Part shown: one piece after another, positions 1 to 64,000 of the stretch
Layout: each line of letters starts with the position of its first letter
How positions within the stretch are numbered: position 1 is the stretch's first letter
Origin: Streptomyces sp. SKN60
GTDB lineage: Bacteria > Actinomycetota > Actinomycetes > Streptomycetales > Streptomycetaceae
NCBI RefSeq assembly: GCF_026236535.1
Contig: NZ_JAHTMW010000008.1
Location: 1 to 64,000, forward strand
Direction of reading: 5' to 3'
DNA: 64,000 nucleotides
Program-made: the position numbers and the translations under genes
The notes under the pieces: generated by a model
Seen by the model: the letters and a program-made list of their open reading frames with translations, nothing else
Told to the model about the DNA's origin: nothing
Database searches by the model: none

Positions 1-3000
1 GTGATCTGTCGCAGAAGGTCACGGTGGACGTGGCCGGCGAGATGCTGGAGCTGAAGAACACCGTCAACACGATGGTGGACCAGCTCTCGGCGTTCGGTTC
101 CGAGGTGACCCGGGTGGCCCGGGAGGTCGGTGTCGAGGGCCGGCTCGGCGGTCAGGCGCAGGTGCAGGGCGCGGCCGGGACGTGGAAGGACCTGACGGAC
201 TCGGTGAACACCGCGTTCCGCAACCTGACCGGCCAGGTGCGGGACATCGCGCAGGTGACCACGGCGGTGGCCAATGGTGATCTGTCGCAGAAGGTCACGG
301 TGGACGTGGCCGGCGAGATGCTGGAGCTGAAGAACACCGTCAACACGATGGTGTCGCAGCTGTCGTCGTTCGCCGACCAGGTGACGCGGATGGCGCGGGA
401 CGTGGGCACCGAGGGCCGGCTGGGCGGTCAGGCGCGGGTGGACGGCGTGTCGGGGCGCTGGCGGGAGCTCACCGACTCGGTGAACTTCATGGCCGGCAAC
501 CTGACCTCGCAGGTGCGGCAGATCGCCCAGGTGACGACGGCGGTGGCCCGGGGTGATCTGTCGCAGAAGATCGACGTGGACGCGCGCGGCGAGATCCTGG
601 AGCTCAAGAACACCATCAACACGATGGTCGACCAGCTGTCCGCGTTCGCGGACCAGGTGACCCGGGTGGCGCGCGAGGTGGGCACCGACGGGCGGCTCGG
701 CGGGCAGGCCGTGGTGCCGGGCGTCGCCGGTGTGTGGCGGGACCTGACGGATTCGGTGAACGGCATGGCCGGGAACCTGACGGCGCAGGTGCGCAACATC
801 GCGCAGGTCGCGACGGCGGTGGCCCGGGGTGATCTGTCGCAGAAGATCGACGTGGACGCGCGCGGCGAGATCCTGGAGCTGAAGAACACCCTCAACACGA
901 TGGTGGACCAGCTCTCGGCGTTCGCGGAGCAGGTGACGCGGGTGGCCCGTGAGGTGGGAACCGACGGCATCCTGGGCGGTCAGGCCGAGGTGCAGGGGGT
1001 CTCCGGCACCTGGAAGGACCTCACCCAGTCGGTGAACATGATGGCGAACAACCTGACCTTCCAGGTCCGGAACATCGCCGAGGTCACCACGGCGGTCGCG
1101 AAGGGCGATCTGTCCAAGAAGATCACCGTCGACGCCAAGGGCGAGATCCTGGAGCTGGTGACGACCGTCAACACGATGGTGGACCAGCTGTCGAACTTCG
1201 CCGACGAGGTGACCCGGGTGGCCCGCGAGGTGGGCACCGAGGGCATCCTCGGCGGCCAGGCCCGGGTGCGCGGGGTGACCGGCATCTGGAAGGACCTCAG
1301 CGACAACGTCAACCTGATGGCCAACAACCTGACCAGTCAGGTGCGCAACATCTCCCGGGTGTCCGCGGCGGTCGCCAACGGCGACCTGACGAAGAAGGTC
1401 ACGGTCGAGGCGCGCGGCGAGGTCGCCGAGCTCGCCGACACCGTGAACACGATGGTGACGACGCTGTCCTCGTTCGCCGACGAGGTGACGAGGGTGGCCC
1501 GTGAGGTGGGCACCGATGGCATCCTCGGCGGCCAGGCCCGGGTGCCGGGCGTCTCGGGCACCTGGAAGGACCTCACCGAGTCGGTGAACTCGATGGCCGA
1601 CAACCTCACCGGTCAGGTGCGGCAGATCGCCGCGGTCGCCACCGCCTTCGCCAAGGGCGACCTCACCAAGAAGATCGACATCGACGCGCGCGGCGAGATC
1701 CTGGAGCTGAAGAACACCCTCAACACCATGGTCGACCAGCTGTCGAACTTCGCCGAGGAGGTCACCCGGGTGGCCCGCGAGGTGGGCACCGACGGACAGC
1801 TCGGCGGCCAGGCCCGGGTCCGGGACGTGGAGGGCACCTGGAGCGACCTGACGGAGTCCGTGAACGAGATGGCCGGGAACCTCACCCGGCAGGTGCGCGC
1901 CATCGCGGCCGTCGCCACCGCGGTGACCCGCGGCGACCTCAACGTCAAGATCGACGGTGTGGACGCGGCCGGTGAGATCCAGGCGCTCCAGGACAACATC
2001 AACACCATGATCGCGAACCTGCGCGACACCACCCTCGCCAACGACGAGCAGGACTGGCTGAAGAGCAACCTGGCCCGCATCTCCGGTCTGATGCAGGGCC
2101 GCCGCGACCTGGAGGACGTGGCCTCGCTCATCATGAGCGAGCTGACGCCGGTCGTCTCGGCCCAGCACGGCGCCTTCTTCGTGGCCATGCCGACCGGTTC
2201 CGCGCACGGCGAGGCCGAACCCGTGGGGGAGGGCGAGGGCGCGTACGAGCTGCGGATGCGCGGCAGTTACGGCTACTCCGCAGGCTCCATGCCGACCTCG
2301 TTCCGGCCGGGCGAGACGCTCATCGGGACGGCCGCCGAGGAGAAGCGGACCATCCAGGTCAACGTGCCGCCGGGCTATCTGAAGATCTCGTCCGGTCTGG
2401 GCGAGGCCGCCCCGGCCCATGTGATCGTGCTGCCCGTGCTGTTCGAGGGCCGGGTCCTCGGCGTGATCGAGCTGGCGTCCTTCCAGCCCTTCACCCAGAT
2501 CCAGCGGGACTTCCTCAACCAGATCGCCGAGCTGATCGCGACCACCGTCAACACCATCAGCGTCAACACCCGCACCGAGGTGCTGCTGCAGCAGTCGCAG
2601 GAGCTCACCGAGCAGCTGCGGGAGCGGTCGGCGGAGCTGGAGCACCGGCAGAAGGAGCTGCAGAACTCCAACGCGGAGCTGGAGGACAAGGCCGAACTCC
2701 TGGCCCGGCAGAACCGGGACATCGAGGTGAAGAACACCGAGATCGAGGAGGCCCGGCAGGTCCTGGAGGAGCGCGCCGAACAGCTCGCGGTCTCCATGCG
2801 CTACAAGTCGGAGTTCCTCGCGAACATGTCGCACGAGCTGCGCACCCCGCTCAACTCGCTGCTGATCCTGGCCAAGCTGCTCGCCGACAACGCGGACACG
2901 AACCTGACGCCCAAGCAGGTCGAGTTCGCCGAGACCATCCACGGCGCCGGCTCCGACCTGCTCCAGCTGATCAACGACATCCTCGACCTGTCGAAGGTCG

Positions 3001-4193
3001 AGGCGGGCAAGATGGACGTCTCGCCGACCCGGATCGCCCTCGTGCAGCTGGTCGACTACGTGGAGGCCACCTTCCGGCCGCTCACCGCCGAGAAGGGCCT
3101 CGACTTCTCCGTACGGGTCTCCCCGGAGCTGCCCGCGACCCTGCACACCGACGAGCAGCGGCTGCTTCAGGTACTGCGCAACCTCCTGTCGAACGCGGTG
3201 AAGTTCACCGACACCGGGGCCGTGGAGCTGGTGATCCGGCCGGCCGGGGCGGACGTGCCGCAGTCGATCCGGGAGCAGCTCCTGGAGGCGGGCACGCTGC
3301 ACGACCCGGAGGCCGACATGATCGCGTTCTCCGTGACGGACACCGGCATCGGGATCGCCGCCGGCAAGATGCGGGTGATCTTCGAGGCGTTCAAGCAGGC
3401 CGACGGCACGACCAGCCGGAAGTACGGCGGTACGGGCCTTGGCCTGTCGATCAGCCGGGAGATCGCGCGGCTGCTCGGCGGCGAGATCTACGCGGCGAGC
3501 GAGCCGGGCCGCGGCTCGACCTTCACGCTCTACCTGCCGCTGAGCCCGGTCGCGCCGGCGACGGCGCACGGGGCGGACGCGCAGGACCCGGACGAGCGTC
3601 CCGGGGCCGGCGACGAGCTGGGCGAGGGGTTCGTGCACTTCGCGCCCGCACCGGTGCACACCGAGGCCCGCTCGGGGGCCGGCGCGCTGTTCCGGCACCG
3701 CCGCAAGACGGCCGAGCAGTGGCCGCAACTCCCGGGCCAGTCGCCCAAGGGTGAGCAGCCGGCCGTCGAGGAGGAGCGGCCGGAGGCCGCGCCGCGCCCG
3801 GTGTATACGTTCGCGGGTGAGAAGGTGCTGATCGTCGACGACGACATCCGCAATGTGTTCGCCCTGACCAGCGTCCTGGAGCAGCACGGGCTCGCCGTGC
3901 TCTACGCGGAGAACGGGCGCGAGGGCATCGAGGTCCTGGAGCAGCACGAGGACGTCTCGGTGGTCCTGATGGACATCATGATGCCGGAGATGGACGGTTA
4001 CGCCACGACCACCGCGATCCGGCGGATGCCGCAGTTCGCGGGGCTGCCGATCATCGCGCTGACCGCCAAGGCGATGAAGGGCGACCGGGAGAAGGCCATC
4101 GAGTCCGGGGCCTCGGACTACGTGACCAAGCCGGTCGACCCGGACTATCTGCTGTCGGTGATGGAGCAGTGGATGCGCGGGGAGGGACGCTAG
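1..4193 (+). CDS. osaA: OsaA-like poly-HAMP hybrid histidine kinase/response regulator (5' end outside window)
   Basis: The frame is already open at base 3 (Asp-Leu-Ser-Gln-Lys, the start of a repeat), so the true start lies upstream; the GTG at 24 is internal. Seven and a half 92-residue units follow in exact 276-nt register (unit starts at 3, 279, 555, 831, 1107, 1383, 1659 and 1935). Each unit has the look of a pair of HAMP modules (VNTMV..LS.FA, then W.DLT.SVN..A.NLT). After them come a GAF-like domain (about 2080-2560), a Glu/Gln-rich coiled coil (2590-2790), a HisKA box SHELRTPLN with the phospho-acceptor His at 2832-2834, an HATPase domain (N box near 3190, [14 protein letters not shown]) and a C-terminal receiver with its Asp at 3972-3974. 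OsaA/OsaB of S. coelicolor act in osmoadaptation and precede ftsK, as here. The kinase is probably cytoplasmic, since no membrane segment is visible in this part. Confidence 0.9.
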
Positions 4194-4511
4194 GAAAGGT
4201 CCTGGAGAGGTGCTCCGGCGGCGGCCCCGCGGCCGGAGCCGGGGCACCCCTCCGCGGCCGGCCCTCGCCAACCGGGTGTGAGAGCCCGCCGGACGGGGAA
4301 CCTTCTGGTCTCCCGCCGCGTTCGACGTACGGGCACGGCTTGCGTGTTCTGTGACAATGCGGTGACAGGGTGTGGCGACGGGTGGGGTGCGGCTACGATG
4401 ACCGGCACAAGGACGGACGGCGCATGGGAGTCGTCTTCTGGGGCGGCGCCCGGTGCTTCCCCCGGCACGCAGAGCCGGAGCGAGCCAGTGCCGGGGCGAG
4501 GAGGACGGGGC
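4194..4511 (+). promoter_or_regulatory. osaA-osaB intergenic region: hairpin plus candidate osaB promoter
   Basis: This 318-nt gap holds no convincing gene. Just after osaA is an 8-bp inverted repeat, GCTCCGGC (4212-4219) with GCCGGAGC (4232-4239), which could terminate osaA transcripts. Further on GTGACA occurs twice exactly 11 nt apart (4351-4356 and 4362-4367), followed by a -10-like TACGAT (4394-4399). That suggests osaB has its own promoter with a phased regulator site. Promoter and operator are inferences from spacing alone. Confidence 0.4.
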
Positions 4512-5180
4512 ATGGTGCAGAAGGCCAAGATCCTCCTGGTCGATGACCGGCCGGAGAATCTGCTGGCGCTGGAGGCCATTCTCTCCGCGCTCGATCAGAC
4601 ACTGGTGCGGGCATCGTCCGGGGAGGAAGCGCTCAAGGCGCTGCTGACCGACGACTTCGCGGTCATCCTGCTGGACGTCCAGATGCCCGGCATGGACGGA
4701 TTCGAGACCGCCGCGCACATCAAGCGGCGCGAGCGGACCCGGGACATCCCGATCATCTTCCTCACCGCCATCAACCACGGCCCCCACCACACCTTCCGGG
4801 GGTACGCGGCGGGCGCGGTCGACTACATCTCCAAGCCGTTCGACCCGTGGGTGCTGCGCGCCAAGGTCTCCGTCTTCGTCGAGCTGTACATGAAGAACTG
4901 CCAGCTCCGCGAGCAGGCCGCGCTGCTCCGCCTCCAGCTGGAGGGCGGCGCGGGCCAGCCCAAGGAGTCCCCGGGGCTGCTCGCCGAGCTCTCCGCCCGG
5001 CTCGCCGCCGTCGAGGAGCAGGCCGAGGCGCTGTCCAAGCAGCTCGACGACGACTCCGCCGACGCCGCGGCCGTCGCCACCGCCGCGCACCTGGAGCGCA
5101 AGCTGACCGGACTGCGCCGCGCGCTCGACGCGCTCGAGCCCGGCACCGGCGGCGCGCCCTCCCTGCCGGCGCAGAACTGA
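4512..5180 (+). CDS. osaB: OsaB-like response regulator with coiled-coil output region
   Basis: A 222-residue protein. Residues 1-125 are a receiver domain (ILLVDD, phospho-acceptor Asp55 in LLDVQMPGMDG, the switch Thr in FLTA, and a conserved Lys in YISKPFD). The rest (about 130-215) is Leu/Ala/Glu-rich with heptad character and no recognisable DNA-binding domain, so output is probably through protein contact. The ATG at 4512 is chosen because GAGGAGG lies 7 nt upstream; upstream in-frame starts would add low-complexity residues before the receiver. In S. coelicolor OsaB is needed for aerial growth under osmotic stress and pairs with the neighbouring kinase. A hairpin follows the stop codon. 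Confidence 0.9.
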   Translation: MVQKAKILLVDDRPENLLALEAILSALDQTLVRASSGEEALKALLTDDFAVILLDVQMPGMDGFETAAHIKRRERTRDIPIIFLTAINHGPHHTFRGYAAGAVDYISKPFDPWVLRAKVSVFVELYMKNCQLREQAALLRLQLEGGAGQPKESPGLLAELSARLAAVEEQAEALSKQLDDDSADAAAVATAAHLERKLTGLRRALDALEPGTGGAPSLPAQN

Positions 5181-5218
5181 CACACGCTCACCGGAGCGGG
5201 CCGGAGCGGGCCGGAACC

Positions 5219-5246
5219 GACGCCCGCCGTGAGCGGGCGTCAGTTT
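5219..5246 (+). terminator. Hairpin terminator after osaB
   Basis: GACGCCCGC (5219-5227) pairs perfectly with GCGGGCGTC (5233-5241) across a 5-nt loop and is followed by AGTTT. It separates osaB from ftsK. The T-run is weak, as is usual in high-GC actinobacteria. Confidence 0.6.
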
Positions 5247-5328
5247 CACGCCCCGGCAAGGGCGACACGAACGGGTGAGCGCGGACAGCGCTGTTTCCCC
5301 GGCGGGTTGCGCAGGTAACCTCAGCACC

Positions 5329-8142
5329 ATGGCCTCACGTACGTCCGGCAAGGGTTCCCAGGGCACGGCGGGCACCGCGAAACCACGGGCCGCCGGCCGT
5401 ACGAGCGGTGCTGGCGGTGCCGCGAAGAAGACGACGGCCGCCAAGTCGCCCGCCAAGCCCCCCGCGAAGAAGGCTCCGGCCAGGAAGTCCGCGCCCGCCA
5501 AGCGCGCGCCCGCGCGCAAGACGGCGGCGAAGAAGCCCGCGGCTCGCCCGGCACCGTCCCCCACCGGGGGCGTCTACCGGCTGGCGCGCGGCCTCTGGCT
5601 CGGACTCGCGCACGCCGTCGGGGCGATGTTCCGGGGGATAGGGCGGGGCGCCAAGGGCCTCGACCCGGCCCACCGCAAGGACGGCCTCGCGCTGCTGCTG
5701 CTCGGCGTCGCCCTGATCGTCGCCGCCGGCACCTGGTCGAATCTGCGCGGCCCGGTCGGCGACCTGGTCGAGATGCTGGTCACCGGCGCCTTCGGCCGGC
5801 TCGACCTGCTCGTCCCGCTGCTCGTCGGCGCCATCGCCGTACGCCTGATCCTCTACCCGGAGAAGCCGGAGGCCAACGGCCGGATCGTGATCGGCCTGTC
5901 CGCGCTCGTCATCGGCGTGCTCGGACAGGTGCACATCGCCTGCGGCTCGCCCGGCCGCGGCGACGGCACCGACGCCATGCAGGACGCCGGCGGGCTCATC
6001 GGCTGGGCCGCCTCCAAGCCGCTGATCTTCATGATGGGCGAGGTCCTCGCGGTGCCGCTCCTGGTGCTGCTCACCGTCTTCGGACTGCTCGTCGTCACCG
6101 CCACCCCCGTCAACGCCATCCCGCAGCGGCTGCGCGCGCTCGGCGCCCGGCTCGGCCTGGTCGAGCCCGAGTACGGGCCCGAGGAGGCCGCCGGGGCGCA
6201 GGACTACGACGACGAGTGGCGCGAGGACGCGCCCCGCACCGCCCGGCCCGTGCGCCGGCGCGCGCCCGGCGCGGGCCCGGACTACGACCCCGACCGGGCC
6301 GAGGCCGCCGCCCTGGAGCGGCGCGGCCGGCGGAGCCGTACCACCCCGTCCGCGTCCTCCTTCGACACCACCGGACTCGACCCGGTCGACGTGGCCGCCG
6401 CCGCGGCCGCCGCGCTCGACGGCGCCGTCCTCAACGGCATGCCGCCGTCCCCGCTGGTCGCCGACCTCACCCGGGACGTCACCGCCGAGCGGGCCGCCGC
6501 CGTGGCCGCCGCGGCCGCCGACGCGCAGCCCGAGGCCCCGGAGACGGCGCCCGTCCCCACCGCCCGCGGCGCCGCCCGCGACCGGTCCGGCGGCGGGGTG
6601 CCCGACCTCACCAAGCCGGCGCCCGAGCCGACCGACCTGCCGCCGCGCGCCGAACAGCTCCAGCTCTCCGGCGACATCACGTACTCGCTGCCCTCCATGG
6701 ACCTCCTGGAGCGCGGCGGCCCCGGCAAGACCCGCAGCGCCGCCAACGACGCCATCGTCGAGTCGCTCACCAACGTCTTCGCCGAGTTCAAGGTCGACGC
6801 GGCCGTCACCGGCTTCACCCGCGGCCCGACGGTCACCCGGTACGAGGTCGAGCTCGGCCCGGCCGTCAAGGTCGAGAAGATCACCGCGCTCACCAAGAAC
6901 ATCGCGTACGCCGTGGCCAGCCCCGACGTGCGGATCATCTCCCCGATCCCCGGCAAGTCCGCGGTCGGCATCGAGATCCCCAACACCGACCGCGAGATGG
7001 TCAACCTCGGCGACGTGCTGCGCCTCGCCGAGGCCGCCGAGGACGACCACCCGATGCTGGTGGCGCTCGGCAAGGACGTCGAGGGCGGCTATGTGATGGC
7101 CAACCTGGCGAAGATGCCGCACATCCTGGTGGCCGGCGCGACCGGCTCCGGCAAGTCGTCCTGCATCAACTGCCTGATCACCTCGGTGATGATAAGAGCG
7201 ACCCCGGAGGACGTCCGGATGGTGCTCGTCGACCCCAAGCGGGTCGAGCTCACCGCCTACGAGGGCATCCCGCACCTGATCACCCCGATCATCACCAACC
7301 CCAAGCGGGCCGCCGAGGCCCTGCAGTGGGTGGTGCGCGAGATGGACCTGCGCTACGACGACCTGGCCGCCTTCGGCTTCCGGCACATCGACGACTTCAA
7401 CCAGGCCATCCGGGACGGCAAGGTCCAGCTGCCGCCGGGCAGTGAGCGCGAGCTCAAGACCTACCCGTACCTCCTGGTGATCGTCGACGAGCTCGCCGAC
7501 CTGATGATGGTCGCGCCGAGGGACGTCGAGGACGCGATCGTGCGCATCACCCAGCTGGCCCGCGCGGCCGGCATCCACCTGGTGCTCGCCACCCAGCGGC
7601 CCTCGGTGGACGTCGTCACCGGTCTGATCAAGGCGAACGTGCCGTCCCGGCTCGCCTTCGCCACCTCCTCGCTCGCCGACAGCCGGGTCATCCTCGACCA
7701 GCCCGGCGCCGAGAAGCTGATCGGCAAGGGCGACGGCCTGTTCCTGCCGATGGGCGCGAACAAGCCGGTCCGCATGCAGGGCGCCTTCGTCACCGAGCAC
7801 GAGGTCGCCACCGTCGTCCAGCACTGCAAGGACCAGATGGCGCCGGTCTTCCGGGACGACGTCACCGTCGGCACCAAGCAGAAGAAGGAGATCGACGAGG
7901 AGATCGGCGACGACCTCGACGTGCTGTGCCAGGCCGCGGAACTGGTCGTCTCCACCCAGTTCGGCTCCACCTCGATGCTCCAGCGCAAGCTGCGCGTCGG
8001 CTTCGCCAAGGCCGGCCGGCTGATGGACCTGATGGAGTCGCGCAGCATCGTCGGCCCGAGCGAGGGCTCCAAGGCCCGCGACGTGCTGGTCAAGCCGGAC
8101 GAGCTGGACGAGGTGCTGGACCGGATCCGCGGCGGGGAGTAG
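5329..8142 (+). CDS. ftsK: DNA translocase FtsK/SpoIIIE
   Basis: Septum-located ATPase that pumps chromosome ends out of closing septa; in Streptomyces it acts during sporulation. About 937 residues. The N-terminus (1-85) is an Ala/Lys/Pro-rich basic tail, then four hydrophobic segments (about 115-265), a long acidic/Ala/Pro linker (about 280-440), and the motor. Walker A is GATGSGKS (Lys near residue 609), Walker B is LLVIVDELADLMM (about 715-727), and TQRPSVDV follows. The C-terminal gamma winged helix (QFGSTSMLQRKLRVGFAKAGRLMD...) is complete, so it should read KOPS-like sequences. The start is taken at ATG 5329; an in-frame GTG at 5275 would add 18 residues and has no clear ribosome site. 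Confidence 0.95.
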   Translation: MASRTSGKGSQGTAGTAKPRAAGRTSGAGGAAKKTTAAKSPAKPPAKKAPARKSAPAKRAPARKTAAKKPAARPAPSPTGGVYRLARGLWLGLAHAVGAMFRGIGRGAKGLDPAHRKDGLALLLLGVALIVAAGTWSNLRGPVGDLVEMLVTGAFGRLDLLVPLLVGAIAVRLILYPEKPEANGRIVIGLSALVIGVLGQVHIACGSPGRGDGTDAMQDAGGLIGWAASKPLIFMMGEVLAVPLLVLLTVFGLLVVTATPVNAIPQRLRALGARLGLVEPEYGPEEAAGAQDYDDEWREDAPRTARPVRRRAPGAGPDYDPDRAEAAALERRGRRSRTTPSASSFDTTGLDPVDVAAAAAAALDGAVLNGMPPSPLVADLTRDVTAERAAAVAAAAADAQPEAPETAPVPTARGAARDRSGGGVPDLTKPAPEPTDLPPRAEQLQLSGDITYSLPSMDLLERGGPGKTRSAANDAIVESLTNVFAEFKVDAAVTGFTRGPTVTRYEVELGPAVKVEKITALTKNIAYAVASPDVRIISPIPGKSAVGIEIPNTDREMVNLGDVLRLAEAAEDDHPMLVALGKDVEGGYVMANLAKMPHILVAGATGSGKSSCINCLITSVMIRATPEDVRMVLVDPKRVELTAYEGIPHLITPIITNPKRAAEALQWVVREMDLRYDDLAAFGFRHIDDFNQAIRDGKVQLPPGSERELKTYPYLLVIVDELADLMMVAPRDVEDAIVRITQLARAAGIHLVLATQRPSVDVVTGLIKANVPSRLAFATSSLADSRVILDQPGAEKLIGKGDGLFLPMGANKPVRMQGAFVTEHEVATVVQHCKDQMAPVFRDDVTVGTKQKKEIDEEIGDDLDVLCQAAELVVSTQFGSTSMLQRKLRVGFAKAGRLMDLMESRSIVGPSEGSKARDVLVKPDELDEVLDRIRGGE

Positions 8143-8237
8143 GGACCCCGGCCGGCCAGGCCCGTCCGGACGAACCCGCCCGAGCAGGCCCGTCCGGGCG
8201 GCGCACCGGGATCGAGACCTGGCCGAGACTCACTCGT

Positions 8238-8264
8238 AAGGGAAAGTGGGCAACCGTTTCCCTT
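8238..8264. promoter_or_regulatory. Perfect 8-bp inverted repeat between ftsK and the RodZ-like gene
   Basis: AAGGGAAA (8238-8245) and TTTCCCTT (8257-8264) are exact inverted copies 11 nt apart. The AT-rich arms stand out in GC-rich surroundings. It could be an operator for the downstream gene or a weak terminator for ftsK. The arm composition and 19-bp centre-to-centre spacing look more like a dimeric regulator site than a terminator, but this is inference. Confidence 0.4.
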
Positions 8265-8337
8265 GGGCGTACGTCAAGTTGGAGGGAGGGACAGGACCCT
8301 GTCCCAGCCTCATGGCGTACAAACGACGCCCGCCCGG

Positions 8338-8368
8338 TTGCCCCACCCTTTCGTACCACCCATAGACT
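8338..8368 (+). promoter_or_regulatory. Candidate promoter of the RodZ-like gene
   Basis: TTGCCC (8338-8343) and TAGACT (8363-8368) are 19 nt apart, a long spacing for a housekeeping promoter. They sit 40 nt before the GTG start and downstream of the AAGGGAAA inverted repeat. Only a pattern match. Confidence 0.3.
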
Positions 8369-8408
8369 GAACATCCAGCAGGTGGCTACACGCTCGAAAG
8401 GCGCTCTC

Positions 8409-9239
8409 GTGTCCATCGGCAACTCCCCCGAATCCCCCGAGGACGACCGGAACTTCCCGGCAGATGACCGGGATTCGATCGGTCGTGCCCTTCAGCAGGC
8501 CCGTGTCGCCGCCGGTCTCACCGTCGAAGAGGTCAGCGCCTCCACCCGCGTGCGCGTCCCGATCGTGCACGCGATCGAGGAGGACGACTTCTCGCGCTGC
8601 GGCGGCGACGTCTACGCCCGCGGGCACATCCGCACGCTCGCGCGCGCCGTGGGGCTCGATCCGGCATCGCTGATCGAGCAGTACGACGCCGAGCACGGCG
8701 GCCGCCCGTCGCCCACCCCGGCCGCCCCGCTGTTCGAGGCGGAGCGGATCCGCCCCGAGCCCCGCCGGCCCAACTGGACCGCCGCCATGGTCGCGGCGAT
8801 CGTCGCCGTCGTCGGGTTCGTCGGCTTCACGATGTTCAACGGGAACGACGGCGCCGGCCAGGCCGGTGCGGCGGCGGAGGGCCCGGCCCCCGCGACCAAG
8901 ACCACCGCCCCGGCCAAGCCCAAGCCGGTCAAGCCCAAGCCCGTGCCCTCCGAGTCCGCCATCGCGGCGGCCCCGCTGGACAAGGTCACCGTCAAGCTGA
9001 CCGCGACCGACGACAAGAGCTGGATCTCCGCGAAGGCCCACGACGGCAAGCTGCTCTTCGACGGGCTGCTCCTCGCGGGCGAGTCCAAGACCTTCCAGGA
9101 CGACGAGCGGATCGACCTCATCCTCGGCAACGCCGGGCCGATCGAGCTGTACGTCAACGGCAAGAAGGTCGAGGACACCTTCGAGTCCGGTCAGGTCGAG
9201 CGCCTGTCGTACACCAAGGGCGACCCGCAGGCCGGCTGA
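8409..9239 (+). CDS. RodZ-like helix-turn-helix membrane protein (DUF4115 C-terminus)
   Basis: A 276-residue bitopic protein. Residues 15-95 form a RodZ-type HTH (IGRALQQARVAAGLTVEEVS...VPIVHAIEEDDFSRCGGDVYARGHIRTLA). A single membrane helix lies at about 122-143 (WTAAMVAAIVAVVGFVGFTMF). A Pro/Lys/Ala linker leads to an extracytoplasmic DUF4115-like beta domain (ATDDKSWISAKAHDGKLLFDGLL...). In other bacteria RodZ links MreB to the cell-wall machinery; in Streptomyces its exact role is less clear. The GTG at 8409 has GAAAGG upstream, and earlier in-frame codons lie in non-conserved sequence. Confidence 0.85.
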   Translation: MSIGNSPESPEDDRNFPADDRDSIGRALQQARVAAGLTVEEVSASTRVRVPIVHAIEEDDFSRCGGDVYARGHIRTLARAVGLDPASLIEQYDAEHGGRPSPTPAAPLFEAERIRPEPRRPNWTAAMVAAIVAVVGFVGFTMFNGNDGAGQAGAAAEGPAPATKTTAPAKPKPVKPKPVPSESAIAAAPLDKVTVKLTATDDKSWISAKAHDGKLLFDGLLLAGESKTFQDDERIDLILGNAGPIELYVNGKKVEDTFESGQVERLSYTKGDPQAG

Positions 9240-9298
9240 CCCCCGGCCGGCCCCGCCCGGCCCGGTCTTCCGCCGGCCTCCGCCACCGTGTGTGACGG

Positions 9299-9327
9299 CC
9301 GTCGCGCAGGTGAACCCTGCGCGACGG
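9299..9327. terminator. 12-bp perfect hairpin between the RodZ-like gene and rimO
   Basis: CCGTCGCGCAGG (9299-9310) pairs perfectly with CCTGCGCGACGG (9316-9327) over a 5-nt loop (TGAAC). It lies 59 nt after the RodZ-like stop and about 19 nt before the rimO -10-like TAGTCT. No T-tract follows. Terminator of the upstream gene is the simplest reading; an operator over the rimO -35 region is the alternative. Confidence 0.55.
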
Positions 9328-9359
9328 AGGTACGGCCGGGACGAAGTAGTCTTGAGTCC

Positions 9360-10904
9360 ATGCCCGAACGCCGTACCGTCGCCCTTGTCACTCTTGGCTG
9401 CGCCCGTAACGAGGTGGACTCGGAGGAGCTCGCAGGCCGCTTGGCAGCGGACGGCTGGGAGCTCGTTGAGAACGCCGAGGACGCGGACGTCGCCGTCGTC
9501 AACACCTGCGGCTTCGTCGAAGCCGCCAAGAAGGACTCCGTCGACGCCCTCCTCGAAGCCAATGATCTGAAGGACCACGGCAAGACCCAGGCCGTCGTCG
9601 CCGTCGGCTGCATGGCCGAGCGCTACGGCAAGGAGCTCGCCGACGCGCTGCCCGAGGCCGACGGAGTGCTCGGCTTCGACGACTACGCGGACATCTCCAG
9701 CCGCCTCCAGACCATCCTCAGCGGCGGCAGCGTCGAGGCGCACGCCCCGCGCGACCGGCGCAAGCTGCTGCCGCTGTCCCCGGTCGAGCGCCAGCAGGCC
9801 GCCGCCTCCGTGGCCCTGCCCGGACACGGCGACGGCGCCGAGGCGCCCGCGGCCGCCGAGGAGACGCCCGCCGACCTGACGGATCTCCCCGAGGGCCTCG
9901 CGCCCGCCTCCGGCCCCCGCGCACCGCTGCGCCGCCGCCTGGACACCAGCCCGGTCGCCTCCGTGAAGCTGGCCTCCGGCTGCGACCGCCGCTGCTCCTT
10001 CTGCGCCATCCCGTCCTTCCGCGGCTCCTTCGTCTCGCGCCGTCCCTCGGACGTGCTGAACGAGACCCGCTGGCTGGCCGAGCAGGGCGTCAAGGAGGTC
10101 ATGCTGGTCTCCGAGAACAACACCTCCTACGGCAAGGACCTGGGCGACATCCGCCTCCTGGAGAGCCTGCTGCCGGAGCTCGCCGCCGTCGACGGCATCG
10201 AGCGGGTCCGGGTCAGCTACCTCCAGCCCGCCGAGATGCGCCCCGGCCTGATCGACGTGCTGACCTCGACCGACAAGGTCGTCCCGTACTTCGACCTGTC
10301 CTTCCAGCACAGCGCGCCGGACGTGCTGCGGGCGATGCGCCGCTTCGGCGACACCGACCGCTTCCTGGAGCTGCTCGACACCATCCGCTCCAAGGCGCCG
10401 CTGGCCGGTGCCCGGTCCAACTTCATCGTCGGCTTCCCCGGCGAGACCGAGGCGGACTTCAAGGAGCTGGAACGCTTCGTCACGCACGCCCGGCTCGACG
10501 CCATCGGCGTCTTCGGCTACTCCGACGAGGACGGCACCGAGGCCGCCGGTTACGAGCACAAGCTCGCCCAGGAGGTCGTCGACGAGCGGCTCGCCCACCT
10601 GTCCCGGCTCGCCGAGGAGCTCACCGCCCAGCGCGCGGAGGAGCGGATCGGCGAGACCCTGGAAGTACTGGTCGAATCCTTCGACGAGGAGGACGGCTGG
10701 ATCGGCCGCGCGGCGCACCAGGCGCCGGAGACGGACGGCCAGGTGATCCTCACCATGGACTCGGCCGACGACGCCGACCTGGCCCCGGGACGTATGGTCA
10801 GGGCCGAGGTCGTCGCCACCGAGGGCGTCGACCTGGTGGCGGAGTACTGCAGTGTTCTGGGGAGCGACCCCCAGACCCCCGGAGCCGAGGAGGCGGGCAG
10901 ATGA
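9360..10904 (+). CDS. rimO: RimO, ribosomal protein S12 methylthiotransferase
   Basis: Radical-SAM enzyme that adds a methylthio group to the conserved Asp of ribosomal protein S12. About 514 residues. The N-terminal UPF0004 part has three cluster cysteines ([22 protein letters not shown]). The radical-SAM triad is C208, C212, C215 (GCDRRCSFC). A TRAM-like region ends the protein. [11 protein letters not shown] at the start is RimO-type rather than MiaB-type. An Ala/Pro/Glu-rich stretch of roughly 60 residues (about 140-200) separates the first two domains and looks like lineage-specific padding. The ATG at 9360 has no SD but TAGTCT lies 7 nt upstream, suggesting a leaderless start. The stop overlaps pgsA by 4 nt. 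Confidence 0.93.
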
Positions 10905-11602
10905 CCGGAGTCCCGGCATCCGCGACGGGCGGGACCGGTAGCAGGCCGGCGCCCCGCGGCAAGCTGGGGGCTGCGGCCGTCAACCAGGCCAGTCTCTGGA
11001 ACATCGCCAACATCCTCACCATGATCCGCCTGGTGCTCGTGCCCGGCTTCGTGGTGCTGCTCTTCCAGGACGGCGGCCACGACCCGGCCTGGCGTGCCTG
11101 GGCCTGGGCGGCGTTCGCGGTGGCCATGATCACCGACGTCTTCGACGGGCACCTGGCCCGTACGTACAACCTGGTCACCGACTTCGGGAAGATCGCCGAC
11201 CCGATCGCCGACAAGGCGATCATGGCGGCCGGACTGATCTCGCTGTCCTATCTCGGCGACCTGCCGTGGTGGGTGACGGCGGTGATCCTCGCCCGCGAGC
11301 TCGGCATCACCCTGATGCGCTTCTGGGTGATCCGGCACGGGGTCATCCCGGCCAGCCGCGGCGGGAAGATGAAGACCCTCGCGCAGGGCACGGCGGTCGG
11401 GATGTACGTGCTCGCGCTCGTCGGTCCACTCGCCACCCTGCGCTGGTGGGTGATGGCGATCGCCGTCGTGCTGACGGTCGTCACCGGTCTGGATTACGTG
11501 CGCCAGGCGGTGGTCCTGCGCCGCAAGGGGCTCGCCGCGGAGCGGGCCGCGAAGGCCGCCGAGGCGGCCGGGACGACGGGCGCGGGGGTCGAGTCACGAT
11601 GA
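10901..11602 (+). CDS. pgsA: CDP-alcohol phosphatidyltransferase, PgsA-like
   Basis: Integral membrane phospholipid synthase, 233 residues, predicted to make phosphatidylglycerol phosphate from CDP-diacylglycerol and glycerol 3-phosphate. The family signature is complete: D79, D82-G83, A86-R87, G96, D100, D104 (DVFDGHLAR ... [10 protein letters not shown]). About six hydrophobic helices are visible, with a polar Ala/Glu tail. It overlaps rimO by ATGA at its start and the cinA-like gene by ATGA at its end, so the three are translationally coupled. Actinobacteria carry several paralogues (for example PgsA2/PgsA3), so the exact alcohol acceptor is not certain. Confidence 0.88.
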
Positions 11603-12141
11603 ACGGCGCCGCCCGGGTGCTCGAGCTGCTCGCGCTGCGTGGTCACACGCTGGCCGTCGCCGAGTCCCTCACGGGCGGTCTGGTGGCCGCGGAGCTCACC
11701 GGGGTCCCCGGGGCCTCGAAGTCCTTCCGCGGCTCCGTCACGGCCTACGCCACGCCCCTGAAGGAGCAGCTCCTCGGGGTGGACGGCACCCTTCTGGCGG
11801 AGCGCGGGGCGGTCGACCCCGAGGTCGCGCTGCAGATGGCGGCCGGGGTGCGGGCCCGGCTCGGCGCCGACTGGGGCATCGCCACGACCGGCGTCGCGGG
11901 TCCCGAACCGCAGGACGGACAGCCGGTGGGGACCGTGTACGTGGCCGTCGCCGGGCCCGTGCGCGAGGCAGCGGGGGCCGCCCGGGCGGGCAAGGTGGCC
12001 GCGTTGCGCTTGAACGGCGACCGAGCGGAAATCCGTAGAGAGAGTGTACGGAGCGTGCTCGAATTGCTGTGGGAACTGCTCCGCGACGAACACTCGGAAA
12101 ATGCGCGGGCACAGGATACGGAACAGAACGGGGGAGATTGA
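11599..12141 (+). CDS. CinA C-terminal domain protein (nicotinamide-nucleotide amidase type)
   Basis: A 180-residue stand-alone CinA C-terminal domain (PncC type), predicted to deamidate NMN to nicotinate mononucleotide in pyridine-nucleotide salvage. Seen: AVAESLTGGLVAAELT near the start, SFRGSVTAYATPLKEQLLGV, and TTGVAGPEPQDGQPVGTVYVAV, all hallmarks of the family. The N-terminal molybdopterin-binding-like half of full CinA is absent. The start ATG overlaps the pgsA stop. The stop overlaps a further ATG (TGATG at 12139-12143), which may couple it to a small open frame before clgR. In mycobacteria the same neighbourhood (ftsK, pgsA, cinA-like, clgR) exists. Confidence 0.85.
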   Translation: MNGAARVLELLALRGHTLAVAESLTGGLVAAELTGVPGASKSFRGSVTAYATPLKEQLLGVDGTLLAERGAVDPEVALQMAAGVRARLGADWGIATTGVAGPEPQDGQPVGTVYVAVAGPVREAAGAARAGKVAALRLNGDRAEIRRESVRSVLELLWELLRDEHSENARAQDTEQNGGD

Positions 12142-12254
12142 TGTTTGCAGCCATGAGTGAACACGACATCGCTCCCCGCACGGCCGCGGCGCGAGGCGGT
12201 ACGGTGGGGCGTGAAGGATGCGGCTACGCGGTCCGAGGAGGGAGCCACCGATGA
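12141..12254 (+). CDS. Possible 37-residue peptide coupled between cinA-like gene and clgR
   Basis: The ATG at 12141 shares bases with the upstream stop (TGATG) and has a strong GGGGGAG sequence 4 nt before it. The frame ([19 protein letters not shown]...) ends in a TGA that overlaps the clgR ATG (ATGA at 12251-12254). Linkage at both ends plus a good ribosome site is unlikely to be chance, though short frames are frequent in this DNA. No known motif is present. It could be a leader peptide that controls clgR translation, or just the clgR 5' leader. Confidence 0.3.
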
Positions 12255-12634
12255 TTCTGCTCCGTCGCCTGTTGGGTGACGTGCTGCGTCGGCAGCGCCA
12301 GCGCCAGGGCCGTACTCTGCGCGAAGTCTCCTCGTCCGCCCGAGTCTCACTCGGCTATCTCTCCGAGGTGGAGCGGGGGCAGAAGGAGGCTTCCTCCGAG
12401 CTGCTCTCCGCGATCTGCGACGCGCTGGACGTACGGATGTCCGAGCTCATGCGTGAAGTGAGCGACGAGCTGTCGCTGGCCGAACTGGCCGAGTCGGCAG
12501 CGGCGAGCGAACCGGTGCCGGCGCCGGTACGGCCGATGCTCAATTCGGTGTCGGTGACGTCGGTGGCCGGTGTGTCCACCGAGCGGGTGACCATCAAGGC
12601 GCCCGCCGAAGCGGTCGACGTCGTCGCGGCCTGA
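12251..12634 (+). CDS. clgR: ClgR-type XRE transcriptional activator of Clp/Lon protease genes
   Basis: A 127-residue protein with an XRE/Cro helix-turn-helix at residues 9-65 ([26 protein letters not shown]-type core, then [14 protein letters not shown]). ClgR activates clpP1P2, clpC and lon in actinobacteria; its location after ftsK/pgsA/cinA matches the mycobacterial locus. The C-terminus ends in Val-Val-Ala-Ala, resembling the Ala-Ala degrons by which ClgR and PopR are themselves turned over by ClpP. GAGGAGG lies 7-13 nt before the ATG. A rho-independent-looking hairpin follows, so transcription of the cluster ends here. Confidence 0.88.
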
Positions 12635-12667
12635 GCCGAGCGGCAGCACGCAAGCGAAGTTGGGGTG

Positions 12668-12710
12668 AGCCCCGGTCGGTCCCTGGAAGGGGCGCCGGCC
12701 GGGGCTTTCC
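12668..12710 (+). terminator. Terminator after clgR
   Basis: AGCCCCGGTCGG (12668-12679) pairs with CCGGCCGGGGCT (12695-12706), 12 pairs with one G-T, then TTTCC. It closes the rimO-clgR transcription unit. Confidence 0.7.
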
Positions 12711-12927
12711 CGTACCCGTGCGTACGCTCCGCGTACGCGTGAGTGCTTCTCTGGATGCGGGCGCGGCCCGGTCGGGTGAGACTGGGCCGGGGCCGCGCGG
12801 GCGGCCTCCGCAGCGACCGGAAGGAATCCGGGCCATGGCGATACGCGAGCCGTGCGCCGGGTCTGCCTCCTGTGCGCCCTCCCGCCGGGTGATCCTGCGG
12901 GACTAGCGTCGACCGGAGGAGGCGGCC

Positions 12928-13197
12928 ATGGTACGGCGACGGGTTCCGCTGGTGACGCTCATGCTGGCCGCGGCAGGACTGGTGGCCGGTGGGCTCTGGT
13001 GGTGGGCGATGGTGCGCCTGCTGCTGGTGCCGGGGGAGACGGGACCGGTCGAGGGGGCGGTGGCCGCGGGCGGCTGGGGGCTGAGCCTGTTGCCGGTGCA
13101 CGTGGCCGCCTCGTCACGGCGCCGCGCGGGTGCGCGGGCGCGGCTCACCAGGGCATCGCGACGCCGCCGTTGGGGCGCAGGATCTGACCCGTCGTGA
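12928..13197 (+). CDS. Small hydrophobic protein of unknown function
   Basis: An 89-residue protein. Its N-terminal 35 residues form one strong membrane helix (VTLMLAAAGLVAGGLWWWAMV), a second weaker hydrophobic stretch follows at about 42-60, and the tail is very Arg-rich. GGAGGAGG sits 5 nt before the ATG and TAGCGT at 12904-12909 could be a -10. It converges on the SDR gene and their coding ends overlap by about 50 nt, so the C-terminal third is less certain. I do not recognise a family. Confidence 0.5.
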   Translation: MVRRRVPLVTLMLAAAGLVAGGLWWWAMVRLLLVPGETGPVEGAVAAGGWGLSLLPVHVAASSRRRAGARARLTRASRRRRWGAGSDPS

Positions 13198-13918
13198 ACG
13201 ACGAGGCGTCGCAGGCCAGATGGAGCACCGCGTGGGCGATGTCGGCCGGCTCGCCGACCCGGCCCAGCGGGGACACCCGGACCATCGCCGCCTCGGCCTG
13301 CTCCTGGGCGGCCGGTTCGTGGCGGTCCGTCATCGGGGTGCGCACCCAGCCCGGAGCGACCGCGTTCACCCGCACGCCGTGCCGGCCCACCTCGGCCGCC
13401 AGGGTCTTGGTCAGCTGCACCACGGCCGCCTTGGCGACGCTGTAGCAGAGCAGCCCCGGGCTCGCCGTGTCCATGGCGCCCGAGGCCATGGTGACGATCG
13501 AACCCGGCACGCCGTGCTCGATCATCGAGCGGGCCGCCTCCTGGCAGGCGTACAGCACCCCCTTGAAGTTCACCGAGAGGATCCGGTCGAGGTCCTCGTC
13601 GCGGGTCTCCAGGACGCTGCTGGTGTGCATGATCCCGGCGACCGCCGCCATCATGTGCAGCGGGCCCGCGGCGCGTACGGCGGCGGCGAGGGCGGCCCGG
13701 TCGGCGACGTCGAGCGGGTGGAGGTGCGCGGTGCCGCCCCGGCGGGCGATGAGCGCCGCCGTCTCCTTCAGGCCGGGCTCGTCGCGGTCCGCGCAGTGCA
13801 CGCTCGCCCCCGCCTCGGCGAGGAGCACGGCGGTCGCGCGGCCGATGCCGCTCGCCGCGCCGGTGACGAACGCGGTGCGGCCGGTGAGGTCGTACGCCGT
13901 GCGCGCGCTGAGGGTCAT
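13145..13918 (-). CDS. Short-chain dehydrogenase/reductase (SDR)
   Basis: NAD(P)-dependent oxidoreductase of the classical SDR fold, 257 residues. The cofactor motif is TGAASGIG (residues 19-26). The catalytic set N117, S146, Y159, K163 is complete. The usual NNAG structural motif reads AVAG (about 92-95), which is unusual. PGWVRTPMT near residue 190 is typical. Substrate unknown. The ATG at 13918 is chosen because the Rossmann strand follows directly and TACGGT lies 6 nt before it, a leaderless-style promoter; longer in-frame starts would run into nei. Confidence 0.85.
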   Translation of the reverse strand: MTLSARTAYDLTGRTAFVTGAASGIGRATAVLLAEAGASVHCADRDEPGLKETAALIARRGGTAHLHPLDVADRAALAAAVRAAGPLHMMAAVAGIMHTSSVLETRDEDLDRILSVNFKGVLYACQEAARSMIEHGVPGSIVTMASGAMDTASPGLLCYSVAKAAVVQLTKTLAAEVGRHGVRVNAVAPGWVRTPMTDRHEPAAQEQAEAAMVRVSPLGRVGEPADIAHAVLHLACDASSFTTGQILRPNGGVAMPW

Positions 13919-13950
13919 GTCCGGACCGTACGACCAGATCTGACGGGTCG

Positions 13951-14760
13951 TCAATTGGTGCGGGGGTGCTTGTTGCCGTCCGGGCCGCGCTGGCAGCCCG
14001 GGCACCAGTAGGTGACGCGGTCGCCCAGCTCCGCGCGCCGCACCGGGCCGCCGCAGCGGGGGCAGGGGCGGCCCTCCCGGCCGTACACGTACAGGCGCTC
14101 CCCGGTCCGGCCGGTCGTGGTGGTGCGGCGGTCCGGGCGGTCCTTGTTCGCCTCCAGGAGCCGGTGCGCCGTCGCGACGAGCCGCTCGGGCACGCCCTCG
14201 GCGAGCTCACCGACCGGCAGCCACGGGGTGACGCCGGCCAGGAAGGCCAGCTCCGACTTGTAGACATTGCCGATCCCCGCGAGATTGCGCTGGTCGAGCA
14301 GGGCCTCGCCGAGGGTGCGGGCCGGGTCGGCGGACAGCCGGCGCACCGCCTCCGCCGGGTCCCAGTCCGGGCCGAGCAGATCCGGGCCGAGATGGCCGAC
14401 CGCCTTCGACTCCTCCGCCGTGCGGATCAGCTCCAGGACCGGCAGCCGGTAGCCGTACGCGGTGAACTCGGCATTGCCGAGGATCGCCCGGATCTGGTGG
14501 GCCGGGCCGCCGCGCGGGCGCTCCCCGGTCGGGAAGATCCGCCAGGCGCCGTCCATCCGCAGATGGGAGTGGAGGGTCAGGCCGCCCTCGATCCGGGCGA
14601 GCAGATGCTTGCCGCGCGGAGTGACGTCGAGGACCCGGCGACCGGTGAGGTCGGCGGTGGCGAACCGGGGTACGCGCAGGTCGGAGCGGGTCAGCACCCG
14701 GCCGGCGAGCGCCTCGTCGAGCCGGCGGGCCGCGAACCAGACGCTGTCTCCTTCGGGCAT
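13951..14760 (-). CDS. nei: Fpg/Nei family DNA glycosylase (endonuclease VIII, Nei2-like)
   Basis: Base-excision repair enzyme of 269 residues. It begins MPEGDS, so the mature Pro-Glu catalytic pair is present as in Nei and Fpg proteins. LDQRNLAGIGNVYKSE is the helix-two-turn-helix DNA-binding segment. The C-terminal zinc finger is CPRCGG ... WCPGCQ, with four cysteines. It fits the actinobacterial Nei2 group better than Fpg because of the MPEGDSV start. It lies 32 nt upstream of the SDR gene on the same strand, downstream of lhr, making a small repair-related group. Confidence 0.88.
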   Translation of the reverse strand: MPEGDSVWFAARRLDEALAGRVLTRSDLRVPRFATADLTGRRVLDVTPRGKHLLARIEGGLTLHSHLRMDGAWRIFPTGERPRGGPAHQIRAILGNAEFTAYGYRLPVLELIRTAEESKAVGHLGPDLLGPDWDPAEAVRRLSADPARTLGEALLDQRNLAGIGNVYKSELAFLAGVTPWLPVGELAEGVPERLVATAHRLLEANKDRPDRRTTTTGRTGERLYVYGREGRPCPRCGGPVRRAELGDRVTYWCPGCQRGPDGNKHPRTN

Positions 14761-14954
14761 GCGCCCATCATGCCGCGCCCGGGGCGGGCTGCGGGTGCAC
14801 GGTTGTGCGGGATCGCCCGGGCGCGGTGCCCGGCGCCGGGCAGGGCGGCGGGCGTCCGGGCGGGGGGGCGTCCGGGCGGGGGGCTCGGGCGTCGCCCGGA
14901 GCCCGGGCCGGCCGGGCCGTGACTGGCCGCACGGTCAGGCGTGGGTCGGCGCGC

Positions 14955-17900
14955 TCAGGCGCGCAGCCGCAGGCCGCGCGGGGTGGCGTGGAAGCCGGCC
15001 GCCTCCAGCGGTCGGGAGAGCGGGGAGGTCAGGGCGGTCGCCCCGTTGATCCGCTCCACCGTGACCGTGCCCAGCGAGCCCGCCGAGGCCGCGGCCGCCA
15101 GCGCCTCCGCGGCGGCCTTCAGCGCCGGGGAGTCCGGCTCGGCGGGCCAGGAGAGCAGCGTCTTGCCGCCGCGCTCCATGTAGAGCGTCAGCTCGCCGTC
15201 GACCAGGACCACCATGGCGCCCGCCTTGCGGCCCGGCTTGTGGCCGGCGCCGGTGGGCGGCTCGGGCCAGGACAGGGCCGCCCCGTACGCGTTCGCCGGG
15301 TCGGCCGCCGCCAGGACCACCGCCTTCGGGCCCGCGCCCTCCTCGGCGCCCCGGTCCCGGGCGTTCGCGGCGGCCCGCAGCCGGTCCACCGCCCCGTCCA
15401 TGGCGAACTGGGCCGCGCCCAGACCCTCCACCACATAGCCGCGGCGGGCCTGCCCGCTGTCCTCGAAGGCGGACAGGATCCGGTACGTGGCGGAGAAGCC
15501 GCCCTCCACGCCCTCGGCGGCCACCGCGCCCCGGGTGACCACACCGTGCCGGTCGAGCAGCGTACGGGCCAGGGCATGGGCCCGGTGGGTCGGCTCCGGC
15601 TCCAGGGGCGGCAGCAGCGACCAGCGGCCGCTCACCGTGGGCGGCCCGGTGCGGGAGGCCGGGCGGGCGGCGGCGCTCAGCGTCCCGTACCGGCCGCGCG
15701 GGACCGTGCGGCGGGCGCGGTGCGCCGTGGAGCCGGCCGTGCGGCCCGAGCCGAGCAGCGAGCGCAGCGGGGCCAGGGTGTCGTTGGTGAGCCGCCCGGA
15801 CCAGGCCAGGTCCCACAGGACGTCGGCGAGCTGCGGGTCGGTGGCGTCCGGGTGGGTGGTGGCCCGGACCTGGTCGGCGATCTGGCGGAAGAACAGTCCG
15901 TACCCCCCGGAGAGGATGCCGAGGACGGACTCGTGGAGCCCGGTGAGCTCCAGCGGGCGCGGCGGCGGCAGGAGCAGCGGCGCCGCGTCCGCGAGATAGA
16001 GGGAGATCCAGCCGTCCTTGCCGGGCAGGGACCCGGCGCCCGCCCACAGGACCTCGCCCGTGGTGGTCAGCTCGTCGAGGAGCGCGGGGGAGTAGTCCCG
16101 CACCCGGGACGGCAGGATCAGCTTCTCCAGGGCCGAGGCGGGCACGGGGGCGCCCTGCAGCTGCTCGATCGCCCGCGCCAGGCCGTCGATTCCGCGCAGG
16201 CCGTTGCTCCCCAGGTGCTGCCACTGGGGCAGGAAGGTGGCGAGCGCGGCCGGCGGGACCGGCTCCAGCTCGTGCCGCAGGGCGGCGAGGGAGCGGCGGC
16301 GCAGACGTCTGAGGACGGCGGCGTCGCACCATTCCTGGCCGATGCCCGAGGGGTGGAACTCTCCTTGTACGACGCGGCCGGCGGCGGCCAGGCGCTGCAG
16401 CGCGCCGTCGGTGACCGCCGGGCCCAGGCCGAAGCGGGCGGCGGCCTCGGAGGACGTGAACGGGCCGTGGGTACGGGCGTGCCGGGCGAGCAGATCGCCC
16501 AGCGGGTCCTTCACCGGCTCGGTGAACGCCTCCGGCACGCCCACCGGCAGCGCCGTGCCCAGCGCGTCCCGCAGCCGGCCCGCGTCCTCGATCGCCGCCC
16601 AGTGGTCGGCGCCCGAGATCCGCACCCGGATCGCGCGCCGGGCCCGGGACAGCTCCTCGGCCCAGCCGGGCTCGGCGCCCCGCTCGGCCAGCTCGGCCGT
16701 GGTCAGCGGACCGAGCACGCGCAGGGCGTCGGCGACGCCCTCCGCGTCCTTGATCCGCCGGTCCTCGGTCAGCCACTGGAGCTCCCGCTCGAGCTCCGTG
16801 AGCACGTCGGCGTCGAGCAGCTCCCGCAGCTCGGCCTGCCCGAGGAGCTCGGCGAGCAGCCGGGAGTCCAGGGACAGGGCGGCGGCCCGGCGCTCGGCGA
16901 GCGGCGAGTCGCCCTCGTACAGGAACTGGGCGACATAGCCGAAGAGGAGGGAGCGGGCGAACGGGGACGGCTCCGGGGTGGTGACCTCCACCAGGCGCAC
17001 CCGGCGGGACTCGATGTCGCCCATCAGCTCGCGCAGACCGGGGACGTCGAAGACGTCCTGGAGGCATTCGCGGACCGCCTCCAGGACGATCGGGAAGGAG
17101 CCGAACTCGCTCGCCACCTGCAGCAGTTGCGCCGCCCGCTGGCGCTGCTGCCACAGCGGTGTGCGCTTGCCCGGATTGCGCTTGGGAAGCAGCAGGGCGC
17201 GCGCCGCGCACTCGCGGAAGCGGGAGGCGAACAGCGCCGAGCCGCCGACCTGGTCGGTGACGATCTGCTCGACCTCGCCCTGGTCGAAGGCGACGTCGGC
17301 GGCGCCCACCGGCGCCTGGTCGGCGTCGAAGACGGTGTCGGCGAGCCGGCTCGGATCCACCGGCTCGCTGTCGAGCAGGTCGAGGCCCATCAGATCCGCG
17401 TCCGGCAGCCGCAGCACGATGCCGTCGTCGGCGTGCATCACCTGCGCGTCCATCCCGTACCGCTCGGCGAGCCGGGCGCCGAGGGCCAGCGCCCACGGGG
17501 CGTGCACCTGCGCGCCGAACGGGGAGTGCACCACCACCCGCCAGTCGCCCAGCTCGTCCCGGAACCGCTCCACCAGGATCGTCCGGTCGTCCGGGACATG
17601 GCCGCAGGCCTCGCGCTGCTCCGCGAGATACGCGATGACGTTGTCCGCCGCCCAGGCGTCGAGCCCGGCGGCGAGCAGCCGCAGCCGGGCGTCGTCCGGC
17701 GCGAGGGCCCCCACCTCGCGCAGGAACGCGCCGAGCGCCCGGCCCAGTTCGAGCGGACGGCCCAGCTGGTCGCCCTTCCAGAACGGCAGCCGCCCCGGCA
17801 CGCCCGGCGCGGGCGACACCAGGACCCGGTCGCGGGTGATGTCCTCGATCCGCCAGGACGTGGTGCCCAGCGTGAACACGTCGCCGACCCGCGACTCGTA

Positions 17901-19592
17901 CACCATCTCCTCGTCGAGCTCGCCGACCCGGCCGCCGCCCTTCTTCGGGTCGGCGCCCGCCAGGAACACCCCGAACAGACCCCGGTCGGGGATCGTGCCG
18001 CCCGAGGTGACCGCGAGCCGCTGCGCGCCGGGGCGGCCGGTGACCGTGCCCGCGACCCGGTCCCACACCACGCGCGGGCGCAGTTCGGCGAAGGCGTCCG
18101 AGGGATAGCGTCCGGCCAGCATGTCCAGGACCGCCGTGAACGCCGACTCGGGCAGCGCCGCGAACGGCGCCGCCCGGCGCACCGTCGCGAGCAGGTCGTC
18201 CACCTGCCAGGAGTCCAGAGAGACCATCGCCACCAGCTGCTGGGCGAGCACGTCCAGCGGATTCGCCGGGATCCGCATCGACTCGATGGAGCCGGACCGC
18301 ATCCGCTCGGTGACCACCGCCGACTGCACCAGATCGCCCCGGTACTTCGGGAAGACCACGCCCGTCGACACCGCGCCCACCTGGTGCCCCGCGCGGCCCA
18401 CCCGCTGGAGCCCGGAGGCGACCGAGGGCGGCGACTCGACCTGCACCACCAGGTCCACCGCGCCCATGTCGATGCCCAGCTCCAGGCTGGACGTCGCCAC
18501 CACCGCCGGCAGCCGGCCCGCCTTCAGATCCTCCTCGACCTGGGCGCGCTGCTCCTTGGACACCGAGCCGTGGTGCGCCCGGGCGAGCAGCGGCGGCGCC
18601 CCCCGGGCCGCGCCCGACTGGGCCATGATCTCGGCGGGCGGCTTGTCGTCGGGCAGGGCCTCGCCGGTGGCCCGCTCGTACGCGATCTCGTTCAGCCGGT
18701 TGCAGAGGCGCTCGGCGAGCCGGCGCGAGTTCGCGAACACGATCGTCGAGCGGTGCGCCTGCACCAGGTCGGCGATGCGCTCCTCCACATGCGGCCAGAT
18801 CGACGGCCGGTCGCCGCCGTCGCCCGCGTCGGAGGCGGGGGAGCCGCCCAGCTCACCCATGTCCTCGACCGGCACGACCACCGAGAGGTCGAACTCCTTG
18901 CCCGACGGCGGCTGGACGATCTCCACCTTCCGCTGCGGCGACAGATAGCGCGCCACCTCCTCCACCGGCCGCACCGTCGCGGAGAGCCCGATCCGGCGGG
19001 CCGGGCGCGGCAACAGCTCGTCCAGCCGCTCCAGGGAGAGCGCCAGATGCGCGCCGCGCTTGGTGCCGGCGACCGCATGGACCTCGTCGAGGATCACCGT
19101 CTCCACGCCCGCGAGCGCGTCCCGGGTTGCCGAGGTCAGCATCAGGAACAGCGACTCGGGCGTGGTGATCAGGATGTCCGGCGGCCGGGTCGCCAGCGCC
19201 CGGCGCTCGGCCGGCGGGGTGTCGCCGGACCGGATCCCCACCTTCACGTCGGGCTCGGGCAGTCCGAGCCGGACCGACTCCTGCCGGATGCCGGTCAGCG
19301 GCGAGCGCAGATTCCGCTCCACGTCGACGGCCAGCGCCTTCAGCGGTGACACGTACAGCACCCGGCAGCGCTTCTTCGCGTCGGCGGGCGGCGGCACCGC
19401 CGCCAGCCGGTCGAGCGAGGCCAGGAAGGCGGCCAGGGTCTTGCCCGAACCGGTCGGCGCCACGACGAGCACGTCCGAACCCGCGCCGATGGCCTTCCAG
19501 GCACCCTCCTGAGCGGCGGTGGGCGCGTGGAAGGCCCCGGTGAACCAGCCGCGGGTCGCGGGCGAGAACGAGTCGAGTGCGGACCTGACCAT
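14955..19592 (-). CDS. lhr: Lhr, large superfamily-2 DNA helicase
   Basis: About 1545 residues, the usual size of full-length Lhr. The helicase core opens with Walker A APTGSGKT (residues 45-52), TTPESL (143-148) and DEVH (169-172). SATVRP, TSSLELGIDMGAVDLVVQVESPPSVASGLQRVGRAGH gives motifs IV-VI. A winged helix and a long Lhr C-terminal domain complete it. Mycobacterial Lhr is a 3'-5' translocating helicase in the mitomycin-C-induced repair regulon. The start is set at ATG 19592 (MVRSALD) rather than 19601, because a RecA-NDp-like promoter (19600-19622) would initiate exactly there and there is no need for a leader. Divergent from the araC-type gene. Confidence 0.92.
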   Translation of the reverse strand: MVRSALDSFSPATRGWFTGAFHAPTAAQEGAWKAIGAGSDVLVVAPTGSGKTLAAFLASLDRLAAVPPPADAKKRCRVLYVSPLKALAVDVERNLRSPLTGIRQESVRLGLPEPDVKVGIRSGDTPPAERRALATRPPDILITTPESLFLMLTSATRDALAGVETVILDEVHAVAGTKRGAHLALSLERLDELLPRPARRIGLSATVRPVEEVARYLSPQRKVEIVQPPSGKEFDLSVVVPVEDMGELGGSPASDAGDGGDRPSIWPHVEERIADLVQAHRSTIVFANSRRLAERLCNRLNEIAYERATGEALPDDKPPAEIMAQSGAARGAPPLLARAHHGSVSKEQRAQVEEDLKAGRLPAVVATSSLELGIDMGAVDLVVQVESPPSVASGLQRVGRAGHQVGAVSTGVVFPKYRGDLVQSAVVTERMRSGSIESMRIPANPLDVLAQQLVAMVSLDSWQVDDLLATVRRAAPFAALPESAFTAVLDMLAGRYPSDAFAELRPRVVWDRVAGTVTGRPGAQRLAVTSGGTIPDRGLFGVFLAGADPKKGGGRVGELDEEMVYESRVGDVFTLGTTSWRIEDITRDRVLVSPAPGVPGRLPFWKGDQLGRPLELGRALGAFLREVGALAPDDARLRLLAAGLDAWAADNVIAYLAEQREACGHVPDDRTILVERFRDELGDWRVVVHSPFGAQVHAPWALALGARLAERYGMDAQVMHADDGIVLRLPDADLMGLDLLDSEPVDPSRLADTVFDADQAPVGAADVAFDQGEVEQIVTDQVGGSALFASRFRECAARALLLPKRNPGKRTPLWQQRQRAAQLLQVASEFGSFPIVLEAVRECLQDVFDVPGLRELMGDIESRRVRLVEVTTPEPSPFARSLLFGYVAQFLYEGDSPLAERRAAALSLDSRLLAELLGQAELRELLDADVLTELERELQWLTEDRRIKDAEGVADALRVLGPLTTAELAERGAEPGWAEELSRARRAIRVRISGADHWAAIEDAGRLRDALGTALPVGVPEAFTEPVKDPLGDLLARHARTHGPFTSSEAAARFGLGPAVTDGALQRLAAAGRVVQGEFHPSGIGQEWCDAAVLRRLRRRSLAALRHELEPVPPAALATFLPQWQHLGSNGLRGIDGLARAIEQLQGAPVPASALEKLILPSRVRDYSPALLDELTTTGEVLWAGAGSLPGKDGWISLYLADAAPLLLPPPRPLELTGLHESVLGILSGGYGLFFRQIADQVRATTHPDATDPQLADVLWDLAWSGRLTNDTLAPLRSLLGSGRTAGSTAHRARRTVPRGRYGTLSAAARPASRTGPPTVSGRWSLLPPLEPEPTHRAHALARTLLDRHGVVTRGAVAAEGVEGGFSATYRILSAFEDSGQARRGYVVEGLGAAQFAMDGAVDRLRAAANARDRGAEEGAGPKAVVLAAADPANAYGAALSWPEPPTGAGHKPGRKAGAMVVLVDGELTLYMERGGKTLLSWPAEPDSPALKAAAEALAAAASAGSLGTVTVERINGATALTSPLSRPLEAAGFHATPRGLRLRA

Positions 19593-19599
19593 GTCCCCC

Positions 19600-19622
19600 A
19601 TCGTGCACCCCACCACTGACAA
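19600..19622 (-). promoter_or_regulatory. RecA-NDp-like (PafBC-type) DNA-damage promoter of lhr
   Basis: On the minus strand TTGTCAGTGG (19613-19622), one base, then GGGGTG, then a -10-like CACGAT (19600-19605), with 7 nt to the lhr ATG. The first ten bases and the spacing equal those of the recA element at 28825-28847. The -10 is weaker. RecA-NDp elements drive LexA-independent damage induction in actinobacteria through the WYL proteins PafB/PafC. Confidence 0.6.
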
Positions 19623-19683
19623 CGGCCCGGACCTGGGAAAACCCGCTGGTGGTGGGCCCGGGCGGGGGGCGCAGAATGGGGAG

Positions 19684-20730
19684 ATGAGCACTCCCGACGC
19701 GCCGAACCCGCCGACGGGCGCCGCCGCGGCTCCCGGGTCGCGGGCCGCGGGCGGCCCGGCGGACGTCGCCGGGACTTCCGGGAGCTCCCGGGCCACCGGC
19801 GCAGCGGCCGGGCGCGAGGGCACCGGCGGTGGCGTTCCCGGCACCGGGTCCCCGCGTGGGCATGCCGTTGCCGAGGGCGACCTCAGCGGGGCTCCCGCCG
19901 CCTCCGGGCGGGCCGGGGAGCGCGCGCGGTACTGGCGGCCGGACGGGCTGCCGGGGGTGGACCTGCTGCACGCGCACTACGTGCGGAAGAGCTTCTCCCG
20001 GCACACCCACGAGAGCTTCGTCTTCGCCGCCATCACCGAGGGCGTCGAGGCCTTCCACTACGGCAGCGACCTCGTGCACGCCGGGCCCGGCCAGATCGCG
20101 CTCGTCAATCCGGACACCCCCCACACCGGGCACGCGGGCGTGCCCGAGGGCTGGACCTACCGCACGATCTACCCCGACGCCGAACTGATCCGCGGCATCG
20201 CCGCCGACACCCTCGCGCTGCGCGGGGACGCCGGCTTCACCCAGCCCGTCGTGGACGACCCGTACGCCGCCCGGCTCGTCGTCGGCGTGCACCGGGCCGC
20301 CGAGGAGGGCAACGCGCTGGCCGCCGACAGCCTGCTGCGCCTGGTCACCGCGCGGATGCTGCGCAGCCACGGCGGCCGGGTGACGCCGCTGGCCCCGCTC
20401 GCCGCCGGGGCGCGGGACGCGGCACGCGCGCGTGCCGTCCTGGAGGAGCGGATGGCCGATCCGCCGACCCTGGAGCGGCTCGCCGCCGAGCTCGGCACCA
20501 GCCCCTTCGCACTGCTGCGGGCCTTCCGCGCCGCGTACGGGATGCCGCCGCACACCTGGCTCACCGACGCCCGGGTCCGGCGGGCGCGCCGCCTCCTGGA
20601 CACGGGGACGCCCCCGGCGGAGGCCGCCGTCGCCGTCGGCTTCACCGACCAGCCACACCTGAACCGGCACTTCACCCGCAGCGTCGGGGTGCCCCCGGGG
20701 GCCTACCAGCGGGCCCGCGGCCTGCGCTGA
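19684..20730 (+). CDS. AraC-family transcriptional regulator
   Basis: A 348-residue regulator. The first 75 residues are Gly/Ala/Ser/Pro-rich low complexity. Residues 85-190 form a cupin-like effector domain (HYVRKSFSRHTHESFVFAAITEG ... ALVNPDTPHTGH). The C-terminal 100 residues hold the two HTH motifs of AraC proteins (LERLAAELGTSPFALLRAFRAAYG; AAVAVGFTDQPHLNRHFTRSVGVPPGAYQRA). GGGGAG precedes the ATG. AraC regulators of this type are commonly next to azlCD, as here 75 nt downstream, so it likely controls export of branched-chain or related amino acids. The long N-terminal tail may be a wrong start; the conserved part begins near residue 80. Confidence 0.82.
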   Translation: MSTPDAPNPPTGAAAAPGSRAAGGPADVAGTSGSSRATGAAAGREGTGGGVPGTGSPRGHAVAEGDLSGAPAASGRAGERARYWRPDGLPGVDLLHAHYVRKSFSRHTHESFVFAAITEGVEAFHYGSDLVHAGPGQIALVNPDTPHTGHAGVPEGWTYRTIYPDAELIRGIAADTLALRGDAGFTQPVVDDPYAARLVVGVHRAAEEGNALAADSLLRLVTARMLRSHGGRVTPLAPLAAGARDAARARAVLEERMADPPTLERLAAELGTSPFALLRAFRAAYGMPPHTWLTDARVRRARRLLDTGTPPAEAAVAVGFTDQPHLNRHFTRSVGVPPGAYQRARGLR

Positions 20731-20805
20731 GGCCGTCCGGGGGCCGTCCGGGGGCCGCAAGAACGTACAAGACCGGCCGCCGCCCCGCCCCGTACCGTCG
20801 CCGAC

Positions 20806-21555
20806 GTGGCAGAACAGACAGCAACCCCACCAGCAACCCTCGGGACAGCCGACACGAAGAGCGACGCCGCCGTCGTCCGGGACGCGCTCGGGGTCGGGAT
20901 CGCGGTCGGGCTCTCCGGCTTCGCCTTCGGCGTGACCTCGGCGGGCGCGGGGCTCAGCCTGCTCCAGACCTGCGCGCTCAGCCTGCTCGTCTTCACCGGC
21001 GCCTCGCAGTTCGCGCTGGTGGGAGCGCTCGCCGCGGGCGGCAACCCGTTCACGGCCGCCGCCGGCGCCTTCTTCCTCGGCACCCGCAACGCCTTCTACG
21101 GGCTGCGCCTGTCCCAGCTGCTCGCGCTGCGCCGGTTCGCCCGCCCGTTCGCCGCGCAGTGGGTGATCGACGAGACCACGGCCGTCGCCCTCGCCCAGCC
21201 GGACCGCCGCACCGCGCGGATCGGCTTCACCGTCACCGGCCTCACCCTCTACGTGCTGTGGAACGTCACCACGCTGCTCGGCGCGCTCGGCGCCGAGGCC
21301 ATCGGCGACACCAATGCCTGGGGCCTGGACGCGGCCGGGCCCGCCGTCTTCCTCGCGCTGCTCGCGCCGATGCTGAAGAGCACCACCGAGCGGGCCACCG
21401 CCGCCCTCGCCGTACTCCTCGGCCTCGGACTGCTCCCGGTCCTGCCGGCCGGCGTGCCGGTGCTCGCCGCCGCGCTCGCCGCCCCCGCCGTGCTCTTCTT
21501 CCGCGGCCGGTCGAAGACGTCGAAGACCTCGCAGCGACCGGAGGACGCCCGATGA
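20806..21555 (+). CDS. azlC: AzlC-family amino-acid exporter, large subunit
   Basis: A 249-residue membrane protein with six or more hydrophobic helices and the AzlC core (GIAVGLSGFAFGVTSAGAG near residue 35, FTGASQFALVG, FLGTRNAFYGLRL). With AzlD it forms a branched-chain amino acid (or analogue) exporter of the BrnFE type. The GTG start has no SD, but TACCGT (20793-20798) is 7 nt upstream, the leaderless pattern. The last codons overlap azlD by ATGA. Confidence 0.85.
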   Translation: MAEQTATPPATLGTADTKSDAAVVRDALGVGIAVGLSGFAFGVTSAGAGLSLLQTCALSLLVFTGASQFALVGALAAGGNPFTAAAGAFFLGTRNAFYGLRLSQLLALRRFARPFAAQWVIDETTAVALAQPDRRTARIGFTVTGLTLYVLWNVTTLLGALGAEAIGDTNAWGLDAAGPAVFLALLAPMLKSTTERATAALAVLLGLGLLPVLPAGVPVLAAALAAPAVLFFRGRSKTSKTSQRPEDAR

Positions 21556-21860
21556 ACGTCTGGATCGCCATCGCGCTGACCGCCGGCGGCTGCTACCTGG
21601 TCAAGCTGCTCGGCCTGCTCGTGCCCGCCGACACCCTGGAGCGCCCGCTCGTCCGGAAGCTCGCCGCGCTCGTCCCGGTCGCCCTGCTCGCCGCGCTCAC
21701 CGCCCAGCAGACCTTCAGCAGCCAGGGCGCGCTGACCGTCGACGCCCGCGCCGCCGGGCTCGCCGCCGCGGCCGTCGCCCTCGTCCTGCGCGCGCCCTTC
21801 CTGGTGGTCGTCGGCGCGGCCGTCGCGGTCACGGCCGGCGTCCGGGCCCTGGGAGGCTGA
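21552..21860 (+). CDS. azlD: AzlD-family amino-acid exporter, small subunit
   Basis: A 102-residue, four-helix membrane protein (MNVWIAIALTAGGCYLVKLLG start; LVPVALLAALTAQQTF; LVLRAPFLVVVGAAVAVTA). It overlaps azlC by 4 nt, so the two subunits are translationally coupled in equal amounts. The gene converges on the next minus-strand gene with 39 nt between stops. Confidence 0.85.
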   Translation: MNVWIAIALTAGGCYLVKLLGLLVPADTLERPLVRKLAALVPVALLAALTAQQTFSSQGALTVDARAAGLAAAAVALVLRAPFLVVVGAAVAVTAGVRALGG

Positions 21861-21899
21861 CCCCGCCCCGGCCCCCTGGACCACCGCAACCTTCAGGCG

Positions 21900-22844
21900 T
21901 CAGCCGATCGACCGCCCGTGCGCCCGCAGCGTGCGCAGCGCCTCCACGGTGACCACCGGCCGGGCCTCCAGGGCGGAGCCCGGCGCCCACTGCCGCCAGT
22001 TGACCGGCCAGCCGCCGTCCTCCTCCTGGGCCGCCGCGAGGTGGTCCAGGGAGCGGGCCATCTCCTCGTCCGTGAACCAGCGGCGGGCCAGCGAGTCCGG
22101 CACGCGCGCGTAGTCGTACGGGTAGTGGTGCTCGCCCGGCGCGTAGCCCTCGGCCACCGGGTAGTCCTCGGGCCGGTCCGGGTCGAGCACGACCAGGCCC
22201 CCCTCGCGCACCAGCCGCCCGAGCCGGTCGCTCGCCGCCTGGGCCCTGGCCCGGTCCGGGACCCCGTCGAGGAAGGCGACGGCGGCCTGGATCTCGTACG
22301 GATGCGACTTCTCCAGCGCGTCCACGGCCGCCCAGCAGAACTCGGTGGCGCGGAACAGCCAGGCGTGCCAGACCTGGTTGCGGTGCAGCAGGCCGACCAC
22401 CGGCCCGGTGGTGAGCAGCTCGCTCGGCGGGTCGTCGACGACCGGGACGAACGGGGCCGTCGGATAGCCGCGCTGCGAGGGGTGGACGGCGGGCAGGGCG
22501 CCGTCGTGCGTGGACACCTCGGTGAGATAGCGGCAGATCCGCTCGACCCGCAGCCCGCCGCAGCGGCCGATGGAGTCGAGCACGCGCAGCGCGTGCGCGG
22601 TGTGCAGCGGCTGGCTGACCGGACCGCGCAGATCGGGTTCGAGGGCGTGGCCGTAGCCGCCGTCCTCGTTGAGGTAGGCGCTGAGCGCGGTCTCGACGGG
22701 GTCGGCGCCGCCGCGCAGGAAGTGGTAGGCGAACCGGCGCTGTTCGAGCACGCGGGCAGTCAGCCAGACGAACTGCTCGGCCCGCGCCAGGGGAGTCGGC
22801 TGCGACGCGGACGGAGCGGGGGTTTCTGGAGGATTTCCGGCCAT
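21900..22844 (-). CDS. Uncharacterised alpha/alpha-barrel (prenyltransferase-fold-like) protein
   Basis: 314 residues with recurring YLNEDGGYGHALEPDLRGP and AAQEEDGGWPVNW motifs. These DGGYG/DGGW turns are typical of terpene-cyclase or prenyltransferase alpha/alpha toroids, but no DXDD acid motif or CAAX-type zinc site is visible. The enzymatic role is therefore unknown. The ATG at 22844 is favoured over long in-frame extensions because TACGGT lies 6 nt upstream and the extensions are compositionally odd. It is divergent from the DUF3046 gene with a 78-nt shared promoter region. Confidence 0.65.
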   Translation of the reverse strand: MAGNPPETPAPSASQPTPLARAEQFVWLTARVLEQRRFAYHFLRGGADPVETALSAYLNEDGGYGHALEPDLRGPVSQPLHTAHALRVLDSIGRCGGLRVERICRYLTEVSTHDGALPAVHPSQRGYPTAPFVPVVDDPPSELLTTGPVVGLLHRNQVWHAWLFRATEFCWAAVDALEKSHPYEIQAAVAFLDGVPDRARAQAASDRLGRLVREGGLVVLDPDRPEDYPVAEGYAPGEHHYPYDYARVPDSLARRWFTDEEMARSLDHLAAAQEEDGGWPVNWRQWAPGSALEARPVVTVEALRTLRAHGRSIG

Positions 22845-22922
22845 GTTCCGACCGTAGGAGGAAAAGCGCGGCTGACAAGGGCTTCGGCCCGGGCTGCACT
22901 CGTCGGGCGGGATACTGGGGTC

Positions 22923-23117
22923 ATGCGGTTGACGATTTTCTGGGAACGGATGACCGAACACTTCGGTTCGTCCTATGTGGAGTCCTTCGCCCGGGACCAC
23001 GTGATGGCGGAACTGGGCGGACGCACCGTGCACCAGGCGCTCGACGCGGGCTGGGAGGCCAAGGACGTCTGGCGGGCGGTCTGCGCGGCCGTCGGCGTGC
23101 CCGCCGAGAACAGATGA
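22923..23117 (+). CDS. DUF3046 small protein
   Basis: A 64-residue protein (MRLTIFWERMTEHFGSSYVE ... ELGGRTVHQALDAGWEAKDVWRAVC) that matches the DUF3046 family, a conserved actinobacterial neighbour of recA. Function unknown. GATACT ends 6 nt before the ATG and no SD is present, so a leaderless mRNA is likely. The AI-2E family gene starts 49 nt later. Confidence 0.82.
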   Translation: MRLTIFWERMTEHFGSSYVESFARDHVMAELGGRTVHQALDAGWEAKDVWRAVCAAVGVPAENR

Positions 23118-23166
23118 TGTGACGGCTCCGGGACGGAATGTCCGCGCGGTGCGCGAGACTGGCGGA

Positions 23167-24534
23167 GTGGCCCCGACTGACGTGAACGACGAGAAGACCG
23201 ACGAGACGGACGACCCCATCGATCCCGGCACCCCGCGCACCGCCCCCGCTGCCCGCAGCGCACCCACCGAGCCCACCGATCCCACTGAGCCCACCACCCC
23301 CGCGGCCCCTGCCGATCCCGCGGACCCGGCCGCCGACGCCGGCCGTCCCGCGTCGCGGATGCCGCGCTGGCTGCCCCGCGCCCTGGTCCTCGCGCTCGCC
23401 CTCTACGCCTGCTTCCAGCTCGGCAGCTGGGCCTTCCACCAGCTCGTCGGGCTGCTCGTCAACGTCCTGCTCGCCTTCTTCCTGGCGCTCGCCATCGAGC
23501 CGGCGGTCGGACGGATGGCGGCGCGCGGGATGCGCCGGGGGCTCGCCACCTTCATCGTCTTCTTCGGCGTGCTGGTCTTCGGCGTCGGCTTCGTCGTGCT
23601 CCTCGGCTCGATGCTCGCCGGCCAGATCGTCGACATGGTCGAGAACTTCCCGAAGTACCTCGACTCGCTGATCAACTGGGCCAACCAGCACTTCCACACC
23701 GAGCTGTCCCGGCTCGAGGTGCAGGACAGCGTGCTGCGCTCCGGCTGGCTGCAGAAGTACGTGCAGAACAGCGCCTCCGGTGTGCTCGACGTCTCCGCGA
23801 CCCTCCTCGGCGGGCTCTTCAAGCTGCTGACGATCTTCCTCTTCGCCTTCTACTTCGCCGCCGACGGGCCCCGGCTGCGCCGCGCCCTGTGCTCGGTGCT
23901 CCCGCCGGCCAAGCAGACCGAGGTGCTGCGCGCCTGGGAGATCGCCGTCGACAAGACCGGCGGCTATCTCTACTCGCGCGGACTGATGGCGCTGATCTCC
24001 GGTGTCGCGCACTTCGTGCTCTTCGAGATCCTGGGCGTGCCCTACGCGCCCGCGCTCGCCGTCTGGGTGGGTCTCGTCTCGCAGTTCATCCCGACCATCG
24101 GCACCTATCTGGCGGGCGCCCTGCCGATGCTGATCGCCTTCACCGTGGACCCCTGGTACGCGCTGTGGGTGCTGGTCTTCGTCGTGGTCTACCAGCAGTT
24201 CGAGAACTACATGCTGCAGCCCAAGCTGACCTCGAAGACCGTGGACATCCATCCGGCCGTGGCCTTCGGCTCGGTGATCGCGGGCACCGCGCTGCTCGGC
24301 GCGGTCGGCGCGCTGATCGCCATCCCCGCCGTCGCCACCCTGCAGGCCTTCCTCGGCGCCTATGTGAAGCGGTACGACGTCACCGACGACCCCCGCGTCC
24401 ACGGCCACCGGCGCTACGGCGAGGCGGTCGTGGCCCGGCTGCAGAAGGCGCTGCACGCCAAGAAGGAGCAGCCGGGACGAGACGCCGGGCCGGCACCGGA
24501 CGGCGCCACCGCGGGCGAGGGCGCTCAGAAGTAG
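23167..24534 (+). CDS. AI-2E/PerM-family integral membrane transporter
   Basis: About 455 residues. A 55-residue Thr/Pro/Asp-rich N-terminal tail precedes seven to eight membrane helices with the AI-2E family layout: a paired hairpin at the start (LVLALALYACFQLGSWAFHQLVGLLVNVLLAFFLALAIEP), then an extracytoplasmic loop, then GLISLV-like helices with PTIGTYLAGALPMLIAF and YQQFENYMLQPKL near the end. Substrate unknown; relatives include exporters and Na+/H+ antiporters. GTG 23167 is chosen because GAGACT ends 6 nt before it; GTG 23119 is an alternative. The 3' end overlaps cydB tail to tail by 10 nt. Confidence 0.8.
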   Translation: MAPTDVNDEKTDETDDPIDPGTPRTAPAARSAPTEPTDPTEPTTPAAPADPADPAADAGRPASRMPRWLPRALVLALALYACFQLGSWAFHQLVGLLVNVLLAFFLALAIEPAVGRMAARGMRRGLATFIVFFGVLVFGVGFVVLLGSMLAGQIVDMVENFPKYLDSLINWANQHFHTELSRLEVQDSVLRSGWLQKYVQNSASGVLDVSATLLGGLFKLLTIFLFAFYFAADGPRLRRALCSVLPPAKQTEVLRAWEIAVDKTGGYLYSRGLMALISGVAHFVLFEILGVPYAPALAVWVGLVSQFIPTIGTYLAGALPMLIAFTVDPWYALWVLVFVVVYQQFENYMLQPKLTSKTVDIHPAVAFGSVIAGTALLGAVGALIAIPAVATLQAFLGAYVKRYDVTDDPRVHGHRRYGEAVVARLQKALHAKKEQPGRDAGPAPDGATAGEGAQK

Positions 24535-25304
24535 GACGGGCCGGTCACCCGGTGCCCGAAGAGGCGCCGGATCCAGAGCTGGACACCCAGCATCGGCACG
24601 GTGACGGCGAGCAGCACCGGGACGAGCAGCCGCAGGGTGGCCGGGCCGGCGGCGTGGGAGCCCGGGGCCAGGACGCTGCCGGCCGCGAGCGGCAGACCGC
24701 CGAGCAGCACCGCCGTGAGCGCGAAGGGGTGCCAGGGCCTGCCCGCCCGCCCGACGAGCCGGCGGGCCCGCTCGTACGGCACTCCCGTCAGGCGCAGGGC
24801 GGCGAAGCCGAGGCCGTGCGCGGCGAGCAGCGCGGCCACCGCGAGGGCGGTGAGCACGGCGACGGGCCCGCCGGCCGGCTCGTACGGGCGGCCGGTGAGG
24901 AGCGCCGCGAGCAGCCAGCCGGTGGCGAGCGCCAGGCCCCAGCTGCCGGCGGTCACGGCGCCGTCGCACAGCGCCCGCCAGCGCGGGCCGGGGCCGCGCT
25001 GCCGCGTCCACAGGCCCAGATCCCGTACGACCAGGGCGGCGAGCAGCGCGACGAGCACCGGGAGCTGACCGGTGAGCAGCCGGCCCTCCAGCTCGGGGAA
25101 GCAGCCGGCGAGGACGCCCGCGAGGGCGACCAGCCACACCTCGTTCGCCAGGAAGAACGGCGCGAAGGCGGCGATCACGAGCCGCCGTTCGCGGGCGTCG
25201 CGGCCCAGGTACGGGGTGAGCATGCCGGTGCCGATGTCCGCGCCGCCCAGCACGAACCAGCCGGCGGCGAAGAGGGCGAGCAGGGCGAGGGCGAGGGTGT
25301 CCAC
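24525..25304 (-). CDS. cydB: Cytochrome bd-type quinol oxidase subunit II (short CydB)
   Basis: A 259-residue, about seven-helix membrane protein starting MDTLALALLALFAAGWFVLGGADIGTGMLTPYLGRDARERR, which is the CydB N-terminal signature with the conserved polar residues of helix 1. Usual CydB is 330-380 residues, so this is short and may lack one or two helices. It lies 51 nt after cydA on the same strand and forms one transcription unit with it. It probably supports the CydA haem subunit in oxygen reduction at the membrane. Confidence 0.75.
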   Translation of the reverse strand: MDTLALALLALFAAGWFVLGGADIGTGMLTPYLGRDARERRLVIAAFAPFFLANEVWLVALAGVLAGCFPELEGRLLTGQLPVLVALLAALVVRDLGLWTRQRGPGPRWRALCDGAVTAGSWGLALATGWLLAALLTGRPYEPAGGPVAVLTALAVAALLAAHGLGFAALRLTGVPYERARRLVGRAGRPWHPFALTAVLLGGLPLAAGSVLAPGSHAAGPATLRLLVPVLLAVTVPMLGVQLWIRRLFGHRVTGPSYF

Positions 25305-25355
25305 GGGCTCGCGGCTCCTTCCTGAGAGGGGCGGACGGGTGCCGGGGCTGTGAGG

Positions 25356-26645
25356 TCAGTAGCGGGCGGCGGGCAGTGCGTCGGCGGGGTCCGGCGCGTC
25401 GCCGTCGGCCTGCTCGTCGTGGCCGAGCCCGCCCTCGACGGGGCCGCGCCGGGCGTGCCGGGCGAGCAACCAGGCGTTGAGGACGGCGAGCAGCACGAAG
25501 AGCGTGGTGAAGACGGCGAGCGAGAGCCGCATCGCGCCGGGGGAGAGGCCGGAGACCGCGTCCTCGGTCTTCAGCAGGCCGTACACCACCCAGGGCTGGC
25601 GGCCCGCCTCGCGGAACACCCAGCCGCTGATCATCGCGACGTACGGCAGCGGCACCGCGGCCATCAGGGCCAGATGCCAGAGCCGGAAGCGGAAGACGGC
25701 TCTTCTGAAGCAGGCGAGGATCAAACCCGCGAAGCTGAAATACATCATCAGGGCGAAGCAGATGAGCATGATCAGCCCCGCACCGCGGGTCCAGCCGACC
25801 GAGGGGACGTAGTCCCCGGGGCCGAAGCGGGCGACCAGATCCGCCTGGAGGCGCGCGATCTCCGCGGTCCGCTGCCCGAACACCGCCGACTTCATCGGCT
25901 GGAAGGTGCTGAGCGCGGAGAGCTGCAGCCCGCCGAAGACGGCCGTCACCATCAGCGCCGGGAACGACAGGAACACCCCGATGCGCAGGCTGCGCCCGAA
26001 GAACTCCCACTCGGGGGAGCGCCGGAACAGGTGGTAGGCGCTCACGCCCGCCATGAAGAACCCCGCCGTGAGCAGCGCCCCGGCCACCACGTGCCCGAAG
26101 GCGAGCAGCGCGGACGGGTTGGTGAGCACCGCCACCGGGTCGTCCAGGACCAGGACCCCGTCCTCCGTGCGGTGGCCGACGGGGTGGTTGAGGAAGCCGT
26201 TGGAGACCAGGATCCAGTAGGCGGAGAGATACGCGGTGAGCGCCACGATCCAGATCGCGGCCAGGTGCACCCAGCGGTTGAGCCGGTGCCAGCCGAAGAT
26301 CCACAGACCGAGGAAGGTCGACTCGACGAAGAAGGCCACGATCGTCTCGACCGCGAGCGAGGCGCCGAAGACGTTCCCGGCGTAGTGGGTGAGCCCGCTC
26401 CAGCTCATGCCGAACTGGAACTCCATCACGATGCCGGTGACGATCCCGACCGCGTAGTTGATCACGTACAGCTGGCCCCAGAAGCGCACCAGACGCGCGT
26501 CCAGCGGCGTGCCGGAGAAGGTCGCCCGGGTCTGCAGCACGGCGACGACCGTCGCGAGGCCCAGGGTGAGGGCGACGAAGAGGAAGTGGCCGCCCGCGGT
26601 GAGGGCGAACTGCAGCCGCGCGAGATCGAGTACGTCCTGGTTCAC
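25356..26645 (-). CDS. cydA: Cytochrome bd-type quinol oxidase subunit I
   Basis: Haem-bearing subunit of a bd oxidase, 429 residues, nine hydrophobic helices. Axial ligands are visible: H20 (GGHFLF) for one haem, H185 (FGHVVAGALL) for b558, and M300/M301. E100 and E108 sit where the proton-channel glutamates of bd oxidases are. The hallmark GW..REAGRQPW is at 341-352. The Q-loop is short, as in cyanide-insensitive oxidases. QPMK (K252) is conserved, but the residue in place of the E. coli quinol-site Glu257 is Gly. The start is GTG. The adjacent two-component system may regulate it. Confidence 0.85.
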   Translation of the reverse strand: MNQDVLDLARLQFALTAGGHFLFVALTLGLATVVAVLQTRATFSGTPLDARLVRFWGQLYVINYAVGIVTGIVMEFQFGMSWSGLTHYAGNVFGASLAVETIVAFFVESTFLGLWIFGWHRLNRWVHLAAIWIVALTAYLSAYWILVSNGFLNHPVGHRTEDGVLVLDDPVAVLTNPSALLAFGHVVAGALLTAGFFMAGVSAYHLFRRSPEWEFFGRSLRIGVFLSFPALMVTAVFGGLQLSALSTFQPMKSAVFGQRTAEIARLQADLVARFGPGDYVPSVGWTRGAGLIMLICFALMMYFSFAGLILACFRRAVFRFRLWHLALMAAVPLPYVAMISGWVFREAGRQPWVVYGLLKTEDAVSGLSPGAMRLSLAVFTTLFVLLAVLNAWLLARHARRGPVEGGLGHDEQADGDAPDPADALPAARY

Positions 26646-26704
26646 CCCGCAAGCGTCGGCGTACGGCCATGGGCGGCGCGTCGCCCGCCGGTGGACACCC
26701 GTCC

Positions 26705-26755
26705 TACCCCTCGGGTTGCGGCCCCGGCCGGGCGCGTACCCCCGTGGTTGCGGCC
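26705..26755 (-). repeat. 19-nt imperfect direct repeat upstream of cydA
   Basis: TACCCCTCGGGTTGCGGCC (26705-26723) and TACCCCCGTGGTTGCGGCC (26737-26755) match at 16 of 19 positions and are 32 nt apart, about three helical turns. They lie 60-110 nt upstream of the cydA start. A palindrome TCCCCTAGGGGA (26767-26778) follows, next to the response-regulator stop. Candidate regulator sites. Confidence 0.4.
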
Positions 26756-26781
26756 GCCGGGCTTGGTCCCCTAGGGGATGC

Positions 26782-27447
26782 TCAGGCCAGCCAGCCGGGG
26801 GTGATCATCCCCGACTCGTACGCCAGGATCACCAGCTGCGCCCGGTCCCGCGCGTCCAGCTTGGTCATGATCCGGCTGACATGGGTCTTGGCGGTCGCGG
26901 GGGAGAGCACGAGCCGCCGGGCGATCTCGTCGTTGGAGAGCCCGGCCCCGACCAGGCCCATGACCTCCCGCTCGCGCTCGGTCAGCGCGTTGAGCCGGGG
27001 GCTCGGGTCCGGGCGGGGCGCGCGGCCCGCGAACTCGGCGATCAGCCGGCGGGTCACCGCGGGGGCGATCAGGGCGTCGCCGCGCGCCACCACCCGCACC
27101 CCGTGCAGCAGCTCCTCCGGCTCGGTGTCCTTCACCAGGAAGCCGCTCGCGCCGGCGCGCAGCGCCCCGTACACGTAGTCGTCGACGTCGAAGGTGGTGA
27201 GGATGACCACCCGCACCCCTTCGAGGGCCGGGTCCTGCGTGATCCGGCGGGTGGCCTCCAGACCGTCCAGGACCGGCATCCGGACGTCCATCAGGACCAC
27301 GTCCGGGCGCAGCTCGCGGGCGAGCGCCACCGCCCGCTCGCCGTCGGCGGCCTCCCCGACCACCTCGATGTCGTCCTCGTCGGCCAGGATCGACCGGAAG
27401 CCGGCCCGGACCAGGGTCTGGTCGTCGGCGAGCACGACGCGGATCAT
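26782..27447 (-). CDS. NarL/LuxR-family response regulator
   Basis: A 221-residue regulator. Receiver domain at 1-120 with the DD pair (ADDQ), phospho-acceptor D54 (LMDVRMP) and the LKD motif. The LuxR helix-turn-helix is at about 155-210 (LTEREREVMGLVGAGLSNDEIARRLVLSPATAKTHVSRIMTKLDARDRAQ). The gene overlaps the kinase gene upstream by ATGA, so the pair is coupled. The stop is near the cydA promoter region on the same strand, so the pair plus cydAB could form one regulatory unit; which genes it controls is unknown. Confidence 0.88.
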   Translation of the reverse strand: MIRVVLADDQTLVRAGFRSILADEDDIEVVGEAADGERAVALARELRPDVVLMDVRMPVLDGLEATRRITQDPALEGVRVVILTTFDVDDYVYGALRAGASGFLVKDTEPEELLHGVRVVARGDALIAPAVTRRLIAEFAGRAPRPDPSPRLNALTEREREVMGLVGAGLSNDEIARRLVLSPATAKTHVSRIMTKLDARDRAQLVILAYESGMITPGWLA

Positions 27448-28667
27448 GCGGAGTCCCCCTCGGGAGCGATTTCGGGCGCGGGCGCGGACGTGGGCGCGGA
27501 CGGCGGGAACGGGAGCCGGGCGTCGACCCGGAAGCCGCCGGGAATGTTACGGGCCGTCAGCTCGCCGCCGAAGGCGCGGGCCCGCTCGGCCATGCCCCGG
27601 ATGCCGCTGCCCGGCGGCCGGTCATCGGGCGCGCCTCCGCCGTCGTCCTCGACGCGCAGCCGCAGCGCGTCCGGGCCCCAGTCGAGCGCAACGAGCACCG
27701 AGCGGGCCGCCGCGTGCCGGGTCACGTTGGTCAGCGACTCCTGCACGATCCGGTACGCGGCGAGGTCGAGCGGCGGCGGCAGCGGCACCGGCGTCCCGCC
27801 GACCCGGGTGCGCACCTCCAGGCCGGCGCTCGCGGCCCGCTCCACCAGCTCCGGCAGCAGCGCGAGCCCGGAGGCCGGGGCGGTCGGCGCCGCCTCGCCG
27901 GCCCCGCGCAGCACCCCGAGGGTGGCGCGCAGCTCGCGCAGCGCCTCCTTGCTGGTGTCCCGTACGGCCCGCAGCGCCTCCTCGGCGGCGGCCAGACCCT
28001 GCGCGGCGGCGGGCTTCTTGCCGAGCCGGTGCAGCGCGGCGCCGGACTGCACGTTGATCAGCGAGATGCTGTGGCCGAGGATGTCGTGCACCTCCCGGGC
28101 GATCCGCAGCCGCTCCTCGGTGGCGCTCTGCCGGGCCCGGGCCTCCTGCTCCCGCTCGGCGGCGAGGGCGCGCTGCTCCACCTCGCGCAGATAGGCGACC
28201 CGGTTGCGCTGGGCGCGGCCGACCGCGACCAGGCTGATCAGCCAGCCGGCCATCATCGCGAGCGAGGTGTCGTCGATCTGCCGGTGTCCCGGCCGCTGTC
28301 GGATCTCGCCGAGGCCGACCGCGAGCAGCGTCACGGCCGCCAGCGCGACGGCGGCGGCGAACCGGCCCTCGGCGGCGGTGGTGTAGAGCGCGACCGCGAA
28401 GGCGATGAGGAGCGGGCCGTCCTGGGCGGACAGCGGGTAGTAGACGGCGCACGCGAGGAGCGTGACCACGGCGACCGCCACGGGCTGCCGGCGGCGCAGG
28501 ACGAGCGCGCCGCAGCCGGTCAGGATCAGCGCCCAGCCGAGCGCGGTGCGCCCGGCCGGCTCCGGCTCGTAGCGCGCCACGACCAGGGTCCAGACCGCCG
28601 TGACGAGGAACACGACCAGCGCCACGAGCGCGTCGCGGAGGTCGCGCGACCGGAGGCTGAGGGGCAT
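27444..28667 (-). CDS. NarL-type sensor histidine kinase (HisKA_3)
   Basis: A 407-residue membrane kinase. About four to six hydrophobic helices in the first 165 residues carry no clear extracytoplasmic sensor, typical of small Streptomyces kinases that sense within or near the membrane. The HisKA_3 dimerisation box is [17 protein letters not shown] (phospho-acceptor His in EVHD). The HATPase end has [10 protein letters not shown] and DDGGG and [12 protein letters not shown] 28667 is preferred because TATGCT lies 7 nt upstream. The in-frame ATG at 28742 would put the coding start inside the recA SOS box and add a short non-conserved tail. Confidence 0.85.
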
Positions 28668-28722
28668 GTTCCGAAGCATAGGCACGGGCCGGGAGCCGTT
28701 GCCGGACACCGGCGTGGTGCGC

Positions 28723-28752
28723 TTGACACGAAAATCGAACATCCATTCTTAT
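28723..28752 (+). promoter_or_regulatory. recA promoter with Cheo/SOS box between -35 and -10
   Basis: TTGACA (28723-28728) and TCTTAT (28747-28752) make a -35/-10 pair at 18-nt spacing. GAACATCCATTCT (28737-28749) overlaps the spacer and the -10. That sequence matches the Cheo-type SOS box I recall for Streptomyces recA promoters. LexA bound here would block polymerase directly. Confidence 0.75.
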
Positions 28753-28824
28753 GGGGGTGCAGGGCCTTGGGAACACGGGGTTGTGGCCGGGTTTTCCACA
28801 GGCTGGAGGGGACGTCGGAGCCCG

Positions 28825-28847
28825 TTGTCAGTGGCAGGGGTTAGCGT
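28825..28847 (+). promoter_or_regulatory. RecA-NDp (PafBC-type) promoter of recA
   Basis: TTGTCAGTGGC (28825-28835), 6 nt, then TAGCGT (28842-28847). This is an exact fit to the actinobacterial RecA-NDp arrangement (TTGTCAGTGGC-N6-TAGGGT) apart from one base of the -10. It gives LexA-independent damage induction. Transcription would start about 7 nt on, at or beside ATG 28855, which reads in frame into recA. Confidence 0.85.
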
Positions 28848-28890
28848 CTTTCCCATGAAGCGATCGACTCAAGCAAACCGGGTGGAACCC

Positions 28891-30018
<1,128 letters not shown>

Positions 30019-30022
30019 CCCG

Positions 30023-30589
30023 GTGACCGGCCGCACCGAATGGCCGGACGACAGCCCCGACTCGTCGAGGGCCGAGAAGGAGCTGTCGTCCCAGGATCCG
30101 GCTGAGCGGGCGCGGGCGATCTGCCTGCGCCTGCTCACCGGAACCCCCCGCACGCGCAAGCAGCTGGCCGACGCGCTGCGCAAGCGGGAGATCCCCGACG
30201 AGATCGCCGACGAGGTGCTCTCCCGCTTCGAGGACGTCGGACTCATCGACGACGCCGCCTTCGCCGGGGCCTGGGTCGAGTCCCGGCACCACGGCCGGGG
30301 CCTCGCCCGCCGCGCGCTCGCCCGGGAGCTGCGCACCAAGGGCGTCGACCCCACCCTGATCCAGGAAGCGGTCGAGCAGCTCGACTCGGACCAGGAGGAG
30401 GCCCGCGCCCGCGAGCTGGTCGCCCGCAAGCTCCGGGCCACCCGAGGCCTGGAGCGCGACCGCCGCCTCCGCCGCCTCGCCGGCATGCTCGCCCGCAAGG
30501 GCTACCCGGAGGGCATGGCCCTACGGGTGGTCCGCCAGGCCCTGGAGGCGGAGGGCGAGGACACGGACGGGCTGGACGAGCCCTTCTAG
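30023..30589 (+). CDS. recX: RecX regulatory protein
   Basis: Inhibitor/modulator of RecA filaments, 188 residues. Three RecX-type three-helix repeats are visible (ICLRLLTGTPRTRKQLADALRKREIPDEIADEVLSRF; AWVESRHHGRGLARRALARELRTKGVD; KLRATRGLERDRRLRRLAGMLARKGYPEGMALRVVRQ). The GTG start is 5 nt after recA, so the two are co-transcribed and probably coupled. A perfect hairpin begins on its stop codon. Confidence 0.9.
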   Translation: MTGRTEWPDDSPDSSRAEKELSSQDPAERARAICLRLLTGTPRTRKQLADALRKREIPDEIADEVLSRFEDVGLIDDAAFAGAWVESRHHGRGLARRALARELRTKGVDPTLIQEAVEQLDSDQEEARARELVARKLRATRGLERDRRLRRLAGMLARKGYPEGMALRVVRQALEAEGEDTDGLDEPF

Positions 30590-30619
30590 CTCAGCGGCCA
30601 TGTGTGGTGGCCGCTGAGC
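30589..30619. terminator. Terminator after recX
   Basis: GCTCAGCGGCCA (30589-30600) and TGGCCGCTGAGC (30608-30619) form a perfect 12-bp stem with a 7-nt loop. It starts on the last base of the recX stop codon. Confidence 0.75.
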
Positions 30620-30626
30620 CGGCTGG

Positions 30627-30685
30627 TCATCCGTCACCGGCTCATGCGTCACCGGCTCATCCGTCACGGGCTCAGCCGGTGACGG
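30627..30685. repeat. Three 15-nt tandem repeats closing into an inverted copy
   Basis: TCATCCGTCACCGGC occurs three times in a row (30627-30641, 30642-30656, 30657-30671; one base differs in copies 2 and 3). GCCGGTGACGG (30675-30685), inside the end of the minus-strand gene, is the exact inverse of part of copy 1, giving an 11-bp stem. It may end transcription of the secreted-protein gene and grew by tandem duplication. Confidence 0.6.
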
Positions 30686-32003
30686 AGAAGACCACCCGGA
30701 CGCCGGTGGTGCTGTTGATGCGTTCGTTGAGGCCCCAGATTCGCTTGGAGACCGGGGCGTAGCCGAGGTTCTGGGTGTAGATCGGGGACGTGGTGTAGAC
30801 GTGCGGGGCGTCGTCGGGCAGGGCCCGGTGGATGCACGAGTAGTCGGCGTTCGGGTCGCCCGAGCCGCCGCCCACGCCCGACGGGCAGGTGCCGCTCATG
30901 TACCAGTAGGTGCCGTTGGTGGTGGCGCCCCCCATGTCCCATACGGGTGAGACGAAGCCGCGCGTGGCGTGGCTGACGCCGTGGCCGGACGGGTCGCTGG
31001 TGGTGGGAAGGGCGGTGAGGTAGTTGAGCGGCCAGCGGATGACGCGCCCACCGGACCCGCCCTTGACGTACTCGGCGGAGACCAGGCCGTCCTGGCCCGT
31101 GCGGTCAAGGCTGAGGGAGTTCAGACAGGGCGTCGTCCCACTGGTGACGACGCAGGCCTGGTTGTCGGCGCCGGTCGTCCGGTACTTGCCGATCATGGGC
31201 AGGGCGTAGCTGCTCCAGCGCGCCGAGGACACGCCTCCGGTGATGCCGACAGCCTCCTGGCTCGAGTTGACCTTCCAGATGTGCTGGAGGTCGTAGACCT
31301 GGAGCCAGCGCCCGTTGGCCACGAACACCTTGTTGCCGTACCAGACGACACCGTCGGCATGCGTTCCCTGGACCGCCTTGAAGTTGCCGTCTCCGCCCGC
31401 GACGGATCCGGTCGGCTCGACCAGCAGCAGGTGGTTGTAGCTGATCTTCCCGTTGTCGGCGTTGACCAGACTCACCCGGGCGAACTCGTTCGGGACGGCC
31501 TCGGCGGTGCCCATCTTCCGGCTGAAGTGCCAGGAGGCGAGGAAGGCGGTGCGCCCGTCCACCAGTCCGTCGGGCTGTGCGTCGTACGAGCCGGTGAGAC
31601 CCTGCGGGGTCCAGCCGCCCGCCTCGGTGTACGAGTTGGACGTGTCGTCACCCTTGTCCCAGCAGAAACCGCTGGGGGAAAGGCTCGCCGAAAGGCCCGT
31701 GTCGTGGCACAGGCCGGAAGCGCCGGTCCGGCCACCGGAGGTGAGCACTGCGGTCGAGTTCAGCCGGGTGATCGCGCCACCCGCCTCCACGGCGTTGATC
31801 GCCTCGCCGTAGACATCGAAGGAGTTCTTCGACTGCCCGTCGAAGGACGACACCGGGTCAAGGGTGAACTGCCCGGCCGTCGCCGGATCCAACTCCGAGA
31901 ACGCCATCGCGGCGTGCGCGGGTCCGGCCGCCACCGTGGACCCCGCGGTGATGGCGAGGCCCGCCACGAGCGTGGTGACGACATGCTTCCATGATCTTGT
32001 CAT
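30672..32003 (-). CDS. Secreted protein of unknown function
   Basis: 443 residues with a clear Sec signal peptide (MTRSWKHVVTTLVAGLAITAGSTVAAGPAHA, cleavage near AHA-AM at about residue 31). The mature part is rich in Gly, Ser, Thr, Trp and Tyr, with repeated strand-turn patterns (GTHADGVVWYGNKVFVANGRWLQVYDLQHIW) that suggest a beta-propeller. Paired cysteines (LCHD...FCWD; QACV...TPCLN; TCPS...YSCI) look like disulfides. No catalytic motif seen. TAGGGT lies 7 nt before the ATG and there is no SD, so it is probably leaderless. Base usage fits the host. Confidence 0.75.
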   Translation of the reverse strand: MTRSWKHVVTTLVAGLAITAGSTVAAGPAHAAMAFSELDPATAGQFTLDPVSSFDGQSKNSFDVYGEAINAVEAGGAITRLNSTAVLTSGGRTGASGLCHDTGLSASLSPSGFCWDKGDDTSNSYTEAGGWTPQGLTGSYDAQPDGLVDGRTAFLASWHFSRKMGTAEAVPNEFARVSLVNADNGKISYNHLLLVEPTGSVAGGDGNFKAVQGTHADGVVWYGNKVFVANGRWLQVYDLQHIWKVNSSQEAVGITGGVSSARWSSYALPMIGKYRTTGADNQACVVTSGTTPCLNSLSLDRTGQDGLVSAEYVKGGSGGRVIRWPLNYLTALPTTSDPSGHGVSHATRGFVSPVWDMGGATTNGTYWYMSGTCPSGVGGGSGDPNADYSCIHRALPDDAPHVYTTSPIYTQNLGYAPVSKRIWGLNERINSTTGVRVVFSVTG

Positions 32004-32089
32004 GCGGCGAACCCTAACAACGGGCCCGCACGGCTCCGCCCGGTGGACGAAGGCCCTTTGCCGGACTGCCGGACTGCCGGACCGCCGGA

Positions 32090-33775
32090 TCAGGCGGGAC
32101 GGCCGGCCTCCATGGCGGGGTCGCCCAGGACCGGCTCCTCCTCGCAGGGCGCGCTGCCGCCCCGTACCGCGTCGGCCGCCGCGTGCAGCTCCTCCGGGCG
32201 CACACCGGCGAAGGCGGCGGCCAGGTGGCCGTCCGGGCGGACCAGGAGGACCGCGTGGGCGGGGGCGCCGGGGTAGGCCTCGGTGACCAGGAGCTCGGCC
32301 GGGGCCGGGAGGGTGTCCACGGCCTCGGCGAGCCGGGGCATCACGCCCGCGCTCACCCAGTGCCGCCGGTCCCAGACCCCGGTGCCCGGGGCGACCAGGA
32401 GCACCAGGAGCCGGCCCTGCCCGAGGCGGTCGCGGAGCCGTACCGTCGTGCCGTCGGGCGCGGTCACCCGGACGTCCTCGACCGGACCCCCGTCCGGGGT
32501 GCCCACCGGGATCCGGCCCTCGGCCGGTTCGGGCGCCAGCGGCGAGTGCGGATAGGCGGGCAGTGCGCCCAGCGGGCCGCGGCCCAGATGCCCGTCGGTG
32601 AGCAGGACGTCGTGGCTGCGGCCGCCGCCGGGCAGGATCGTGCGCAGCCCCCCGCCGCCGCGCAGCACCGGAAGAGCCTGGTCGGCCGCGCGCAGCAGCC
32701 CCGCGACGGCGGCCCGGCGCTCGCTCTGGTAGCTGTCGAGCAGCACCGGCGAGGCGTCCCGGTGGTGCCAGCTGTACGCCAGCTTCCAGGCCAGGTTGTC
32801 GACGTCCCGCAGCCCCTCGTCGAGGCCCTGGGTGCCGACCGCGCCGAGCAGGTGCGCCGCGTCGCCGGCGAGCAGGACCCGGTCCACCCGCCAGCGCCGG
32901 GCGAGCCGGTGGTGCACGGTGTAGACGCCGGTGTCGATCAGGTCGTACGGCGGGGTGACGCCCTCGCACCAGCCGGCCAGGGTGTCGCGGATGCGGGTGA
33001 CGAGCGCGTCGGGGGTGACCAGTTCGCCGCGCGGCGGCAGCAGCCAGTCGATCCGCCACAGCCCGTCGGGCAGCGGCCGGGCGCTGATCTCGTCGCCGGC
33101 GCCCCGCCACGGCGGCTGACGGTGCAGCAGGGCCTCGCCGGCCCAGGGGAGTTCGGTGCGCAGCGCGGCGACCGCGTGCCGTTCGACGGCGGTCCGTCCG
33201 GGGAAGCGGATGCCGAGCAGCTTGCGCACGGTGGAACGGGCGCCGTCGCAGCCGACCAGATGGCTGCCGCGCCACCAGGTGCCGTCCGGGCCGCGGGTGT
33301 GGGCGCTGACGCCGTGCGCGTCCTGCTCGATCGTGTCGACCCGGGACTCGGCGACCAGAGTGATCAGGTCCTGGCGGGCGATGGCGTCGCGCAGCCCGCG
33401 GGCCAGGGCGTGCTGGGTGACGTGCAGCGGGGCGGCGGGTCCGGCGGGCTCGCCGGCCGGGCCGTCCGGTCCGTCGGTCTCGCCGTCGCCGGTGCCCGGG
33501 CCGAGGCCCAGGTCGAGCCGGACGTGCCGGGTCTGCTGGCGGCGGCGCATCGAGCGCCAGCCGACCCACCGCACCCCTTCGTCACGCAGGGTGGCGCAGC
33601 CGAGGCGTTCGAGGAGGGCGGCCATGTCGGCGCGGAGCACCACGGTGCGGGCGGGCCGCGGCTCCTCCTTGCCGGCGCTCTCGTCGAGGACGACGCTGGG
33701 CACGTCCTGGGCGGCCAGGGCGAGGGAGAGCGCGAGGCCGACGGGCCCCGCGCCCACGATGATCACCGGGTCCAC
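32090..33775 (-). CDS. FAD-dependent aromatic-ring monooxygenase (PheA/TfdB family)
   Basis: 561-residue class A flavoprotein hydroxylase. FAD fingerprint GAGPVGLALSLALA at residues 6-19 after the start; DG motif GCDGARSTVRKLLG in the middle; GDAAHLLGAVGTQGLDEGLRDVDNLAWKL for the second FAD/NADPH contact. The C-terminal thioredoxin-like domain is present. Substrate unknown, likely a phenol or polyketide. The GTG at 33775 starts the Rossmann strand and has AGGAG 12 nt before it; the longer open frame upstream is not protein-like. It stands alone after the glu terminator and 86 nt before the secreted-protein gene. Confidence 0.85.
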   Translation of the reverse strand: MDPVIIVGAGPVGLALSLALAAQDVPSVVLDESAGKEEPRPARTVVLRADMAALLERLGCATLRDEGVRWVGWRSMRRRQQTRHVRLDLGLGPGTGDGETDGPDGPAGEPAGPAAPLHVTQHALARGLRDAIARQDLITLVAESRVDTIEQDAHGVSAHTRGPDGTWWRGSHLVGCDGARSTVRKLLGIRFPGRTAVERHAVAALRTELPWAGEALLHRQPPWRGAGDEISARPLPDGLWRIDWLLPPRGELVTPDALVTRIRDTLAGWCEGVTPPYDLIDTGVYTVHHRLARRWRVDRVLLAGDAAHLLGAVGTQGLDEGLRDVDNLAWKLAYSWHHRDASPVLLDSYQSERRAAVAGLLRAADQALPVLRGGGGLRTILPGGGRSHDVLLTDGHLGRGPLGALPAYPHSPLAPEPAEGRIPVGTPDGGPVEDVRVTAPDGTTVRLRDRLGQGRLLVLLVAPGTGVWDRRHWVSAGVMPRLAEAVDTLPAPAELLVTEAYPGAPAHAVLLVRPDGHLAAAFAGVRPEELHAAADAVRGGSAPCEEEPVLGDPAMEAGRPA

Positions 33776-33900
33776 GGCGCGGCTCCTGAAGGCTTGCGAG
33801 GCCGTACGGTCATGCGGGTTGCACAGCAGAGTGTGGCGCTGGCCCGGAGCTTGATCACAGAACGTATGCAACCCACTGGGGGTGCCCGCGTCAAGTGAGC

Positions 33901-33927
33901 GGGGGCAGCGGCGTCGCCACTGCCCCC
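33901..33927 (-). terminator. Terminator of the glu operon
   Basis: GGGGGCAG (33901-33908) and CTGCCCCC (33920-33927) pair perfectly, with GGC/GCC pairing possible inside after one mismatch. It lies 19 nt beyond the gluD stop on the minus strand. Confidence 0.6.
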
Positions 33928-33945
33928 GGATGATGTCACACGCCG

Positions 33946-34899
33946 TCAGTTCTTCGTGACGCCAGGGCCGTCGGCGGGTCCCGCGGCCGGTCCCGCACCC
34001 GGTCCGGCCGCCGCCGCGTCGGCGGCGTCCACGGCCTCCGCGGTGGCCTGCGCGGGCAGGACGGCGGTCACGACCGGGTCGGCGACCTTGATGCCGGTCT
34101 TCGCCCGGCGGCCGCGCCGCTCGATCCAGGTGGCGAGCGCGGAGAGGGCCAGGCACAGCGCGATGTAGATGGCGCCGAAGACCACGATCACGGACACGTA
34201 CGGGTACTGGCCGTTGACCAGCGTGTTGGAGGCGATCAGCCGGGCCGAGTAGAGCAGCTCGGGGTAGAGGATCACGAAGCCGAGCGAGGTGTCCTTGAGG
34301 GTCACCACCAGCTGGCTGATGATCGTCGGCAGCATCGACCGGACCGCCTGCGGCAGCAGGACGCTGGTCATCACCTGGGTCTTGGTCATGCCGAGCGCGT
34401 AGGCCGCCTCGCGCTGGCCGCGCGGCACCGCGTTGACGCCGGCGCGCAGCACCTCGGCCTGCACACAGCCGTTGTAGACCGACAGGCCGAGGGCGAGCGC
34501 CCACATCGAGTAGTCGGTGAGGAAGGCGACCCAGACCGCGAAGATCGTGATGAGCAGCGGGATGGAGCGGAAGACCTCGATGAAGGTGGTGGCCGCCCAG
34601 CGGACCGGCTTGTGGTCGGAGAGCCGGCCGACGGCGAGCAGCACGCCGAGGACGAGGGAGCCGACGGCCGCCAGGCCGAAGGCCTTGAGGGTGGACAGCA
34701 GGGCGTCGGCGATGTTCTGCCGGATGCCCGCGTAGTTGAAGATGTCCCACATCTCGGGGGCGAGATGCCCCTTGTCGCTCAGCCGCAGCACGCTGACGGC
34801 GAGCAGGGCGAGGATCGCGAGGCTGCCGACGACCGCGTAGATCCGGTTGCGGACCTTGGCCTTGGGGCCGGGCGCGTCGAAGAGAACGCTGGCGCTCAT
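33946..34899 (-). CDS. gluD: Glutamate ABC transporter permease GluD
   Basis: His/Glu/Gln/Arg/opine-family (HisM-type) permease, 317 residues. Five to six membrane helices, and the EAA loop REAAYALGMTKTQVMTSVLLPQAVRSMLPTII that docks on the ATPase. The C-terminal 45 residues are Ala/Gly/Pro-rich and cytoplasmic. It overlaps gluC by ATGA at 34896-34899. Order gluA-B-C-D from the shared promoter matches S. coelicolor and Corynebacterium glutamate uptake operons. Confidence 0.9.
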   Translation of the reverse strand: MSASVLFDAPGPKAKVRNRIYAVVGSLAILALLAVSVLRLSDKGHLAPEMWDIFNYAGIRQNIADALLSTLKAFGLAAVGSLVLGVLLAVGRLSDHKPVRWAATTFIEVFRSIPLLITIFAVWVAFLTDYSMWALALGLSVYNGCVQAEVLRAGVNAVPRGQREAAYALGMTKTQVMTSVLLPQAVRSMLPTIISQLVVTLKDTSLGFVILYPELLYSARLIASNTLVNGQYPYVSVIVVFGAIYIALCLALSALATWIERRGRRAKTGIKVADPVVTAVLPAQATAEAVDAADAAAAGPGAGPAAGPADGPGVTKN

Positions 34900-35543
34900 C
34901 GGGCGACCTCCATGTTGCGCTCGAAGAGTCGGAAGAGGCCGCTGATGGCGAAGGTGATGACGAGGTAGGCGGCGGCCACCCAGAGGAAGATCGGGATGAT
35001 CGCGTAGCCCTGCTCGCTCATCAGCGTCTGCCAGCCGAAGAGTTCGGTGACGCTGAAGGCACCGGCGATGGCCGAGTTCTTGGTCAGCGCGATGAAGATC
35101 GAGCTCAGCGGCGGCAGCACGGTACGGGTGGCCTGCGGCAGCACGATCATGCGCAGCGTCTGCGAGAAGGTCAGACCGAGCGAGCGGGCGGCCTCGGCCT
35201 GGCCCAGCGGCACGGTGCTGATGCCGGAGCGGACGGCCTCGCACACGAAGGAGGAGGTGTAGAAGCCCAGCGCCAGCGAGGCGAGCACGAAGGGGCTCAT
35301 GCCCGGGAAGAGGATCTCCGGGACGACGAAGAAGAAGACCAGGAAGAGCAGCGTCAGCGGGGTGTTGCGCAGCAGCGTCACCCACGCGGTGCCGAAGGCG
35401 CGCAGCGGGGGGACGGGGGAGACCCGGAAGCCGGCCACGACGATGCCGAGGACCAGCGCGATCACCGAGCTGACGGCGGTGATCTCCACGGTTCCTATGA
35501 ATCCGTTGCGGAACTCCGCGAAATGGTCGAGCAGTACGTTCAT
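34896..35543 (-). CDS. gluC: Glutamate ABC transporter permease GluC
   Basis: 215-residue HisQ-type permease with five helices and the EAA loop GQAEAARSLGLTFSQTLRMIVLPQATRTVLPPL. It forms the membrane pore with GluD. ATG 35543 is chosen on GGAG upstream and on the standard permease N-terminus (NVLLDHFAEFRNGFIGTVEIT). A 151-nt spacer with a hairpin separates it from gluB. Confidence 0.9.
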   Translation of the reverse strand: MNVLLDHFAEFRNGFIGTVEITAVSSVIALVLGIVVAGFRVSPVPPLRAFGTAWVTLLRNTPLTLLFLVFFFVVPEILFPGMSPFVLASLALGFYTSSFVCEAVRSGISTVPLGQAEAARSLGLTFSQTLRMIVLPQATRTVLPPLSSIFIALTKNSAIAGAFSVTELFGWQTLMSEQGYAIIPIFLWVAAAYLVITFAISGLFRLFERNMEVAR

Positions 35544-35586
35544 GAGGACTCCGCGTCGGCAGTCGGCGGCGGGCTTGCGTGCGGCA

Positions 35587-35608
35587 GGCGTACGGGCAGG
35601 CGTACGCC
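35587..35608 (-). promoter_or_regulatory. Stem-loop in the gluB-gluC gap
   Basis: GGCGTACG (35587-35594) and CGTACGCC (35601-35608) pair perfectly over 6 nt. GGCGTACGGGCAGG also recurs as a direct repeat about 30 nt on. Such a structure between binding-protein and permease genes usually lowers downstream expression or protects the upstream mRNA, giving an excess of binding protein. Confidence 0.45.
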
Positions 35609-35694
35609 GAGGCACAGGCGTACGGGCAGGGGGAGGCGGGGCGCCCCGCAGCCCCGAGGGGAGGGGGACGGGGCTACGGGGCGCTCACGCCGGA

Positions 35695-36612
35695 TCAGTA
35701 GCGGACGAGCGCCGGCGGCTCGGTGTAGGCCGAGCCGGAGAGGCCGAGGGTGGCCTCGTAGATCTTCTTGTAGGTGCCGTCCTTCTCGTGGGTCTCCAGG
35801 ATGTCGCTCACCTTGTCGCGCAGGACCTTGTCGTCCTTGTTCATGCCGATGCCGTACGGCTCCTTGGTGAACGGCTTGCCGACGACCTTGAGCTTGCCGG
35901 CGTTGGCGGCCGCGTAACCCTTGAGGATCGAGTCGTCGGTGGTGACCGCGTCGACCTGCTTGGTGAGCAGCTGCTGCACGCAGTCGGAGTACTTGCCGAG
36001 CTCGACGGTCTCCGCGCCGTACTGCGGCTTCTTGATCTCCTGGAGCGGGGTCGAGCCCGTGATCGAGCAGACCTTCTTGCCCTTCAGGCTCTCCGGGCCG
36101 GTGATCGCGGTCTCGTCCTTGCGGACCAGGAGGTCGGCGCCGGCCTGGTAGTACGGACCCGCGAAGCCGACCTGCGCCTTGCGCTTGTCGTTGATCGTGT
36201 AGGTGCCGACGTAGTAGTCGACCTGGCCGGTGGAGATGGCGGTCTCGCGGAGCTTGGAGTCGACCGTCTTCCACTCGATCTGGTCCTCGGAGAAGCCCAG
36301 GTCGGCGGCGATCATCTTGGCGATCTCGATGTCGAAGCCGGAGCGCTTCTTCGTCGCCTGGTCCTCGAAGCCGAGGTACGGCTGGTCGGCCTTGGAGCCG
36401 ATGATCAGCTTGCCGCGCTCCTTGGCCTTCTTGAAGGTCGCCGAGTCCAGGGTCACGCCGCTCGCCACGGTGTACGTGGGGAGCTTGGGGGCGCTGGCGT
36501 CGCCGGGCTTCGTGGCGGGCTTGTCGCCGGCCGAGCCCTCCTTGCCGCCACAGGCGGTCGCGGTCAGAGCGAGCACGGCGACGGCCACGGCCGCGGTCTT
36601 GCGGAGCTTCAT
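35695..36612 (-). CDS. gluB: Glutamate-binding lipoprotein GluB
   Basis: Family-3 substrate-binding protein, 305 residues. The signal peptide (KLRKTAAVAVAVLALTATACGG) ends in a lipobox-like TATAC, so it is anchored as a lipoprotein. Typical motifs GKLIIGSKADQPYLGFED, SGFDIEIAKMIAADLG, and DYYVGTYTINDKRKAQVGFAGPYY. The start is taken as ATG 36612 (MKLRK): GAGGG lies 9 nt before it but abuts the ATG at 36621. It delivers extracellular glutamate to GluCD. Confidence 0.9.
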   Translation of the reverse strand: MKLRKTAAVAVAVLALTATACGGKEGSAGDKPATKPGDASAPKLPTYTVASGVTLDSATFKKAKERGKLIIGSKADQPYLGFEDQATKKRSGFDIEIAKMIAADLGFSEDQIEWKTVDSKLRETAISTGQVDYYVGTYTINDKRKAQVGFAGPYYQAGADLLVRKDETAITGPESLKGKKVCSITGSTPLQEIKKPQYGAETVELGKYSDCVQQLLTKQVDAVTTDDSILKGYAAANAGKLKVVGKPFTKEPYGIGMNKDDKVLRDKVSDILETHEKDGTYKKIYEATLGLSGSAYTEPPALVRY

Positions 36613-36710
36613 CGTGAACATCCCTCAGGTCGTGGTTGGTTGATCGTCAGTGTGCAGCAAGTCGCTCGCCGTCACTCAGGAGTTCCGGCGTCGAGGAGTC
36701 GCGGGCGTCG

Positions 36711-36750
36711 CGCCTCGGTGGTCCTCGGTGGTCCTCGGTGGTCCTCAGTG
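36711..36750 (-). repeat. Four 10-nt tandem repeats at the gluA 3' end
   Basis: Unit GTCCTCGGTG is repeated four times (36711-36750), with small changes in the first and last copies. The gluA stop codon lies inside the last copy. Probably a replication-slippage tract in the gluA-gluB spacer. Confidence 0.7.
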
Positions 36751-37542
36751 GTGCAGGATCTTCGAGAGGAAGTCCTTGGCGCGGTCGCTGCGCGGGTTGC
36801 TGAAGAACTCGTCGGGGGTGGCCTGTTCCACGATGCGGCCGTCGGCCATGAAGACGACGCGGTTGGCGGCGGAGCGGGCGAAGCCCATCTCGTGGGTGAC
36901 GACCACCATCGTCATGCCCTCCTGGGCCAGCTGCTGCATGACCTCAAGGACCTCGTTGATCATCTCCGGGTCGAGCGCCGAGGTCGGCTCGTCGAACAGG
37001 ATGACCTTGGGGTCCATGGCGAGCGCGCGGGCGATCGCGACGCGCTGCTGCTGTCCGCCGGAGAGCTGCGCCGGGTACTTGTCGGCCTGGGTGCCGACAC
37101 CGACCCGGTCGAGCAGCGCGCGGGCCTTGGCCTCCGCCGCCTTCTTCTCCGTCCGGCGGACCTTGACCTGCCCCAGCATCACGTTCTCGAGCACCGTCTT
37201 GTGCGCGAAGAGGTTGAAGGACTGGAAGACCATGCCGACGTCCGACCGCAGCCGCGCCAGCTCCCTGCCCTCCTGGGGCAGCGGCCGGCCGTCGATGGTG
37301 ATGCTGCCGGAGTCGATCGTCTCCAGCCGGTTGATCGTGCGGCACAGCGTGGACTTGCCGGACCCGGACGGACCGATCACCACGACGACCTCGCCCCGGT
37401 GGATCGACAGGTCGATGTCCTGCAGCACGTGCAGCGCGCCGAAGTGCTTGTTCACGTCGGACAGCACGACCAGCTCGTCCGTGGCCGGCGCGGCGTCCTC
37501 CGGACCCGAACCCGAACCCTTGGTCACTGACACTCCGCTCAT
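36745..37542 (-). CDS. gluA: Glutamate ABC transporter ATPase GluA
   Basis: 265-residue ABC ATPase of the polar amino-acid uptake group. Walker [11 protein letters not shown]-loop in [17 protein letters not shown], signature LSGGQQQR, Walker [13 protein letters not shown], and H-loop VVVTHEMG are all intact. The N-terminus has about 22 extra polar residues. It is first in the gluABCD operon, preceded by GTGACG-N18-TAGTGT and a phased direct repeat (see the promoter entry). Divergent from gluR. Confidence 0.92.
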
Positions 37543-37576
37543 CGGCTTCTCGCTCCGTCCTGCTCGGTTGGAGAGG

Positions 37577-37628
37577 ACACTAGAGACCGGGCGTACGGAG
37601 CGTCACCACATCTGAGCGAAGTTTGAGC
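37577..37628 (-). promoter_or_regulatory. gluA promoter with phased direct repeat (candidate GluR site)
   Basis: On the minus strand -35 GTGACG (37601-37606), 18 nt, -10 TAGTGT (37577-37582). Immediately upstream of the -35, GCTCA occurs twice exactly 11 nt apart (plus-strand TGAGC at 37613-37617 and 37624-37628). Adjacent half-sites on one face next to -35 are the class II activator layout used by OmpR/PhoB-type regulators such as GluR. Confidence 0.55.
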
Positions 37629-37657
37629 ATAACGATACGGTCGCATCCGGACACTCT

Positions 37658-37687
37658 GCGTGAACGGGATGGCCCTGCTGTTCACGC
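37658..37687. promoter_or_regulatory. 8-bp inverted repeat in the gluA-gluR intergenic region
   Basis: GCGTGAAC (37658-37665) and GTTCACGC (37680-37687) are exact inverses 14 nt apart. They lie about 75 nt upstream of gluR and could control the two-component genes, or both directions. Confidence 0.45.
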
Positions 37688-37761
37688 CCTGGTACACAGA
37701 TAGTCATCACCCGCCGCACACCCACCCCGCGAGCCCGCGCGCGATCACGAAGGAGGGCCCC

Positions 37762-38466
37762 GTGAGACTGCTGCTCGTCGAGGACGACGACCACGTCGCC
37801 GCCGCGCTCTCCGCGATCCTCGCCCGGCACGGCTTCACCGTCACCCACGCCCGCAACGGCGAGGAGGCGCTGCAGGCCGTGCTGCCCGCCGCGCACGGCG
37901 AGCGCCCCTCGTACGGGGTGATCCTGCTCGACCTCGGCCTGCCCGACCAGGACGGCTACCAGGTCTGCGGGCGCATCCGGAAGCTCACCAGCACCCCGGT
38001 GATCATGGTCACCGCCCGGGCCGACGTGCGCTCCCGGATCCACGGGCTCAACCTCGGCGCCGACGACTACGTGGTCAAGCCGTACGACACCGGCGAACTC
38101 CTGGCCCGGATCCACGCCGTCAGCCGGCGCAGCTCCGGCGGCGACGAGGGCGGCGGCACCGGCGAGGACAGCACCCTGCGGCTCGGCACCGTCACCATCG
38201 AGCTGCCCACCCGCCGGGTCAGCGTCGACGACGAGGTCGTCCCGCTCACCCGCAAGGAGTTCGACCTGCTCGCCCTCCTCGCCCAGCGGCCCGGCGTGGT
38301 CTTCCGGCGCGAGCAGATCATCAGCGAGGTCTGGCAGACCAACTGGGAGGGCACGGGCCGCACCCTGGAGGTCCATGTCGCCTCCCTGCGCTCGAAGTTG
38401 CGCATGCCCGCCCTGATCGAGACCGTGCGGGGCGTCGGCTACCGCCTCGTCGCACCCGCCGCGTAA
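37762..38466 (+). CDS. gluR: Response regulator GluR (OmpR/PhoB family)
   Basis: 234-residue regulator. Receiver domain 1-115 with EDDD, phospho-acceptor D57 (LLDLGLPDQDG), the T/S and K (VVKPYD). The winged-helix output (about 130-230) has PLTRKEFDLLALLAQRPGVVFRREQIISEVW and the trans-loop VHVASLRSKLR. AGGAGG precedes the GTG start by 5 nt. In S. coelicolor GluR-GluK senses glutamate and activates gluABCD, which lies divergent here too. Confidence 0.88.
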   Translation: MRLLLVEDDDHVAAALSAILARHGFTVTHARNGEEALQAVLPAAHGERPSYGVILLDLGLPDQDGYQVCGRIRKLTSTPVIMVTARADVRSRIHGLNLGADDYVVKPYDTGELLARIHAVSRRSSGGDEGGGTGEDSTLRLGTVTIELPTRRVSVDDEVVPLTRKEFDLLALLAQRPGVVFRREQIISEVWQTNWEGTGRTLEVHVASLRSKLRMPALIETVRGVGYRLVAPAA

Positions 38467-38484
38467 GCCCCGGCCGTCCCACCC

Positions 38485-39903
38485 GTGCGCACCCGACTCC
38501 TCCCGCTCCTCATCGTGCTGATGGCCGGCGTCCTGCTGGCCCTCGGCTTCCCGCTGGCCGCCAGCACCGCCGCCTCCGAGCAGCAGCGGGTGGTCGTGGA
38601 CCGGCTCGACGACGAGGCCCGGTTCGCCGCGCTCGCCCAGTTCGTCGACAACGAGAGGCGCTTCGCGCCCGACGAGCGGCGCGCCATGCTGAGCGGCGAA
38701 CTCGCCAGCTACCACGAGGTGTACGACATCCGGGCCGGCATCTTCTACCGCGACAACCGGTCGATGGCCGTCGCGCCCGAGGACTGGGTCGTGCCGTACG
38801 ACGGCGAGGCCAGACGCGCCTTCAACGAGGCGCTGCTCGGCCGCCGCAGCCACGACCCCTCCCAGGTCTGGCCCTGGCAGGGCGACGCACGCCTCATCGT
38901 CGCCTCCCCGGTCGTCCGGGACGGCGACGTCGTCGCCGTGGTCGTCACCGACTCGCCCACCGGGGACCTGCGGTCCCGGATCCTGCACGGCTGGCTGCTG
39001 ATCTTCGCCGGCGAGGCCGCCGCCATGCTGCTCGCCGTCGGGGCCGCCTTCCGGCTCACCGGCTGGGTACTCCGGCCGGTCCGGGTCCTCGACGCCGTCA
39101 CCCACGACATCGCCACCGGCCGGATGAACTCCCGGGTCGCCGCCACCGGCGGACCGCCCGAACTGCGCCGCCTGGCCCACTCGTTCAACGAGATGGCCGA
39201 CCACGTCGAGGACGTCCTCGACCAGCAGCGGGCCTTCGTCGCCGACGCCTCCCACCAGCTGCGCAACCCGCTCGCCGCGCTGCTCCTGCGGATCGAGCTG
39301 CTCGCCCTGGAGCTGCCCGAGGGCAACGAGGAGATCGCCTCCGTGCGCACCGAGGGCAAGCGGCTCGCCCAGGTTCTCGACGACCTCCTCGACCTCGCGC
39401 TCGCCGAGCACACCGCCGCCGATCTGCGGCTCACCGACATCGGGGCGCTGACCGACGTGCGGGTGGCGTCCTGGCGGCCGGTCGCCGACGAGAAGGGCGT
39501 CACGCTGACCGCCGAGACCTGCGCCGTCACCGCCTGGGCCGACCCGGTCGCGCTGTCCAGCGCGCTCGACGCGGTGATCGACAACGCCCTGAAGTTCACC
39601 CCGGCCGGCGAGGACGTCACGGTCGCGGTCCGGCTCGCCCCGGAGCGCGCCGCCGTCGAGATCGAGGTCGCCGACCACGGCCCCGGACTCACCGACGAGG
39701 AGCTGGAGCGCGTCGGTGACCGCTTCTGGCGCTCCGGCCGGCACCAGAATGTCAAGGGCTCGGGGCTCGGCCTGTCCATCTCGCGCGTGCTGCTCGCGGC
39801 GGGCGGCGGCACGATCGCGTACGCCCGGAACGCGCCGCACGGACTGCGGGTCACGGTGGGCGTGCCCCGCGAGGACCCGAGGACGGGCCAGGACCCGGCC
39901 TAG
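38485..39903 (+). CDS. gluK: Sensor histidine kinase GluK
   Basis: 472-residue membrane kinase. Two helices (about 5-25 and 170-190) bracket an extracytoplasmic domain of about 140 residues (FVDNERRFAPDERRAMLSGELASYHEVYDIRAGIFYRDNRSMAVAPEDW). HAMP linker, HisKA box with H257 (DASHQLRNPLAA), then HATPase (VIDNALKFTPAGE, DHGPGL, GSGLGLSI). Starts GTG 18 nt after gluR, so the pair is co-transcribed. It probably responds to extracellular glutamate. Confidence 0.88.
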   Translation: MRTRLLPLLIVLMAGVLLALGFPLAASTAASEQQRVVVDRLDDEARFAALAQFVDNERRFAPDERRAMLSGELASYHEVYDIRAGIFYRDNRSMAVAPEDWVVPYDGEARRAFNEALLGRRSHDPSQVWPWQGDARLIVASPVVRDGDVVAVVVTDSPTGDLRSRILHGWLLIFAGEAAAMLLAVGAAFRLTGWVLRPVRVLDAVTHDIATGRMNSRVAATGGPPELRRLAHSFNEMADHVEDVLDQQRAFVADASHQLRNPLAALLLRIELLALELPEGNEEIASVRTEGKRLAQVLDDLLDLALAEHTAADLRLTDIGALTDVRVASWRPVADEKGVTLTAETCAVTAWADPVALSSALDAVIDNALKFTPAGEDVTVAVRLAPERAAVEIEVADHGPGLTDEELERVGDRFWRSGRHQNVKGSGLGLSISRVLLAAGGGTIAYARNAPHGLRVTVGVPREDPRTGQDPA

Positions 39904-39917
39904 CGGTTCCGGATGGT

Positions 39918-40916
39918 CTACGGCTTCACGGAGCGGTAGTAGCGGCGGGCGCCCTCGTGCAGCGGCAGCGGCTCCGTGTAGATCGCCGTCCGCAGGTCCA
40001 CCAGCTGCGCCGGGTGCACCTGGTTGCCGATGCCGTCGCGGCTGGCGATCACCGTACGGGTGAGGCCCTCGACCAGGTCGGGGTCGGCGTCCTCGGCGGT
40101 GACCAGGATGTTCGCCACCGCCACCGTGTCCACCGGGTTGCCGCTCTGGGCCAGGCTGTAGGCGTCGCCCGGGATGGTCGCCGAGCGGTAGAAGCGGGTG
40201 GAGCCGCCCACGTCGTGCAGGCTGTCCACCAGGGCGGCGTCGAGCGGCAGGAGCCGGACCGGCAGTCGCTCGGACAGCTCCTGGACGCCCGCGGTGGGCA
40301 GTCCGCCGGACCAGAAGAAGGCGTCGAGCTTCCGCTCCTCCATCAGCTTCGGCATGGTGTCGATGCCGGCCGAGACCGGGACGACGTCGACGTCCGGGGT
40401 CACCCCGGCCGCCGCGAGCACCCGGTCGGCGATCAGCCGCACGCCCGAGCCCGGCTGCCCGACGCCGACCCGGAGGCCGCGCAGATCGGACACAGTCTCC
40501 ACCGGCGAGCCCTTGGGGACGATCACCTGGACGTAGTCGTCGTAGAGCCGGGCGCAGCCGCGCAGCTTCTCGAAGCCGGGCTTGCGGTCCCGCAGGTACT
40601 GGCCCACGGCGTCCGCCGTCGCCACCGTGAAATCGGCCTCGCCGGAGGCGAGCCGGGCGAGGTTCTGCTGGGAGCCCTCACTATCCTTCAGCGTTATCGA
40701 GACATCCGGCAGATCGCGGCCGAGGGCCTGCCGCAGCAGCTCCCCGTAGCGCTGGTACACGCCCGTGGGGACCCCGGTGCTGAAGGTCACATGCCCGCTG
40801 GGCGTCTTCGCGCCGAACGGAACCAGCCACCAGACGAGCAGCCCGGCCAGGGCCAGCAACGCCGCCGAGACCTGGAGCAGGCGGCGGCGGGCGGTACGGG
40901 ACGGTGCGGCGGGCAT
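39918..40916 (-). CDS. TAXI-family (TRAP-associated) solute-binding protein
   Basis: 332 residues. One N-terminal helix (LLQVSAALLALAGLLVWWLVPFG) anchors an extracytoplasmic TAXI domain: STGVPTGVYQRYGELLRQAL, LKDSEGSQQNLARLASGEADFTVATAD and LRVGVGQPGSGVRLIADRVLAAAGV. TAXI proteins feed TRAP transporters, for example with glutamate or dicarboxylates. No TRAP permease gene is visible in this window, and its stop lies 14 nt from the gluK stop (convergent). The helix lacks a lipobox Cys. A role as co-sensor with GluK is possible but unproven. Confidence 0.8.
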   Translation of the reverse strand: MPAAPSRTARRRLLQVSAALLALAGLLVWWLVPFGAKTPSGHVTFSTGVPTGVYQRYGELLRQALGRDLPDVSITLKDSEGSQQNLARLASGEADFTVATADAVGQYLRDRKPGFEKLRGCARLYDDYVQVIVPKGSPVETVSDLRGLRVGVGQPGSGVRLIADRVLAAAGVTPDVDVVPVSAGIDTMPKLMEERKLDAFFWSGGLPTAGVQELSERLPVRLLPLDAALVDSLHDVGGSTRFYRSATIPGDAYSLAQSGNPVDTVAVANILVTAEDADPDLVEGLTRTVIASRDGIGNQVHPAQLVDLRTAIYTEPLPLHEGARRYYRSVKP

Positions 40917-41008
40917 GCCGCGATCCTGCCAGCTCGCTCCCCGTCCTGGCCAGGACGGACGTCACGTTCCCGGCCAGGAGGGGGCCGGCTACCGGTCAGT
41001 AGGGCCGA

Positions 41009-41230
41009 TCAGTAGGCGAAGCCGGACTTTCCGGTCGTGGTCGCCGTGACGTGCGTGATCCCGCTGCCGGGCGGCAGCGCGGTGGTCGTCGCCGTCCCGG
41101 TGGTCCCGGTGGTGCTGCCGTCGCCGAGCTGTCCGGTGGCGTTGTTGCCCCAGGACTTCACGGTGCCGTCCTTGAGCAGCGCGACCGCGAACCCGTTGGC
41201 GGTGTTGCCGGCGCCGCCTCCGCCGCCCAT
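41009..41230 (-). pseudogene. RCC1-repeat remnant
   Basis: A 73-residue frame holds one recognisable RCC1 repeat (GFAVALLKDGTVKSWGNNATGQLGDGSTT) and a ragged partial next repeat (GSGITHVTATTTGKSGFAY). RCC1 proteins have several such repeats in a propeller, so one alone cannot fold normally. The frame stays open upstream into 41231-41310 but the residues there are not RCC1-like. Probably the decayed 3' end of a larger secreted RCC1 gene whose 5' part is lost. Confidence 0.55.
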
Positions 41231-41303
41231 TCCTCCGACAAGGGCCTGCTGAAGACCGCCCCGCCTGCCGCCGGTTCGGTACGGGCGCTCCGTACCGTCC
41301 CGC

Positions 41304-42206
41304 TCAACTGACCGGCCTGGCGGGCGGGTTCAGGTCCGCCGCCTGCTCGCGCAGCCAGCCGAGCAGCGTGGCGAGCCGGGGATCGCGCTCCGGCGGGCGC
41401 GGGGTGAGCAGCCCGTAGCCCGTCCCGTCCGGGACGAACCCGTACGGGGCCGCCAACTGGCCCCGTACGAGGTCGTCGTGGACGAGCGCGTACGGGCCGA
41501 CGGCGACGCCGACGCCCGCCACGGCGGCCTGGAGCGCGAGGTAGAAGTGCTCGAAGGTCTGCTCGCCGCGGACGGTGGACGTCTCGCCGGTCAGGCGGTG
41601 CCAGTCGGCCCAGGCGGCCGGCCGGGTGCCGGTGTGCAGCAGGGTGACGGGCTCGCCCGCCCGGAGCCGTTCCACCAGGTCCGGGCGGCACACCGGGCCG
41701 ATCCACTCCTCGAACAGCGGCACTCTGCTCACCCCCTCCGGCACCGGGAAGTCGTCCCGGCGCACGGCCGCGTCGACCGGCTCCCGGGCGAAGTCCACCG
41801 GCCCGCCGCCCGCCGACAGATGGACGGTCAGACCGGGATGGCCCGCCGTGAGGTCCGGCAGGCGCGGGATGAGCCAGCGCATGAGCAGGGTCGGTTCGCA
41901 GGACAGGGCGAGCGGCCCGCCGCCGCGCTCGCGGCCGCCCGAGATCTCCCGGGCCGCCTCCTCCACCAGATCGAGCGCGTCCCGTACGGCGGCGGCGAGC
42001 CGGCGGGCCTGCGGGGTGGGGCGCAGTGCGCGCGGGCCGCGCTCGAACAGCTCCGTGCCGAGCGCCCGCTCCAGGTTCCGCACCTGCCGGCTGACCGCGC
42101 CGTGCGTGACATGGAGCTCTCGCGCGGCCCGGGTCATGCTCGCGTGGCGGACGGTGGCCTCGAAGGGCAGCAGGGTGGTCAGCGGGGGCAGGTCCGGCCG
42201 GGTCAT
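41304..42206 (-). CDS. LysR-family regulator (GcvA-like)
   Basis: 300 residues. N-terminal winged HTH (LPFEATVRHASMTRAARELHVTHGAVSRQVRNLERALGTELFER) and a LysR substrate domain with GcvA-like features (LHTGTRPAAWADWHRL; AAVAGVGVAVGP). Divergent from the acid-sugar kinase operon, its likely target. TAGATT lies 6 nt before the ATG and there is no SD. A TCACA-N5-TGTGA inverted repeat sits just upstream of that -10. Confidence 0.85.
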   Translation of the reverse strand: MTRPDLPPLTTLLPFEATVRHASMTRAARELHVTHGAVSRQVRNLERALGTELFERGPRALRPTPQARRLAAAVRDALDLVEEAAREISGGRERGGGPLALSCEPTLLMRWLIPRLPDLTAGHPGLTVHLSAGGGPVDFAREPVDAAVRRDDFPVPEGVSRVPLFEEWIGPVCRPDLVERLRAGEPVTLLHTGTRPAAWADWHRLTGETSTVRGEQTFEHFYLALQAAVAGVGVAVGPYALVHDDLVRGQLAAPYGFVPDGTGYGLLTPRPPERDPRLATLLGWLREQAADLNPPARPVS

Positions 42207-42212
42207 GCGTGA

Positions 42213-42234
42213 AATCTAGTCACAGGATGTGTGA
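42213..42234 (-). promoter_or_regulatory. LysR promoter with overlapping inverted repeat
   Basis: The -10-like TAGATT (minus strand, 42213-42218) abuts TCACA-GGATG-TGTGA (42220-42234). A dimer bound there would cover the -35/-10 spacer, so autorepression is expected. The 190-nt gap to the kinase gene holds the divergent promoter. Confidence 0.5.
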
Positions 42235-42395
42235 GAAGGAATCGCTTGTCCTGCGGCTTCGTGCGGCGTGATGGTGGATCCCGTCACAGCCGCCGTCCTA
42301 CGGCGCGTGTCGGCGGTGGGCGCCCGCTGCCCGCCGCCGCCGGCACCTTCCGTCTGCCGTCCGCTCACGCACCCACCCGAGGGGCCCACCCAGCG

Positions 42396-44024
42396 ATGCC
42401 GCCTTCCACCGTCGTCGTCCTCGCCGACGACCTCACCAGCGCCGCCGACGGCGCCGCCCCCTTCCGCCGTGCCGGCCACCGCGCCCTGGTCCTCTTCGAA
42501 CCGCCCGCCCGCCTCGGAGACGGCGTCACGGCCGTCGACCTCGGCACCCGGCTCGCCGCCGGCCCCGACGAGGCCGCGGCCCGGATGCGGCGCGCGGCCG
42601 GGGCGTACGCCGGCGCGGACCTGCTGATCAAGACGGTCGACTCGACCCTGCGCGGCCATGTCGCCGCCGAACTGCGGGCCGCGCTCGCCGGTTCGGGCCG
42701 CCGCGCCGCGATCCTCGCCCCCGCCTTCCCCACCGAGGGCCGTACGACGGTGGCGGGCGTGCAGTACGTGGACGGCGTACGGGTCGACGAGAGCGCCTTC
42801 GCCCGCGACCCCGCGCACCCGGTCCGCACGGCCGACCTCGCCCGGCTCCTCCCGGAAGCCGTACTCCTCGAACCCGGCGCGCTCGCCGAACTGCCCCGAC
42901 TGGTCGCGAAGGGCGGGGTGTTCGTCTGCTCGGCTCGCACCGAGGCCGACCTCGACGCGGTTGTGGCCGCCGTTCCGCGCCCCGAGGAGGTGCTGTGGGT
43001 CGGCTCCCCGGGCCTTGCCGACGCCCTGGCCCGCCACCACCCCCGTACCCCCGCCGCCCCCCGCCCCGAACTCCCGCCCGCCCCCCGTCCCCTGGCCGTC
43101 GTCGGCAGCGCCAACCCCGCCAGCCGCCGCCAGCTCGCCGCCCTGCGCGCCGTGGCCGGCGCCGCCGTCCACACCCCCGAGGAACGCGGCACCGAGCCGG
43201 GCGTACTGCTGCGCGCGCTCGTCGAGGAGGCGCGGCGCACGGTCGCCGAGGGCCGGGCCGACGGCCTCGTCCTCACCGGCGGCGAGACCGCCGCAGCCGT
43301 CCTCGGCGCACTCGGCGCCACCGGCGTCGAGCTGTACGACGAACCGGAACCGGGCATCGCCCGCGGCACGCTGTACGGGGGGCGGCTGCCGGGGACCGTG
43401 GACGAGCGGGCGGACCGGCAGGCCCGGGAGGACCGGGCCGACCGTGAGGATCGGGCGGACCAGGCCGACCGTGAAGACTGGGCGGACAGGGTGGACCGGG
43501 ACGGCCGGGCGGATCGGGAAGACCGAGAGGACCGAGAAGACCGGGCCGACGGTGAAGACCGGGAGGTCCGGGTGGACCCGGCCCGCCGTGAAGACCGGGC
43601 GGACCCGGCGGACCGGGTGGACTGGGAAGACCGAGAAGACCGGGCCGACGGTGAAGACCGGCAGGCCCGGGAGGACCCGGCCGACCGGAAAGTACGCCGA
43701 GCCGGCGGCCGGTCGGCGGGTGAGCCGGACGGTGGGGACCCCGACGCCACCGAAGCGGGCCCCCGCTCCACGGCGACGCCGGACCCTTCCGGCCGCCCCG
43801 GCAACACCAGCCCCTCTGGCTCCTCTGGCTTCTCCAGCCCTCCCGGCTCCTCCGGACCTTCCGCACGCCCCGGCTCCTCCGGCGTCCCCGATTCCTCCGG
43901 CGCCTCCAGCACCTCCGGCCTCCCCAGCACCTCCCGCCTCCCCGTCCTCGTCAAGGCCGGCGGCTTCGGCGACGACGGCACCCTGGTGCGCCTCTCCGCG
44001 CTCCTCGCGGGAGGGGCCCGATGA
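42396..44024 (+). CDS. Four-carbon acid-sugar kinase family protein (DUF1537) with a large repetitive insertion
   Basis: 542 residues. The N-terminal half is a normal OtnK/DtnK-type kinase ([64 protein letters not shown]). The nucleotide-binding half includes [14 protein letters not shown] and [16 protein letters not shown]. From about residue 331 to 513 the normal short linker is replaced by about 105 residues of DR/DRED/ADR repeats and about 75 of Ser/Gly/Pro repeats, after which the conserved end resumes ([20 protein letters not shown]). The frame is intact on both sides. Normal family length is about 400-430. The pathway role is probably D-threonate or D-erythronate phosphorylation. It overlaps pdxA2 by ATGA. 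Confidence 0.85.
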
Positions 44025-45025
44025 CCGGACCCGGCACCGGCGCCCGCCCCATCGCCGTCACCATGGGCGACCCGCACGGCATCGGCCCCGAGATCACCGT
44101 CAGGGCTTGTGCCGACCCCCGGCTGCCCGCCCCCGTTCTCGTCATCGGCGACACCGGCGCCCTCACGCGCGCGTGCCGGGCCACCGGGGTGGACCTTCGG
44201 GTCCGTCCCGTAGGGGACGCGACCGGGGCCGACCGTACGCCCGGCGTCCTGGACGTGCTGCCCACCGGGCCGGAGCTGCCCGAGGACCTGGCCCTCGGCA
44301 CGGTCGCGGCGACCGCGGGCGCGGCCTCCTACGCGTACGTACGGAAGGGCATCGCCCTCGCTCTCGCCGGCCAGGTGCGCGCCCTGACCACCGCGCCGGT
44401 CAACAAGGAGGCCCTGCGCCTCGCCGGCGTCCCGCACCCCGGTCACACCGAGATCCTGGCCGAGCTCACCGGCACCGAGCGCTACGCGATGATGATGGCC
44501 AACGACGAGCTGCGGGTCGTCCTCGTCACCGTCCACCAGGCCCTGCGCGAGGCGATCGACGCGCTCACCGTCGAGCGGGAGCTGGACATCGTCCGGCTCG
44601 CGCATCAGGCACTCGCCCGCCGGATCCCCGGCGGCCGGCCCAGGATCGCCGTCGCCGGTCTCAACCCGCACGCGGGCGAGAACGGTCTCTTCGGCCGCGA
44701 GGACCTCGACGTCATCGCCCCGGCCGTGCGCGCCGCCCGTGCGGAGGGCATCGACGCGAGCGGCCCGTGGCCCGCCGACACCGTCTTTCTGCGCGCCCGC
44801 GCGGGGGAGTTCGACGCGGTCGTCGCCCAGTACCACGACCAGGGTCTGATCCCGGTGAAGTACCTGGGCCTGGAGCACGGCGTCAACATCACCCTCGGCC
44901 TGCCGTTCGTGCGCACCAGCGTCGACCACGGCACCGCCTTCGACCTCGCGGGCACCGGCACCGCCGACCACCGCAGCCTGCTCACCGCCCTGCGCCACGC
45001 CGCCGAACTCACCCCAGAGAGGTAG
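44021..45025 (+). CDS. PdxA2-like 4-phospho-acid dehydrogenase
   Basis: 334 residues with all PdxA family landmarks: AVTMGDPHGIGPEIT at the start, TTAPVNKEAL, GHTEILAELTG (metal His), LNPHAGENGLFG, AQYHDQGLIPVKYLG and DHGTAFDLAGTG. Next to a DUF1537 kinase, PdxA homologues oxidise and decarboxylate D-threonate/D-erythronate 4-phosphate to dihydroxyacetone phosphate rather than make pyridoxal phosphate. Coupled to the kinase by a 4-nt overlap. Gene symbol withheld because pdxA proper may be elsewhere. Confidence 0.88.
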   Translation: MTGPGTGARPIAVTMGDPHGIGPEITVRACADPRLPAPVLVIGDTGALTRACRATGVDLRVRPVGDATGADRTPGVLDVLPTGPELPEDLALGTVAATAGAASYAYVRKGIALALAGQVRALTTAPVNKEALRLAGVPHPGHTEILAELTGTERYAMMMANDELRVVLVTVHQALREAIDALTVERELDIVRLAHQALARRIPGGRPRIAVAGLNPHAGENGLFGREDLDVIAPAVRAARAEGIDASGPWPADTVFLRARAGEFDAVVAQYHDQGLIPVKYLGLEHGVNITLGLPFVRTSVDHGTAFDLAGTGTADHRSLLTALRHAAELTPER

Positions 45026-45037
45026 GCCCTCAAGCCC

Positions 45038-45784
45038 ATGGACTTCGTCTTCATGCTCACCCGGGACGACCGGACCGTCACCGACTGCCTGCACGTCCTG
45101 GACTCCGTCCGCGACCTCGGCATCACCCACATCGGCTTCAAGGACGTCGGCGTGGACCCCGCGACCCTGCACCGCCTCCACGCACAGATCCGGGAGCTCG
45201 GCGCCGCCAGTTACCTGGAGGTCGTGTCGACCACCCGCGAGCAGGCCCTCGACTCGGTCCGGGCCGCCGTCGACCTCGGCGTGGACTGGCTGATGGGCGG
45301 CACCTGGGTCGACGAGACCCTCGACCTGCTCGCCGGCACCCCGGTCCGCTACCTCCCCTTCGTCGGCGAACCGATCGGTCACCCCACCCGCCTGGCCGGC
45401 GACCCGGCCCGGATCGCCGCCGACTGCCGCCGCGCCGAGGCGGCGGGCTGCGCGGGCGTCGACCTGCTCGCCCACCGCGCCACCGAGGCCGCCCCGCTCG
45501 ACCTGGTGCGGGCCGCCCGCGCGGCGACCACCGGCCGAATCGTCGTCGCGGGCTCGGTGACCACCGACGCGCAGATCCACGCGCTCGCCGAGGCCGGCGC
45601 CGACGCCTTCACGGTCGGTTCGGCGGCCTTCGCGGGCACCGTCCGGCCCGCCGCCGGCGGACTCGCCGCGCAGCTCACGGCGGTGCTCGCGGCCGCCGGC
45701 CGGCCCACCCGGCGCGGGGGCGGCGCGGGGCCGCGGGACGAGCGGGCGGGGCAGCTCCGCGACCCCCTTACCCTTGAGGGATGA
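45038..45784 (+). CDS. TIM-barrel protein of unknown function in the acid-sugar operon
   Basis: 248 residues that read as a (beta/alpha)8 barrel: [73 protein letters not shown]. The last two strands carry the Gly-rich phosphate-binding loops of HisA/NanE/ThiE-type barrels, so the ligand is likely a phosphate ester. The 25-residue tail is charged and irregular. Twelve nt after pdxA2 and overlapping miaB by ATGA. I do not know a described member; a phosphosugar isomerase or aldolase is the best guess. Confidence 0.7.
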
Positions 45785-47313
45785 CCAGCAGCAGCGACCG
45801 GACCGGAGCAGTGGACGAAGTGGGCGTTTCGCGAACCTACGAAGTGCGCACCTACGGGTGCCAGATGAACGTCCACGACTCCGAGCGGCTCTCCGGCCTC
45901 CTTGAGGACGCTGGTTACGTCCGTGCCCCCGAGGGCTCCAACGGCGACGCCGACGTCGTGGTCTTCAACACCTGCGCGGTCCGCGAGAACGCCGACAACA
46001 AGCTGTACGGCAACCTCGGCCACCTCGCGCCGATGAAGGCCGCACGGCCCGGCATGCAGATCGCCGTCGGCGGCTGCCTGGCGCAGAAGGACCGCGACAC
46101 CATCGTCAAGCGGGCCCCCTGGGTCGACGTGGTCTTCGGCACCCACAACATCGGCAAGCTGCCGGTGCTCCTGGAGCGCGCCCGGATCCAGGAGGAGGCG
46201 CAGGTCGAGATCGCGGAGTCCCTGGAGGCCTTCCCGTCGACGCTGCCGACCCGCCGCGAGTCCGCGTACGCCGCCTGGGTCTCGATCTCCGTCGGCTGCA
46301 ACAACACCTGCACCTTCTGCATCGTCCCCGCGCTGCGCGGCAAGGAGGAGGACCGCCGGCCCGGCGACATCCTCGCCGAGATCGAGGCGCTGGTCGGCGA
46401 GGGCGTCTCCGAGATCACCCTGCTCGGCCAGAACGTCAATGCGTACGGCTCCGACCTCGGCGACCGCGAGGCCTTCAGCAAGCTGCTGCGGGCCTGCGGC
46501 GAGATCGAGGGGCTGGAGCGGGTCCGCTTCACCTCCCCGCACCCGCGCGACTTCACGGACGACGTGATCGCGGCGATGGCCGAGACCCCGAACGTGATGC
46601 CGCAGCTGCACATGCCGCTGCAGTCCGGCTCGGACACGGTCCTGAAGGCGATGCGCCGCTCGTACCGGCAGGAGCGCTTCCTCGGGATCATCGAGAAGGT
46701 GCGCGCCGCCATCCCGCACGCCGCCATCTCCACCGACATCATCGTGGGCTTCCCCGGCGAGACCGAGGAGGACTTCGAGCAGACGATGCACGTGGTCCGC
46801 GAGGCCCGCTTCGCGAACGCCTTCACCTTCCAGTACTCCAAGCGCCCCGGCACCCCGGCGGCCACCATGGAGGGCCAGATCCCCAAGGAGGTCGTGCAGG
46901 CGCGCTACGAGCGCCTCGTCGCCCTCCAGGAGGAGATCTCCTGGGAGGAGAACAAGAAGCAGGTCGGCCGCACCCTGGACGTCATGGTCGCCGAGGGCGA
47001 GGGCCGCAAGGATGGCGAGACCCACCGCCTCTCCGGCCGCGCCCCCGACAACCGGCTCGTCCACTTCACCAAGCCCGACGAGGACGTGCGCCCCGGCGAC
47101 GTGGTGACCGTCGAGATCACCTACGCCGCCCCCCACCACCTCCTCGCCGAGGGCCCGACCACCGCCGTCCGCCGCACCCGCGCGGGCGACGCCTGGGAGA
47201 AGCGCACGGCCGCCGAGGCGGCGAAGCCGGCGGGCGTCCTGCTCGGCCTGCCGAAGATCGGCGCCCCCGAGCCCCTGCCGGTCGCGGACGCGCCGGCCTG
47301 CGGGAGCCACTGA
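45781..47313 (+). CDS. miaB: MiaB, tRNA-2-methylthio-N6-dimethylallyladenosine synthase
   Basis: Radical-SAM methylthiotransferase for A37 of tRNAs reading U-starting codons, 510 residues. First cluster: [31 protein letters not shown]. Radical-SAM triad C173, C177, C180 (GCNNTCTFC). The TRAM domain ends near residue 450 and a Thr/Ala/Pro-rich tail of about 45 residues follows. The ATG overlaps the upstream stop, and TACCCT lies 6 nt upstream, so it can also be leaderless. It works in sequence with miaA downstream. Confidence 0.95.
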
Positions 47314-47342
47314 CACCGAGGTACCGGCAACGGGGGGATCAC

Positions 47343-47678
47343 ATGGGCAACTGGGTCGTCGTCGCGCAGTACGGCGTCGCCAGCGACGGGAACGCGTTCC
47401 GGACCGAACTGGTCAGGACCGTGACCGGCAGCAGGGAGGAGGCCAGGGAGGCGCTGCGTGAGACGGCCCTGGCCTACCGCGAACCGATGCGTGAGAAGCG
47501 GCGCCGGGTGTTCCGGCTGAGCGGTGGCGACAGCTACCTCGTGCGGGTGAACGGCCTGGTCTCCGAGACGGACACCGTCCTCACCATCGCCGAGCTGGTG
47601 TACGACTCCGCCGACCCGAAGCTCGGTCCGGTGGACGGGTGGGGCGGGGTTCCGCAGGGCCCGGAGAGCCCTTCGTAG
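47343..47678 (+). CDS. Small conserved-looking hypothetical protein
   Basis: 111 residues, alpha/beta pattern with no signal or membrane segment (WVVVAQYGVASDGNAFRTELVRTVTGSREEAREALRETALAYREP; FRLSGGDSYLVRVNGLVSETDTVLTIAELVYDS). GGGGGG precedes the ATG at 6 nt. The fold may be a small alpha+beta sandwich. No family recognised. It lies between miaB and the LigB-like gene in what looks like its own short unit. Confidence 0.65.
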   Translation: MGNWVVVAQYGVASDGNAFRTELVRTVTGSREEAREALRETALAYREPMREKRRRVFRLSGGDSYLVRVNGLVSETDTVLTIAELVYDSADPKLGPVDGWGGVPQGPESPS

Positions 47679-47705
47679 GCGCCTCGCCGCAGTAGGCTGC
47701 GGATC

Positions 47706-48413
47706 ATGCTTGTCGCCGCCGCCGTGTGTCCCTGCCCGCCGCTCCTCGTGCCCGCCGTCGCGGCCGGGGCCGCGTCCGAGCTCGCCGAGGCCCGTACGGC
47801 CTGTTCCGACGCGCTCGGCGTGCTCGCCGCGTCCCGGCCCGACCGGCTGGTCGTGATCGGGCCCGCCGACGAGGGGGAGCGTGGGGTCTTCCCGGCCGGG
47901 TCGGCCGGATCCTTCGCCGGGTTCGGTGTCGACGCGACCGTACGGCTCGGGGCGGGGCCCGGTGGGGATCGGGTGCTGCCGGCATCCCTGGCGGTGGCCG
48001 GGTGGCTCCTGGAGCACACGGACTGGGCGGACGCGCCCGTCGAGGGCCTGGGCGTCGGTGAGCCGCTGGAGGCGGTGCGCTGTGCCGCGACCGGGCGGGA
48101 GATCGCCGCGTCGGCGGAGCGGGTCGCGCTGCTCGTCATGGGCGACGGCAGCGCCTGCCGCACCGTGAAGGCCCCGGGCTATCTCGACGAGCGTGCCGAG
48201 CCCTTCGACGCGGCCGTCGGCCGGGCGCTGGGCGCGGCGGACCCGGCGGCGCTGCTCGCGCTCGACGCGGAGCTCGCGTACGAGCTGAAGGCGGCCGGCC
48301 GGGCGCCGTGGCAGGTGCTCGCGGGCGCGGCGGAGGGCGCGGGCCTGGCGGGCCGGCTGCTCTACGAGGACGCCCCCTACGGGGTCGGCTACTTCGTCGC
48401 CGCCTGGAGCTAG
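47706..48413 (+). CDS. LigB-domain (class III extradiol dioxygenase-like) protein lacking the metal His
   Basis: 235 residues with the LigB fold signature layout (AAAVCPCPPLLVPAVAAG at the N-terminus, VVIGPADEGERG, GWLLEHTDW, VALLVMGDGSACR, GAPYGVGYFVAAWS-type end). The active LigB family has His where CPCPP has Cys, so the iron site seems lost and it is probably not a dioxygenase. A related gene sits between miaB and miaA in many actinobacteria. TAGGCT is 7 nt upstream of the ATG: leaderless-type start. A strong hairpin follows. Confidence 0.7.
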   Translation: MLVAAAVCPCPPLLVPAVAAGAASELAEARTACSDALGVLAASRPDRLVVIGPADEGERGVFPAGSAGSFAGFGVDATVRLGAGPGGDRVLPASLAVAGWLLEHTDWADAPVEGLGVGEPLEAVRCAATGREIAASAERVALLVMGDGSACRTVKAPGYLDERAEPFDAAVGRALGAADPAALLALDAELAYELKAAGRAPWQVLAGAAEGAGLAGRLLYEDAPYGVGYFVAAWS

Positions 48414-48442
48414 GCGCGGCGCACCCACGACGGCGGACGACT

Positions 48443-48481
48443 GCGGACGGCCGCGGAGCGATGCGCTCCGCGGCCGTCCGC
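48443..48481. terminator. 18-bp perfect terminator hairpin
   Basis: Bases 48443-48460 pair perfectly with 48464-48481 across a 3-nt loop. It lies between the convergent LigB-like and MT0933-like genes and can serve both strands. Confidence 0.85.
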
Positions 48482-48508
48482 CGTGGGGGAGGAACGGGGC
48501 GACCGAGG

Positions 48509-48763
48509 TCAGGCGGCCGGAGGCGGGCCCGACGGGCCCTCGTCCTTGTGGGCGAGGCGGTCGATGGCGTGCTTGGCCTTGCCGGTGCCGGACTCGATCT
48601 TGTCGCTGTACTTGCCCTTGGTCTTCTCGTCGACCTTCCTGGCGGCCTTCTCCAGGCCGTGCTCCACCTTGCCCCCGTGCTTCTCGGCGAGGCCGGAAAC
48701 CTGGTCCGAGACCTTGTCCTTGGCAGGGGCTAGCTTTGCCTTCAGTGAATCCAGGAAACCCAT
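48509..48763 (-). CDS. MT0933-type (Rv0909-like) antitoxin-family small protein
   Basis: 84 residues, highly Lys/Ala/Glu-rich and helical (MGFLDSLKAKLAPAKDKVSDQVSG ... KVDEKTKGKYSDKIESGTGKAKHAIDRLA). The pattern matches the family named from the mycobacterial Rv0909 antitoxin. No toxin gene (Rv0910-like) is adjacent, so it may act differently here, and many actinobacteria carry solitary copies. GGAGGG lies about 12 nt before the start. Confidence 0.65.
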   Translation of the reverse strand: MGFLDSLKAKLAPAKDKVSDQVSGLAEKHGGKVEHGLEKAARKVDEKTKGKYSDKIESGTGKAKHAIDRLAHKDEGPSGPPPAA

Positions 48764-48818
48764 GGGGTCACCGTCCCTCCACGTTCCTCGTGCCCTCTTT
48801 CAGGGCCTGCTCCAGGGC

Positions 48819-49115
48819 CTACTTGCGGGCGCCTTCGCCGGCCGCCCCGCTGTCCGCGGCCTCCTCCGCCGACTGCTGCTTCGGGATCTCCACGGTCCCG
48901 TCCTTCACCACCGGGCCGGCGTCGTCCACGACCTCGGCGGAACCCTCTGCGGAAGCCTCGGCAGCGGCTTCGGCGGCGGGCTCCGGCGTTCCGGTCCCGG
49001 CCTCCGCCGTCTCGCCCGCCTCGGCCGCTTCCGGCTCCTCCGTCACGGACTCCGTCACGGCCGCAGTCTCCACGGCGTCCTTGCTCTTACGGCGAAACAG
49101 TGCGAAAACGCCCAT
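48819..49115 (-). CDS. Acidic Ala/Glu-rich small protein of unknown function
   Basis: 98 residues. Only the first 12 (MGVFALFRRKSK) are basic/hydrophobic; the rest is Glu/Ala/Thr/Ser low complexity and likely disordered. GGGAGC precedes the ATG. Its conserved short start resembles small actinobacterial proteins sometimes loosely labelled 'gliding motility protein', but no function can be supported. Divergent from miaA. Confidence 0.5.
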   Translation of the reverse strand: MGVFALFRRKSKDAVETAAVTESVTEEPEAAEAGETAEAGTGTPEPAAEAAAEASAEGSAEVVDDAGPVVKDGTVEIPKQQSAEEAADSGAAGEGARK

Positions 49116-49228
49116 ATCTGCTCCCTAGCGTACTCAGGGTCGTCATTCCGGAACAGGCAACGAAGCCGGACGGAGGCCGTCACGTCGCTCATTCGGGGAC
49201 ATCGCCCGAGGTTTGCGAGACTGGGGCG

Positions 49229-50167
49229 GTGAGAAGTGCAGCTCCCGCCTCGCGGGTCATCGCCGTCGTCGGCCCCACCGCGGCCGGAAAGTCCGATCTG
49301 GGCGTCTTCCTCGCCCAGGAGCTGGGCGGCGAGGTCGTCAACGCCGATTCCATGCAGCTCTACCGGGGGATGGACATCGGCACCGCCAAACTGACGATGG
49401 AGGAGCGCGGCGGCGTCCCGCACCACCTCCTCGACATCTGGGACGTGACCGAGGCCGCCAGCGTCGCCGAGTACCAGCGGCTGGCCCGCGCCGAGATCGA
49501 CCGGCTGCTCGCCGAGGGCAAGGTGCCGGTCCTGGTCGGCGGCTCCGGCCTGTACGTGCGCGGGGCCCTCGACGTGATGGAGTTCCCCGGCACCGACCCC
49601 GAGCTCCGGGCCCGCCTGGAGGCCGAGCTGGAGGAGCGCGGCTCCGGCGTGCTGCACGCGCGCCTGGCCGCCGCCGACCCCGAGGCCGCCCGCGCGATCC
49701 TGCCCAGCAACGGGCGGCGCATCGTGCGCGCCCTGGAGGTCATCGAGATCACCGGCAAGCCCTTCACGGCCAACCTGCCGGGCCACGACTCCGTCTACGA
49801 CACCGTGCAGATCGGCGTCGACGTCGCCCGCCTCGAGCTCGACGAGCGGATCGCCACCCGGGTGGACCGCATGTGGGACGCCGGGCTCGTCGACGAGGTG
49901 CGCGCCCTGGAGGCGCGCGGCCTGCGCGAGGGGCGCACCGCGGCCCGCGCGCTCGGCTACCAGCAGGTGCTCGCGGCGCTCGCGGGGGAGTGCACCGAGG
50001 ACGAGGCCCGGGCCGAGACCGTGCGCGCCACCAAGCGCTTCGCGCGCCGCCAGGACTCCTGGTTCCGGCGCGATCCCCGGGTGCACTGGCTCAGCGGGGC
50101 CGCCGAGGACCGCGGGGAACTCCCGCGACGGGCCCTGACGTTGGTCGAACGAGCGGTTACAGCCTGA
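49229..50167 (+). CDS. miaA: MiaA, tRNA dimethylallyltransferase
   Basis: 312 residues. P-loop GPTAAGKS at 15-22, DSMQLYRGMDIGTAK, DIWDVTEAASVAEYQ, VGGSGLYVRGAL and NGRRIVRALEVIEITGKPFT are all MiaA motifs. Adds dimethylallyl to A37 of tRNA, giving the substrate of MiaB upstream. The GTG start lacks a well-placed SD; GAGACT is 6 nt upstream, a leaderless-type start. Confidence 0.94.
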   Translation: MRSAAPASRVIAVVGPTAAGKSDLGVFLAQELGGEVVNADSMQLYRGMDIGTAKLTMEERGGVPHHLLDIWDVTEAASVAEYQRLARAEIDRLLAEGKVPVLVGGSGLYVRGALDVMEFPGTDPELRARLEAELEERGSGVLHARLAAADPEAARAILPSNGRRIVRALEVIEITGKPFTANLPGHDSVYDTVQIGVDVARLELDERIATRVDRMWDAGLVDEVRALEARGLREGRTAARALGYQQVLAALAGECTEDEARAETVRATKRFARRQDSWFRRDPRVHWLSGAAEDRGELPRRALTLVERAVTA

Positions 50168-50269
50168 TCACGTGATGGCATCGGGACGTCATGCCCGTCA
50201 TTCCGGGGGTGCGGAGCGTGCCATCATCGAGCATCGATCGACCAAGTGGAGTCCGAGTGGGGAGGGCGC

Positions 50270-50740
50270 GTGGCGATGGAGGCCGGCCCTCGCGACACCG
50301 AACAGCAGTCCGCCGTCCGGGGCGAAGTCCCCGGTGAGGCGCGAGGTCTGACACCGGACGGTCCGGACGAGGCCGAGGGCAGCGCCGTCGAGGTCGACGC
50401 CGCCGAGGTCGAGGTGGAACTGCGCCCGCAGCGCCGCCTGAGGATCTGGCAGCTCGCGCCGATCGTCGGGCTCGCCGCCGTCGGCTCGCTGATGTTCGCC
50501 TTCCCGCTCGCCTTCGGCTCGGGCGACGGCGGCGCCGTCGTCGCCATGCTCGGCCTGCTGATCAGCTCCTGCGCGGCGGGCTGGGGCATGATGGCCGCCC
50601 GCCGGGTCGGCCACACCTGGCCGGGCCTTCCGGTACGGGGCTCCGGCGAGCGCCCGAACTGGCGCGCCCTCGCCCTGTACGTGCTCCTCAGCGCCGTCCT
50701 GGTGGCCCTGGCCGTCTGGCGCGTCGCCCGGCTCCGCTGA
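50270..50740 (+). CDS. Small integral membrane protein of unknown function
   Basis: 156 residues. An acidic 60-residue N-terminus (VEVDAAEVEVELRPQRRLR) then three hydrophobic helices (LAPIVGLAAVGSLMFAFPLAFG; VVAMLGLLISSCAAGWGMMAA; ALALYVLLSAVLVALAVWRV). GGGGAGGG at 50258-50265 favours GTG 50270. A conserved position between miaA and dapF is all that can be said about its role. Confidence 0.65.
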   Translation: MAMEAGPRDTEQQSAVRGEVPGEARGLTPDGPDEAEGSAVEVDAAEVEVELRPQRRLRIWQLAPIVGLAAVGSLMFAFPLAFGSGDGGAVVAMLGLLISSCAAGWGMMAARRVGHTWPGLPVRGSGERPNWRALALYVLLSAVLVALAVWRVARLR

Positions 50741-50828
50741 TCCCAGGCCCGGCCCGTGGGCCCCGGGCCTCGGCCCGCTGAGCCCCGGCCCCCCGCCGTC
50801 GCCGTACCCGCCCCGTACAGTTGATCTC

Positions 50829-51704
50829 ATGACCAGCGCGCAGACCTCGCCGCTCGCCTTCCTCAAGGGCCACGGCACCGAGAACGACTTCGTGATCGTC
50901 CCCGACGCGGACAACGCCGTCGACCTGCCCCCCGCCGCCGTCGTCCGGCTGTGCGACCGGCGGGCCGGGATCGGCGGGGACGGGGTGCTGCACGTGGTGC
51001 GCAGCGCCGCGCACCCCGAGGCGCGGGAGATGGCCGGCGAGGCCGAGTGGTTCATGGACTACCGCAACGCGGACGGCTCGGTCGCCGAGATGTGCGGCAA
51101 CGGGGTCCGGGTCTTCGCCCGCTACCTCCAGCACGCCGGGCACGTGACCGCCGGCGAGGTCGCCGTCGCCACCCGCGGCGGGATCAAGCGGGTGCACCTC
51201 GACAAGGACGGCTCCGTGACCGTCCGCATGGGCAAGGCCCTGCTGCCCGCGGACGGCGTCACCGTGACCGTGGACGGCCGCAGCTGGCCCGCCCGCAACG
51301 TCAACATGGGCAACCCGCACGCGGTCGCCTTCGTCGACTCCCTCGACCACGCGGGCACCCTCTACGACGAGCCGCCGTACGAGCCGGCCGCGGTCTACCC
51401 GGACGGCGTCAACATCGAGTTCGTCGCCGACCGCGGCCCCCGGCACGTCGCCATGCGCGTCCACGAGCGCGGCGCCGCCGAGACCCGCTCCTGCGGCACC
51501 GGCGCCTGCGCCGTCGCCGTCGCCACCGCCCGCCGGGACGGCGTCGACCCGGCCGCGACCGGCACCCCCGTCACGTACACCGTGGACGTCCTCGGCGGCA
51601 CCCTGGTGATCACCGAGCACCCCGACGGGGAGATCGAGATGACCGGCCCCGCGGTGATCGTCGCCGAGGGCGCCGTCGAGCCGGAGTGGCTGGCCGGCTC
51701 CTGA
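50829..51704 (+). CDS. dapF: Diaminopimelate epimerase DapF
   Basis: 291 residues. Interconverts LL- and meso-diaminopimelate for lysine and peptidoglycan. The catalytic pair is C89 (EMCGNGVRVFA) and C222 (SCGTGACAVA). GTENDFVIV and GIGGDGVL are also standard. TACAGT ends 7 nt before ATG and no SD is visible: leaderless-type. The stop lies in a tandem repeat. Streptomyces peptidoglycan uses LL-diaminopimelate, so the enzyme mainly serves lysine supply there. Confidence 0.95.
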   Translation: MTSAQTSPLAFLKGHGTENDFVIVPDADNAVDLPPAAVVRLCDRRAGIGGDGVLHVVRSAAHPEAREMAGEAEWFMDYRNADGSVAEMCGNGVRVFARYLQHAGHVTAGEVAVATRGGIKRVHLDKDGSVTVRMGKALLPADGVTVTVDGRSWPARNVNMGNPHAVAFVDSLDHAGTLYDEPPYEPAAVYPDGVNIEFVADRGPRHVAMRVHERGAAETRSCGTGACAVAVATARRDGVDPAATGTPVTYTVDVLGGTLVITEHPDGEIEMTGPAVIVAEGAVEPEWLAGS

Positions 51705-51741
51705 GGCCGAGGCGGCTCCTGAGGCCGAGGCGGCTCCTGAG
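51696..51741 (+). repeat. 18-nt tandem repeat at the dapF 3' end
   Basis: GGCTCCTGAGGCCGAGGC occurs at 51696-51713 and 51714-51731, and a third copy is cut after 10 nt (51732-51741). The dapF stop is inside copy 1. Slippage-type duplication. Bases 51742-51932 contain no other gene; short stem CGCTC/GAGCG and TAGCAT (about 51862) are the only promoter-like marks before the RSH gene. Confidence 0.7.
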
Positions 51742-51932
51742 GGTGATCCTTTCCTTCTGAGACGGCTGGAATCGAAACCGTCAACGACTGATTCGTCCCT
51801 CGAATGGGTGATCCCGTTCACGCTCGGCGAGAGCGGGACTGCGCCACGTGGTGGGGTCGGTAGCATCAAGCACCGGCCCGCCGGGCACGCCTTGCCCGGC
51901 CCTCCGCCGGTCGACGCCGCCGGAGGTGCCCC

Positions 51933-54077
51933 ATGAGCGCAGAGGCCGCCAACCCCGTGAGCGACGCCGAGGCCGCCGGCCCGGACGCTCCCGGGCGCAG
52001 ACGAGCCCGCCCCAGGATCGATCTGCGCCGCCTCGGTCGCGCCGCGCTGCTCGGCGCGACCGCCGGACCCGCCGCCCGCGACCGGCTGCCCGACGCCATC
52101 GGGCACGTCGCCGAGGCCCACCGCGCCCACCACCCGGACGCCGGCCTGGCCGTGCTGCGCCGCGCCTATGTGCTCGCCGAGTCCTCGCACCGGGGCCAGT
52201 TCCGCAAGAGCGGCGAGCCGTACATCACCCATCCGCTCGCGGTCACCCTGATCCTCGCCGAACTCGGCGCCGAGACCACCACGTTGACCGCGGCGCTGCT
52301 CCACGACACCGTCGAGGACACCGAGGTGACGCTTGACCAGGTGCGCCGCGAGTTCGGCGACGAGGTCGCCTATCTCGTCGACGGCGTCACCAAACTGGAG
52401 AAGGTCGACTACGGCGCCGCCGCCGAGCCCGAGACCTTCCGCAAGATGCTCGTCGCCACCGGCAACGACGTCCGCGTGATGTCGATCAAACTCGCCGACC
52501 GGCTGCACAACATGCGCACCCTCGGCGTGATGCGCCCCGAGAAACAGGCCCGCATCGCCAAGGTCACCCGCGACGTCCTCATCCCGCTCGCCGAACGCCT
52601 CGGCGTCCAGGCCCTCAAGACCGAGCTGGAGGACCTGGTCTTCGCCATCCTCCACCCCGAGGAGTACGAGACCACCCGCGCCCTCATCGCCGGCACCCCG
52701 GGCGCCGCCGACGCCCTCGCCGGCGTCGCCGAACAGGTCTCCGGCGTGCTGCGCGAGGCCGGCATCGGCGCCGAAGTCCTCGTCCGGCCACGGCACTTCG
52801 TCTCCGTCCACCGGGTCCGCCTCAAGCGCGGCGAGCTCCGCGGCAGCGACTTCGGCCGGCTCCTCGTCCTGGTCGCCGAGGACGCCGACTGCTATGCCGT
52901 CCTCGGCGAGCTGCACACCTGCTTCACCCCGGTGGTCTCCGAGTTCAAGGACTTCATCGCCGCCCCCAAGTTCAACCTCTACCAGTCGCTGCACACCGCC
53001 GTCGCCGCCCCCGACGGCGCCGTCGCCGAAGTCCTCATCCGCACCCACCAGATGCACAAGGTCGCCGAGGCCGGCGTGGTCGCCCTCGGCAACCCGTACA
53101 TCGGCCCGGAGACCGGCGAGCCGGTCGAGGACGGCGAGCGCGTCGACCCCACCCGCCCCGGCTGGCTCTCCCGGCTCCTCGACTGGCAGCAGTCCGCCCC
53201 CGACCCCGACACCTTCTGGACCTCGCTGCGCGCCGACCTCGCCCAGGACCACGAGATCACCGTCTTCCGCACCGACGGCGGCACCCTGGGCCTGCCCGCC
53301 GGCGCCACCTGCGTCGACGCCGCCTACGCCGAGCACGGCGAGGCCGCCCACAGCTGTCTGGGCGCCCGCGTCAACGGCCGGCTCGCCCCGCTGAGCACCG
53401 TCCTCCACGACGGCGACACCGTGCAGCTGCTGCTCGCCCAGGACTCCGCCTCCGGGCCCTCCCCGCAGTGGCTCGACCACGCCCGCACCCCCGCCGCCCG
53501 GATCGCCATCACCGGCTGGCTCCGGGCCCATCCCGAGGCAGCCAAGGTGCCCGCCGCCGCGCCCCGTGCGCCCGTCAGCGTCACCGCGGACCGGCGCACC
53601 GGCAGCCGGCTGCGCGCCGAACTGCCCGGCGGACCGGACGGCGCCGCACCCCCCGCCGTACGCCCCGCGGGCTGCTGCACCCCCGTACCGCCCGACGAGA
53701 TCACCGGCTTCGTGGTCCGCGGCGGCGCCGTCACCGTGCACCGCACCGGCTGCGCCTCCGCCGACTCGATGAAGCGGCTCGGCCGGGACCCCGTCACCGT
53801 GCACTGGGGCGACACCGCCGAATGCCGGGTCACTCTCGTCGCCGAGTCCTTCGGCCGCCCCCGGCTGCTCGCCGACCTCACCGAGGCCATCGCGGCCGAG
53901 GGCGTCGCCGTCGTCTCCGCCACCGTCGAACCGCCCACCGAGCAGCGGGTCCGCCACACCTACACCCTCCAGCTCCCCGACGCCGCCGGGCTGCCCGCCC
54001 TCATGCGGGCCATGCGCGACGTGCCCGGCGTCTACGACGTGAGCCGCGCCCGGCACCCCGCCACGCCCCAGCTGTGA
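51933..54077 (+). CDS. RelA/SpoT-homologue (RshA-like) (p)ppGpp hydrolase/synthetase
   Basis: 714 residues with the long-RSH layout. The HD hydrolase (about 75-235) is intact: SHRGQFRKSGEPYITHP, LLHDTVEDTE, KLADRLHNMRTLG. The synthetase (about 280-400) retains FKDFIAAPKFNLYQSLHT and EVLIRTHQMHKVAE, but motifs normally RIKSxYSI..K and YDLxAxR are degenerate (RPRHFVSVHRVRLK; SDFGRLLVLV) and AHW is ALG. TGS, zinc-finger (GCCTP...HRTGC) and ACT domains follow. So it is probably mainly a hydrolase; S. coelicolor RshA occupies this place. Function of the synthetase half must be tested. Confidence 0.85.
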   Translation: MSAEAANPVSDAEAAGPDAPGRRRARPRIDLRRLGRAALLGATAGPAARDRLPDAIGHVAEAHRAHHPDAGLAVLRRAYVLAESSHRGQFRKSGEPYITHPLAVTLILAELGAETTTLTAALLHDTVEDTEVTLDQVRREFGDEVAYLVDGVTKLEKVDYGAAAEPETFRKMLVATGNDVRVMSIKLADRLHNMRTLGVMRPEKQARIAKVTRDVLIPLAERLGVQALKTELEDLVFAILHPEEYETTRALIAGTPGAADALAGVAEQVSGVLREAGIGAEVLVRPRHFVSVHRVRLKRGELRGSDFGRLLVLVAEDADCYAVLGELHTCFTPVVSEFKDFIAAPKFNLYQSLHTAVAAPDGAVAEVLIRTHQMHKVAEAGVVALGNPYIGPETGEPVEDGERVDPTRPGWLSRLLDWQQSAPDPDTFWTSLRADLAQDHEITVFRTDGGTLGLPAGATCVDAAYAEHGEAAHSCLGARVNGRLAPLSTVLHDGDTVQLLLAQDSASGPSPQWLDHARTPAARIAITGWLRAHPEAAKVPAAAPRAPVSVTADRRTGSRLRAELPGGPDGAAPPAVRPAGCCTPVPPDEITGFVVRGGAVTVHRTGCASADSMKRLGRDPVTVHWGDTAECRVTLVAESFGRPRLLADLTEAIAAEGVAVVSATVEPPTEQRVRHTYTLQLPDAAGLPALMRAMRDVPGVYDVSRARHPATPQL

Positions 54078-54183
54078 GCGCCCAGCTCTGAGCGCCGCCG
54101 CCGGTCCGCCGGGCGTGACACCTTCGGGTGGCGCCCGCGCGAGTCGCCCCGGGGCGACGCCCGGGCCCTGGTAGCGGTAGCGC

Positions 54184-55764
54184 ATGCTCCCCTCCCGTGC
54201 CGTCCCCGCCCCGCAGCCGCCCTCACGCGCGCGTGCGCCACGACCGGTCCCCCCACCGACCCCACGACCGGCGTCCCGGCCGGCGCCACGCGCGCGTGCC
54301 CGTGCGCTGCGCTCCGCCGTGCTCGTCGCCCTCTCCGCGGGCCTGGTCGCCGCGGCGCTGCCCGCCCCCGCGCCCCTCGGCATCGGCGACCCGCTCTTCC
54401 CGCAGCTCGGCAATCCCGGCTACGACGTCCTCTCGTATGACATCGCGCTCACCTACCCGGGCAAGAACACGGCACCGCTCTCCGGCACCACCACCATCGA
54501 GGCGCTGGCCACCGACGAGCTGGAGCGGATCAACCTCGACTTCACCCACGGCACCGTCTCCGCCGTCACCGTGGCCGGCGAGCCCGCCGAGTTCGCGAGC
54601 AGCGGCGAGGACCTGGTGATCACCCCGGCCCGCCCGGTCGAGGCCGGCGAGGCCGTCGAGATCGCCGTCACCCACACCAGCGACCCCCGGGGCCCGGCCG
54701 ACTCCGGCGGCTGGGTCCGCACCGGCGACGGCCTCGCCATGGCCAACCAGGCCGACGCCGCCCACCGGGTCTTCCCGTCCAACGACCACCCCTCCGACAA
54801 GGCGTACTTCACCTTCCGGATCACCGTCCCCGACCGCTTCACCGCCGTCGCCAACGGCCTGCCCCAGAGCCGGGAGCAGCACGACGACAGCACCACCTGG
54901 ACCTACCGCACCGTCCACCCCATGGCCACCGAACTCGCCCAGGTCTCCATCGGCGAGTCCGCCGTCGTGCACCGCAGCGGCCCGCACGGCCTGTCCGTCC
55001 GCGACGTGGTCCCCGCCGCCGACAAGGAGCGCCTGGAACCCTGGCTGGCGCGCACCCCCGGACACCTGGAGTGGCTGGAGCAGCGGGTCGGCCCGTACCC
55101 CTTCGAGAACTACGGGGTGCTGATCGCCGACGCCGACACCGGCTTCGAGCTGGAGACCCAGACCCTCTCGCTCTTCGAGCGCCGGCTCTTCACCGAGCCC
55201 GGCTTCCCCGAGTGGTACGTCGAGTCCGTCATGGTCCACGAACTCGCCCACCAGTGGTTCGGCGACAGCGTCTCCCCGCGCGCGTGGTCCGACCTGTGGC
55301 TCAACGAGGGGCACGCCACCTGGTACGAGGCGCTGTACGCGGAGGAGAACGGCGGGCCCACCCTGGAGCGGCGCATGAAGGCCGCCTACGCCGCCTCCGA
55401 CCGGTGGCGCGCCGACGGCGGCCCGCCCGCCGCGCCGAAGCCGCCCGCCCCCGGCGAGAAGATCAGCCTCTTCCGGCCCGTCGTCTACGACGGCGCCGCC
55501 CTGGCCCTCTACGCGCTGCGCGAGGAGATCGGCACCGAGGCCTTCGGCCTCCTGGAACGCCGCTGGGTGGCCCAGCACAAGGACGGCACCGCCACCACCG
55601 CCGACTTCACCGCGCTGGCCGGCGAGATCGCCGGGCGCGACCTGAGCGCCTTCCTGCACGCCTGGCTGTACGGGGCGAAGACCCCGCCCATGCCCGGGCA
55701 CCCCGACTGGAAGGCGCGCCAGCCGGTCTCGAAGCGGCCGCCGAAGGCCGCGAAACCGGGGTGA
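54184..55764 (+). CDS. Secreted M1-family metallopeptidase
   Basis: 526 residues. A long Arg/Pro-rich n-region (1-43) precedes a signal helix (LRSAVLVALSAGLVAAALPAPAP). Zinc site HELAHQW (H352, E353, H356) with the third ligand E375 (NEGHATW). The exopeptidase GAMEN motif reads GFELETQTL, as in many bacterial secreted M1 peptidases. A C-terminal helical domain is short, so it is smaller than classical 850-residue aminopeptidase N. Likely digests extracellular peptides. Next to the RSH gene without shared promoter marks. Confidence 0.87.
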   Translation: MLPSRAVPAPQPPSRARAPRPVPPPTPRPASRPAPRARARALRSAVLVALSAGLVAAALPAPAPLGIGDPLFPQLGNPGYDVLSYDIALTYPGKNTAPLSGTTTIEALATDELERINLDFTHGTVSAVTVAGEPAEFASSGEDLVITPARPVEAGEAVEIAVTHTSDPRGPADSGGWVRTGDGLAMANQADAAHRVFPSNDHPSDKAYFTFRITVPDRFTAVANGLPQSREQHDDSTTWTYRTVHPMATELAQVSIGESAVVHRSGPHGLSVRDVVPAADKERLEPWLARTPGHLEWLEQRVGPYPFENYGVLIADADTGFELETQTLSLFERRLFTEPGFPEWYVESVMVHELAHQWFGDSVSPRAWSDLWLNEGHATWYEALYAEENGGPTLERRMKAAYAASDRWRADGGPPAAPKPPAPGEKISLFRPVVYDGAALALYALREEIGTEAFGLLERRWVAQHKDGTATTADFTALAGEIAGRDLSAFLHAWLYGAKTPPMPGHPDWKARQPVSKRPPKAAKPG

Positions 55765-55886
55765 CGGGCCCCCTCCGGCCGTGTCACCATCGTCGGGTCG
55801 GCGACGCGGCCGGACGGGCGGGAATTCTTCCGCCGGGTCACGCGTTGTGACCGGCACAACGGATTTCTCTTCGACGTAAGGATCAA

Positions 55887-57380
55887 ATGACCTCCTCTTC
55901 ATCCCCTTCCCAGGACAAGCAGAGCTTCGCGGACACCCGCCGCACCGAGAGCCTTCGGGCCGATGCCCTGATGGAAGAGGACGTCGCCTGGAGCCACGAG
56001 ATCGACGGAGAGCGGGACGGCGAGCAGTTCGACCGCTCCGAGCGCGCGGCCCTGCGCCGTGTCGTGGGCCTCTCCACCGAGCTCGAGGACGTCACCGAGG
56101 TCGAGTACCGGCAGCTGCGCCTGGAGCGCGTCGTGCTGGTCGGCGTATGGACCTCGGGGACGGTGCAGGACGCGGAGAACTCGCTCGCCGAGCTCGCGGC
56201 CCTCGCCGAGACGGCGGGCGCCCTCGTGCTCGACGGCGTCATCCAGCGCCGCGACAAGCCGGACCCGGCCACGTTCATCGGCTCGGGCAAGGCCCAGGAG
56301 CTGCGGGACATCGTCCTCGAGACCGGCGCCGACACCGTCGTCTGCGACGGCGAGCTCAGCCCCGGCCAGCTCATCGCCCTCGAGGACGTCGTCAAGGTGA
56401 AGGTGGTCGACCGGACCGCCCTCATCCTCGACATCTTCGCCCAGCACGCCAAGTCGCGAGAGGGCAAGGCCCAGGTCGCCCTCGCGCAGATGCAGTACAT
56501 GCTGCCGCGACTGCGCGGCTGGGGTCAGTCGCTGTCCCGTCAGATGGGCGGCGGCGGCGGTGGCGGCATGGCCACCCGTGGTCCCGGTGAGACCAAGATC
56601 GAGACGGACCGGCGACGGATCCGCGAGAAGATGGCGAAGATGCGCCGGGAGATCGCGGAGATGAAGACCGGCCGCGACATCAAGCGCCAGGAGCGCCGGC
56701 GCCACAAGGTGCCCTCGGTCGCCATCGCCGGTTACACCAACGCCGGCAAGTCGTCCCTGCTCAACCGCCTCACGGGCGCGGGCGTGCTGGTGGAGAACGC
56801 GCTGTTCGCCACCCTCGACCCGACCGTGCGCCGGGCCGAGACGCCGACCGGCCGGGTCTACACCCTGGCCGACACCGTCGGCTTCGTCCGGCACCTGCCC
56901 CACCACCTGGTCGAGGCCTTCCGTTCCACCATGGAGGAGGTCGCCGACTCCGACCTCATCGTGCACGTGGTGGACGGCTCGCACCCGGCCCCCGAGGAGC
57001 AGCTCGCCGCCGTGCGCGAGGTGTTCCGCGAGGTCGGCGCGGTCGACGTGCCGGAGATCGTGGTGATCAACAAGGCGGACGCGGCGGACCCGCTGGTGCT
57101 CCAGCGGCTCCTCCGGATCGAGAAGCACTCGATGGCCGTCTCCGCCCGCACGGGCGAAGGCATCGCCGAGCTGCTCGCGCTGATCGACGCCGAGCTGCCG
57201 CGCCCGCAGATCGAGATCGAGGCCCTCGTGCCGTACACGCAGGGCGGGCTGGTCTCGCGCGTGCACAGCGAGGGCGAGGTGATCTCCGAGGAGCACACCG
57301 CGGAGGGCACCCTGATCAAGGCCCGGGTGCACGAGGAACTGGCGGCGCACCTCGCGTCGTACGTCCCCGCCGCGCACTGA
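55887..57380 (+). CDS. hflX: HflX ribosome-associated GTPase
   Basis: 497 residues. N-terminal HflX domain (DTVVCDGELSPGQLIALED; TALILDIFAQHAKSREGKAQVALAQMQYMLPRLRGWG), the Gly-rich linker GGGGGGGMATRGPGETKIETDRR, then the GTPase: G1 GYTNAGKS (282-289), G3 DTVGF, G4 NKAD. A 60-residue acidic N-terminal tail is typical of actinobacteria. HflX splits stalled or hibernating ribosomes. AAGGA sits 6 nt before ATG 55887. A large terminator follows. Confidence 0.95.
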   Translation: MTSSSSPSQDKQSFADTRRTESLRADALMEEDVAWSHEIDGERDGEQFDRSERAALRRVVGLSTELEDVTEVEYRQLRLERVVLVGVWTSGTVQDAENSLAELAALAETAGALVLDGVIQRRDKPDPATFIGSGKAQELRDIVLETGADTVVCDGELSPGQLIALEDVVKVKVVDRTALILDIFAQHAKSREGKAQVALAQMQYMLPRLRGWGQSLSRQMGGGGGGGMATRGPGETKIETDRRRIREKMAKMRREIAEMKTGRDIKRQERRRHKVPSVAIAGYTNAGKSSLLNRLTGAGVLVENALFATLDPTVRRAETPTGRVYTLADTVGFVRHLPHHLVEAFRSTMEEVADSDLIVHVVDGSHPAPEEQLAAVREVFREVGAVDVPEIVVINKADAADPLVLQRLLRIEKHSMAVSARTGEGIAELLALIDAELPRPQIEIEALVPYTQGGLVSRVHSEGEVISEEHTAEGTLIKARVHEELAAHLASYVPAAH

Positions 57381-57402
57381 GCCGACAGGCGACGAGCACG
57401 AC

Positions 57403-57446
57403 AAAGGCGCCGGCCGCCTCCCGCGAGGGAGACGGCCGGCGCCTTT
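57403..57446. terminator. Strong hairpin terminator after hflX
   Basis: AAAGGCGCCGGCCG (57403-57416) pairs perfectly with CGGCCGGCGCCTTT (57433-57446); CTCCC/GGGAG closes a 4-nt GCGA loop after one mismatch. TTTCTGT follows. It serves hflX and the convergent protease. Confidence 0.9.
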
Positions 57447-57489
57447 CTGTCTGTGCCGAGGCCTGGTGAGAGGCCTGTTACGAGGGGGG

Positions 57490-58665
57490 TCAGCGGAACT
57501 TCTTGCTGATCATCTCGTGGGCCGCCTTGGCGCCCCTGCCCAGCTGCGGTCCGGCCAGCCAGCCGTTGCTCCCGGCCGGGCCGATCGAGGTGTTCGACAC
57601 CAGCGCCGTGGTGCCGTTGGGCAGCACCCGGAACCAGCCGCCGCCCGACGAACCGGCGGTCATCGTGCAGCCGATCCGGTACATCACCGGAGTGGCCGGC
57701 GCCGTGCTCAGGCGCGTGGCCCGGTCCAGGCACTTGTGCATGATCACGCCGTTGTACGGCGCCGCTCCCGGGTAGCCCCAGGCGCCGATCGTGCCGGCCT
57801 GCGCGGGCTGCGGGGCCGAGAAGTCGATCGGCAGGGCCGCGCCGACGGTCTCCTCCAGGGACTTGCGGCCGTTCTGCGGCTGCACGTGCAGCACCGCGTA
57901 GTCGTACGGCCAGGCCTGGTTGGTGCCGCCGCGCTGGATCCACTCGCCGGAGGTCACGGCCCAGTCGGCCCAGTACTGGCCGTAGGGGTAGATCTCGTAC
58001 CCCTGCGCGTTGCGCAGCGAGGCCGGGGACTTGCCCTTGTCGTTGAAGGCCGGCGCGAACATGATGTTGCGGTACCAGCCGCCGCGCTGGCCCGCGTGCA
58101 CACAGTGCCCGGCGGTCCACACGAGGTTGGACTTGCCGGGGTGGCGCGGGTCCTTCACGATCGTGCCCGAGCAGGCCATGGAGCCCTCGGGCGCGTCGAA
58201 GAAGATCTTGCCGACGGGCGCCGCGTAGCGGTGGTACGGGGTCTTCTCGCGCTGCGCCGTCACCGGCCGCGGCGTCGGGTCGCTGCCCCCGGCGGTCGCC
58301 TGGGTCTCGACCGTCTGGTCCGGGCTCTTCGCGGACTGCATCCGCTCGCCGTCCCAGAGACCGTCGATCACCGGGTTGACGAAGTCCTCGGCCTCACGGA
58401 GCCAGGTGTCCTTGTTCCAGTTCTTCCACTCGCCGTCCTTCCACTTGTCCAGGTCGACGCCGTGCTTCTTCAGCTTGTCGGCGAGGTCCTTCGGAAGGCC
58501 GGAACCGGCACCGGAGCCGCCCTCGGACGGGCTCGCGGTCGCCGTCTGATCGGCGGGCTTGTCGGCCGCCGGAGTCTCCGTCGGGCCGCAGGCCGTGGCG
58601 GTCAGCGCCAGCGCGAGCGCGGCCGCGACGCCGCCGGCGGCGGGCAGGAGTCGTATCGAACGCAT
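57490..58665 (-). CDS. Lipoprotein trypsin-like serine protease, copy 2
   Basis: 391 residues with a lipoprotein signal peptide ending TATACGP (Cys near 26). About 130 residues of linker with a conserved DKWKDGEWKNWN motif follow. The peptidase domain has SGTIV, TAGHC (catalytic His), YDYAVLHV (Asp) and TMTAGSSGGGWF (Ser), the chymotrypsin triad in V8-like spacing. Same length and layout as the gene upstream on the same strand. Acts on the cell surface; substrate unknown. ATG 58665 chosen by the signal peptide. Confidence 0.82.
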   Translation of the reverse strand: MRSIRLLPAAGGVAAALALALTATACGPTETPAADKPADQTATASPSEGGSGAGSGLPKDLADKLKKHGVDLDKWKDGEWKNWNKDTWLREAEDFVNPVIDGLWDGERMQSAKSPDQTVETQATAGGSDPTPRPVTAQREKTPYHRYAAPVGKIFFDAPEGSMACSGTIVKDPRHPGKSNLVWTAGHCVHAGQRGGWYRNIMFAPAFNDKGKSPASLRNAQGYEIYPYGQYWADWAVTSGEWIQRGGTNQAWPYDYAVLHVQPQNGRKSLEETVGAALPIDFSAPQPAQAGTIGAWGYPGAAPYNGVIMHKCLDRATRLSTAPATPVMYRIGCTMTAGSSGGGWFRVLPNGTTALVSNTSIGPAGSNGWLAGPQLGRGAKAAHEMISKKFR

Positions 58666-58833
58666 GAAGTGGTGTCCCCCTGGGATGTCCGGCGCGCCCG
58701 GCCGGGAGGGCGCGGCGGATCGCCGCTGCCGCCCTGTCGCCATGGACGCGTCACATTGCGGTGCACAGTATGCCCGCGGAATGCCCTTGGAGCCGGGCGG
58801 GACCGGGGGCCCCGCCCGACTTCGTACAAGGTC

Positions 58834-60009
58834 TTACTGGTTCGCGTACTTCTTGCTCACACCGTCGTACAGCGCCTTCGCCTCGGCGCCGAGCCGCGGA
58901 CCGGCCAGCCAGCCCGCCGTCACCGGACCGATCGAGGTGTTCGACACCAGCGCCGGCTTGCCGTCCTGGCCGGCGGCCACCCAGCCGCCGCCGGACGAAC
59001 CGCCCGTCATGGTGCAGCCGATGCGGTACATCGTCGGCTGCTCGGCCTTGATGGACAGCCGGCCCGGCTTGTCCGCGCACTGGAACATCTTCTGCCCGTC
59101 GAAGGGCTTGCCCGCCGGGTAGCCGGTCGCCGTCATGCCGGCGATCTTCGGCACCGCCGGCGCGTTGAACTCCACCGGGAGCGCCGAACCGACCGTCTCC
59201 TCAAGAGACTTGCCGTTCCCGCCCTTCTCCGGCGTCACGTGCAGCACCGCGAAGTCGTACGGCGCGCCCTTGCCGCCGGTCTGCCCGCCCTCGTCGATCC
59301 ACTGCTGCGAGGTCTGCGCCCAGTCGCTCCACCACACGCCGTAGGGAGCGATCTGCTCGCGGGTGGCGTTCTCGAGGGCGGAGGTCGGCTTGCCGTCGTT
59401 GTTGTACGAGGGGACGAAGGCGATGTTGCGGTACCAGCCGCCCTTCTGGCCGGCGTGCACACAGTGCCCGGCCGTCCAGACCATGTTGGACTTGCCCGGG
59501 TGCGCCGGGTCCTGCACGACCGTCGCCGAGCAGACCATCGAACCCTCGGGCCCGTCGAAGAACACCTTGCCGGAAGCAGGGGAGTTCTCGTGGTACGGCG
59601 CCTGCACGGCCTTCGCCGGCACCTTGGCCGGCGTCGGGTCGGTCACGCCCTTGTCACCCGAGATGTCCTCCTCCTCGACGGGCTTGTCGGGGCGCTCGGC
59701 GTCCCGCATCCGGTCCGGGTCCCAGAGGTCCTCGATGATCGGGTTGACGAAGTCCTTCGCCTCGCGCAGCCACTTGTCGCGGTCCCAGTTCTTCCACTCG
59801 CCGCCGCGCCACTTGTCGACGTCGATCCCGTGCTCCTTCAGACGGTCCTTCAGGTCGTCCGGAAACGTGATCTTGCCGTCGGCGGAAGGCGTCACGGCGG
59901 TGGGCTTGTCACCCCCCGCGTTGTCCTCGGTCGGACCGCAGGCAGTCGCCGTCAGCGTCAGCGCCGCGACGGCGGACGCTGCGGCCAGCAGCGGACGAAT
60001 CGATCGCAT
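58834..60009 (-). CDS. Lipoprotein trypsin-like serine protease, copy 1
   Basis: 391 residues, paralogue of the neighbour. Signal peptide ALTLTATACGP, a DLKDRLKEHGIDVDKWRGGEWKNWDRDKWLREA helical segment, then the protease: SATVV, TAGHC, YDFAVLHV, TMTGGSSGGGWV. Identity is high around the catalytic motifs and in WYRNI. The 168-nt gap to copy 2 lacks an obvious terminator. AGGGGG lies before the ATG. Both share the conserved W..GEWKNW spacer, which may bind cell-wall or a partner. Confidence 0.82.
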   Translation of the reverse strand: MRSIRPLLAAASAVAALTLTATACGPTEDNAGGDKPTAVTPSADGKITFPDDLKDRLKEHGIDVDKWRGGEWKNWDRDKWLREAKDFVNPIIEDLWDPDRMRDAERPDKPVEEEDISGDKGVTDPTPAKVPAKAVQAPYHENSPASGKVFFDGPEGSMVCSATVVQDPAHPGKSNMVWTAGHCVHAGQKGGWYRNIAFVPSYNNDGKPTSALENATREQIAPYGVWWSDWAQTSQQWIDEGGQTGGKGAPYDFAVLHVTPEKGGNGKSLEETVGSALPVEFNAPAVPKIAGMTATGYPAGKPFDGQKMFQCADKPGRLSIKAEQPTMYRIGCTMTGGSSGGGWVAAGQDGKPALVSNTSIGPVTAGWLAGPRLGAEAKALYDGVSKKYANQ

Positions 60010-60365
60010 CTCGTGATCCCCCTGGGACTACGTCAACTTGTGCATCAGTTACTTGTGCATCAGTGAACAGCTGCGGCACGGACGGGAACGTGCTGGAACG
60101 CACAGCCGTGCCGCGTGAAGCCCCCACTATGCCGGTGCCGGAGGGGACGGTACGACGCAGGTCCGCGGTTCCGCCCCCGGCACGGCCGTTGTCGTGCCGT
60201 GATCCGGGACACGCCAAGGAACTTGGCTCCGGCCCGTGATCCCCGGCAGACACCGTCGTTGGTACGTACGGGGGACGCACCGGCAGCCTTCAGGACGCCC
60301 TCCCCGGGCCGCCCTGCAACGTACCGATGTGCAACGCAACCGTTACAGCGGGAGGACACCGAGCC
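60010..60365. other. Protease-aminotransferase divergent intergenic region
   Basis: 356 nt without a convincing gene. Contents: the 15-nt tandem repeat (60036-60064), an inverted repeat GGCACG (60179-60184) / CGTGCC (60193-60198), and GCAACG twice near 60317 and 60332. I looked for a DmdR/IdeR iron box (TTAGGTTAGGCTAACCTAA-like) on both strands and saw none. GGAGG at 60351-60355 is the ribosome site of the next gene. Confidence 0.5.
60036..60064 (-). repeat. 15-nt direct repeat in the protease promoter region
   Basis: ACTTGTGCATCAGT occurs at 60036-60049 and 60051-60064, repeat period 15. It is AT-richer than its surroundings and lies 27-55 nt upstream of the protease start, so it may bind a regulator. 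Confidence 0.6.
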
Positions 60366-61943
60366 GTGGCCGTGACCGAACCAGCTCCGGCCGTACCACC
60401 GGGCGCGCGGAGCCGCGAGGAGCCGCGCGCGACCGGCGAGGGGGGCGCCCACGAGGGCATCCTGCGCCGTCAGGCGCAGCGCGAATCCGCCGCGCGCACC
60501 TACGCGCGCTCGCTGCCGATCGTCCCGGTCCGGGCCCGGGGACTCACCATCGAGGGCGCCGACGGGCGCCGTTACCTCGACTGTCTGTCCGGCGCGGGCA
60601 CCCTCGCCCTCGGGCACAACCACCCGGTGGTCCTGGAAGCCGTCCGCAAGGTCCTCGACTCGGGCGCCCCGCTGCACGTCCTGGACCTCGCCACCCCGGT
60701 CAAGGACGCCTTCGTCACCGAGCTGTTCGCCACCCTGCCGGCCGAGCTCGCGGCCGACGCCCGCATCCAGTTCTGCGGCCCGGCCGGCACCGACGCCGTC
60801 GAGGCCGCCCTCAAACTCGTCCGCACCGCCACCGGCCGGCGCGGTGTCCTCGCCTTCAGCGGCGCCTACCACGGCATGACGGCCGGCGCCCTCGACGCCT
60901 CCGGCGGCGCCGAGGACGTCCGGGTCGCCCGGCTGCCCTATCCGCGCGACTACCGCTGCCCGTTCGGCGTCGGCGGCGAGCGCGGCGCCGAACTCGCCGC
61001 CCGCTGGACCGAGACCGTCCTCGACGACCCGAAGAGCGGCATCCCCGACCCCGCCGGGATGATCCTCGAACCCGTCCAGGGCGAGGGCGGGGTCATCCCC
61101 GCCCCGGACAGCTGGCTGCGCCGCATGCGCGCGCTCACCGAGGCCCGCTCCATCCCGCTGATCGCCGACGAGATCCAGACCGGCGTCGGCCGCACCGGCG
61201 CCTTCTGGGCGGTCGACCACGCCGGCGTCGTCCCCGACGTGATGGTCCTCTCCAAGGCCATCGGCGGCTCCCTCCCGCTCGCCGTCGTCGTCTACAGGGC
61301 AGGGCTCGACGCCTGGGAACCGGGCGCCCACGCCGGCACCTTCCGCGGCAACCAGCTCGCCATGGCCGCGGGCGCCGCCACCCTCGCGTACGTCAGGGAG
61401 AACGGCCTCGCCGAGCGCGCCGGCCTGCTCGGCGCCCGCCTGATCGGCCGCCTCCAGGGCCTCGCCGCCGCCCACCCGTGCGTCGGGGACGTCCGGGGCC
61501 GCGGGCTGATGCTGGGGGTCGAACTGGTCGACCCGGAGTACGGGACGGGGCCCGGGGGCGGCGGTCCTGGGACCGCCGGCGCCGCCGGATCCGGAACGTC
61601 CGGTCCCGGGCGGTACGGCTCCGGGAGCGCCGGTCCGCGAGGCGCGGGTCCCGGGCTCGACGGTCCGGAGTCCGGAGCCGTCTGGGCCACCGGCCCCGGA
61701 ACCGACGGTCCCTCCGGCCTCACGCCGCCGCCCGACCCGGAGCTCGCCGCCGAGGTGCAGCGCCAGTGCCTCGACCGGGGCCTGATCGTCGAGCTCGGCG
61801 GTCGGCACAACGCCGTCGTCCGGCTGCTTCCCCCGCTCACCCTCACCGACGAGCAGGCGGAAGCCGTCCTCGACCGCTTCGCCGACGCCCTGGCCGCGGC
61901 CGAACGCGCCCACCGGTCCCGCCCGTCCGGGCCGTCCCGCTGA
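60366..61943 (+). CDS. Diaminobutyrate-type class III aminotransferase
   Basis: 525 residues, fold-type I PLP enzyme. [72 protein letters not shown] and the PLP lysine K297 ([12 protein letters not shown]) match 2,4-diaminobutyrate/4-aminobutyrate transaminases. With the NIS synthetase downstream, a role like RhbA/DAB-AT in siderophore precursor supply is likely. An insertion of about 58 Gly/Ser/Pro/Thr residues (about 394-452) interrupts the C-terminal part. GTG 60366 chosen on GGAGG 10 nt upstream. Confidence 0.83.
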
Positions 61944-61992
61944 ACCCCGGACCGATTCCCGCCCGGTCCCCTCCCCCTCCCGAGGAAGTCCC

Positions 61993-63888
61993 GTGAACCC
62001 CATCACGACCACCCCCACGACCGACCCCGCGGCCCCGGCCACGAGCACCGCCACCGCCACCGCGCCGATCCCGCGCCAGTTCCCGGGCCCGCACCCCGGC
62101 CCGTACACCGGCGGGCAGAGCGACCCGGTCAAGGACGTGCAGAGCGACCCGCTGGACGACGCCGACCCCGCGCGCGCCGCCGACGCCGCCGCCGTCGAGA
62201 ACCTGCTGCGCTGCTGGGTACGGGAGAAGAACCTGCCGGCGCCCGAGCCCGGCGGCACCGGTGCGGGCGACACCCTGCGCGTCCCGCTCGACGCCAGCGG
62301 CACCGCCCTCCTCGTCCCGGTCCGCCACTGGTCGCCCACCGGCTGGCACCGCTTCGGCGCGCCCGCCCTGGAAGGGCTCCCCGGCACCGCGCCCGCCGTC
62401 GACGCCGTCACCCTCGCCGCCCTGCTCGGCCGGGAGACCGGCGGCTCGGGCGGCACCGAGGCCACCGAACTCGTCGGCCGGGTCGCCGACTCGGCCCGCC
62501 GCACCGCCGAGTTCATCGCCGAACGGCGCCGCGACCCGCGCCCCGCCCCCGGCGCCGACCTCTTCCTCAGCGCCGAGCAGTCCCTGCTGCTCGGCCACCC
62601 CCTCCACCCCACCCCCAAGAGCCGCGAAGGACTCTCCGAGGCCGAGGCCCGGCTCTACTCCCCCGAACTGCACGGCTCCTTCCCGCTGCACTGGATGGCC
62701 GTCGACACCGCCGTCCTCGCCACCGACTCCGCCTGGACCGAACAGGGCCGCCCGGTCGCCGCCGCCCAGCTCACCGCCGGCCTCGCCGAGGGGCTCGACC
62801 TCCCGGCCGGCACCGTCGCCCTGCCCCTGCACCCCTGGCAGGCCCGCGAGCTGCGGCACCGCCCCGCCGTCGCCGCCCTCCTCGACGCCGGACTCCTCCA
62901 CGACCTCGGCCCCTACGGCGACCCCTGGCACCCCACCTCCTCGGTCCGCACCGTGCACCGCCCCGGCGCCCGCGCCATGCTCAAGCTCTCCCTCGGCGTC
63001 CGGATCACCAACTCCCGCCGGGAGAACCTCCGCAAGGAACTCCACCGCGGCGTCGAGGTCCACCGACTGCTGCGCACCGGCCTCGTCGACCAGTGGCAGG
63101 CCGCCCACCCCGGCTTCGACATCGTCCGCGACCCGGCCTGGCTCGCCGTCGACACCCCCGACGGGCAGCCGCTGCCCGGCCTCGACGTGATGATCCGGCA
63201 CAACCCCTTCGGCCCCTCCGACGACGCCGTCTGCCTCGCCGGGCTCACCGCCCCGCGGCCCTGGCCCGGCTCGCCCCGGATGCGCTCCCGCCTCGCCGAC
63301 CTCGTGCTGCGGCTCGCCGCCCGCACCGGCCGGCCCACCACGGCCGTCGCCACCGAGTGGTTCCTCCGCTACCTCGACCTCGTGGTCCGCCCGATCCTGT
63401 GGCTGGACGGCCACGCCGGCGTCGCCCTGGAGGCCCACCAGCAGAACACCCTGGTCCTCCTCGACCCCGAGGGCTGGCCCACCGGCGGCCGCTACCGCGA
63501 CAACCAGGGCTACTACTTCCGCGAGTCCCGCCGCGACGAACTGGAGAGCCGGCTGCCCGGCATCGGCTCCGTCAGCGACACCTTCGTCTCCGACCAGGTC
63601 ACCGACGAGCGCTTCGCCTACTACCTCGGCATCAACAACGTCCTCGGCCTGATCGGCGCCTTCGGCTCCCAGCACCTCGCCGACGAGCGCGTGCTGCTCG
63701 CCGCCCTGCGCCGCTTCCTCACCGGCGCCACCGGCCTCGGCTCCCCGCTGCCGCACCGCCTCCTGGAGGCCGCCACCCTGCGCTGCAAGGCCAACCTACT
63801 CACCCGGCTGCACGGCCTCGACGAGCTCGTCGGCCCCGTCGACACCCAGTCCGTGTACGTCACCGTGACCAACCCGCTGCGCGCCTGA
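61993..63888 (+). CDS. IucA/IucC-family NRPS-independent siderophore synthetase
   Basis: 631 residues. Core motifs of the NIS family: [65 protein letters not shown], and a C-terminal FhuF-like region. It joins a carboxylate (citrate, succinate or an oxo-acid) to an amine or hydroxylamine with ATP. GAGGAAG precedes the GTG start. The N-terminal 65 residues are Thr/Pro/Asp-rich. Forty-nine nt after the aminotransferase gene, one operon. Which siderophore it makes cannot be told from the part present. Confidence 0.87.
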
Positions 63889-63941
63889 CCGGTCCCCCCT
63901 CGCCGCCCAGCCCACCCCGACCGCCGAGAGGAGAGCGCCCC

Positions 63942-64000
63942 GTGCCTCCCACCGAAGCAGGCCCCGAAGCACGCCCCGGTGCCGCGCCGCCGCCCGGCAC
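63942..64000 (+). CDS. Start of a further siderophore-operon gene (cut by the window edge)
   Basis: GAGAGGAGAG (63926-63935) and GTG 63942 open a frame (MPPTEAGPEARPGAAPPPG...) that continues to the last base. Too short to identify. In comparable NIS clusters an N-acetyltransferase, a hydroxylase or a second IucA/IucC protein follows. Confidence 0.5.
   Translation, partial: MPPTEAGPEARPGAAPPPG

Follow-up and report, generated by a model that had tools for sequence, protein, structure and literature searches.

The lhr helicase gene of Streptomyces sp. SKN60 shares the kind of DNA-damage promoter that precedes recA, and this element is conserved across the genus, a conclusion strongly supported by sequence comparison. 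In our estimate (a probability of roughly 85%), a PafBC-type (RecA-NDp) promoter drives lhr, and perhaps the nei2-like gene behind it, without LexA, being activated by PafBC as in mycobacteria and giving a leaderless start. In the window, namely the whole 64,000-nt stretch of DNA that was analysed, the features concerned were as follows.

19613..19622, minus strand: TTGTCAGTGG, the RecA-NDp / PafBC −26-type motif of lhr (direct reading and conservation)
19606..19612, minus strand: 7-nt lhr spacer TGGGGTG, the TG at its end directly abutting the −10 (direct reading and conservation)
19600..19605, minus strand: lhr −10 hexamer CACGAT (direct reading and conservation)
19590..19592, minus strand: lhr ATG, start codon and predicted transcription start, leaderless (orthologue reading frames)
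14955..19592, minus strand: lhr, ATP-dependent helicase, 1545 aa (NF007284, residues 7-1542)
13951..14760, minus strand: Fpg/Nei-family glycosylase gene, nei2-like, behind lhr (PF01149, PF06831, PF06827)
19690..20730, start approximate, plus strand: divergent AraC-family regulator gene upstream of lhr, a promoter neighbour only (PF02311, PF12833)
28825..28847, plus strand: recA element TTGTCAGTGG-N7-TAGCGT (direct reading)

The lhr product was identified by NF007284/PRK09751 at 1671 bits (cut-off 1496), and recA by TIGR02012. On the minus strand, GGGGGAC forms the 7 nt between the lhr −10 and the ATG at 19592, while the plus strand at recA reads TTGTCAGTGG (28825-28834), CAGGGGT, TAGCGT, CTTTCCC, and ATG (28855). 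Direct reading of both sites thereby confirmed the claim of the earlier note that the two elements agree in motif and spacing: both have the same ten bases, a spacer of 7 nt, and a further 7 nt between the −10 and the ATG, and the fixed 7-nt spacing from TTGTCAGTGG to the −10 was likewise found in the 108 lhr promoters described below. The TTGTC[AG]GTG core is present at lhr in the exact and conserved TTGTCAGTGG. When the lhr −10 was compared with the published TANNNT consensus, A2 and T6 matched and T1 did not (CACGAT). The lhr promoter is a further member of a known promoter type, its −10 being a variant form.

The start of lhr was assigned to 19592, as had been claimed, because the rival ATG overlapping the −10 (19601 here) was out of frame in 61 of 107 lhr orthologues and an in-frame start codon lay 6 or 7 nt past the −10 in all 108 Streptomyces lhr promoters; the start at 19601 was rejected on the former observation. 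A longer open reading frame from 19844 was also rejected, since the promoter would fall inside the extension and the helicase profile already covers the product of the 19592 start from residue 7 onwards. Such placement of the start codon is a property of the promoter class: in 41 Streptomyces genomes, ATG or GTG was found at 6/7 nt past the −10 in 626 of 1282 sites, versus 69 at 12/13 nt. Because the start codon stands at the expected transcription start, the lhr mRNA should be leaderless, probably beginning at or beside the A of ATG 19592. For recA, position 28855 differs from the customary start, its ATG lying 12 codons upstream of, and in frame with, ATGGCAGGA. Nine of the 11 recA loci compared possessed an ATG or GTG 7 nt past the −10, likewise in frame and preceding the customary start by 12 codons, and the remaining two gave no match to the search pattern used. 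A leaderless damage transcript could yield RecA with an N-terminal extension (28855-28893, plus strand).

Conservation was assessed on lhr loci from Streptomyces, 110 in number (80 named records, and 30 loci of genomes in the genus, the present one among them), which gave 108 distinct promoters. Loss of the motif from related lhr promoters, which the earlier note had regarded as refuting its proposal, was not seen in this set; the element was kept in 108 of 108, with no mismatch in 68, one in 29, two in 10, and three in a single promoter. The −10 was CACGAT in 78, CAGGAT in 29, and CACCAT in one, directly preceded by TG in 107 of the 108. The motif and GGTGCA[CG]GATGG carried 1.6-2.0 bits per column, except for the last motif base (1.0) and the C/G position (1.2), whereas the columns farther upstream mostly carried 0.2-0.5 bits, with a maximum of 1.1 over the 15 bases adjoining the motif. 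The element of S. zaomyceticus, which we take to be a close relative of S. venezuelae, had one mismatch. Outside the genus, eight of 52 lhr upstream regions scored at least 10 of 12, versus 0.21 expected from shuffles, mostly with TGTCGG, which is the M. smegmatis form (PMC8151990). That only these eight scored clearly counts against the preferred reading.

Within the 64-kb window, two exact copies of TTGTCAGTGG were present, and allowing one mismatch gave three matches versus 1.5 expected. Although this unremarkable figure would by itself fit a chance match, the window-only one-mismatch statistics are uninformative, and a genome-wide count, which the earlier note had suggested as a check, returned 34 exact copies versus one for the pattern read backwards. 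Together with the fixed spacing, the conservation in all 108 lhr promoters refuted a chance origin, which is left with a negligible probability. Thirty of the 34 exact sites were accompanied by a suitable −10 (A and T at two key positions). In the 41 Streptomyces genomes sampled, 11 to 61 motif plus −10 sites were found in each, 1282 in total, versus none in the control. The G-variant TTGTCGGTGG occurred in 48 copies in this genome versus six for its reversed control, and was rejected as the main form here because only seven copies had a −10 (37 for both forms less the 30 of TTGTCAGTGG). In Streptomyces TTGTCAGTGG is the predominant form, whereas the other families of the class mainly have TTGTCGGTGG.

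The genes behind the exact sites in this genome included recA, lhr, lexA, ruvC, dinB, uracil-DNA glycosylase, dnaX, and a beta-clamp protein, as well as a RecD2-type HHH domain protein, a DnaQ-like exonuclease, a pol A-like protein, and macro, WGR, and AAA ATPase proteins. Judged by this predicted gene content, the set is a DNA-damage regulon. Some exact sites at less convincing positions (L018, L019, and L023 among them) are probably background. Exact copies were also located before less expected genes, encoding glyoxalase-like, macro-domain, MFS transporter, WGR-domain, and YunG proteins (L005, L010, L022, L024, and L027), and these genes are candidates for uncharacterised damage functions. 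At one position (L013/L014, G000:C16:82564-82631, near 1501 and 1559), a head-to-head pair of motif copies, separated by about 50-60 nt, is flanked by divergent genes for a 457-aa protein without a Pfam match and an AAA_5 ATPase; close divergent motif pairs resembling it were seen in four further genomes (G013, G032, G036, and G039), marking a candidate uncharacterised damage-inducible pair. A DnaN-like beta clamp gene, either the main clamp or a damage-specific paralogue (L202, 1531-2643, plus strand), has the motif, TAGCGT, and an ATG 7 nt on. At the lexA locus (L028), an exact motif at 1501 (minus strand) lies about 107 nt upstream of lexA (691-1380, minus strand) on the same strand. The motif copy near lexA of M. 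tuberculosis was reported in the opposite orientation (PMC8151990), in contrast to the present one, whose placement on lexA's own strand may couple the two damage pathways here.

The earlier note had described CACGAT as weak. This description needs correction, since the CA[CG]GAT type is conserved in Streptomyces lhr and is accompanied by a neighbouring TG, a feature missing from T-initial −10s. When TG was scored at spacer positions 5-6 or 6-7, 166 distinct sites showed it in two of 72 with a T-initial −10 versus 62 of 94 with a non-T −10 (Fisher p = 7e-19). In four further genomes the corresponding figures were 1/34 and 22/30 (p = 1e-9), and in lhr promoters outside the genus 0/5 and 5/7 (p = 0.03). 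As the pooled sets hold non-independent orthologous sites, the safe figure is that of this single genome, in which TG was found in 0/15 T-initial versus 11/15 non-T sites (p = 5e-5). T1 is absent from about half of the Streptomyces sites, the majority of which carry TG in its place. The lhr promoter belongs to this second class, its TG adjoining the hexamer, in contrast to the classical one-base gap at many other sites.

These patterns suggested that CA[CG]GAT with TG is an alternative −10 type, in which TG would make up for the missing T. The combination of TG and a T-initial −10 would be avoided, as it would make a promoter active even when the activator is absent. A TG near the −10 can on its own support recognition by the housekeeping sigma factor. 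With TG in 107 of the 108 lhr promoters, TG-class promoters such as that of lhr might accordingly be largely constitutive extended −10 promoters to which the PafBC motif adds little; this is unlikely, because at lhr the PafBC motif is conserved as well as the −10, and TG is nearly absent beside T-initial −10s, which is what a limit on total strength would predict. For activation by PafBC, we put forward, at even odds, a broader scheme: Streptomyces PafBC promoters would fall into two exclusive −10 classes (T without TG, and non-T with TG), each just too weak to fire without activated PafBC, and about half of them would also set the start codon at the point where transcription begins, so that leaderless mRNAs would serve much of the damage regulon, including recA and lhr.

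The presumed activator genes are present: pafB and pafC adjoin pafA and encode WYL + WCX proteins, with PF19187 (HTH_PafC). This domain was at least weakly matched in all 40 genomes tested, and the presence of pafC was therefore rejected as a lineage discriminator. Since only two of the nine WYL-domain matches in this genome are PafB and PafC, another WYL activator, or an alternative sigma factor, could be the reader of a true damage promoter in Streptomyces. Such a reader seems quite improbable, given that the motif is that of mycobacterial PafBC, that the same kinds of genes are controlled, and that pafBC is present with the PafC-type HTH domain included. A RecA-NDp/PafBC-type promoter at lhr, as the earlier note had proposed, was strongly supported by the genus-wide conservation, the enrichment before repair genes, the presence of pafBC, and the mycobacterial lhr-nei2 precedent (PMC11323726). 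Its assignment to a LexA-independent class also gained support, as a search of the 4.9 kb around the lhr promoter for an SOS box (GAACN4GTTC-like, at most one mismatch) gave no match.

Like mycobacterial lhr-nei2, which was reported to be PafBC-controlled (PMC11323726, PMC8151990), lhr has an Fpg/Nei gene 3' of it on the same strand, as seen from gene order. In the 194-nt gap between them (14761-14954, minus strand), no PafBC motif proper to nei2 was seen on inspection by eye. A CATGAT hexamer in this gap lies 6 nt before the nei2-like ATG, and the gene may have a leaderless promoter of its own, beside any read-through from lhr. The recA gene resembles LexA / SOS-controlled repair genes in that an SOS-box-like site, GAACATCCATTC, lies upstream of it (28737-28748, plus strand); this site would place recA under both LexA and PafBC. 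The lhr promoter differs from LexA / SOS promoters, which likewise put repair genes under DNA-damage control, in having no SOS-box-like sequence nearby and in its presumed mode of control, activation rather than derepression.

Mycobacterial PafBC responds to single-stranded DNA, which activates it, and forms a bridge between the −26 motif and sigma domain 4 (PMC11804915). By analogy, we infer PafBC binding, PafBC dependence, damage induction, the transcription start, and the role of TG at lhr as follows. DNA damage would generate single-stranded DNA, by which PafBC would become activated; PafB would bind the −26 motif TTGTCAGTGG, and PafC would dock on domain 4 of the housekeeping sigma factor, standing in for the missing −35 contact. 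RNA polymerase would then open the DNA at the −10, at lhr the TG + CA[CG]GAT type, and a transcript starting with the A of ATG 19592, or directly beside it, would be leaderless.

The Streptomyces elements are like mycobacterial RecA-NDp / PafBC promoters in the TGTC[AG]G motif, the spacing to the −10, and the DNA repair targets. The lhr promoter differs in having A rather than G in the core, and CACGAT with an adjacent TG rather than TANNNT; the CA in place of the TA of the published mycobacterial consensus counts against the preferred reading. According to the main text of PMC2375139, the S. rimosus recA promoter is TTGTCAGTGGC-N6-TAGggT (Ahel 2002, cited therein), and genome-wide motif variants were described in S. 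coelicolor and S. avermitilis in 2008. The same ten bases, spacing, genus, and repair targets are shared with the present element, although lhr differs from the S. rimosus recA promoter in its non-T −10, and lhr is not a named target in that main text. A 2022 study of S. venezuelae, which also stands against our reading, reported no conservation of the M. smegmatis motif there and left a PafBC-type pathway open (PMC9380542). The A-form in Streptomyces versus the G-form elsewhere may be the reason that the S. venezuelae pathway was overlooked when the M. smegmatis motif served as the query. In a literature search covering mostly open-access main texts, we found none that named Streptomyces lhr as a target or described the TG/T split, nor any Streptomyces PafBC study or PafBC expression or binding data.

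Every sampled Streptomyces genome thus carries the motif, as the A-variant with a relaxed −10, before core repair genes, and the PafBC question is therefore directly testable at lhr and recA. The exclusion between TG and T offers a hypothesis for the silencing of promoters dependent on a sigma adapter when the adapter is absent, and could be a design rule. Moreover, the placement of the start codons implies leaderless translation for part of the damage response.

Follow-up and report, generated by a model that had tools for sequence, protein, structure and literature searches.

A 180-residue insertion of in-frame 9-bp repeats before the KAGGFG motif of a DUF1537-type kinase in Streptomyces sp. 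SKN60

The kinase locus and the anatomy of the insertion

The window, i.e. the whole stretch of 64,000 nucleotides analysed here, carries on its plus strand (42396..44024) the gene for a DUF1537-type, four-carbon-acid-sugar-kinase-like protein of 542 amino acids. Pfam identifies an SBD_N domain (PF07005; residues 7-211, E 7.4e-38, 131 bits with a cut-off of 25) and an NBD_C domain (PF17042; residues 273-327, E 1.1e-11, 46 bits with a cut-off of 28.3). The NBD_C alignment covers only positions 95-148 of the 168 in the profile, so that the match stops at the insertion described below. Domains, fold and motifs are common to the window kinase and the known DUF1537 four-carbon acid sugar kinases (PF07005 plus PF17042; PDB 4xfr/4xg0, 4xfm/4xgj, 5dmh, 3dqq, 1yzy). 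The conserved motifs of the family (31 protein letters) are present as invariant columns of alignment A1, including KAGGFG (residues 520-525, 43953..43970, plus strand). The activity predicted from family membership would be the ATP-dependent phosphorylation of a C4 sugar acid. In contrast to its known relatives, the window kinase stays below NCBIfam equivalog cut-offs; it scores 153.1 bits with the D-threonate kinase model NF047819 (curated cut-off 450), and this score may have been lowered by the insertion.

The start of a PdxA-family dehydrogenase gene (44021..45025, plus strand; PF04166, E 1.9e-105) overlaps the kinase stop codon (ATGA), and the adjoining position of this gene is a further likeness to the known family. 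It is followed by a third gene, TIM-barrel-like by weak His_biosynth and IMPDH matches (45038..45784, plus strand). A LysR-type regulator (41304..42206, minus strand; PF03466 and PF00126) is divergent from the kinase.

About 180 extra residues (residues ~333-512, ~43392..43931, plus strand) sit in the kinase between flanking segments of 10 and 12 protein letters, where they replace a turn of a few residues, as read from alignments A1 and A2, from motif spacing and from the model's secondary structure. The reading frame stays open through the whole repeat tract, and frame and flanks are intact, as the original prediction had claimed. Since an R-L-P triplet stands at both edges, the exact boundary of the insertion is ambiguous.

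The insertion consists of two neighbouring in-frame 9-bp tandem arrays. The first (43410..43697, plus strand; TRF row 43393-43688) comprises 32 consecutive imperfect units with the consensus GAG/GCG-GAC-CGG, encoding [E/A/V]-D-R, the last of which is degenerate. The 11-bp unit originally proposed (gaccgggcgga) has to be replaced by this 9-bp unit, G[A/C]G GAC CGG. A higher-order 99-bp (11-unit) duplication is superimposed on the array (43494..43682, plus strand; TRF, 1.9 copies, 86% match). The encoded charged tract of 112 residues contains 29 D, 15 E, 28 R and 1 K and is thus 65% charged. A linker of ~35 residues separates it from the second array (~43794..43931, plus strand; TRF 43813-43919 and 43834-43943), in which SSG-type units encode ~46 S/G/P residues predicted to be disordered, and not the ~75 residues of Ser/Gly/Pro repeats described at first. 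The SSG-type array keeps its 9-bp phase where it passes into the native Leu-Pro-Val codons. The arrays are far beyond chance: their TRF scores are the highest in 344 kb of the contig, except for a 276-bp array at the window's edge (3-1906; 6.9 copies, 79% match), which we presume to belong to a multi-repeat sensor protein. In-frame 9-bp minisatellite expansions in coding sequence likewise show tandem units whose lengths are multiples of three, together with a higher-order duplication; compared with them the insertion is unusually long.

A draft genome of 83 contigs and a repetitive, GC-rich stretch would invite an assembly or sequencing artefact, which the original prediction had named as a possible refutation. 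The longest exact repeat inside the insertion, however, is only 33 bp, which makes an assembly error unlikely; moreover, the units have diverged, the frame is kept over ~540 bp, and novel diverged units are not a product of assembly errors. We regard an artefact as extremely improbable.

Several other readings of the tract were rejected. In the SKN60 genome the unit pattern, with at most 3 mismatches allowed, is found 138 times versus 46 times for a reversed control; these are short matches at scattered places along with a few short arrays, with no second copy of the long array among the places listed, and a dispersed mobile repeat was dismissed. One place (L077, C8:204951-205016) holds a second in-frame 9-bp array, which codes for Asp-Gln-Glu repeats and precedes HGDLHCEN, a motif in a protein that matches TCAD9 and APH. 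In other genomes only one of five tract matches (L017, among L017-L021) is a clear repeat by unit pattern (RAD units), and all five were treated as matches of composition. A collagen-like Gly-X-Y open frame on the minus strand (43273-43866), antisense to the charged array, was set aside as a by-product of the 9-bp unit. A function at the RNA level was likewise rejected (folding z-score -0.60, with 24 of 100 shuffled sequences folding equally well), and a search for an inverted repeat found no hairpin between the purine-rich and the pyrimidine-rich array.

The insertion site and the enzyme core in homologues

The window kinase counts 205 residues from EPG up to and including KAGGFG, whereas the same reading gives 22-25 in 36 distinct homologues: 25 (14 named, L002-L015, and 11 from genus genomes, L043-L053) plus 11 more. 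These include the closest relatives, with 78% identical cores. The repeat insertion before KAGGFG is thereby confirmed, and the alignment of Streptomyces kinases proposed with the original prediction shows residues absent from all homologues read, not conserved throughout the DUF1537 proteins. In one further kinase (L101/G401) the pattern missed the spacing, and the alignment contains no insertion of at least 10 residues at the KAGGFG site. Distant paralogues stand outside the count of 36; the pattern read two of 23 loci, both with a spacing of 24, and a further paralogue (L031) gave 20. Core DNA of the kinase gene is patchy in the genus, being matched in 23 of 392 genomes, SKN60 included (E <= 1e-40). 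Among the homologues read the insertion is private to the window kinase. Among the papers listed in literature searches, none describes such an insertion in the family.

A tree built from 26 Streptomyces kinases places the window kinase with those of S. roseicoloratus, G326 and G399 (support 100/99), and all three sisters lack the insertion. An addition of 180 residues beside a conserved motif, found in none of the 36 homologues, is unusual enough to suggest a dead or dying kinase whose tract marks relaxed constraint. The core speaks against this. Of 69 columns without variation among the 14 other members of A1, the window kinase departs at one, and of 135 such columns among the 13 other members of A2 at three; both counts lie inside the leave-one-out range of the other rows (0-4 departures). 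NG86 distances to the three sisters (dN 0.16-0.17, dS 0.38-0.46) resemble those among the sisters themselves (dN 0.18-0.21, dS 0.44-0.57), and its terminal branch (0.15 versus 0.19-0.25) is the shortest of the clade. Because the window kinase resembles its sisters in core invariants, dN/dS and branch length, the kinase core is, by every sequence test run, intact and not decaying. The open reading frame also overlaps an intact PdxA gene, and loss of the enzyme strikes us as quite improbable.

Low-complexity expansion of the kinase gene as such is, judging from these alignments, not private. S. roseicoloratus (L002) carries a 16-residue Pro/Ala-rich insertion in the loop at residue 37, and G401 one of 12 residues near the same residue. 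A very close relative (L126/G399) carries 46 Glu/Pro/Asp-rich (EP/DP-rich) residues at window-residue 160. In L139/G057, 44 Gly-rich residues near window-residue 256 are built on a 30-bp tandem repeat, and one of two kinase paralogues in G362 (L128) has a 68-residue Arg/Pro/Asp-rich repeat stretch near its C-terminus. The window insertion itself remains singular, yet expansion is less singular than originally claimed, because close relatives carry low-complexity inserts in other loops.

Insertions of at least 10 residues are found in six of 26 kinases versus three of 63 neighbouring genes (LysR 1/17, PdxA 1/17, TIM 1/17, MiaB 0/12; Fisher p 0.017), a comparison in which the window was picked for its insertion and one of the six insertions, that of L128, is C-terminal; without the window the counts are 5/25 and 3/58 (p 0.05). 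This excess is suggestive only, a lead and not a result, because the kinase evolves faster than its operon neighbours. Tandem arrays are not significantly enriched in kinases over neighbours (7/26 versus 7/63 genes, Fisher p 0.11).

The gene order around the kinase varies. PdxA and TIM genes were not found in the fetched stretch of nine kinase loci (L002, L123, L124, L125, L127, L130, L131, L132 and L137), an absence that is less certain for L131 and L137, which lie near contig ends. In L002 a MiaB homologue stands closely 3' of the kinase. A 17-bp tandem array of 17.6 copies adjoins the LysR gene in G326 (L122, 8142-8440).

Predicted structure of the tract and tests for selection on its sequence

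AlphaFold2 (AF2), run with a 15-row alignment, returned a confident DUF1537 fold (mean pLDDT 76.8; core mostly above 80; residues 390-512 below 50). DSSP of this model, a fold model having been among the checks first suggested, puts the insertion between strands 321-327 and 516-520, i.e. in the turn just before KAGGFG. The original prediction spoke of a tract in the middle of a catalytic fold; by this model it occupies a turn between strands and does not lie buried within the catalytic core. Foldseek recovered the family fold with eight PDB matches at E <= 0.001, six of them titled DUF1537 and two being chains of 3dqq, whose title reads putative tRNA synthase and whose sequence matches the kinase as well. 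The global rmsd of these matches spans 4.1-17.4, which points to a poor match of the domain arrangement in some of them.

A disordered scaffold was among the options first offered. Disorder holds in prediction for ~125 residues of the insertion, while ~50 charged residues are predicted to be helical in two AF2 runs. In the full-length model a single long alpha-helix spans residues 337-386 (43404..43553, plus strand), with pLDDT of 81-88 in 10-residue blocks over 341-380 and of 57 and 68 at the ends. When the 116-residue tract was modelled in isolation and without an alignment, its residues 3-53 (335-385 of the protein) were helical again (block pLDDT 76-95). AF2 tends to predict charged repeats as helical, and such predictions can mislead.

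As modelled, the tract resembles a single alpha-helix (SAH) domain in its high charge, its alternating acidic and basic residues and its long predicted lone helix, which is found both in the full-length protein (337-386) and in the isolated tract (3-53). It differs from SAH domains in that its main acid is Asp and not Glu, Lys is nearly absent, part of it has no predicted helix, and it lies in a loop and not between domains. According to PMC5347031, natural SAHs are rich in Arg, Glu and Lys, a composition from which the tract departs.

A functional arm is conceivable, in which a charged single alpha-helix and a disordered tether would position the kinase, e.g. towards its PdxA-family partner, or contact nucleic acid or other proteins. 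The helix, of fair to high confidence in both runs including the one without an alignment, and the 65% of charged residues agree with such a role. So does the distribution of differences among the 32 units: by codon position they number 9/13/28 and are concentrated at third positions (p 0.0024), which could reflect selection on the encoded peptide. This excess is weaker without the duplicated copy (p 0.02) and on distinct units (p 0.085), and when synonymous and non-synonymous differences are counted by the same method in each of the six frames, the coding frame (14:31) does not stand out, two others giving 16:31 and 15:33. As the frame tests conflict, we do not claim frame-specific selection on the tract. 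The charges are also better mixed than in shuffled tracts (1.4% of 2000 shuffles are as low); a 3-residue repeat, however, yields such mixing automatically. Besides the frame controls and the ease with which AF2 predicts charged helices, it speaks against a functional arm that the insertion is absent from all homologues read, including two (L122/G326 and L126/G399) that retain the LysR, kinase, PdxA and TIM genes. Tolerated expansion, protein contact and disordered scaffold, the alternatives offered originally, all hold up as candidates; a functional arm appears to us rather unlikely.

A probable origin by tolerated slippage

We consider it probable that the insertion represents the tolerated growth, driven by slippage, of a permissive hairpin at the surface of a kinase whose function is predicted to be kept. 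A surface turn before KAGGFG would have grown through successive in-frame tandem duplications of 9 bp and later through the 99-bp duplication, accompanied by point divergence. The product would be an arm of ~180 residues with a charged D/R/E/A part, the first half of which is probably helical, and a disordered S/G/P return. Growth from a solvent-facing hairpin in multiples of three would leave both the fold and the downstream gene coupled to the kinase intact, and the arm may have been tolerated, and be near-neutral, for this reason. The spacing, the 9-bp and 99-bp architecture, the conservation of the core, the placement in the AF2 model and the inserts in other loops of relatives all support tolerated slippage, whereas the third-position excess and the charge mixing beyond that of shuffles were counted against it. 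In S. roseicoloratus R-L-P occurs twice in succession in the native loop, and a 9-bp duplication of this triplet is an attractive guess for the seed of the expansion.

A wider scenario, which we put forward tentatively and hold to be doubtful at present, sees this kinase lineage as a natural laboratory of loop insertion. Surface loops would repeatedly grow by slippage, and in the window kinase such growth would have yielded a new charged helical arm, a young element caught early while close relatives keep the unexpanded state. If this is right, relatives with an unexpanded loop stand beside a repeat-born arm of 180 residues in an otherwise equally constrained enzyme, which makes a clean case. 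One could then test directly whether a permissive hairpin can gain new structure, here a charged helix, from repeat expansion without catalytic cost, and also which loops of the DUF1537 fold accept insertions.
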